The notes under the pieces: generated by a model
Seen by the model: the letters and a program-made list of their open reading frames with translations, nothing else
Told to the model about the DNA's origin: nothing
Databases searched by the model: none
Shown: one piece after another, positions 1 through 23,384 of the stretch
Position numbering within the stretch: the stretch's first letter is position 1
Layout of the letters: every line of letters starts with the position of its first letter
IMG/VR virus record: IMGVR_UViG_3300030108_003501
Coordinates: 1-23,384 of that record
Strand: one strand, 5' to 3'
Length of the DNA stretch: 23,384 nucleotides
From: a virus
Position numbers and translations under genes: made by a program

Positions 1-202
1 ACAACAAAGACAACAACTAGCATATCAAGAACCACTAAGTAGAATACAGGCTCTTGGATCAGGATTAGCTTCTCAGGTAGGTGGGGTACCTACTACAACT
101 CAAACATTAGGAACACCTGCACCACAAGCAAGTCCATTATCACAAGCACTACAAGTAGGTTTAACAGCGTACGGCCTTGGTAGTTTATTTGGGAGAGGAT
201 AA
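1..202 (+). CDS. C-terminal end of an unknown phage protein (partial)
   Basis: Frame 2 is open from the left edge to the TAA at 200-202, giving about 66 residues of a protein that begins outside the window. The visible part is rich in Q, A, G, L and T and ends in LGSLFGRG. Near its start it has YQEPLSRIQALGSG, a pattern I associate with C-terminal ends of phage structural or ejection proteins, without being able to name the family. The stop overlaps the next start (TAATG), so the two are probably translationally coupled in the virion gene cluster. The function cannot be decided from this fragment. Confidence 0.6.
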   Translation, partial: QQRQQLAYQEPLSRIQALGSGLASQVGGVPTTTQTLGTPAPQASPLSQALQVGLTAYGLGSLFGRG

Positions 203-1734
203 TGAGATACATAAGACCTAGTTTTAAAATGGGTGGTACACCTAGTGGTATAGAAACTTTAACACCAAGAGTGCAAGCTCAAGATGGGTTTTTTGCAAAC
301 AAGCCTTTATTTGTACCTCCAAACAATTTAGCGAATTTAAAAAATCAAAGATTTAATGTTGGTATTTCTGGAGGGCAAACACCTTACATAGAAAGAATGA
401 TGAAAAGTTTTCCATTAAATGTTGATGACATGGGCGTAGCATCTGTGTCAGATGTAGATAGCACATCTTCAAGTGCTATTGGAGGCACTAAATTTAAACA
501 AGCTGAAAAAAATAGAGAAAGTATAAATACAACAGATGAGTTTATAACAATATTAGCAGGACGTGATCAAACCCCAATAAGAGTTAAAAATCCTAACTAC
601 CAACCTGAAGGTGAATTTAGAGATGTTAATGTTAGAGGAGTTAAAACTAAAAGATTTTTTCCTGATGAAAAAATAGACATGGATGAAATAGCAAATAATG
701 TGATAAGTAAAAACAAAGCTGAAAGAGATTTTAAACAAATAGTTTCAGATGCAGAGAAAAAATTTGCTAAAAAAGATGATATTTCAACAGACGATAAAAA
801 AACACTTTCTTTTGAAGAATTAGTAGCAAAAGAAGATGATGATGTTTTTAAAACTGAATTTGATAGACAATACAAAAGAATAGAACAGTATCTAGGTGAG
901 GATAAAAAAGATTTAAAAGGAGAGTTAGCCCTAGCTTTATCTGATGCAGTTGGAACACCTGGAACATTAGCAGACAAAGCTAAAGTTTTAAATTCTTTTC
1001 TATTACAAAAAGCAAGTAGAAAAAAAGCAAATAAAAGAGATTTTGCTAAATTAGCTTTTGCTGCAGCTAATGATTTAGAAAAAGCAAAAATATTAGCAAA
1101 TAAAGAAACTTTTGAAGAAAAAAGATATAACAAATTATTTAGATCTGCAGATATAATTGCTAACCCAGATAAATATTCTGAGTCAACAGTTAATGCTGCA
1201 AAAAGTTATTTAAGAACTACTAAAGACATACAAGATTTATTGAAAAATAAAGAAGGAGACTTTACATTAACTGGTGCAACAGTAGCAAAAACTCTTGCAG
1301 AAATACCTGAAACAAAAAAGAAACTAGAAAAAGAATTAGCCAAAGGTGATAAAGCTAGACCAGATAAAATAAAAGAATATAGAGAATCATTAGCTTTAGC
1401 TCGAGCTCTTCTAAGTAAAGATTTAAATGCAATTTCAAATATTATAGGATCAGATTTTGCTGATGGTGGTAGGGTTAATCTAGCACAATCTTTTGAAGGC
1501 ACTGTAGGAGAAGCTGCTGATGCACAAAAAACACCCGCTGCTAAAATTGATAGATTAGATTATAATGCATTAAGAACTAGACTACCTAGAGAAATTACAG
1601 ATGATATTGTAAGACTTTTAGCTAACGATGATCAAGCGTTACAGGATTTTTCTTATATTAGAACTCAAGGAGATGTTAATCAATTTAATTTAAAATATGG
1701 AGTAACTTTAGTATTACCTCCAGAAAGTGCATAG
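202..1734 (+). CDS. Probable virion-associated protein, 510 aa
   Basis: This is a long lysine- and aspartate-rich, mostly helical soluble protein with no signal peptide or clear membrane segment. About residues 100-420 look like charged helix or coiled coil. An ADGGRVNLA segment, a short motif I often see in marine phage virion proteins, lies near residue 420. The end has a compact conserved-looking segment (TRLPREITDDIVRLL, then ALQDFSYIRTQGDV). The start overlaps the upstream stop and has GGAG about 7 bases ahead. It precedes the giant ejection-type protein with an almost zero gap, so an internal virion or tail-associated role is likely. This rests on context; I do not recognise a named family. 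Confidence 0.7.
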   Translation: MRYIRPSFKMGGTPSGIETLTPRVQAQDGFFANKPLFVPPNNLANLKNQRFNVGISGGQTPYIERMMKSFPLNVDDMGVASVSDVDSTSSSAIGGTKFKQAEKNRESINTTDEFITILAGRDQTPIRVKNPNYQPEGEFRDVNVRGVKTKRFFPDEKIDMDEIANNVISKNKAERDFKQIVSDAEKKFAKKDDISTDDKKTLSFEELVAKEDDDVFKTEFDRQYKRIEQYLGEDKKDLKGELALALSDAVGTPGTLADKAKVLNSFLLQKASRKKANKRDFAKLAFAAANDLEKAKILANKETFEEKRYNKLFRSADIIANPDKYSESTVNAAKSYLRTTKDIQDLLKNKEGDFTLTGATVAKTLAEIPETKKKLEKELAKGDKARPDKIKEYRESLALARALLSKDLNAISNIIGSDFADGGRVNLAQSFEGTVGEAADAQKTPAAKIDRLDYNALRTRLPREITDDIVRLLANDDQALQDFSYIRTQGDVNQFNLKYGVTLVLPPESA

Positions 1735-1741
1735 GAGGACT

Positions 1742-4700
1742 ATGGCTGAAGAAAAAAGTTTATTTCAAAGAATATCTGAAGATATAACTGTTGATACCGA
1801 CCCTTTACCAAGGAGAGTTGGTGCTTTTGATTATTTAACAGATATACCTCTAGGTTTGGTAAAAGGAGTTAGCCAAGCCGTTAAAGGTTTAGTTTCTTTA
1901 GGAGCTTTACCTATTGATTATGTAGCAGACACTAATCTAACATCTAAAATAGATAGTCTTTTTGATAAGATCACACCAGAAACAGATACTATTGTTGGTG
2001 ATATAACTTCTGTTTTAGGTCAGTTTGGATTACCTGCAGGAGTAGCCGTAAAAGTAGCAAACGGCATGTTAAAGTTAAGTAAAGCCAGTCAATTAAAAAA
2101 ATTATCAAGTTTTAAAAAAGCAGATGGCTCTTACGATATAGCAGGAGCAGGTGGTGAACTTGCAAAACGTGCAGGTTATTATGGGAGTATTGGTGCAGTT
2201 ACAGATTTTGCAGTATCGACTCCAGGTGATCTACCAACGTTTTCAGAAACTTTTGGTTTTGGAGAAGCTTATAAGGGAAAAGAATTAAAAGGTAGAGATA
2301 GAGCAATTGAAGACTTTAAAGAAAAAATTAGATTTGGTGCAGAGGGGGCATTATTAGGTGGTGGAGTAGTAACTGCTTTACCTGTTGCAGGTACTTTAGG
2401 TTTTAAATATGGAATAATGCCTGCGGGTAAATACATTGTTAAACCAGTTGGACAAGCCGCTTTTAAAACTGCAGACGCTTTAGTATTTAATCCGATAGGT
2501 AAATTAGCTTCAACAGAATTAGTTGGTAAAGGAACTAAAGTTGCAGGTGAATTTATTGGTAATCAAACTAATGCGTTAAGAAAAAAATTAGGATTATCAG
2601 AACCAGGTAGTTGGAAAAAATTATCAGACTCACCTAATGCACCTTTGTTTGAAAGATTTAAACGTAAATTAGATAAAACAAAAAATTTATTTACCGATCC
2701 TCTTGATGATGCTACGGCACAAGAGGCAAGAGAGGTAATTCAATACGCGGATGCTGACAGAAAAAATATAGCTAGATTTATTAAAGATATAGATACTAAA
2801 TTTAAAGATATTGCAAATAATCAAGCTATTAAACTACCAAAATATTTAAGAGATTCTAAAATTAAATATCCATCAAAAATAACTGACAAAAGTGATGTTA
2901 TGTTAAGAAAAATGGAGGATGATATGTTTGATTATTTAAAAGCTCCTGTTGGTATGGATAAGGGATTATTAAATAATTTGGATGAATCTGTTAGAGATTC
3001 TGCATTATCTATGAAAAATTTAATAGTTAAATTAAATAATCAATACGGAAAAATACTGGCAGATAGTGGTGATAAATCTTTAGAAGCTTTAGCTGCAGAA
3101 ATAACTAAAAATGGAGGGGCATACTTAAAACAAACGTTTTCCGCTATGAAAAATAAAGCGTTTGAACCAGATGAAAAATTTTTAGAAAAGGCTACAACAT
3201 ATTTTAAAGAAAAAGTTATTCCTAATTCAAAAGAATATTCAAGAATAGTTTCAGATAAAATGGCTAAAGATAATATATCAAGATCAGATGCTGTTGATTT
3301 TGTGGCTGATAGTATTTTAGGAGATTTAAAAAATACCTTGATACAAAGTAATAGAAGTCCAGAGTCTTTGTTTAGAACTGTTACACAAACATTTAAAATT
3401 TCAACAGCTGAAGCAAAAATAGGAGTTGATGGGTTATTAGAAGCAGGAGTCCCTATTCAAGATTTAATGAAATCAACTCTTAAAACAGAAGCTGATGCTA
3501 TTATAAGAGCATATTTAACACCAACAAAAAGTTATCAAGATGCAGTTGTTGATACGGTTATGACCGCAACAAAACAAATATATCAAAAAGATTTTTTTGA
3601 TAGAACTGCAAAAACGGGTTTAGAAAGAGGTTTTTTATTTAGATCTAGAGCAGAAGCTGCAGCAAAAGGTTATAAAAATGCAGATACAATGCTGCCGGTT
3701 TCTAAAGATTTTACACCAGGCCCTACATACACAGTTTTTGATAGCGATATGTTTAATGCAGGTATTAGAATAGGAAAGGATGGAGCAGAGTTACCAGGTC
3801 CATTATATGCGTTACCAGAAATTGCTAACGCTATTAGAGGACAAGATGAATATCTAACAAAACTTTTTGATTTACCTGGATATAAAGCTTTAATGTCTGT
3901 TAAAGCAGCAGGTCAAGTAGGTAAAACAGTTTTCTCACCAATGACTCAAATAAGAAATGTATCAACTGCATCTTTTTTTGCTTTAGCAAGTGGTTTAATT
4001 GGTGGCAGAGCTAGTTTAACAGATGCTTTTAAATTACTAGCAGATGATTTGTTTCCTGGAAAATTTGTAAAAGTTAGTGATGTTGCAAAAAAAATGGAAG
4101 ATCTAATACGAAGAGGAGTTGTTGATCAAAATATTGAAGTAAACGAAATTAGAAATATTTTAGATAAAGCAAAAAAAGGTAATTTTAGTCTACAAACTTT
4201 AATTGAAAACCCAATCGTAAAAAGAGCGTTTGATCTTTATCAAGGTGGTGACAATGTTTGGAAAATATATGCAGATAAATTTTATCAAAGTGCTTTAAAA
4301 GATGCTTTTAGTTATGTCACACCACAACAGGCTAAAGCAGGCATAAGTGGTGATAGAGCAATTAGAGAAAATATGATTGATTGGTATAGAACAATTGCTA
4401 AACAAAATGACATAGCTGATGAGTTGGCTTCTATAAATAATAAAATAATTAACGCTAAAACAGCAAATGAAGCTGCAGGTCTATCCCAACAATTTAATAA
4501 TTTAAGAAGTGTTGGAGATGTATCTTCTTATTTAGTTACCAATACAATACCAACATATAGTAGAGTTCCAAAAATAATAAAAAATATTAGAAATTTACCT
4601 TTAGGTAATTTTATAGCTTTTCCTGCAGAAATATTAAGAACAGGGACACATTTATTAACTATAGGTGGTAGAGAATTGATGAGTGCAAATCCGTTTATTA

Positions 4701-6034
4701 GACAAATGGGGGCAAGAAGATTATTAGGAGCATCAGCCGTATTTGGCGGAACAGGGGCAATAGTTGCAGGCACAGCCGAAAAATTAACTGGTGTAAGTGA
4801 TGAAAAAATGGAAGCTTTTAAAAGATCAATAGCACCTGACTTTCAAAAAAATTCAACTTTGATACCGCTTACAAAACCAGATGAAAATGGAGAATTTAAA
4901 TATTTTAATTTTTCTTACACAAATCCATATGATTCTTTAACAAGACCGGTTAATGCAATATTAACTGCTCATTCAAATGGTCAACTAAATGATGCTAAAT
5001 TAAGTGAAATACTTTACGATGGTTTTATATATGACAGAGACACAAATGCACCAGGAGCTCTGACAGAGTTTATAACTCCTTTTGTTAGTGAATCAATTGG
5101 AGCAGGAGCAATTGCAGATTTAACCATAAGAGGTGGTAGAACAAAAGACGGTAAAATTATTTATTATCCTCAAGATGATATTATGGAAATTTTAGATGCA
5201 TCTTTTGGACACTTAGTGGGTCAACTAGAACCTGGTGCATCAAGAAGTTTTAGAAGAGTTTATAAAGGTGTTACAGAATCATTTAATGATTTTGGAACTC
5301 AATACGATGGAGCAACAGAGTTCGCAGCACTAACGACTGGTTTAAGAATTGAAACGGCTAAACCTTTAAACAGTCTGCCTTTTATAATTTCTTCTTACAA
5401 TAGAGATATAGAAAATATAAGAAATAAATTTTCTAGAAACGCGTATAGTCCTAACATAGATGTAAGAGGTAGGGTTGGATTCATGCAAGAATATTTAGAA
5501 GACTCTTATAGAGCACAAAGTAATTTAAGTAGAATAATTAATGATATGAAAATTATTGGAGTTGATGAAGATTTAGTAGAAGAGGGAATATCAGAGAGAT
5601 TTAGAAATAAAAAACAAACTGATGCCATAATGGATGGTGAATATAGAGCACCTAATTTTTCAGAAGAGAGATTTAAAACTTTAATAGATAGATTAGAAAG
5701 AGAAGATCCAATAGCTGCAGCTAAAGTAGAGTCTGAAATTGAAGAAGCTATTGATATAATTAGTGATATTAGAGATGAGGTAGATGATGAAGACTTAGGT
5801 TTAAACCCTAGTTTTATATCAGACAGAGTTAGAGAATTGTTTGAAATTCCATCGGTTCCAACAGGAGGGATCATATCAGATCAAGTTGCACAAAAAGTAA
5901 ATTTACCAGTAGACCCAAATGCAGCTACTCAACCTAGTCCTTCGGTAATAGCACAAACTAAAAAACCAATTACGTTGACTGAATTAGAACAATCTCCAAT
6001 ATTTAGTTTACTAAGACAAAGAGGATTAGCTTAA
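1742..6034 (+). CDS. Large internal virion / DNA-ejection-type protein, 1430 aa
   Basis: The start is taken at ATG 1742 (MAEEKSLF) because AGGAGG at 1733-1738 lies just ahead of it; the in-frame ATG at 1727 overlaps the previous gene and has no such site. The protein is very long and mostly helical, with several glycine/alanine-rich hydrophobic stretches: about residues 205-225 (ALLGGGVVTALPVAG), about 735-760 (MTQIRNVSTASFFALASG) and about 1010-1025 (GASAVFGGTGAIVAG). The last is followed by a conserved-looking region containing FNFSYTNPYDSLTRP. Very large proteins with scattered membrane-active segments beside structural genes are typical of podovirus internal core proteins that enter the cell during DNA ejection. 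The C-terminus is acidic and ends in PIFSLLRQRGLA. Its stop overlaps the next gene (TAATG). Confidence 0.7.
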   Translation: MAEEKSLFQRISEDITVDTDPLPRRVGAFDYLTDIPLGLVKGVSQAVKGLVSLGALPIDYVADTNLTSKIDSLFDKITPETDTIVGDITSVLGQFGLPAGVAVKVANGMLKLSKASQLKKLSSFKKADGSYDIAGAGGELAKRAGYYGSIGAVTDFAVSTPGDLPTFSETFGFGEAYKGKELKGRDRAIEDFKEKIRFGAEGALLGGGVVTALPVAGTLGFKYGIMPAGKYIVKPVGQAAFKTADALVFNPIGKLASTELVGKGTKVAGEFIGNQTNALRKKLGLSEPGSWKKLSDSPNAPLFERFKRKLDKTKNLFTDPLDDATAQEAREVIQYADADRKNIARFIKDIDTKFKDIANNQAIKLPKYLRDSKIKYPSKITDKSDVMLRKMEDDMFDYLKAPVGMDKGLLNNLDESVRDSALSMKNLIVKLNNQYGKILADSGDKSLEALAAEITKNGGAYLKQTFSAMKNKAFEPDEKFLEKATTYFKEKVIPNSKEYSRIVSDKMAKDNISRSDAVDFVADSILGDLKNTLIQSNRSPESLFRTVTQTFKISTAEAKIGVDGLLEAGVPIQDLMKSTLKTEADAIIRAYLTPTKSYQDAVVDTVMTATKQIYQKDFFDRTAKTGLERGFLFRSRAEAAAKGYKNADTMLPVSKDFTPGPTYTVFDSDMFNAGIRIGKDGAELPGPLYALPEIANAIRGQDEYLTKLFDLPGYKALMSVKAAGQVGKTVFSPMTQIRNVSTASFFALASGLIGGRASLTDAFKLLADDLFPGKFVKVSDVAKKMEDLIRRGVVDQNIEVNEIRNILDKAKKGNFSLQTLIENPIVKRAFDLYQGGDNVWKIYADKFYQSALKDAFSYVTPQQAKAGISGDRAIRENMIDWYRTIAKQNDIADELASINNKIINAKTANEAAGLSQQFNNLRSVGDVSSYLVTNTIPTYSRVPKIIKNIRNLPLGNFIAFPAEILRTGTHLLTIGGRELMSANPFIRQMGARRLLGASAVFGGTGAIVAGTAEKLTGVSDEKMEAFKRSIAPDFQKNSTLIPLTKPDENGEFKYFNFSYTNPYDSLTRPVNAILTAHSNGQLNDAKLSEILYDGFIYDRDTNAPGALTEFITPFVSESIGAGAIADLTIRGGRTKDGKIIYYPQDDIMEILDASFGHLVGQLEPGASRSFRRVYKGVTESFNDFGTQYDGATEFAALTTGLRIETAKPLNSLPFIISSYNRDIENIRNKFSRNAYSPNIDVRGRVGFMQEYLEDSYRAQSNLSRIINDMKIIGVDEDLVEEGISERFRNKKQTDAIMDGEYRAPNFSEERFKTLIDRLEREDPIAAAKVESEIEEAIDIISDIRDEVDDEDLGLNPSFISDRVRELFEIPSVPTGGIISDQVAQKVNLPVDPNAATQPSPSVIAQTKKPITLTELEQSPIFSLLRQRGLA

Positions 6035-6231
6035 TGACTAAAAAAGACGACGCATTACAAAGAATAGAATCACATGAGAAGCTTTGCAGAATAATGCAAA
6101 AACAAACTTACGATAGAATGCAACAATTACAAGGTCAAATAACTAGAATAGAACGAATATTATTAGTTTCTATGGGTGCAGTAATGACTGGTATGGGTGG
6201 TGTTATCGTAGTTTTATTACAGAAGCTTTAG
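6034..6231 (+). CDS. XhlA-like small coiled-coil membrane protein
   Basis: This 65-aa protein has a charged amphipathic helix (residues about 5-40, repeated Q/R/E heptads) followed by one membrane segment (LLVSMGAVMTGMGGVIVVLL) ending in QKL. The architecture matches haemolysin XhlA-type proteins, which phages use with holins in lysis or to anchor complexes at the inner membrane. The start overlaps the stop of the giant virion gene (TAATG), so it is translated as the last gene of that operon. Its tail overlaps the 3' end of the reverse-strand helicase gene by 4 bases, with no visible terminator between them. It could instead be a small virion membrane component. Confidence 0.65.
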   Translation: MTKKDDALQRIESHEKLCRIMQKQTYDRMQQLQGQITRIERILLVSMGAVMTGMGGVIVVLLQKL

Positions 6232-7661
6232 ATCCAATCCTCTAATTTTTCTCCCATAATCTGACTTGCGATATCAATTTTTTTACGTAAAGCTTTTACA
6301 ATTTTTTCATCAACAGTTTTTTCTGCAATTATATCTACGTATGTCATATTTCTAGTTTGACCAATACGATCTATTCTAGCTTCTGATTGTGTTCTTTTTT
6401 CTAAATCATAACCATTAGAAAAATAAATCATTGTATTTGCTTCAGTGAGCGTAATACCATAACCACCAGTTTGTGGTGTACCAACCAAGAACCTTACTTC
6501 ACTATCTGGGTTTTGTATTTCTTTAATAGCCTTTTGTCTATCTTCAGTGGTGGTGTCACCATAATAAGTGACCACGGATCGAGGACCATAGTCTTTTGAT
6601 ATGGCAGCTACCACATTATTTATATCATGTCTCCAATGACACCAGATAACTGCTTTACCCTCTACTTCATCTAATACATTTAATAATTCTGATATTCTAT
6701 TATTTTTTATTTGTTTAACTGTGCCATCATCAGCTTTGAAGTGACCACAAGTTATTTGTTGCAAACGCATCAATTGCACAAGTGCAGTGCTAGTAGTCAT
6801 GGTTTTATTATGCATTTCTGCAATTGCCATTCTTTTCATCTGTGTGTAAAGCTTTTGTTGCTCTGAGGATAATTGTATAGTTCTTTTTGTGTATGTTTTA
6901 GGTGGTAGATCTAAACAATCTTTCTTTAAAATTCTTTCTGAAAAAGGTTTTATAATCTCAGCCAACTCATCTAAATTTTTATAACCTGCAACTATTTGAA
7001 AAGACTTACCACCAAAGTTCATAGTTTTTAATTTTGCATATCTAGATCTAAAAGCATAGTAAGAAGAGAACCCTAATAATTCTGGTTGTAAAAACTCACA
7101 TTGTTTATACAGATCTAATGGTGACTTTGTAACCGGTGAACCAGTTAATATTCTTGAGAATCTTGCAGCACGACCTAAATCACAAATATTTTTTGTACGT
7201 TTCGCATCAGGGTTTTTTATAGTTGTGGACTCATCAACGGCCATCAATGCTCTATGAGAGAATAAAAATTTTTTTGCAAAGTCTACACCTTTTTGTGTAG
7301 ATAGAGCTTCTACATTCATGATTAAAATGTGTAGATCCTCATCTGTTTTAAATAAACTATCTAACTCTCTTTGTTGTTTTTGACTTATGGTAGCCTGCCA
7401 TAGCACAACTTTTTTATCTATGTGGTTTACCATGTGATTCGGTATTTCTTGATCATACCAATTTTTATAAACACCTTTTGGTGCAATAATTAAAGCACCA
7501 TCAATCTTACCATTGTCATAAAGCATAGATATATTATCTATTAATACTTTAGATTTACCTGTACCCATCTCCATAAAATAAGCAAAGAATGGTTTTTTCC
7601 ATGATCTTTTTAATGCCTTGAGCTGATGCTCGTATGGCTTTGTTTTAAATTTGTAATCCAT
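6228..7661 (-). CDS. SNF2-family DEAD/DEAH-type helicase
   Basis: This is a superfamily 2 ATP-dependent DNA translocase/helicase. Counting from the chosen start (MDYKFKTKPYEHQ), the Walker A motif MGTGKS is at residues 32-37, motif Ia IIAPKGVYKNW near 58-68, the DExx box DEST at 143-146 followed by IKN, motif III LTGSP near 172, and motif VI QSEARIDRIGQ near the C-terminus. The reading frame stays open back to ATG 7733, but the extra 24 residues are hydrophobic and overlap the divergent gene, and homologues as I remember them begin with F-T-PY-HQ. ATG 7661 is therefore preferred, giving 477 aa. It is the only reverse-strand gene of the left half and diverges from the 7726 gene. A role in remodelling replication or recombination DNA is inferred. 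Confidence 0.9.
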   Translation of the reverse strand: MDYKFKTKPYEHQLKALKRSWKKPFFAYFMEMGTGKSKVLIDNISMLYDNGKIDGALIIAPKGVYKNWYDQEIPNHMVNHIDKKVVLWQATISQKQQRELDSLFKTDEDLHILIMNVEALSTQKGVDFAKKFLFSHRALMAVDESTTIKNPDAKRTKNICDLGRAARFSRILTGSPVTKSPLDLYKQCEFLQPELLGFSSYYAFRSRYAKLKTMNFGGKSFQIVAGYKNLDELAEIIKPFSERILKKDCLDLPPKTYTKRTIQLSSEQQKLYTQMKRMAIAEMHNKTMTTSTALVQLMRLQQITCGHFKADDGTVKQIKNNRISELLNVLDEVEGKAVIWCHWRHDINNVVAAISKDYGPRSVVTYYGDTTTEDRQKAIKEIQNPDSEVRFLVGTPQTGGYGITLTEANTMIYFSNGYDLEKRTQSEARIDRIGQTRNMTYVDIIAEKTVDEKIVKALRKKIDIASQIMGEKLEDWI

Positions 7662-7725
7662 AAATAGTTTATTATTCTTTCTTGCAAAACAATATAAACA
7701 TGATAAATAATAAGTCAAGAAAGTT

Positions 7726-8079
7726 ATGAGCAAAACAGTTTATATAATTCAAGAGCTTCCAGGTACAAAGATAGGGGCTCCAAAATACAATATCATGGGT
7801 GCATCAAAGTTTGGTGACTTAAAAACTTTATTACCAGAAAATTCACAAATAATAATGTCACCAGGGCCACTGATATTTAAACTTAGAAAGCTTCTAAAGA
7901 ACTTTACTGAAGAAGATTATTTACTACTTACAGGCGATCCTGCCATAATTGGTGTGGCTTGCTCTATTGTATCTGATATTACAAACGGAAAATTTAATTT
8001 TTTAAAATGGGATAGACAAGAAAAAATGTATTATCCAATAAAAGTAAACCTATATGAAAAAGGTGAAATTGAAGATTAA
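7726..8079 (+). CDS. Conserved marine phage protein of unknown function, 117 aa
   Basis: This is a small soluble protein starting MSKTVYIIQE. Near the middle is a hydrophobic strand LLLTGDPAIIGVACSIV, followed by a conserved-looking segment FLKWDRQEKMYYPIKVNLY. I recognise similar sequences upstream of replication genes in marine phage contigs, always unannotated. The start has a weak purine stretch (AAGAAAG) six bases upstream. The 64-base gap to the reverse-strand helicase must hold promoters for both directions; TTGCAA (7682-7687) and AATAAT (7706-7711) are weak candidates for this gene. It ends just before the strong promoter at 8082. Confidence 0.75.
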   Translation: MSKTVYIIQELPGTKIGAPKYNIMGASKFGDLKTLLPENSQIIMSPGPLIFKLRKLLKNFTEEDYLLLTGDPAIIGVACSIVSDITNGKFNFLKWDRQEKMYYPIKVNLYEKGEIED

Positions 8080-8081
8080 TC

Positions 8082-8109
8082 TTGACATAGGATTTTATGT
8101 AATTATAAA
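8082..8109 (+). promoter_or_regulatory. Sigma70-type promoter of the replication operon
   Basis: A perfect -35 box TTGACA (8082-8087), a 16-base spacer and a near-perfect -10 box TATAAA (8104-8109) lie between two genes. The predicted transcript start is near 8116. A textbook ribosome-binding site AGGAG (8121-8125) follows five bases before ATG 8131. This is the best promoter in the window and would drive the ssDNA-binding, primase, helicase and polymerase cluster. The spacer contains TAGGAT at 8088-8093, a hexamer that recurs in other intergenic gaps. Confidence 0.75.
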
Positions 8110-8130
8110 GAGTACACGAAAGGAGAAATT

Positions 8131-8682
8131 ATGAATATTAATTTCGAACAAGATAAGCAGGACTCATTAACAAAAGTTAATGATGCCAAGTCTTTGTCTG
8201 AACAAGTTGTGAAATTACAAGCTATGGAAGAAGACTTAGCTGCGAGAGAAGATCAAATAAAAAAATTAAAAAAAGATATTGAAGTTATCTCTGGTGAAGT
8301 AATACCAACTATGATGCAAGAGATGAACTTATCTACATTAAAACTATCGGATGGATCTTCTGTAGAAGTAAAACCGATTTATGGTGCCTCAATATCTCCT
8401 GCAAAAAAGGAAGAGGCATTTAACTGGCTTCGTAATCACGGTCTAGGTGATCTTATTAAAAATGAGATTACAGTTTCCTTTGGTCGTAACGAAGATAACA
8501 AGGCAATTGCTTATGCAAACCTTGCACAAGGTCAAGGATTTCAACCTGTCCAGAAGTTAAAGGTTGAACCTATGACACTTAAAGCTTTAGTCCGTGAGCG
8601 TCTTGAGTCTGGACAAGAGATGCCCACGGAACTATTTAACGTGTTCGCAGGAAACCGAACCAAAATAACAAGGAGTAAATAA
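8131..8682 (+). CDS. Conserved phage replication-associated protein with N-terminal coiled coil
   Basis: The 183-aa product starts with a predicted coiled coil (residues about 20-60, including LQAMEEDLAAREDQIKKLKK). A small beta-rich domain follows (STLKLSDGSSVEVKPIY), then a helical C-terminal part ending in LKALVRERLESGQEMPTELFNVF. Start choice is secure: AGGAG sits five bases upstream. It is the first gene after the strong promoter and is separated by two bases from the 8685 gene. The same pair occurs in many marine phages as I remember them. I cannot assign a biochemical activity; a structural or accessory role in recombination/replication with its partner is inferred from position. Confidence 0.75.
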   Translation: MNINFEQDKQDSLTKVNDAKSLSEQVVKLQAMEEDLAAREDQIKKLKKDIEVISGEVIPTMMQEMNLSTLKLSDGSSVEVKPIYGASISPAKKEEAFNWLRNHGLGDLIKNEITVSFGRNEDNKAIAYANLAQGQGFQPVQKLKVEPMTLKALVRERLESGQEMPTELFNVFAGNRTKITRSK

Positions 8683-8684
8683 CG

Positions 8685-9449
8685 ATGAGCAAAGAACCAA
8701 TAAAGAAGGCGAATGGGTCATTGGCGATGAACAACTTTGAAGCAGACGCAAACATGGGAATGGGTAATCTAACTCAAGATGATTTAGCATTACCGTTTCT
8801 AAAAATACTTGGTCAACTATCTCCAGAGGTAAACAAAAGAGATGGCAAGTATGTAGAAGGGGCACAGCCTGGAATGATATTTAATTCAGTAACAGGCGAT
8901 CTCTTCGATGGTGAGAAAGGTGTAAAGATTATACCTTGTCACTATAAGTTGGAGTATGTTGAATGGAGAGATAGAGGTAAAGATGGATCTGGTGCGCCAG
9001 TAAATATTTATCCTTCTTCTTCAGACATCATGACAAAGACTACAAGAGGGGCAGACTTTAAAGATAGATTACAAAATGGTAATTATATCGAGAAGACTGC
9101 GCAGCACTTTGTAATTGTTGTTGGATCAATTCCTACAACAGCTTTGATTGCTATGAAATCTACTCAATTAAAAATTAGTAGAAAATGGAATAGCATGATG
9201 CAAAGTATCAAACTCAAGGGTAAGAATGGTATGTTCACACCCGCTTCTTTCAGTCACGAATACTTATTGAAGACTAACCAACAATCAAATGATAAAGGTA
9301 GTTGGTTTGGTTGGGAGATAAGTAAAGTGGGTCCTGTAGAGAATGCAGATATCTATCACCAAGCAAAAAGTTTTGCTGAGAGCATTAGTAAAGGAGATGT
9401 TCAAGTAAAACATGGTGAAGAACAAACAAGTGAAGCATCACATTACTAG
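8685..9449 (+). CDS. Putative ssDNA-binding-type phage protein, 254 aa
   Basis: The product begins with a flexible acidic/Asn-rich segment, then a recognisable core ALPFLKILGQLSPEVNK (residues about 36-52) and IFNSVTGDLFDGEKG. A beta-rich, aromatic middle follows (CHYKLEYVEWRDRG), and the C-terminal tail is charged (KHGEEQTSEASHY). Proteins with this core are common upstream of the primase, helicase and polymerase in marine phages. A folded basic/aromatic core plus an acidic tail is what gp2.5/gp32-like ssDNA-binding proteins show, so that role is my best guess, not a family match. The site AAGGAG (8670-8675) lies 9 bases ahead of the start. The hairpin at 9459-9493 follows directly. Confidence 0.65.
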   Translation: MSKEPIKKANGSLAMNNFEADANMGMGNLTQDDLALPFLKILGQLSPEVNKRDGKYVEGAQPGMIFNSVTGDLFDGEKGVKIIPCHYKLEYVEWRDRGKDGSGAPVNIYPSSSDIMTKTTRGADFKDRLQNGNYIEKTAQHFVIVVGSIPTTALIAMKSTQLKISRKWNSMMQSIKLKGKNGMFTPASFSHEYLLKTNQQSNDKGSWFGWEISKVGPVENADIYHQAKSFAESISKGDVQVKHGEEQTSEASHY

Positions 9450-9458
9450 AATCCTAGG

Positions 9459-9503
9459 TTGTGGGCGTGGAAGCGAGAGTGAAAACGCCCACAGAATATT
9501 CGC
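9459..9503 (+). promoter_or_regulatory. GC-rich hairpin, possible pseudoknot, at the primase start codon
   Basis: TGTGGGCGT (9460-9468) and ACGCCCACA (9485-9493) form a perfect nine-base-pair stem around a 16-base purine-rich loop, in a genome where such GC-rich runs are rare. Loop bases GCGA (9473-9476) can pair with TCGC (9500-9503), directly before ATG 9504, which would make an H-type pseudoknot. There is no U-tract after the stem, so it is not an ordinary intrinsic terminator. The primase start has no Shine-Dalgarno sequence. A translational control element or RNA processing site is inferred. Confidence 0.5.
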
Positions 9504-11138
9504 ATGGAAGATAAATTTGTTAAAATATTTGATGGATTAAAAAGAGATTATGGTTACGCCGAAATTAGCAACGGATACAAAGACACAACAACAGGTAAGT
9601 TTAAAGTAAAACATGGTTGGGCAGGTAAGCCTTTAACCAAATCTGATTATGTCGACCATCTCTCTGGTAAAAAATCTATAGGAATCCAACCTTGTGATGA
9701 CAATGGCATGGTTAATTTTGGTGCCATAGACATAGATTCAAAAGCATATCAAGATTTTAGTCCTAGAAAATATTTAGAAATAATTCAAAAGAATAGTCTA
9801 CCGGTAATACCAGTTAAATCTAAAAGTGGTGGACTACATTTATACATACACACAAAAGAAAAAGTCAAAGCTAGTTTTTTAAGAAATTTTTTAGACAAAC
9901 TATTATATACATTAGAGTTAAATCCAACAACTGAAATATATCCAAAACAAACAGAACTTGGAACAGGGCCTGATGGAAGTTTTACAAACGGTAATTTTAT
10001 AAACCTACCATACTACAACAAAACAGAAAGAGTTGCATTAAATTTTGATGGTCAAGAATTTTCTTTTGATCAATACATACAAGTTGTTGAAGCTAATTTA
10101 AAATCAGAAAAAGAATTAAACGAATTTATAGATGCACATATAAGTAAAATTTTAATGGGTGGTGCGGAAGAATTTAACGATGGCCCACCATGTTTACAAG
10201 CTATATCAAAAACAATTGATGATAGTAACAAACTACCTGATGAGAGAGATCGATTCTTATTTAACTACATGGTCTTTTGTAAAAAGAAATATCCTGATCT
10301 TTGGGAGAAAAGAGTTTTAGAAGGTGCAAGAAAATATATTTTATATGATGAAGAATGGGGAGACAAAAAAGTTTTAGATAAAATAAAATCTTGGAGAAAA
10401 CCAACTGCAGGACATCTTTGTGATCAAGATCCTATTAGAAATTTTTGTATAAAATCAGAGTGTGCAAAAAGACAGTTTGGTTACATGTCAGATAAACAAA
10501 AGAAATTTCCACAGTTATCAGCTTTGATTAGAATAGATTATCAACCAGAGCCAGAGTTTAGATTTACAGTTCATTTTAACGATAAACAAGATGGTGAGAA
10601 AAGTAAACAAGTGGTGGCTAGAGATGTAAATTATTTAATGGACATGGAAAAATGTAGAAGACTCGTAGCATCACACACACCGATAGCACCACCACGAATA
10701 AAGCAAGATGAGTTTCAAGTTATCATAGAAAAATTAAAAGAGACTGAGACTGTGCAACCACCTCCAGCTGGTACTTCTCCAAAAGAAATATTACAAAAAT
10801 ATTTAGAAGAACATATTCATGGAGTCCCTGCAATTAGTGCTACGTCATTTAGTAGTGGATCTGTTTTAAAAGAAGATGGCTTTGCATATTTTACTATGGA
10901 AGTATTTTTTAATTATTTAAAAAATAAAGAATGGAAAATGAAATATGAAAAAACTGGTAGGATGTTAATAGAAGAATTTAAAGCAGAGCTAGGATACTTA
11001 AAAAGATATCCTAAAAAAGATACAGATAAAAAATCACACAACCCAATACGATGTATAAAAATACCTATGTCTTTTTTTGAAAGAGATGAGGAGGATGTTG
11101 AGATTATAGATATGAAAAACAAAGGGGACATACTTTGA
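9504..11138 (+). CDS. Archaeo-eukaryotic-type primase (AEP superfamily, TOTE-like)
   Basis: The protein would make primers for the phage polymerase. AEP signatures are visible in order: the metal-binding DxD in AIDIDSK (D76, D78), the nucleotide-binding SGGLH motif (108-112), then EIYPKQT (from E144) and NGNFINLPYYN (163-172), which resemble the TOTE-type primase/polymerase domain. A second domain (about 225-325) carries four well-spaced cysteines, C230, C306, C315 and C320, which could bind an Fe-S cluster or zinc as in primase accessory domains. The C-terminal 150 residues are unassigned and may be a helical or winged-helix domain. The gene follows a structured leader without a ribosome-binding site, and its end overlaps the helicase start by four bases. 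No DnaG- or T7 gp4-like gene is seen in the window. Confidence 0.8.
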   Translation: MEDKFVKIFDGLKRDYGYAEISNGYKDTTTGKFKVKHGWAGKPLTKSDYVDHLSGKKSIGIQPCDDNGMVNFGAIDIDSKAYQDFSPRKYLEIIQKNSLPVIPVKSKSGGLHLYIHTKEKVKASFLRNFLDKLLYTLELNPTTEIYPKQTELGTGPDGSFTNGNFINLPYYNKTERVALNFDGQEFSFDQYIQVVEANLKSEKELNEFIDAHISKILMGGAEEFNDGPPCLQAISKTIDDSNKLPDERDRFLFNYMVFCKKKYPDLWEKRVLEGARKYILYDEEWGDKKVLDKIKSWRKPTAGHLCDQDPIRNFCIKSECAKRQFGYMSDKQKKFPQLSALIRIDYQPEPEFRFTVHFNDKQDGEKSKQVVARDVNYLMDMEKCRRLVASHTPIAPPRIKQDEFQVIIEKLKETETVQPPPAGTSPKEILQKYLEEHIHGVPAISATSFSSGSVLKEDGFAYFTMEVFFNYLKNKEWKMKYEKTGRMLIEEFKAELGYLKRYPKKDTDKKSHNPIRCIKIPMSFFERDEEDVEIIDMKNKGDIL

Positions 11139-12568
11139 TAAAAAAATTTTATGGTCCTCCCGGTACAGGCAAGACAGAAAAATTAATAAGAAGAGCTTTA
11201 GCTTACGTTAGATCTGGAACACCTATAAATAAAATAGGTTACTTTGCATTTACAAAAAAAGCAGCCAACACTGCAAAAGAAAGAATGTTAAATAAAAATA
11301 GACAGTTTCAAAAAAAAGATCTTAGATATTTTCAAACACTACATTCTTTAGCTTTTCACACACTAGGATTAAAAGAAGAAAATGTAATGCAAGATTATCA
11401 TTATAATGACCTAGGAAAAACTTTAAGTATAAGTGTCAAAGCAAAAAGAGATATAGACTCCTCACCTTATCTAACCTGTGATAACGAGTATTTTCAAATT
11501 ATAATTAAGTCTAGAGAAAAAAATATAAAAGTTTGGAATGAGTATTGCACTGCAGAATACAGCAAAGAAATAAATCCAGGCATATTAAAACACATAGCAG
11601 TTAATTATTTTAAATACAAAGAGAGTAATTCGCTAATAGATTACACAGATATGATTCATCAATTTATAGAGAAAAAAGAACTGTGCCCTAAATTTGATGT
11701 AGTATTTATTGATGAAGCACAAGACCTATCTCCAATACAATGGATGATGTACGACATACTAAAAGCAAATACCAAAGATATGTATCTTGCAGGAGACGAT
11801 GATCAAGCCATATATGCATGGGCAGGTGCAGATGTAGATAGATTTATAAAAGAACCTGCAACAGAAATAGTTTTAAAAAAATCAAGAAGAGTGCCAGTAA
11901 AGATACAAGAAATATCAAACATTGTGGTGAGTCGTATAGAAGGATTGAGAGCAGATAAACTATATTATCCGAAAGACGAAGATGGATCTTACGTAAAAAT
12001 TAATAATTTAAATAATGTAGATCTATCAAAAGATAACTGGTTAATCTTAACTAGAACAATAAATAAATCTATTGAGATATCAAAAGAAATTAAAACAAAA
12101 GGTTTTTTCTTTGAAAATAAATTTATTAAAAGTTTAAATACTAAACTACATAAAGCAGCAGTGTTTTACTCTAGGTGGTCTGAAGGACAAGATTTAGAAC
12201 AAACACAGAAAGACGATGTGGAAGATTATATGTCAGAGGATAATTGGAATGAATTAGTTCCTTGGTATGAAGCTTTTGATAAAGCGAATCTTGAAGATAA
12301 AAATTACATTAGAATGCTTCTATCAAACAAAGAAAATCTAACAGAGGATCCAAGAATAAAAATATCTACGATTCATGCAGCAAAAGGTGGAGAATGTGAG
12401 AATGTAATATTAGTATTGGATAACGCTAGGAAAATTAGAGAAGCTGTGTTAAAAAGTAGTAAAAAAAGAGATGAAGAACACAGAGTTTGGTACGTAGGAA
12501 TTACTCGTAGTAAAAATAATTTATATTTAATGCGAGCTAAAATAGAAAGGCATGGTTATAATTTATGA
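11135..12568 (+). CDS. UvrD/PcrA-like superfamily 1 DNA helicase
   Basis: All main SF1 motifs are present: Walker A GPPGTGKT (residues 7-14), motif Ia FAFTKKAANTAKERM, Walker B IDEAQD (about 192-197), motif III GDDDQAIYAWAGAD (from about 220), motif V TIHAAKGGECENV (near H414) and motif VI YVGITRSKNNL near the end. At 477 aa it is shorter than cellular UvrD (about 720 aa), typical of compact phage versions. The start is TTG 11135, with AAAGGGG six bases upstream; it overlaps the primase stop (TTGA). It is probably the replicative or recombination helicase acting with the primase and PolA. The next gene begins four bases before its stop. Confidence 0.92.
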   Translation: MIKKFYGPPGTGKTEKLIRRALAYVRSGTPINKIGYFAFTKKAANTAKERMLNKNRQFQKKDLRYFQTLHSLAFHTLGLKEENVMQDYHYNDLGKTLSISVKAKRDIDSSPYLTCDNEYFQIIIKSREKNIKVWNEYCTAEYSKEINPGILKHIAVNYFKYKESNSLIDYTDMIHQFIEKKELCPKFDVVFIDEAQDLSPIQWMMYDILKANTKDMYLAGDDDQAIYAWAGADVDRFIKEPATEIVLKKSRRVPVKIQEISNIVVSRIEGLRADKLYYPKDEDGSYVKINNLNNVDLSKDNWLILTRTINKSIEISKEIKTKGFFFENKFIKSLNTKLHKAAVFYSRWSEGQDLEQTQKDDVEDYMSEDNWNELVPWYEAFDKANLEDKNYIRMLLSNKENLTEDPRIKISTIHAAKGGECENVILVLDNARKIREAVLKSSKKRDEEHRVWYVGITRSKNNLYLMRAKIERHGYNL

Positions 12569-12810
12569 CAACAAAAGATATATTTGAGGAAGCATTTCCT
12601 CAATACACTCAAATAGGTGGGAATCACTATACTAAATTTCCTATTCAACCATATGAGTTTATTTCTAAAAACAATCTTTCGTTTTTTCAAGGCAACGTAA
12701 TTAAATACGTTTGTCGTTATCAACGAAAGGGAGGTGTTGAAGATCTAAAAAAGATAGTGCACTATTGTCAATTAGAAATGTTAAAAATGAAAGATGCAAA
12801 GAAAACTTAA
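12565..12810 (+). CDS. DUF3310 family protein
   Basis: The 81-aa product carries the DUF3310 signature: IGGNHYTKFPIQPYEFI followed by GNVIKYVCRYQRKGGVEDLKK. This small family is widespread in tailed phages and often sits among replication or nucleotide metabolism genes. No activity is established as far as I know, though it is sometimes loosely labelled nucleotide kinase-like. ATG overlaps the helicase stop (ATGA), and its own end overlaps the methyltransferase start by 17 bases, so all are translated from one message. Confidence 0.9.
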   Translation: MTTKDIFEEAFPQYTQIGGNHYTKFPIQPYEFISKNNLSFFQGNVIKYVCRYQRKGGVEDLKKIVHYCQLEMLKMKDAKKT

Positions 12811-13942
12811 AGTATTAGATTTATTTTCTGGCATAGGAGGATTTGCATTAGGTTTAGACTCTACAGGAATATTTGAGACTGTAAAATTTGTAGAGAAAGA
12901 TAAATACTGTAAGAAAGTTTTACAAAAAAACTTTCCTAACATACCGATTGAGGAGGATATAAAAGATGTTAAAGGAAAAGAAGGAGACGCAGATGTCATT
13001 GTGGGAGGATTCCCCTGCCAACCAATGTCAGTCGCAGGAAAAAGAAAAGGAACAGATGACGACCGCTATCTCTGGCCAGAAATGTTTAGACTCATTAGGG
13101 AGATCAAACCCCAATTCGTTATTGGGGAGAATGTGCAAGGAATTATTAACATCCAAAACGGCATGGTACTCAGACAGGTGCAAGACGACTTGGAAAGTGA
13201 AGGTTTCGAAGTCCAATGTTTCCTTATTCCAGCTTCAGGCATCGGTGCTTGGCACCAGAGGTACAGAGTCTGGATTGTGGGCCACTCCGAACACAATGGA
13301 TCACTTGCCTCCAAGATCAAAAGAAGGGACACTGAAACTACAACAAGGACACAGGAGGGGACGAACACGACCGGCAAACCTGCGAGAACAAGTGGATCCA
13401 GAAACAATGAGAATGTATCCGACACCGAGATCATCGGGACAAGAGAATCCAGAAACATTAATCAAGAGGAAGGGGATGAAAGCAGCAGCTCAACACAATC
13501 TAACAGCAGCAGTGAAGATGTATCCAACACCAACAGTGGGATCAGAGGAGGGTGGAGAACAATCGGACAGAGTGGAGAGAACAAAGTCTGGAGGTTTTAT
13601 TCTAAGGAAGAAGAACAAACCACAGATGACTTACGGAGCAAAACTATCAGACGCAATGCTTTACTTGGAAAAGAAAAAATTATTTTACAGTCCAACAACG
13701 AACGACGGGAAGAACGTGACGTTTCCGATCAGTCAGAAGAACAGAACATCAATAGTAGGAGACATGATACGAATGAACAAGAACAAACCTGGTGGCAAAT
13801 TGAATCCGACCTTTGTGGAATTCCTGATGGGATTTCCTATGAATTGGACAAAGACAGAGCCAACAGAATCAAAACTCTTGGTAACGCAATCGTCCCACAA
13901 ATTGCAAGAGAAATAGGATTAGCTATAAAAAAAGTTTTATGA
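12794..13942 (+). CDS. Cytosine-5 DNA methyltransferase (Dcm-like)
   Basis: It transfers a methyl group from S-adenosylmethionine to C5 of cytosine in a specific site, probably protecting phage DNA from host restriction. Motif I VLDLFSGIGGFALGL is at residues 7-21, catalytic motif IV GGFPCQPMSVAG has C75 as nucleophile, motif VI is IGENV, motif VIII QRYRVWIV is near 155, and motif X LGNAIVPQIAREIG is near 362-376. Residues about 170-330, where the target-recognition domain should lie, are low-complexity and rich in S, T, N, E and R. Local GC is about 50% in one line I counted, against about 30% in neighbours. A second frame runs through most of the gene. It overlaps DUF3310 upstream and PolA downstream (ATGA). 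Confidence 0.93.
   Translation: MQRKLKVLDLFSGIGGFALGLDSTGIFETVKFVEKDKYCKKVLQKNFPNIPIEEDIKDVKGKEGDADVIVGGFPCQPMSVAGKRKGTDDDRYLWPEMFRLIREIKPQFVIGENVQGIINIQNGMVLRQVQDDLESEGFEVQCFLIPASGIGAWHQRYRVWIVGHSEHNGSLASKIKRRDTETTTRTQEGTNTTGKPARTSGSRNNENVSDTEIIGTRESRNINQEEGDESSSSTQSNSSSEDVSNTNSGIRGGWRTIGQSGENKVWRFYSKEEEQTTDDLRSKTIRRNALLGKEKIILQSNNERREERDVSDQSEEQNINSRRHDTNEQEQTWWQIESDLCGIPDGISYELDKDRANRIKTLGNAIVPQIAREIGLAIKKVL
12993..13916 (+). CDS. Overlapping gene nested in the methyltransferase, 307 aa
   Basis: This frame runs inside the Dcm gene in another phase and is open for over 900 bases. Its start at 12993 (MSLWEDSPA) has a near-ideal site, AAGGAG at 12981-12986 with a six-base spacer; an upstream in-frame ATG at 12966 has none. 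The product has ordered features: ISGQKCLDSLGRS, SLLGRMCKELLTSKTAW, GTRGTESGLWATP, then repeats of an aromatic-x-T/S-P unit (LWATP, MYPTP twice, FYSPT), and GGKLNPTFVEFLMGFPMNW near the end. From memory, products with GLWPTP and GG-LNP-WVEWLMGFP-GW patterns turn up in phage data, overlapping Dcm-type genes. The function is unknown. Both frames may be real; the alternative is that it is a by-product of the Dcm codon pattern. Confidence 0.55.
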   Translation: MSLWEDSPANQCQSQEKEKEQMTTAISGQKCLDSLGRSNPNSLLGRMCKELLTSKTAWYSDRCKTTWKVKVSKSNVSLFQLQASVLGTRGTESGLWATPNTMDHLPPRSKEGTLKLQQGHRRGRTRPANLREQVDPETMRMYPTPRSSGQENPETLIKRKGMKAAAQHNLTAAVKMYPTPTVGSEEGGEQSDRVERTKSGGFILRKKNKPQMTYGAKLSDAMLYLEKKKLFYSPTTNDGKNVTFPISQKNRTSIVGDMIRMNKNKPGGKLNPTFVEFLMGFPMNWTKTEPTESKLLVTQSSHKLQEK

Positions 13943-15801
13943 TCATACCAAAGTTTGAAGCACAAACAGAATGGATTGAACCAGAAGAATATCCAGATCT
14001 AAGATCATACGATGAGATTGCAATTGACTTAGAGACAAGAGATCCTGAACTTAAAACAAGAGGATCTGGTTCTGTTATTGGTTTAGGTGAGGTTGTTGGT
14101 ATCGCTGTGGCTGTGCCTGGAAGAAAATTTTATTTTCCCATTGCTCATGGCTCTGGACCAAACATGGACAAGAAAAAAACTTTAGAATGGTTTAAAGATA
14201 TTTGTGCATCACCCGCTACGAAAATATTTCATAACGCTATGTATGACGTATGTTGGATACGAAAATTAGGTATAAAAATCAATGGTTTAGTGGTTGATAC
14301 CATGATAGCAGCATCTTTAATTGATGAGAATAGATTTAAATATGATTTAAATAGTTTGTCTTGGGACTATCTTGGTTTTGGTAAATCAGAAGTAGCTTTG
14401 GTTGAAGCTGCAAAGTCAAGAGGACTAGATCCAAAAGCAGATCTCTGGCAACTGCCCGCTATGGAAGTTGGAGCATACGCAGAGAAAGATGCAGAGTTAA
14501 CTTTAGAACTCTGGCAAATATTTAAAAAAGAAATTATTCATCAAGATGTAGAATCTATTTTTAATCTTGAGACAGATCTGTTTCCTTGTTTGGTCGACAT
14601 GCGTTTTTTAGGAGTGAGAGTAGATGTAGAAAACGCTCATAGATTAAAGAAAGACCTAGAGTACCAAGAAAAATTGTTACTGTCAGAAATAAAAAAAGAA
14701 AGTAGCATAGAAGTTCAAATATGGGCAGCAAGGTCAATTGCCAAAGTTTTCGACAAATTAAATTTACCTTACGAACGAACTGTAAAAACACAAGCACCTT
14801 CCTTTACAAAAAATTTTTTACAAGAGCATGCACATCCTGTTGTAAAACAAATAGCTAAAGCTAGAGAGATAAACAAAGCTCACACTACATTTATTGATAC
14901 CATAATTAAATATGAACATAAAGACAGAATACATGCAGAGATAAATCAAATTAGATCTGATGCAGGTGGAACTGTTACTGGTAGATTTAGTTATAACAAT
15001 CCAAATTTACAGCAACTACCGGCAAGGAACAAGGATCTAGGACCTATGATTAGATCTTTGTTTTTACCAGAAGAAGGATGTCATTGGGGATGCTTTGATT
15101 ATAGTCAACAAGAACCAAGACTAGTTGTACACTATGCAGGTCTACATAAATTTCCAACAGTCTATGATGTTATCGATGCATATGAAAATGATTCATCAAC
15201 AGACTTCCATCAAACTGTGGCTGACATGGCTAAGATTCCTAGATCACAAGCAAAGACAATTAATCTAGGTTTATTTTACGGAATGGGTAAAGCTAAGTTA
15301 CAAGCAGAGTTAGGAGTTTCAAAAGATAAAGCAGCAGAATTGTTTGACCAATACCATGCGAAGGTTCCCTTTGTTAAACAGTTAATGAACTCGGCCTCTA
15401 ATCGTGCACAAGAACGTGGACAGATCCGTACACTTCTTGGTCGGTTATGCCGATTTCATTTATGGGAACCAAATAGTTTTGGTATGCACAAAGCCATGCT
15501 ACATGAAGATGCACTCAGGGAACACGGACCTGGGATCAGAAGAGCATACACATACAAAGCATTAAATAAATTAATACAAGGTAGTGCAGCTGATATGACT
15601 AAAAAAGCAATGTTAGATTTATATAAAGAAGGAATATTGGCACATATACAGATACATGATGAGTTAGATCTATCTGTTGAATCTGATGCACAGGCAAAAA
15701 AGATAATTGAAATTATGGAGAATGCGGTTAACCTAGAAGTCCCCAATAAAGTTGATTATGAAACAGGGAAGACTTGGGGAGATATTTATGATAAGGATTA
15801 A
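13939..15801 (+). CDS. polA: Family A DNA polymerase with 3'-5' exonuclease
   Basis: This is the replicative phage polymerase, 620 aa, with a proofreading domain but no 5'-3' exonuclease domain. Exo I is AIDLETRD (D30, E32), Exo II is FHNAMYDVCWI, and Exo III is YAEKDAELTLELW. In the polymerase domain are TVTGRFSYNNPNLQQLP, motif A DYSQQEPR (D387), motif B RSQAKTINLGLFYG (R435, K439, Y447) and motif C IHDEL (H573, D574, E575). The residue equivalent to E. coli Phe762 is leucine (L443), a variant known to be abundant in marine phage PolA. The start overlaps the methyltransferase stop (ATGA). It works with the upstream primase and helicase. Confidence 0.96.
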   Translation: MIIPKFEAQTEWIEPEEYPDLRSYDEIAIDLETRDPELKTRGSGSVIGLGEVVGIAVAVPGRKFYFPIAHGSGPNMDKKKTLEWFKDICASPATKIFHNAMYDVCWIRKLGIKINGLVVDTMIAASLIDENRFKYDLNSLSWDYLGFGKSEVALVEAAKSRGLDPKADLWQLPAMEVGAYAEKDAELTLELWQIFKKEIIHQDVESIFNLETDLFPCLVDMRFLGVRVDVENAHRLKKDLEYQEKLLLSEIKKESSIEVQIWAARSIAKVFDKLNLPYERTVKTQAPSFTKNFLQEHAHPVVKQIAKAREINKAHTTFIDTIIKYEHKDRIHAEINQIRSDAGGTVTGRFSYNNPNLQQLPARNKDLGPMIRSLFLPEEGCHWGCFDYSQQEPRLVVHYAGLHKFPTVYDVIDAYENDSSTDFHQTVADMAKIPRSQAKTINLGLFYGMGKAKLQAELGVSKDKAAELFDQYHAKVPFVKQLMNSASNRAQERGQIRTLLGRLCRFHLWEPNSFGMHKAMLHEDALREHGPGIRRAYTYKALNKLIQGSAADMTKKAMLDLYKEGILAHIQIHDELDLSVESDAQAKKIIEIMENAVNLEVPNKVDYETGKTWGDIYDKD

Positions 15802-15803
15802 TT

Positions 15804-16454
15804 ATGGCTTATTTAAATGCAAACATACCAGTAGAGTACGCACAAATTAGAAGGGAGTATTTATATGATCTTAAAAAACATCATGGAGAAGTTGAAGACT
15901 GTATTATCTTTGGTGTTAGCTGTATTACAGGTCGTGCTTTATTATTTCATGCTATTATGGAAAACGGCGCAATCTTTTATCGCCTCCCAATTAGCGCGTT
16001 TATTCAAAGAGGATTTAAAGTTACCGACGTACCACAAAGAAGACTTGATGAACTTCAGCTCTGGAATTCTTTTAGTTATTATCCTTCTGTTCATTGTTGG
16101 GACATTCTAGAATCACAATCTGGTAAATACATTGGTAAAGATAAAAAATGGCATCACGGAAAATATTTATTTACTGTTGACTTTGCACATCCAGAAGCTA
16201 ACATACTAGACACTGATCATTCAGAGATACCGCACGAACATAAGTGCGCTCACATACTTGCTTTAAACGATGGCAACTATGCAGCTCAACCTAACAACAG
16301 ATTAATATGGGACATACCGTCATTTACGGTAAAGGATCAAGTACCTGATTGGAAGGTTCAAACTAATTATTGGAACGTAGAAGATACAGGACAATGGAAA
16401 ACTGAGGACACTGATAATTTCTTCTACGAGATGGAGGAGAAGAAACATGATTAA
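15804..16454 (+). CDS. Conserved marine phage protein of unknown function, 216 aa
   Basis: The product is a soluble, aromatic- and histidine-rich protein with no membrane segment. Visible blocks are FGVSCITGRALLFHAIMENG, LPISAFIQRG, a tryptophan-rich centre LQLWNSFSYYPSVHCWDIL, then HPEANILDTDHSEIPHEHK and a C-terminal part with LIWDIPSFTVKDQVPDWKVQTN. AAGGA lies six bases before the start, two bases after the PolA stop. I recognise the sequence type as a frequent neighbour of DNA polymerase in marine phages but know no function. A DNA metabolism role is inferred only from position. A second frame inside it (15865-16110) encodes a hydrophobic peptide. Confidence 0.8.
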   Translation: MAYLNANIPVEYAQIRREYLYDLKKHHGEVEDCIIFGVSCITGRALLFHAIMENGAIFYRLPISAFIQRGFKVTDVPQRRLDELQLWNSFSYYPSVHCWDILESQSGKYIGKDKKWHHGKYLFTVDFAHPEANILDTDHSEIPHEHKCAHILALNDGNYAAQPNNRLIWDIPSFTVKDQVPDWKVQTNYWNVEDTGQWKTEDTDNFFYEMEEKKHD

Positions 16455-16548
16455 AAAAGTTAAAGATAAAGCTTTACACTATTGGGCAAACCATAAGATT
16501 GAATCTATTGTGTTTGTAATTTTAGTCGTAGCATTAATAGTTAAATAA
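16447..16548 (+). CDS. 33-aa single-membrane-segment micro-protein
   Basis: The short frame starts at ATG 16447 with GGAGGAG (16433-16439) seven bases upstream, a strong ribosome-binding site. It begins with a basic amphipathic stretch MIKKVKDKALHYWANHK and ends in one membrane segment IESIVFVILVVALIVK. It overlaps the stop of the previous gene by eight bases. It is the first of several tiny membrane proteins leading to the endolysin, so a lysis role (holin or holin-modulator type) is plausible but unproven. Confidence 0.6.
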   Translation: MIKKVKDKALHYWANHKIESIVFVILVVALIVK

Positions 16549-16569
16549 TGAATTCAGGAGATAGCCAGT

Positions 16570-16707
16570 ATGGATTACAGATTCACAGCTTTGCTGATAA
16601 TTTTAATATGTTTACTGGCTATTTTCGTACGTCCAATGTCTCATACGCCGTTGAAACTAGACTCAAAAGACTTTATACTACCAAAACCAAAACCTAAAAA
16701 TGAATAA
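16570..16707 (+). CDS. 45-aa membrane-anchored micro-protein
   Basis: ATG 16570 has AGGAG nine bases upstream. Residues 6-20 are a membrane segment (TALLIILICLLAIFV), followed by a short polar, proline/lysine-rich tail (ILPKPKPKNE) that would lie outside the inner membrane if the N-terminus stays inside. The stop overlaps the next gene by eight bases. The layout (one anchor, short proline-rich tail, beside a coiled-coil anchored protein and an endolysin) could fit a spanin-like pair, but no lipobox is present, so this remains a guess. Confidence 0.55.
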   Translation: MDYRFTALLIILICLLAIFVRPMSHTPLKLDSKDFILPKPKPKNE

Positions 16708-17125
16708 GAAACCACTCAACATATCTGAAGAAGCTGCTGTTCAAATGCCTATGAAGACGGTAGCTTCATTGATAATTATCGTAGCACTAGGCACTATGGG
16801 CTATTTTCAAATCATAGAACGTCTCAACGTTGCAGACACCCGTATACAAATCATGGAGAAAGATCTTGAAGAAAATACAGAGTTTAGAATTAAATGGCCA
16901 CGTGGACAATTAGGATCACTGCCCGCAGATTCTGAGCAATTTATGATGATCGAAGATCTTTATAAGACCACAGACAAAATTAACAAACACGTTGAAGACA
17001 TGGCATTGAACAAAGTAAATATACAATTTTTAAGAACACAAATGGATAAAGTGTTGGCTGACATTGAAAAATTAAAAGATGCTAATCGTGAGATTGGCTA
17101 CAAGAATGGAAGTTATTCACAATGA
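16700..17125 (+). CDS. Membrane-anchored coiled-coil protein (possible inner-membrane spanin-like)
   Basis: The 141-aa protein has a cytoplasmic N-terminus (NISEEAAVQMPMKT), one membrane segment (about residues 21-38, VASLIIIVALGTMGYF) and a charged helix with heptads over much of the rest. A conserved-looking block FRIKWPRGQLGSLPADSEQF sits between two helices. I recognise close relatives in marine phages next to lysis genes. The anchored coiled coil in the periplasm resembles an i-spanin, but its length and the RIKWPRG block are not typical, so a virion or membrane-complex function is also possible. It overlaps both neighbours by a few bases. Confidence 0.75.
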   Translation: MNKKPLNISEEAAVQMPMKTVASLIIIVALGTMGYFQIIERLNVADTRIQIMEKDLEENTEFRIKWPRGQLGSLPADSEQFMMIEDLYKTTDKINKHVEDMALNKVNIQFLRTQMDKVLADIEKLKDANREIGYKNGSYSQ

Positions 17126-17202
17126 TAGGTTTATTTTTTATAGGTTCTATATTTTCAATTATTATATTATCCATATTAATATACGTGAGGAAATATGATT
17201 GA
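17122..17202 (+). CDS. 26-aa hydrophobic micro-protein
   Basis: The frame MIGLFFIGSIFSIIIL continues with a few more hydrophobic residues and ends in a basic tail YVRKYD. It is almost entirely one membrane helix. Its start overlaps the upstream stop (ATGA) and its own stop overlaps the next start by eight bases, so it sits exactly in the chain of coupled genes. There is no strong ribosome-binding site of its own. It may be a real lysis-associated peptide or simply a coupling frame; the tight fit favours a real gene, with modest confidence. Confidence 0.4.
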   Translation: MIGLFFIGSIFSIIILSILIYVRKYD

Positions 17203-17410
17203 GACTGTGATAGCTTTACTTATGTTTGTAAACGGAGAGATTAAGGAAGCCCGTTTGCAACCATCAATGGCAGTATGTTTACGAGGTAAACGTGAAGCAG
17301 AGAGAACTTTTTCTGAGTCTGTTTCTTATAAATGTATTCGTAGTAAAGCAGAATTAGAGGACAATATTGATGGATCGAAAAGTATTAAAAAACTTATCTT
17401 ATCTAAATAA
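17195..17410 (+). CDS. Small conserved, probably exported phage protein, 71 aa
   Basis: The product starts with a short hydrophobic stretch (MIETVIALLMFVNG), then a soluble part with two cysteines (C28, C47) that could form a disulphide, and ends in KSIKKLILSK. GAGG (17186-17189) lies 5 bases upstream of the start. Similar short proteins sit beside the M15 endolysin in marine phages as I remember them. A periplasmic role in lysis is possible; nothing in the sequence proves it. Confidence 0.65.
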   Translation: MIETVIALLMFVNGEIKEARLQPSMAVCLRGKREAERTFSESVSYKCIRSKAELEDNIDGSKSIKKLILSK

Positions 17411-17510
17411 ATTTGCACAAAGATTAAGAGATGCACGCTTTTATCAACGTAGAAAAGATAGTAAAAAAATATATAATAGGAAAAAAATAAAAAATGAATC
17501 TTTCGCGTAA
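17370..17510 (+). CDS. 46-aa strongly basic micro-protein
   Basis: The frame starts at ATG 17370 inside the end of the previous gene, with GAGG nine bases upstream, and ends 17 bases inside the endolysin gene, bridging the 83-base gap between them. The product, beginning MDRKVLKNLSYLNKFAQRL, is dominated by Lys/Arg (RRKDSKKIYNRKK). It would bind nucleic acid or membrane if made. The bridging position and readable start support a real gene; no family is recognised. Confidence 0.45.
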   Translation: MDRKVLKNLSYLNKFAQRLRDARFYQRRKDSKKIYNRKKIKNESFA

Positions 17511-17970
17511 CTTCACTCTCTCAGAGCTTATCAAAAGCGACACTGCTATACGTAAGGGCATCAATAACAATCCTAACGCAGAGCAAATAGAAAAATTAAA
17601 ATTATTGTGTGAAAATATTTTACAGCCAGTACGTGATCATTTTGGCAGGGTAAAGGTGACTAGCGGATTTCGTAGCAGTGAGTTGTGTGTGGCCATCGGC
17701 AGCTCAGTCAACAGCCAACATGCCAAGGCAGAAGCTGCGGATTTTGAAGTAATAGGCACAGACAACGCTGAACTTTTTGATTGGATAAAAGCAAACCTCA
17801 CGCCAGATCAGCTCATACTCGAGTTCTATACTCCAGGTGAACCTAACAGCGGATGGATCCATTGCAGCTGGATAGCAGATCAACCAAGAGCATCATTTCT
17901 ACATGCGTATAGATCTGAGGGTAAAACAAAATATAAACCTATATTAGGGAGTGCCAGAGATCTTGTCTAA
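17494..17970 (+). CDS. Peptidase M15 family endolysin (D-Ala-D-Ala-type)
   Basis: This zinc peptidase cleaves peptide cross-links in peptidoglycan at the end of infection. The M15A pattern is clear: NFTLSELIKSDTA at the N-terminus, VTSGFRSSEL (55-64), the zinc-binding SQHAKAEAADFEV (H76, D83), the catalytic acid in LILEF (E110), and GWIHCSW (third ligand H123). At 158 aa it is the normal size for a single-domain phage endolysin. It has no signal peptide, so it needs a holin-like partner; several tiny membrane proteins lie just upstream. The start overlaps the basic micro-protein. Confidence 0.92.
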   Translation: MNLSRNFTLSELIKSDTAIRKGINNNPNAEQIEKLKLLCENILQPVRDHFGRVKVTSGFRSSELCVAIGSSVNSQHAKAEAADFEVIGTDNAELFDWIKANLTPDQLILEFYTPGEPNSGWIHCSWIADQPRASFLHAYRSEGKTKYKPILGSARDLV

Positions 17971-17980
17971 ACTTATATTA

Positions 17981-18184
17981 ATGAAAGCGTTTAGTAATAT
18001 TGATACCGTGCAGGGTCATTGCCACAATTGTGAAGAGGAGACTATTTTAGTTGCAATTGTTTCAGAATTTTATAGGTGTACTAATTGTGGTGCTGATACA
18101 AAGCAACACGTAAATGGTTGTATAAGATATATACAGCTATCAGAAAGTGATAAAGAATATATAAGAACACATGGCAAAACGTAA
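17981..18184 (+). CDS. Zinc-ribbon small phage protein
   Basis: Two CxxC pairs (CHNC and CTNC, about 20 residues apart) form a zinc ribbon, with VQGHCHNCEEETILVAIV before and KQHVNGCIRYIQL after. I recognise similar short proteins in many marine phages; they are unannotated, and a transcription- or translation-binding role would be a guess. The start is uncertain: ATG 17981 gives 67 aa but has no ribosome-binding site and may use reinitiation after the endolysin stop at 17970. GTG 17951 and TTG 17963 in the same frame are alternatives near AGGGAG (17946-17951). Its 3' end overlaps the next gene by 14 bases. Confidence 0.75.
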   Translation: MKAFSNIDTVQGHCHNCEEETILVAIVSEFYRCTNCGADTKQHVNGCIRYIQLSESDKEYIRTHGKT

Positions 18185-18290
18185 GTTTACAACTTTTGTA
18201 CCAAGACCAAAACCAAAGAAACGTCCAGGTCGACATACAAAAAGATTAAACAAACATAGAAAGAGACAATTGAAACATAACGGAAGATGA
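18171..18290 (+). CDS. 39-aa highly basic conserved micro-protein
   Basis: ATG 18171 begins MAKRKFTTFVPRPKPKKRPG, and the rest is also made mainly of K, R, H and N (RLNKHRKRQLKH). Despite its size I recognise nearly the same sequence from several marine phage contigs, always in a string of small genes near an endolysin, which argues that it is real. The charge suggests nucleic acid or ribosome binding; this is inference. It overlaps the previous gene by 14 bases and the next by four (ATGA). Confidence 0.7.
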   Translation: MAKRKFTTFVPRPKPKKRPGRHTKRLNKHRKRQLKHNGR

Positions 18291-18490
18291 GCCAAAGAGA
18301 AATAGATGATCTAGCCATTATGTGGAATAAAACTAAAGATCAAAAATACAAAGATCTTTGGTACAAGAAAGTGAGGGAGTTATCAAATGGACTTAATAAT
18401 ACTAAACGACGGGATGTACAGTCTCATACCAGTCACAAAAGAGATGATGGCAAGTATGAAGTTATACATGGGTCAAGAAAATTTATTTGA
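18287..18490 (+). CDS. Small conserved phage protein, 67 aa
   Basis: MSQREIDDLAIMWNKTKDQK opens a charged helical domain that continues with YKDLWYKKVRELSNG; a polar, basic tail with KRRDVQSHTSHKRDDG follows. I recall similar proteins directly after the basic micro-protein in marine phages. The start overlaps the upstream stop (ATGA), and GGAAG lies a few bases ahead. The second half is shared, in another frame, with the 18387 gene. The function is unknown. Confidence 0.65.
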   Translation: MSQREIDDLAIMWNKTKDQKYKDLWYKKVRELSNGLNNTKRRDVQSHTSHKRDDGKYEVIHGSRKFI

Positions 18491-18596
18491 TCTTTGTGAT
18501 ATATTAAGATTAAAATTAACCACATACAGCGACAGCTTAAATGCTCACGTCATGAATGATGGCAGCGGATATTTTTATGGCTGTATTTGGGATTAA
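18387..18596 (+). CDS. Possible small overlapping gene, 69 aa
   Basis: This frame begins at ATG 18387 (MDLIILNDGMYSLIPVTKEM) with GGGAG about eight bases upstream and extends 106 bases past the previous gene, filling the gap up to the convergent gene at 18593. The part beyond the overlap (LCDILRLKLTTYSDSLNAHV, then a glycine/aromatic end GSGYFYGCIWD) looks protein-like. An internal start near 18441 (MMASMKLYMG) would reduce the overlap. I do not recognise the family. Confidence 0.4.
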   Translation: MDLIILNDGMYSLIPVTKEMMASMKLYMGQENLFDLCDILRLKLTTYSDSLNAHVMNDGSGYFYGCIWD

Positions 18597-18808
18597 GTTT
18601 CCTGAACAGGAGAGCAATAAAACTTTATATGTATGAGATTTTTGTTTATTTCTTCTGGGCCTATCTCTTTTATTTTATTCATAGACATTGTGTACCCAAA
18701 TTCTAAACAATCATATAGGTTATTGAATTTTTGATCTGTAACGTATGGTGGCATACAACCCACACCTGAGATTCCAGAACACATTATTAAAGTCAGTAAA
18801 AATTTCAT
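18593..18808 (-). CDS. Exported cysteine-containing small protein, reverse strand
   Basis: The 71-aa product starts with a signal-peptide-like segment (MKFLLTLIMCSGISGVG). A small mature domain with cysteines near YDCLEFGY and FYCSP follows, and the protein ends PVQET. A strong site AAAGGGG lies six bases before the start on the reverse strand. I recognise similar sequences (a C-MPP start, then YDCL-FGY) in other marine phages, also oriented against their neighbours. A periplasmic or envelope role during infection is inferred. It diverges from the regulator gene at 18873 and converges by four bases with the + strand gene ending at 18596. Confidence 0.75.
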   Translation of the reverse strand: MKFLLTLIMCSGISGVGCMPPYVTDQKFNNLYDCLEFGYTMSMNKIKEIGPEEINKNLIHIKFYCSPVQET

Positions 18809-18842
18809 TGACAGCCCCTTTAAATTTTAATAGGATATCCTA
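18808..18842 (+). promoter_or_regulatory. Promoter with palindromic operator before the RHH regulator
   Basis: A perfect -35 TTGACA (18808-18813), 17-base spacer and -10-like TAGGAT (18831-18836) precede the 18873 gene; a second -10 candidate TATAAT lies at 18865-18870. The -10 and predicted start region are covered by the perfect palindrome TAGGATATCCTA (18831-18842). A palindrome on the promoter of a ribbon-helix-helix gene is the expected layout of negative autoregulation. AAAGG (18859-18863) serves as ribosome-binding site, nine bases before the start codon. Confidence 0.55.
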
Positions 18843-18872
18843 CATTATATGTACAAAGAAAGGTTATAATAC

Positions 18873-19058
18873 ATGACAGACTTTAGCAAATATAAAAATG
18901 TATCACTATCAAATGATACATATACTAAACTTGACAGTTTGAGAAGGGTCATAGTGCCCAACACAATTGTATCAAGAGCCCAGACTGTTAATATCTTAGT
19001 AAATGAAAAAGTTGAGAAGATGAATGGCAAACTGGCAAAGGCTAAGAACAAAGGATGA
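18873..19058 (+). CDS. Ribbon-helix-helix (CopG/Arc-like) DNA-binding regulator
   Basis: The 61-aa protein fits the ribbon-helix-helix fold. A short strand with alternating polar residues, YKNVSLSNDTY (7-17), would contact DNA. Helix A is KLDSLRRVIV, followed by a turn, and helix B begins SRAQTVNILVNEKVEK (34-49). A basic tail ends the protein. Such proteins bind as dimers to short palindromes. The gene is directly preceded by a promoter carrying a 12-bp palindrome, so autoregulation is likely. The target genes are unknown. It overlaps or abuts the next gene depending on the chosen start. Confidence 0.7.
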   Translation: MTDFSKYKNVSLSNDTYTKLDSLRRVIVPNTIVSRAQTVNILVNEKVEKMNGKLAKAKNKG

Positions 19059-19062
19059 TTTC

Positions 19063-19323
19063 TTGGCAGCTCCACCAGAACTTAAACTGTGGAGAGCTGT
19101 CTTGAGTCTAGCTGCGGATGATGCTGTGAAGGATAAGTTTAAAAATATGGATGGACGTAATGCAATTGATGCTGCTCGATCTTGGTTTTTAAATCCTACT
19201 TCTAATTTTTTTATGGTCTGTAACTATGCTGAATACGAACCAGAATATGTTTTAGATAAAATGAAATTAGCAATTGAAAGACAAGAAAGGAGAGAAGATG
19301 CCCAAAGAAAAAGTTATATGTAA
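19063..19323 (+). CDS. Conserved small phage protein, 86-99 aa
   Basis: The core LKLWRAVLSLAADDAV, then DAARSWFLNPTSNFFMVCNYA and EPEYVLDKMKLAI, is familiar from many phages of Proteobacteria, including marine ones. It is small and helical, with a conserved WRAV and a W-x6-F-x2-VC pattern; its function is unknown. Two starts compete. TTG 19063 has AAGGA seven bases upstream and follows the regulator stop at 19058 by four bases. ATG 19024 lies inside the regulator gene with only a weak GAGAAG ahead. I prefer TTG 19063, with low certainty. The 3' end overlaps the next gene by 26 bases. Confidence 0.75.
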   Translation: MAAPPELKLWRAVLSLAADDAVKDKFKNMDGRNAIDAARSWFLNPTSNFFMVCNYAEYEPEYVLDKMKLAIERQERREDAQRKSYM

Positions 19324-19531
19324 TGTTTGTAAAGGTAATGGATTTGTAAAAGTTCCTTACGAACAAACTTACGATGAACAATGGGCTGATTGTGATTTTT
19401 GTAATAGTCAGGGTGAGATTTACCTGGAAGACGAATACATTAACGAACAATTTGATCACGACTTAAATGAAGTAGAGGAGGACACAGATGATCGAGGATC
19501 GGGGACCTCTGGATCTCACACGACGCATTGA
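19298..19531 (+). CDS. DnaJ-type zinc finger small protein
   Basis: Two CxxC units, CNVCKGNGF (residues 8-16) and CDFCNSQGE further on, have the CxxCxGxG style of the DnaJ cysteine-rich domain, so one zinc ion is probably bound. The C-terminal half is acidic (NEVEEDTDDRGSG). The start at 19298 (MPKEKVICN) is chosen because AAGGAG lies five bases upstream; an in-frame start at 19274 is less well placed. I recognise this type as a recurrent small marine phage gene. There is no J-domain, so a DnaJ co-chaperone role is not implied. Confidence 0.75.
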   Translation: MPKEKVICNVCKGNGFVKVPYEQTYDEQWADCDFCNSQGEIYLEDEYINEQFDHDLNEVEEDTDDRGSGTSGSHTTH

Positions 19532-19664
19532 GGATCTAGAGAAACAAAAGAAAATTTTACAAGATGCTTGCCGAAGAGCAGGTAAAACTATTAAAGAACA
19601 ACAGGCAAAGCTAGATGCAATACACAAAGGAGCAGACTATGAGTCTAAGATTGGCACTGATTAG
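19488..19664 (+). CDS. 58-aa coiled-coil small protein
   Basis: ATG 19488 has AGGAGG about seven bases upstream. The product, starting MIEDRGPLDLTRRIEDLEKQ, is one long charged helix with heptads (KKILQDACRRAGKTIKEQQA) ending YESKIGTD. It bridges the zinc-finger gene and the next gene, overlapping the first by 44 bases and the second by 26, in the style of all genes here. Phage scaffold-like or adaptor peptides look like this; the function is unknown. Confidence 0.65.
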   Translation: MIEDRGPLDLTRRIEDLEKQKKILQDACRRAGKTIKEQQAKLDAIHKGADYESKIGTD

Positions 19665-19845
19665 TGCATTAGAAGATAAGTACAATGCCCAGATATCTTC
19701 TGCTGATGCAACTATAAAAATTTATTTAGATCACTCTGTGGGCATCGGAGAACATCCACAACACATAGAAGAATTAGATAAACTTCTTCAACAGATTGTT
19801 GATGCACAAGAAAAATTAAAAGAATTACAGGCATATAAGATATGA
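19639..19845 (+). CDS. Conserved small helical phage protein, 68 aa
   Basis: The start at ATG 19639 (MSLRLALISALEDKYNAQIS) is supported by AAGGAG six bases upstream; an earlier in-frame ATG at 19615 has no site. The protein is helical, with a conserved-looking IYLDHSVGIGEHPQHIEELD in the middle and a coiled-coil end. I recall near-identical sequences in marine phages in the same gene order. The function is unknown. Its stop overlaps the next start (ATGA). Confidence 0.75.
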   Translation: MSLRLALISALEDKYNAQISSADATIKIYLDHSVGIGEHPQHIEELDKLLQQIVDAQEKLKELQAYKI

Positions 19846-20285
19846 TTAGCGAAGCTGATGCAGCATATATTGCAGGTTTGTTTGATGGTGAGGGTAGTAT
19901 TCAATACAAACAATACGACAGACAAAGAAAAAATAATAAAAAGCCATACCCTACCTGGTCAATTAGGATGGAAATATCTATGACGGATAAATCTGTTTTG
20001 GCTTGGATGCATAATTTATTAGGATGTGGAACCCTTAACGAAAAAAGATACAAGACTCCATATACAGTTGGATGGAAAAAACAATGGCGTTGGAGATGTC
20101 AATCAAGAGATGCGTACTATGTTTCTTTGTTGATCCAACCTTACGCTCATGTAAAAATAGAAGATATAAATAAAATTATTAAACATTACTCAATGCTTGG
20201 TAAAGAAAAAATTAAAGCTAAAGTAATTAACATTGCTAATTATAAAATTAAAAAAACAAATAGTTTGATAGATTATGATGGATGA
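19842..20285 (+). CDS. LAGLIDADG-type homing endonuclease, free-standing
   Basis: Residues 8-20 AYIAGLFDGEGSI are a clear LAGLIDADG motif, in which the acidic residue of GEG would bind the catalytic metal. Only one motif is present in 147 aa, so it would act as a homodimer on a near-palindromic site. Supporting features are WSIRMEISMTDKSVLAWMHN and LLGCGTLNEK, typical strand/helix elements of the fold. The C-terminus is lysine-rich. The gene is not inside an intron or intein as far as I can see; it sits between two intact genes, overlapping both by a few bases. It is a selfish endonuclease or a domesticated one. Confidence 0.85.
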   Translation: MISEADAAYIAGLFDGEGSIQYKQYDRQRKNNKKPYPTWSIRMEISMTDKSVLAWMHNLLGCGTLNEKRYKTPYTVGWKKQWRWRCQSRDAYYVSLLIQPYAHVKIEDINKIIKHYSMLGKEKIKAKVINIANYKIKKTNSLIDYDG

Positions 20286-21003
20286 TAAAGACATAGAAGA
20301 GTACCATAACATTGGTAAAGAAATAATTTGGAATAAAAAATTTACTTACCCAAAGAGTCAAAGAGAGTTAGTCATGGGTCGAAGACACTACGCAGTAGAT
20401 AACCAAAAATTACCATCTGTAACAACTATATTATCACAAACACAGACAAAAGAAAAGCAAGATTCATTAGCCAATTGGCAAGCTAAAATAGGCAAGGAAG
20501 AGGCTACGAGGATCAAGGACCAAGCAGCTGCTCGAGGAACCGCAATGCATACATTGTTAGAGCACTATCTATTAGGTGAAAAACATGCCGATTTAACGGA
20601 CATAGGGCAACAAGCAACGATGATGGCTGAAAAAGTCATAGAGGAGGGTCTAAAAGGGCACTTAAGTGAAATATGGGGCTCTGAGGTGACCGTATGGTAT
20701 CCAGATTTATATGCAGGGCAAACTGATGTTGTTGGTGTGTATGATAATTTAGAAAGTATTGTTGATTTTAAACAGACTAACAAACCAAAGAAAAGAGAGT
20801 GGATTGAAGATTATTTTATTCAATTAGCTGCATATGCTATGGCTCATGATTTTACCTATAACACTGCAATAAGAGCGGGTGTTATATTAATGTGTTCAAA
20901 AGATGGTTATTTTCAAAGATTTGAGGTGTCAGATGATGAATTTAGGCAGTATAAGTACAAATGGTTGGCAAGAGTTGGGCAATACTACTCTAGTTTAGAA
21001 TAG
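20275..21003 (+). CDS. PD-(D/E)XK exonuclease (RecB/Cas4-like)
   Basis: The 242-aa protein shows the RecB-type nuclease order. PSVTTILSQTQ leads into ARGTAMHTLLEHYL (H92, E96), then SEVTVWYPDLYAGQTDVVG (E137, D151), VDFKQT (D164, K166) and the final YFIQLAAYAMAH (Q183, Y187). These fit the motif set seen in phage exonucleases, Cas4 and exonuclease VIII-like enzymes; it would degrade DNA ends for recombination. No Fe-S cysteine cluster is visible, so it is closer to RecB/ExoVIII than to Cas4. The start at 20275 lies inside the end of the endonuclease gene and has no clear ribosome-binding site; MMDD offers two neighbouring ATGs. Confidence 0.88.
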   Translation: MMDDKDIEEYHNIGKEIIWNKKFTYPKSQRELVMGRRHYAVDNQKLPSVTTILSQTQTKEKQDSLANWQAKIGKEEATRIKDQAAARGTAMHTLLEHYLLGEKHADLTDIGQQATMMAEKVIEEGLKGHLSEIWGSEVTVWYPDLYAGQTDVVGVYDNLESIVDFKQTNKPKKREWIEDYFIQLAAYAMAHDFTYNTAIRAGVILMCSKDGYFQRFEVSDDEFRQYKYKWLARVGQYYSSLE

Positions 21004-21036
21004 TTCTAAACTGTTTGTGTCATATAGAACTTTTTC
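21002..21036 (+). terminator. Weak intrinsic terminator candidate after the exonuclease
   Basis: AGTTCTA (21002-21008) pairs with TAGAACT (21025-21031), a seven-base-pair AT-rich stem with a 16-base loop, followed by further Ts (21032-21035). It overlaps the exonuclease stop codon. A related TTAGAAC follows at 21037-21043 and could give an alternative pairing. The stem is weak in GC, so termination would be inefficient. Confidence 0.35.
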
Positions 21037-21073
21037 TTAGAACAAAAAAATATTTTTTTTATTTTCAAAACCA

Positions 21074-21173
21074 TGTTACAGGCGTTACAATGTTACAATT
21101 GTAAATAAACATTGATTATCAACACTTATTTAAGATTAGATTGTAACAACCCAATGTTACAGATGTTACAATC
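21074..21173. repeat. TGTTACA repeat cluster; candidate origin or control region
   Basis: This part of the 272-base noncoding stretch 21004-21275 holds TGTTACA at 21074, 21091, 21155 and 21164, CGTTACA at 21083, and the inverse copy TGTAACA at 21142. Spacings are 8-9 bases within each cluster. GATTGTAACA (21139-21148) and TGTTACAATC (21164-21173) form a perfect ten-base inverted repeat. Between the clusters, TTATCAACA (21116-21124) differs at one position from the DnaA-box consensus. A T/A-rich run lies just upstream (21044-21064), and a GC-rich GAGCGCGCG follows at 21203-21211. Confidence 0.55.
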
Positions 21174-21275
21174 CGCATAAACACTCACTTTTCAAGTTCC
21201 CGGAGCGCGCGTATGGAAATTGTTTTTTGTAAAAAATGTCCCTAGAGAAAAGATCTATAGGGTGTATAAGGTGGT

Positions 21276-21563
21276 ATGCCTAAGAAAAGAAGAAAAGCTG
21301 CACTCACTGAAACAACACCCGATATACCATTCCACAAAGTTAGAGTTGAATGGGTTGATTGTGTATCTGATTCTGGATGGGCTAATGAAAAAGAATTTGA
21401 TAAAATGAAATTAGCTAGACCAGTAAACGAGGGTTGGCTATACGAAAAAACAAAAGATCATATAAAAATATTTGCATCATACGATAAAGATGAAGATGGA
21501 ATTACGTTTGGGGATCGGACGATGATTCCTCGACAGTGGGTGAAGAAGATAACTCGTCTGTAA
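21276..21563 (+). CDS. Conserved small marine phage protein, 95 aa
   Basis: After a basic start (MPKKRRKAALTET) comes a well-conserved-looking domain: RVEWVDCVSDSGWANEKEF, then LARPVNEGWLYEK, IKIFASYD and ITFGDRTMIPRQWVKKI. I recognise this sequence from many uncultured marine phages, without function. It may be a small beta-barrel (SH3-like) domain from the strand pattern; that is inference. AAGGTGG precedes the start by only a few bases. It is the only gene of its orientation between the repeat cluster and the terminase gene, and its last 62 bases overlap that gene's 3' end on the other strand. Confidence 0.75.
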   Translation: MPKKRRKAALTETTPDIPFHKVRVEWVDCVSDSGWANEKEFDKMKLARPVNEGWLYEKTKDHIKIFASYDKDEDGITFGDRTMIPRQWVKKITRL

Positions 21564-22224
21564 CTACTTCAGCATTTCTATCTATAATCGGTTGGTAATG
21601 TTCCAAAGCTTCTACAACCTTTTTATCTATTTCTTCTTGGCTCAAACCTTCATGCTTGTGTAGGTGAATCTGTTGATTGTTATAATATCCAGCTGCTTTT
21701 CCACGTGAAACCTCCATATTACCTGATGCAGTCCAGGCTTTGTTTTCTCTGAACTCATCTCTCAATCTACCTAATTCTGTTATGTGACCTTCAAATGTTA
21801 TGTCATATTTTTTTCTTAATTCAGATCTTCTGATCCCTATATAAGCTACAACATCTGGATGTAATTTAGAATTCTGTAATTGACTAGCTTTTGAGTAAGC
21901 ACTTTTTTCTGAATATCCTGCTTTGATTGCACACATTTCTGGTGTTAGTCTACCCTCTTCTGATGCTATTAACTCTGCAAATTTTCTTTGTTTATCTGTT
22001 AGATCAGGTAAAGTTTTTGCTTTTTCTAATCTTAACTCGTTTATTCTATTGACTACAAGTGGGTATTGTTTGGGGTTTTGAAGTTTACTAGCTATCACTT
22101 CAGCAGTCTCTGTCGAGTATCCTGCTTGAATTGCGCAGTCTTTTGCGGTCAGTTTGCCTTCATTGTCCACCAATATGTCTGTAAACAATATTTGTTTTTC
22201 TGTTAATCTTTTTGGAACTCCCAT
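21502..22224 (-). CDS. Terminase small subunit
   Basis: The DNA-packaging recognition subunit, 240 aa. It has two successive helix-turn-helix units, LTEKQILFTDILVDNEGKLT leading to AIQAGYSTETAEVIASKLQN (residues 7-50), and LTDKQRKFAELIASEEGRLT leading to AIKAGYSEKSAYSKASQLQN (76-119), an obvious internal duplication. An oligomerisation region with FEGHITELGRLRDEF and AAGYYNNQQIHLHKHEG follows, then an acidic Ser-rich tail. It would bind the packaging site and hand DNA to a large subunit, which is not in the window. No ribosome-binding site precedes ATG 22224. The promoter at 22227-22258 places the transcript start at the ATG, suggesting a leaderless message. Confidence 0.85.
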   Translation of the reverse strand: MGVPKRLTEKQILFTDILVDNEGKLTAKDCAIQAGYSTETAEVIASKLQNPKQYPLVVNRINELRLEKAKTLPDLTDKQRKFAELIASEEGRLTPEMCAIKAGYSEKSAYSKASQLQNSKLHPDVVAYIGIRRSELRKKYDITFEGHITELGRLRDEFRENKAWTASGNMEVSRGKAAGYYNNQQIHLHKHEGLSQEEIDKKVVEALEHYQPIIDRNAEVVTDELSSSPTVEESSSDPQT

Positions 22225-22226
22225 GG

Positions 22227-22258
22227 TTGAAATATATAAAATATAGGATATATTTCAA
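22227..22258. promoter_or_regulatory. Symmetric divergent promoter / inverted repeat
   Basis: TTGAAATATAT (22227-22237) and ATATATTTCAA (22248-22258) are a perfect 11-base inverted repeat with a ten-base spacer, filling the gap between the terminase gene and the 22265 gene. Each arm contains a -35-like TTGAAA, and each strand then offers TATATT 16 bases on (22249-22254 on +; 22231-22236 on -). The predicted starts fall at or within about four bases of both start codons, and neither gene has a ribosome-binding site. The spacer includes TAGG of a TAGGATAT motif. Confidence 0.5.
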
Positions 22259-22264
22259 GCACGA

Positions 22265-22498
22265 ATGAATGGAAAGCTATTAAGTCAAGTATTAAATAAA
22301 ATGCTAGTATCTCCTGCAGCTCAAGATGCAAGAGTACAAGTTTGTTTACCAGATGGTAAATTTTATGATGTTACTTCATTTCAAATGCTTGAAAATAAAA
22401 TTATAGGACACAGAGAGTCTCACAGGTTGGTGTTCACAATCAAGGCAGAGACTTGGAATATGGGTAAGGTTATTAAAAAAATTGGTGACCACTCTTAA
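22265..22498 (+). CDS. Conserved small marine phage protein, 77 aa
   Basis: The core LLSQVLNKMLVSPAAQDARV followed by PDGKFYDVTSFQMLENK and HRLVFTIKAETWNMG is familiar from uncultured marine phages; it is likely a small alpha/beta domain with no known function. No Shine-Dalgarno sequence precedes ATG 22265, which lies seven bases after the divergent inverted repeat, so translation may be leaderless or nearly so. It is co-directional with the nuclease gene, from which a 12-base tandem repeat separates it. Confidence 0.75.
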   Translation: MNGKLLSQVLNKMLVSPAAQDARVQVCLPDGKFYDVTSFQMLENKIIGHRESHRLVFTIKAETWNMGKVIKKIGDHS

Positions 22499-22517
22499 CC
22501 TAAAACTTAACCTAAAA
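22494..22517 (+). repeat. 12-bp tandem direct repeat
   Basis: CTTAACCTAAAA occurs twice head to tail (22494-22505, 22506-22517) over the stop codon of the 22265 gene and up to one base before the nuclease ATG. The repeat replaces the place where a ribosome-binding site would be; the nuclease start has none. Confidence 0.8.
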
Positions 22518-22518
22518 A

Positions 22519-22893
22519 ATGTTAAAGGAAGAGAGTAAATTTTGGAGACAAATTAAAGACCATAAATGTAAAATAACCTGGACTAGGATTGAAAATTCTG
22601 CATCACATGGCACCCCAGATTTACTAGGATACACCAATAAAAAAACATTTTTTACATTAGAATTAAAAGTTAAAAAAAGTAAAAAAATATCGTTCTCACC
22701 ACACCAGATTTCGTTTCATATTAGACATCCTAAGAACACTTTTATCATGGTAAAAGAGCTGCCACGGGCCCTCGGTCAGGGGGCTATAAAACTTTATGAA
22801 GGGACCGAGATCCACGCGCTTGTGGGCGGGACCCACCCGGAGCCTGTGGCTTGTGGCTTATCAGCTTGTTGCTTGTTCCTTGAGCGCTTGTAG
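22519..22893 (+). CDS. PD-(D/E)XK (VRR-NUC/Hjc-like) nuclease
   Basis: The 124-aa protein begins KEESKFWRQIKDH and WTRIENSASHGTPDLLGY, with D34 as first metal ligand, followed by TFFTLELKVKKSK (E48, K50) and FSPHQISFH (Q63). This is the compact nuclease fold of VRR-NUC/Holliday-junction-resolvase-like proteins common in phages. It probably cleaves branched replication or recombination intermediates. The fold should be complete near LYEGTE (about residue 95). The last 25-30 residues (from about HALVGGTHPEP) are encoded by the GC-rich repeat island and look like a tail gained by read-in. The start lacks a ribosome-binding site. Confidence 0.75.
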   Translation: MLKEESKFWRQIKDHKCKITWTRIENSASHGTPDLLGYTNKKTFFTLELKVKKSKKISFSPHQISFHIRHPKNTFIMVKELPRALGQGAIKLYEGTEIHALVGGTHPEPVACGLSACCLFLERL

Positions 22894-22930
22894 CTTGTGG
22901 CCTGGTGCGTGCTTGTGGGCGGGGCCCTCC
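22811..22930. repeat. GC-rich GCTTGTN heptad repeat island
   Basis: From 22842 to 22917 the sequence is a chain of seven-base units near GCTTGTN (for example GCCTGTG, GCTTGTG, GCTTGTT twice, GCTTGTA, GCTTGTG), some decayed. The array is framed by an exact 13-base direct repeat GCTTGTGGGCGGG (22818-22830 and 22911-22923). Composition here is far more GC-rich than in the rest of the window. The first part lies in the nuclease C-terminus; the last part, to 22937, is noncoding. CTCGGTC (22771-22777) and GACCGAG (22803-22809) form an inverted pair just upstream. Confidence 0.7.
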
Positions 22931-22937
22931 CAGAAAT

Positions 22938-23213
22938 TTATTCATACCATGATTGCTCGGAGTAATCTTCAGGGCCATGTTGAGCTTCAAAGATGAACGC
23001 CTGGAGTTTATCCTCCCAAGACCATTGTCCAGATTCCTTTTCCAGGATCGGTTGAATTTTTGTAATAAATTTTGCAGCTTGCTCCCTGGATTTAAAACCT
23101 CTTTTAACGTCTCGTGCTTTTTGACGTGACCAATACGACCATCCGCCCTCTTCATCACCGCCGTGATTCCTGGTCGCCCAATAAATAGAAATATAAAAAT
23201 TAGTGTTCACCAT
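22938..23213 (-). CDS. Small soluble phage protein of unknown function, reverse strand, 91 aa
   Basis: The product MVNTNFYISIYWATRNHGGD continues with EEGGWSYWSRQKARDVKRG, FKSREQAAKFI and an acidic, tryptophan-containing end (PEDYSEQSWYE). It is rich in aromatic residues, folded-looking and clearly unlike random translation. The start overlaps the end of the upstream reverse-strand gene by 14 bases, indicating coupled translation; no separate ribosome-binding site is seen. Its GC (about 45% in one line I counted) is higher than most of the window. I do not recognise a named family. Confidence 0.65.
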   Translation of the reverse strand: MVNTNFYISIYWATRNHGGDEEGGWSYWSRQKARDVKRGFKSREQAAKFITKIQPILEKESGQWSWEDKLQAFIFEAQHGPEDYSEQSWYE

Positions 23214-23384
23214 AAGCTATGTTTTTAACTTTCGGATCCCAACACGCCCGACAGTCCAGGCAAGCGTTACCCTGCTGCGGGGCTGGACATGTAGCTGCTT
23301 TTGTGACCACGGTCGATGTATTAGGCCAGGCGCCAGCTGGCGCCTGGTCAATCATGGGCATGGAGAATCTTACAACTAAATTCC
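23200..23384 (-). CDS. C-terminus of a cysteine-rich phage protein (partial, runs off the window)
   Basis: The reverse frame is open from the window end to the TAA at 23202-23200. The visible end carries CPAPQQGNACLDCRACWDPK followed by VKNIAYGEH and stop. The CPA-x-CxxCxxCW-V-I-Y-H pattern is the end of a recurrent phage protein type that I associate with Gp88/DUF7227-like proteins, possibly metal-binding through the four cysteines. The name is tentative because the N-terminal part is missing. In-frame ATGs at 23361 and 23355 exist, but the frame continues upstream to the edge. The downstream gene starts inside its last codons. Confidence 0.65.
   Translation of the reverse strand, partial: NLVVRFSMPMIDQAPAGAWPNTSTVVTKAATCPAPQQGNACLDCRACWDPKVKNIAYGEH
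23326..23347. repeat. 22-bp perfect GC-rich palindrome
   Basis: Eleven bases CCAGGCGCCAG (23326-23336) are mirrored exactly by their reverse complement (23337-23347) with no spacer. It lies inside the partial reverse-strand gene, where it encodes QAPAGAW. Confidence 0.85.

Follow-up and report, generated by a model that had tools for sequence, protein, structure and literature searches.

The nested frame as a gene

Does a long reading frame that stays open inside a phage Dcm-type methyltransferase gene encode a protein of its own, and if so, what has that protein to do with the methyltransferase? The question is raised by a 23,384-base virus record (the whole stretch analysed, hereafter the window), in which an ORF of 307 amino acids (12993–13916) lies open, in frame +1, within a Dcm ORF of 382 amino acids (12794–13942). 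The Dcm product is here called alpha and the nested product beta, and all parts of the pair lie on the plus strand. The original prediction had described a second frame open for more than 900 bases, starting with AAGGAG-N6-ATG and containing LWATP, MYPTP twice, FYSPT and a GGKLNP...FLMGFP block, and every one of these elements was found in the sequence. The raised local GC was borne out as well (0.453 at 13201–13800 vs 0.28–0.41 in the other 600-nt segments listed), as was the low complexity of the Dcm recognition region: 84% of alpha residues 173–332 (13310–13789) are S/T/N/Q/E/R/D/K/G.

The flanks of the methylase pair match Pelagibacter phage HTVC027P, which carries two small hypothetical genes, and no methylase, between the small gene that follows its helicase gene and its DNA polymerase A gene. 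DNA polymerase A is the next gene after the pair in the window. Two other genes of the window were noted in passing. The primase at 9504–11138 matched the archaeo-eukaryotic primase domain of TOTE conflict systems (PF22548, 1.7e-14) and, strongly, phrog_21866. The product of 15804–16454 matched PHROG 3704 'ferredoxin' (1.1e-73) and no Pfam family; the HTVC027P gene in the equivalent place, directly after polymerase A, is annotated as PurM-like, so the naming may be inconsistent.

The number of stops in the +1 frame was compared with that obtained when synonymous codons were shuffled within the Dcm gene, a permutation that preserves both the protein and its codon usage. The results showed a mean of 11.4 stops and a minimum of 3 in 20,000 shuffles, against none observed. 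When the codon usage of four other window genes was used, the mean was 21.8 and the minimum 11 in 5,000 shuffles. For 78 further distinct loci the expected means were 7.6 to 14.8 stops, and at no locus did any of its 1,000 shuffles come out free of stops. In five other genes of the window the +1 frame stayed open for 58 codons at most. The explanation that the open frame is a by-product of Dcm protein composition can draw on phage Dcm genes that lack the repeated units (cassettes) of beta described below and still have longish +1 runs, 141 codons in Streptococcus phage P0091 and 168 codons in Javan95; since such genes reach 168 codons, openness of the N-terminal part of beta alone is weak evidence. 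However, this explanation is contradicted by the permutation test, the flip in codon phase and the conserved start (see below), and we give it almost no credence; the permutation and codon-phase tests rule out a chance or compositional origin of the +1 frame.

Viral contigs were matched by the nested protein (180) and by the Dcm protein (143), and the best 80 of each, many of them shared, were used. A relative of each protein stood in the +1 relation in 159 of the 160 sequences compared, the exception being HTVC027P (L003), which has no methylase and was fetched by DNA similarity. The original prediction would have been refuted by loci in which the Dcm frame is conserved and the nested frame carries frequent stops, and this was not the case: in 75 of the 80 loci fetched with the Dcm protein, beta was open through its motif-IX-like block and alpha through motif X, and the other five contigs end earlier. 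Among the marine virus contigs examined, the only interruption before the motif-IX-like block was one stop in L047. Stops inside the beta match were present in 19 of the 80 Dcm-fetched loci; in the eight inspected, all lay past the block and beta ends earlier than in the window, which implies that the tail of beta is not conserved. After L001 and L002 (methylase records of a phage collection), truncated loci and identical copies had been dropped, 79 distinct complete loci remained, the window included. In 24 of these (L005, L027, L131, L138 and others) the beta stop is lost and the frame runs 82–514 nt beyond the alpha stop. L001 (KT997847, 2291–3219) has a frameshift near the start of alpha and a stop in the first part of beta, and its annotated genes are fragments of the two; a real lesion and an assembly error cannot be distinguished.

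The beta frame probably begins upstream of the start first proposed. Its first ATG (12966–12968), which gives a product of 316 amino acids (12966–13916), lies one codon past an in-frame TAA (12960–12962) and behind GAGGAGG, this whole signal (12950–12968) being placed within alpha codons. An ATG one codon after an in-frame stop was found at the beginning of beta in 78 of the 79 loci, and a Shine-Dalgarno-like core upstream of the assigned beta start was likewise present in 78, compared with 5 for alpha. The AAGGAG-N6-ATG noted in the original prediction does exist at 12993, and the 12993 ATG itself is also common; however, AAGGAG precedes it in only 17 of the 79 loci, which makes 12966 the better start and the earlier choice probably 27 nt too far downstream. 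For alpha, the start codon nearest to that of the window was ATG in 37 loci, TTG in 32 and GTG in 10.

Codon phase was examined in 39 disjoint pairs of relatives, with the recognition region taken as alpha codons 166–345. The results showed that the third alpha position evolved faster before beta (35:2 in 37 informative pairs), in the motif IV–VIII part (33:2) and in the motif X part (38:0). In the recognition region, by contrast, it was the first alpha position, which is the third position of beta, that evolved faster (34:3, p 1.2e-7). The third-position rate of alpha was 0.087 in the motif IV–VIII part vs 0.210 before the overlap. Sliding windows placed the switch to beta at about 13,290–13,340, just past motif VIII, and the switch back to alpha at about 13,855, just past the GGKLNPTFVEFLMGFPMNWT block of beta; one window in the motif IV–VIII part (codons 111–125) also read as beta. 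At the protein level, identity in the recognition region was 0.61 for alpha and 0.74 for beta, with beta higher in 38 of the 39 pairs and alpha in none; it was 0.95 and 0.90, respectively, over motifs IV–VIII, and 0.94 and 0.71 in the motif X part. Judged from these codon positions, both frames are under selection, and the dominant frame flips at motif boundaries. Constraint on both frames of homologous loci, for which the original prediction had proposed a test, is seen in the flip to beta in the recognition region and in the lowered third-position change of alpha in motifs IV–VIII.

That the coding signal changes frame at exactly these places would also fit a single chain made through two programmed frameshifts, +1 after motif VIII and −1 back before motif X. 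We consider this highly improbable, because beta has its own conserved ATG and Shine-Dalgarno core (each in 78 of 79 loci) and because the first 100 residues of the +1 product are conserved. Moreover, only −1-type sites having been searched, the majority consensus at the return point (13841–13877) contained no X XXY YYZ heptamer, and the only such heptamers at the first switch (13241–13349) were not conserved at the 90% level. The nested frame is confirmed as a gene, and the proposal that two proteins are made from this locus is supported.

Contents of the two products

Alpha (12794–13942) was identified as a cytosine-C5 methyltransferase by PF00145 (3e-55), TIGR00675 (1.2e-49) and PHROG 363, and a Foldseek search with its model returned HhaI and HaeIII. 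PCQ (74–76, motif IV), ENV (112–114, motif VI), R156 and R158 of QRxR (motif VIII) and G363-N364 (motif X) were invariant in both alignments, so that alpha satisfies what is expected of a C5 methyltransferase, namely a PF00145 match together with PCQ, ENV, QRxR and GN. It falls short of a complete single chain, which should unite motif IX with an ordered target-recognition domain; the IX-like block lies in the other frame. The sequence match to HhaI covered residues 5–162 only. The PF00145 profile aligned alpha over its full length (1–324), so Pfam by itself shows no gap. In the alpha model, confidence was high over most of the catalytic part and in the C-terminal helix; residues 174–331, nearly the whole of the low-complexity linker, had a pLDDT of about 30 and are predicted to be disordered. 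Motif X and the C-terminal helix (13865–13939, ..LGNAIVPQIAREIG..) follow, where the codon phase is back in alpha and pLDDT is about 90 for residues 371–380.

The profile search of beta that had been suggested gave a match to PHROG 1008, 'DNA methyltransferase' (E 9e-27), indicating that beta-like proteins are already in phage family libraries; the family name is silent on any partnership with an overlapping gene. Beta had no Pfam match and no NCBIfam model hit it. Among the Pfam matches listed for 34 beta relatives, neither PF00145 nor any other methylase family appeared at E up to 10, a search in which the HMMER filters drop most weak matches. The PDB yielded no sequence match to beta and an empty profile search up to E 10, and the AlphaFold model was poor (pLDDT 49.5). 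With no Pfam or PDB match and a poor model, a small-domain fold is not demonstrated for beta. Its N-terminal domain (residues 1–103, 12966–13274) overlaps alpha motifs IV–VIII, and conservation and codon phase indicate constraint on both frames there. Towards the C-terminus, the block GGKLNPTFVEFLMGFPMNWT (13791–13850) contains invariant or near-invariant columns, is placed in the +1 frame in relatives too, and resembles motif IX of single-chain enzymes (RSLSVREAARIQSFPDNF, RILSVRECARIQGLPDSF, RKLTPRECWRLQGFPDWAF). We call it motif-IX-like, an assignment resting on its position and a short pattern.

The absence of any Pfam or PDB sequence match and of a confident fold leaves room for beta to be a separate protein, such as a regulator, a DNA mimic or another anti-restriction factor, that overlaps the methylase by chance and remains outside the enzyme. 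This we regard as very improbable. Beta includes the motif-IX-like block, its place is precisely that between motifs VIII and X of alpha, and it was found together with this type of alpha in the loci examined; where alpha would need a recognition domain, its sequence is predicted to be disordered. In addition, the +1 ORF of phages Datway (Mycobacterium) and Andrew (Arthrobacter) also carries motif X, as expected of a piece of a methylase. Of the roles that the original prediction offered, a partner or specificity factor of the methylase is supported as the best reading. For a free-standing protein the anti-restriction role appears not to hold, since beta contains the motif-IX-like block and sits where the Dcm protein has no ordered recognition domain; it remains plausible only as a role of the whole enzyme.

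We therefore favour, at a probability of about 0.87, a two-subunit cytosine-C5 DNA methyltransferase encoded by overlapping genes, with a beta subunit that carries exchangeable cassettes and motif IX; assembly, activity and the recognition of one target per cassette are inferred parts of this reading. Alpha would bind AdoMet and supply catalytic motifs I–VIII and motif X. Beta would be translated in the +1 frame, beginning at a start codon of its own within the alpha gene, and would supply the small domain, composed of an N-terminal part that docks on alpha, four cassettes in this window, and motif IX. The alpha reading of the cassette region would then be a disordered linker that must stay open for translation to reach motif X.

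Cassettes of the proposed beta subunit

Between its N-terminal domain and the motif-IX-like block, beta is built of successive units, mostly some 28–63 residues long, most of which open with xPTP or ATP. In the window the order is A-C-B-F: cassette A (LWATPNTMD...NLREQVDPETMR, 13275–13412), a putative target-recognition module, is followed by cassettes C (MYPTPRS...LTAAVK, 13413–13517), B (MYPTPTV...LSDAMLYLEKKK, 13518–13679) and F (LFYSPTTND...NKNKP, 13680–13790). The 79 betas were split by a hand-made xPTP/ATP pattern and clustered at 50% identity; some split pieces were shorter than 18 amino acids, counted units had at least 18, and the cassette count depends on the pattern. This gave 43 cassette clusters, 33 of them present in two or more loci, and 55 distinct orders among the 79 loci. 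The marine betas had 2 to 7 units each. As far as aligned sequences can tell, cassettes differ in number and order among loci, and the +1 arrangement is seen again in distantly related phages. A multi-TRD enzyme is defined by a tandem series of interchangeable units between motifs VIII and IX, a definition that the window fulfils by sequence only.

The contig represented by L016 and L095 differs from the window by 2 mismatches in the first 525 aligned columns and contains three added units, inserted as 102, 165 and 117 nt; all are multiples of three, and both frames stay open. In the window, a 28-nt repeat (79% identity) is common to the starts of two cassettes and is, by inference, a possible recombination substrate. 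Phage C75C1, the backbone of which is distant, has a unit 61.9% identical to cassette A, and the same cassette is also visible in the Paenibacillus loci L160 and L169. When cassette and backbone DNA identity were compared in 4347 pairs from the 20 largest clusters, the cassette was more alike than the backbone by over 0.10 in 168 pairs and less alike by over 0.10 in 1077. The top examples listed of the more-alike pairs all involve L073 or L074, and this measure of cassette transfer is for that reason only suggestive.

Cassette order is partly constrained, A coming first where present and F, J and K standing towards the end, as might be expected if beta belongs to the enzyme and its cassettes jointly form one composite recognition domain for a single target. 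This remains possible and cannot be dismissed, but we think it unlikely, given that the number of cassettes varies from 2 to 7 in the marine set and that only one cassette seems to be present in the short betas found in phage Lc-Nu (L173) and in L166. On the reading we prefer, with exchangeable cassettes, each would probably confer one target sequence, and the repertoire would change through the gain, loss or swap of whole cassettes. If the cassettes move in frame as units open in both frames, the set of methylated sites could be rewritten while the catalytic half stays nearly identical, and with one target per cassette the phage DNA could be shielded from several restriction enzymes of the host. 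That the subunits assemble and dock, that the enzyme is active, that each cassette has its own specificity and that the whole serves against restriction is in every case an inference from sequences and models, without protein-level or methylation data.

Occurrence in other phages and comparison with known systems

All 20 of the distant relatives examined (Paenibacillus, Lactobacillus, Bacteroides, Porphyromonas and others) had motif IX in the +1 frame with respect to motif X; one frame was interrupted or masked in at least L001, L163, L170 and L175. Most of these relatives were found through a beta match, so this proportion is not a frequency. Two scans of viral contigs were also run with the alpha N-terminus only, taken from two distant members that have beta, and 80 of 219 and 80 of at least 595 matches were kept. 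Motif IX in the +1 frame, together with a run open for 120 codons or more, was found in 67/80 and 74/80 (141/160); the remaining loci were 6 truncated contigs with an open +1 run and 13 others, including broken or frame-exchanged copies. Frames that are broken, masked or rearranged occur in some relatives overall (L001, L047, L163, L170, L175, L192 and several others).

Ten phage records were hand-chosen from 60 spread evenly over 1,741 alpha-like records. Four of these methylases had cassettes in a +1 ORF, and six were ordinary, cassette-free enzymes that carry motif IX in the main frame. The break points of the four differ: that of Hades is as in the window, Neville has motifs IX and X in the alpha frame, and Datway (L376, a Mycobacterium phage) and Andrew (L381, an Arthrobacter phage) have both motifs in the +1 ORF. 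In Neville (L374, a Gordonia phage) only the cassette is in +1. Datway, Andrew and Neville share the cassette type, and their differing split points are possible steps in the origin of the overlap. In Streptococcus phage P0091 (L373, 1458–1877) a second overlapping 'DNA methyltransferase' is annotated, probably spuriously, since the +1 ORF lacks both a cassette and motif IX, and the main frame by itself encodes a complete enzyme in a single chain.

In cells of the one phylum searched, PHROG 1008 is rare, being found in 2 of 199 genomes, one of them the centre of that search (G001). A scan of cell genome contigs gave 9 loci. The Paenibacillus polymyxa plasmid pAP1 (L169) has two motif-IX-like blocks in the beta frame (2221–2304 and 2434–2517), the second past a stop, which looks like a tandem duplication. 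The Paenibacillus macquariensis genome (L192, 1363–2375) contains a degenerate version of the pair, in which beta is broken by a nonsense codon and a frameshift. A segment of a Lokiarchaeota MAG (L163, CP070831, 3001–3150) is 68% identical to the C-terminus of the window's beta and adjoins a stretch of N; it is possibly marine phage sequence within that assembly.

The record of Paenibacillus phage Tadhana annotates both genes. In seven loci picked by beta match, from phages of Salmonella, Vibrio, Acinetobacter, Pseudomonas, Mycobacterium and Escherichia and from a Citrobacter plasmid, solely the alpha frame is annotated, with a +1 run of 202–298 codons. We consider it probable that there is a large and often unannotated class of phage C5 methyltransferases in which specificity resides in a shuffling cassette array in the +1 frame of the catalytic gene, the other reading of the array being a tolerated disordered linker. 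If so, some of the proteins recorded publicly as phage 'DNA methyltransferases' would be only half of an enzyme: the annotated frame lacks a recognition domain, and the missing half lies in the +1 frame, often unannotated, as in these seven loci and phages Hades and Neville. Prediction of specificity, and expression, from the annotated frame alone would fail for such genes. Should each cassette have one target, the arrays could be read as lists of those host restriction sites from which phages have needed to escape, and the code linking cassettes to targets would be directly testable. The locus would also be an unusual overlapping gene, a modular and rearranging array laid over another coding frame.

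M.EaeI and M.EcoHK31I are both two-polypeptide C5 methyltransferases, and the small polypeptide of M.EcoHK31I is encoded in an alternative frame within the large one. The window shares this last feature, its small polypeptide lying in the +1 frame with both frames under selection. M.EcoHK31I, the experimental precedent for such an enzyme and termed naturally split (PMC3439449), has motifs I–VIII and X in the large polypeptide and motif IX in the small one, with the predicted recognition domain placed in the large subunit (PMC3404938). The distribution of motifs is the same in the window, as far as motif IX can be assigned by a short pattern and position. However, the large subunit of the window appears to be a disordered linker where M.EcoHK31I is predicted to have its recognition domain, and the putative recognition cassettes, the coding signal and the conservation are in beta. 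Either the published placement in M.EcoHK31I needs another look or the family of the window is different in this respect. A plasmid tblastn search with two betas returned 3 and 12 records, none labelled EcoHK31I among the matches listed.

In M.AquI the catalytic and recognition halves are on two proteins (PMC3404938), and the window enzyme would be split across two proteins likewise. Unlike M.AquI, where the small subunit has motifs IX and X, the window has motif X in alpha and does not qualify as M.AquI-type; phages Datway and Andrew do have AquI-like splits with cassettes. Another case of a protein concealed in a different frame of a phage methylase is the out-of-frame HNH endonuclease of the ShiLan element (PMC11855218). 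That element is a homing insertion, whereas the hidden gene of the window has methylase-like motifs and lies over the recognition region.

For 48 Paenibacillus phages, methyltransferases are mentioned without comment on overlap in as much of the source as was available (PMC6070908). Among the titles listed from the open-licence literature, a scope that leaves out most subscription journals, none dealt with overlapping phage C5 methylase pairs with cassette arrays. Two-polypeptide C5 methylases, tandem recognition domains and a gene hidden in a methylase are each known; their combination was absent from the titles listed. The C5 methyltransferases of Bacillus phages SPR, phi3T, rho11 and H2 have tandem recognition domains in one coding sequence or polypeptide (PMC12707154, PMC8936443), and like them the window has several tandem recognition units, if these are read correctly, on a phage methylase. 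Unlike the window, an SPbeta-type relative (L375) is a single ORF without any +1 run of more than 45 codons. By analogy, the enzyme of the window resembles an M.EcoHK31I-like split combined with recognition arrays like those of the Bacillus phages.

Follow-up and report, generated by a model that had tools for sequence, protein, structure and literature searches.

A GCTTG heptad island at the 3′ end of a viral nuclease gene and its counterparts in HTVC027P-type pelagiphages

The locus and its GC-rich island

The window, i.e., the whole stretch of DNA that we analysed, corresponds to a viral record, 23,384 bases long. At the island described here, its closest named relative is Pelagibacter phage HTVC027P. 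The relevant features are as follows.

18873..19058, plus strand: 61-aa ribbon-helix-helix-like protein, homologue of HTVC027P gp21 and candidate array binder
21502..22224, minus strand: terminase small subunit (Terminase_2, PF03592)
22265..22498, plus strand: small conserved gene between the terminase small subunit and the nuclease, homologue of HTVC027P gp31
22519..22893, plus strand: PD-(D/E)XK nuclease gene, 124 aa (PHROG 2165), whose C-terminal codons overlap the island
22765..22937, plus strand: GC-rich island 1, a degenerate GCTTG-NN array with seven GCTTGT units at the nuclease 3′ end (from GC content, counts, TRF and shuffles)
22818..22830, plus strand: 13-base direct repeat GCTTGTGGGCGGG, copy 1, with the hairpin-like continuation GGGCGGGACCCACCC
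22845..22901, plus strand: period-7 stretch found by TRF (7.9 copies, 71% match)
22911..22923, plus strand: 13-base direct repeat GCTTGTGGGCGGG, copy 2, with the continuation GGGCGGGGCCCTCCC
22931..23200, no strand: variable slot, with alignment to relatives lost at 22931-22942 and regained at 23197-23200
22938..23213, minus strand: 91-aa ORF that fills the slot in the window, common to locus L012 and similar in L022
23203..23382, minus strand: GP88 gene, C-terminal part (PF17338 in relatives), which runs off the window

Elsewhere in the window, two long plus-strand ORFs overlap in different frames (12794-13942, 382 aa; 12966-13916, 316 aa). By eye, the 382-aa ORF is a cytosine-5 DNA methyltransferase, and local GC content rises to 0.51. 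A 147-aa ORF at 19842-20285 resembles HTVC027P gp25, which is annotated as a putative HNH homing endonuclease.

Island 1 has a GC content of 0.607, compared with 0.341 for the whole window. Its 173 nucleotides contain seven GCTTG words (at 22818, 22849, 22864, 22871, 22886, 22893 and 22911), each of which reads GCTTGT. In 2000 dinucleotide shuffles of the island, GCTTG occurred 0.79 times on average and at most 5 times, and GCTTGT 0.14 times on average and at most 3 times. The GC-rich heptad island noticed in a first-pass annotation of this DNA is therefore real. The exact 13-base direct repeat noticed with it is also present, and its two copies lie within a 27-nt repeat whose copies are 85% alike. 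A strict 7-nt register is kept by only two adjacent pairs of units in the window, while the arrays of relatives are much cleaner. Island 1 is a degenerate version of these arrays.

The GGGCGGGGCCCACCC unit was considered as an intrinsic terminator and rejected, because by eye its hairpin is followed by an A-run and not by a T-run. A second dispersed repeat, which resembles GCTTGTGGGCGGGGCCCACCC and could form an imperfect hairpin, occurs at 22818-22840 and 22911-22931 of the window; it has 4-9 copies across about 3 kb in relatives without heptad runs (L015-L021, L065 and L074).

The 124-aa protein encoded before the island has invariant PD and ExK residues and a weak match to Hjc, so it is reasonable to call it a nuclease. 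Its gene is conserved but unannotated in the deposited HTVC027P record (positions 16216-16584, corresponding to L003 4226-4594). The gene stops at a TAG at 22891-22893, and the repeat runs on beyond the stop. The repeat had been thought to extend the nuclease, but in L030, L041 and L068, which lack heptads, the C-termini are of approximately equal length and align to the heptad-coded tail. More generally, the tails of array carriers (e.g., ELVACGYKLEACSLGLEA) align to those of array-free relatives (e.g., ELSKVGFKSRALAQGYEDIKKVFNSL) without extra length. Therefore, the repeat overwrites existing C-terminal codons.

The same DNA words also encode the Lys/Gln/Ala/Ser-rich tails of small minus-strand ORFs, including gp32, and the orientation of GCTTG in the DNA is unchanged whichever strand is coding. 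On one strand the tails consist of Ala, Cys and Leu and on the other of Lys, Gln, Ala and Ser; here, a signal at the level of DNA has clearly been imposed on the C-terminal codons of genes of both strands. Beside island 1 there is a conserved 71-77-nt element (GGCCCGGACCAGG...CTGATCC) that we considered as a structured RNA. We abandoned this view because the element can be read as codons of a small minus-strand protein of the HTVC027P gp32 family and because its lengths mostly differ in steps of 3.

Arrays and promoters in related phages

We surveyed arrays in 155 viral loci related to HTVC027P. A protein search with the nuclease led to 71 viral loci, and a DNA search with GCTTGTNGCTTGTNGCTTGT to at least 120 stretches. 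Among the DNA-search matches listed, the nuclease and/or GP88 is present in 108 of the 119 loci examined, and the pattern is therefore not scattered but characteristic of a single locus in a single phage group. GCTTG-NN arrays occur at the 3′ end of the same nuclease and in one to three further places within about 2 kb. GCTTG lies on the nuclease strand in all 135 of 135 loci, and the nuclease and GP88 are convergent in all 103 that hold both, but these counts do not represent independent events, as overlapping assemblies supply many nearly identical loci. Similar heptads recur in many marine phage contigs, as the first-pass annotation had suggested. Absence from every relative or random placement would have spoken against its interpretation, and neither occurred: the arrays recur at one locus. 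We found no papers on the heptads by sequence or keyword in the literature available without subscription.

The arrays are associated with GP88. Among 54 nuclease relatives with enough downstream sequence, all 23 GP88 carriers have arrays, versus 4 of the 31 that lack GP88. Eight of the array-free nuclease relatives without GP88 have repeated GGGCGGGNCCCNCCC units instead. Homologues of HTVC027P gp35, gp36, gp37 and gp39 occur only in array carriers among the contigs compared, and so does GP88, except in phage 023Pt_psg01 (L313). This phage has no GCTTG heptads. Instead, GCTCG/GCTTGC runs and GGGCCCACCC units lie between its nuclease and GP88 genes and upstream of GP88, such that the position is kept while the sequence has turned over.

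The genes of the cluster are on the minus strand and have their own TTGACA-N17-TATAGGAT promoters. In HTVC027P, the arrays are at 16506-16631, 17396-17428 and 17719-17737, and the minus-strand promoters at 18202, 17718 and 17395. The latter two are fused to an array, whereas the promoter at 18202, which faces a divergent gene, is not. In the relatives, a minus-strand TTGACA lies at most 60 nt from the downstream edge in 49 of 80 islands upstream of GP88 and in 47 of 76 further islands (96 of 156 taken together), but in only 1 of 72 islands at the nuclease end; the background is 0.025 per 60 nt. The commonest gap between the array edge and TTGACA is zero. A −10 box within two mismatches follows 62 of 64 array-abutting TTGACA words, versus 369 of 727 controls, with a spacing of mostly 17.

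Promoters located 131-193 nt from the divergent plus-strand gene were never found with an array, while 32 of 38 later tandem promoters have at least two cores. The first detected promoter lacks an array in 23 of the 37 loci with any promoter call. In the other 14, it is mostly far from the divergent gene, and an earlier promoter may have been missed. Several GP88 promoters have no array at the −35 box, among them the ones in the lineage to which the window belongs (L004, L006, L010 and L013). Island 1 itself has no promoter at its edge; it lies at the close of the last unit, where this meets the convergent nuclease gene.

The two annotated HTVC027P genes with array-fused promoters are gp33 and gp34. 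In a published RNA-seq time course of this phage, they form a separate temporal cluster with high expression 6-9 h post infection (PMC12753301). Their shared profile agrees with shared control, but is no proof of control by arrays, since the genes are neighbours on the same strand and could be co-transcribed. Separately, a Flavobacterium-1 RNA (Rfam RF02976; 90 and 62 bits) was detected in array-carrying pelagiphages at L003 5763-5883 and L127 911-1036. The L003 match corresponds to HTVC027P 17753-17873 on the minus strand, and ends just short of a heptad island.

Constraint, exchange and other explanations

In units located between exact cores, each core position carries 1.56-1.88 bits, while the two spacer positions carry 0.12 and 0.01 bits. 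An interval of 7 between GCTTG words dominates in the relatives (1479 cases), and the next most common interval is 14 (90 cases). When homologous arrays of different phages are compared, the core differs at 2.5% of positions (6.2% if arrays are located by their flanks only), the spacers at 38-45% and the flanks at 14-17%. Since 7 is coprime to 3, constraint on codons is averaged across the positions of the unit. The natural reading is a constraint on GCTTG at a 7-bp pitch, although a similar pattern would result if a templated process wrote an invariant core and random spacers.

The units had been suggested to have grown by slippage, and a slippage microsatellite should have near-identical neighbours. 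By contrast, spacers differ from those of the preceding unit in 73-77% of phage units flanked by exact cores, and in 68-74% when duplicates are removed at the level of arrays only. The corresponding value is about 0.11-0.12 in bacterial GCTTGTN arrays, where the genome scan selected for GCTTGT and so favours homogeneity to a degree. Slippage is therefore not the explanation for the phage arrays, as their core is conserved and neighbouring spacers usually differ. Bacterial arrays found with the same pattern do look like slippage. Nonetheless, we regard ordinary slippage or an assembly artefact as extremely improbable here: the heterogeneous phage units already contradict it, and arrays are present in an isolate, phage HTVC027P, as well as in many contigs that stem from different samples.

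The bacterial (GCTTGTA)n arrays of Pseudomonas, Alcanivorax and Vibrio share the 5-mer and the 7-nt period with the phages. Unlike the phage arrays, they have near-identical units, are dispersed and often occur in both orientations within a genome. Several lie, by eye, beside intrinsic terminators or form inverted pairs. Homogeneous examples are L202 and L240 (Alcanivorax), L235 (Vibrio inusitatus) and L244 (Pseudomonas plecoglossicida). One Alcanivorax genome has 222 matches and none to the reversed word.

The right edge of island 1 is a boundary in alignments with relatives, in agreement with the proposal of a module boundary at this place. In comparisons with seven contigs (representing six or seven relatives), alignment to the window is unbroken through the island to 22931-22942, and in all but L012 it is regained only at 23197-23200. 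L006, for example, is 98.5% and 96.2% identical to the window in the two flanks, and the segment between them is unrelated. The segment after the island is thus exchanged between relatives. Slots on the array side hold 22 ORF families among 87 and 26 among 68, compared with 10 among 79 for the slot before the nuclease; the values of 22 and 26 are upper bounds, as short ORFs are hard to cluster. Further breakpoints lie away from arrays, at approximately 11.1 kb, 15.8 kb and 20.3 kb.

These observations raise the possibility that the arrays are repeats prone to recombination and play no part in regulation. Such repeats could have spread by unit exchange between the 3′ ends of the module's genes, would occupy whatever sequence tolerates them as far as the next promoter and would provide homology for the swapping of small cassettes. 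The break at the edge of the island in five relatives out of six, the greater number of families in array-side slots, spacers that evolve faster than the flanks and the changed sequence at a kept position in 023Pt_psg01 all favour this explanation. However, neutral repeats should lose their core at the rate of the spacers, and the core is several-fold better conserved than the flanks. Moreover, orientation never flips relative to the nuclease, slot diversity is overstated by small ORFs and some breakpoints are away from arrays. We therefore consider this explanation unlikely, while giving it serious weight.

The arrays might instead act in RNA. Minus-strand transcripts would then end in (NNCAAGC)n, read at a 7-nt pitch by a ring-forming RNA-binding protein or by a termination factor that ends or protects the transcript. 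Arrays close minus-strand units, including the unit at the nuclease end, and none precedes the promoters at divergent genes. The fixed orientation and 7-nt pitch fit single-stranded RNA, and the structure of array RNA does not exceed that of shuffles (z −0.35). On the other hand, the frequent exact coincidence of an array's end with a −35 box is left unexplained, the units read have no hairpin with a U-run, and we know of no factor that has a CAAGC word. We judge an RNA function to be improbable, and a replication, partition or packaging site, such as a pac site that the small subunit of Terminase_2 would recognise, to be slightly more so. The latter accords with the location of the arrays between terS and terL, and pac sites can be short-repeat arrays within or beside genes. 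The same is true of plasmid parS sites (PMC9499535). Yet instead of a single site there are two to four distinct arrays, mostly promoter-linked, and a similar terminase small subunit is kept in array-free relatives. GC skew merely tracks gene strand, with no switch at the locus beyond this effect, and a replication origin proposed from skew was rejected.

A putative operator and boundary of a variable gene cluster

With the core conserved and the spacers free, the arrays are best read as sites that a protein recognises. This part of an earlier suggestion is thus supported; its other part, that the reader would be the adjacent nuclease or packaging machinery, is conjectural. The nuclease is also present in heptad-free relatives, and arrays occur at several places, most of them promoter-tied. 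We tentatively prefer the explanation that island 1 is the terminal one of two to four oriented protein-binding arrays that bound and regulate individually promoted minus-strand genes. The cluster would comprise GP88 and its small neighbours in HTVC027P-type pelagiphages. Each site would consist of five core base pairs, which read GCTTG on the nuclease strand, and would recur every 7 bp with an unconstrained 2-bp spacer in between. The array would be coated by a small DNA-binding protein that oligomerises. This protein is plausibly of the ribbon-helix-helix type, like omega/ParB, and might be the 61-aa protein encoded by the phage itself. Within the cluster, a coated array would control the promoter whose −35 box adjoins it. 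At unit ends, among them the nuclease end in the window, it would keep adjacent transcription units apart. We infer all three of protein binding, the identity of the binder and the blocking or regulation of RNA polymerase by the array.

The conserved 61-aa ribbon-helix-helix-like protein is a candidate array binder, and no more. Its structural model (pLDDT 79) combines an extended stretch with two helices, as in the topology of ribbon-helix-helix proteins. A Foldseek search with the model gave no significant match (E >1), and sequence-library searches gave no usable match. The protein is present in 22 of 22 heptad loci that cover the region. It is also present in three of five heptad-free relatives, and co-occurrence was therefore rejected as proof of binding. 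Its predicted DNA-facing strand varies (KNVSL, KSLAV and SNVTV), while the GCTTG core is constant.

The omega/ParB protein of plasmid pSM19035 binds runs of 7-10 non-palindromic WATCACW heptads that overlap promoters, with one dimer per heptad (PMC9499535). Its operators and parS sites are built of directly adjoining 7-bp units, conserved in the core and degenerate in the edge bases, with several arrays per replicon that overlap promoter regions (PMC9499535). The phage arrays share this unit design and the occurrence of several arrays per replicon; a promoter within 60 nt is frequent for islands upstream of or beyond GP88 (96 of 156) and rare at the nuclease end (1 of 72). The phage arrays differ in their core (GCTTG versus ATCAC), in having one fixed orientation rather than mixed ones and in also overlapping gene 3′ ends, and their binding protein is a candidate. 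Unspaced direct repeats at a 7-bp pitch with a conserved core, as in omega-type sites, are found in the relatives, and the copy in the window is degenerate. By analogy, the island may work like omega-type heptad operators, but membership of this family is not established, because the array in the window touches no promoter and binding is a proposal. Multicopy elements in Geobacter, with 4-5 tandem 7- or 8-nt repeats, have likewise been proposed as regulatory sites or sites of a global regulator (PMC2700814). They use other words and occur genome-wide in a bacterium, unlike the phage arrays, which are confined to one module.

The cluster also resembles phage morons, i.e., genes with their own promoter and a deviant GC content: its genes are small and GC-rich, lie on the other strand from neighbouring genes, have their own sigma70-like promoters and vary in content. 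In addition to having their own promoters, the GP88 genes have a deviant GC content of 0.43-0.52, versus approximately 0.33 for neighbouring genes. Morons end in an intrinsic terminator, and in that place the array cluster has heptad arrays.

We found no account of control by repeat arrays in SAR11 phages in the literature searched, which comprised papers open without subscription. It is possible, if doubtful, that in HTVC027P-type pelagiphages an oriented 5+2 array code of a kind not described before is read by a small phage-encoded ribbon-helix-helix-like protein and serves as both operator and boundary of a plug-in gene cluster whose members are exchanged at the arrays. The hosts of these phages, SAR11, are among the most abundant bacteria of the ocean. 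The array predicts which genes share a promoter type, and may thereby offer a handle on the temporal class formed by gp33 and gp34 of HTVC027P.
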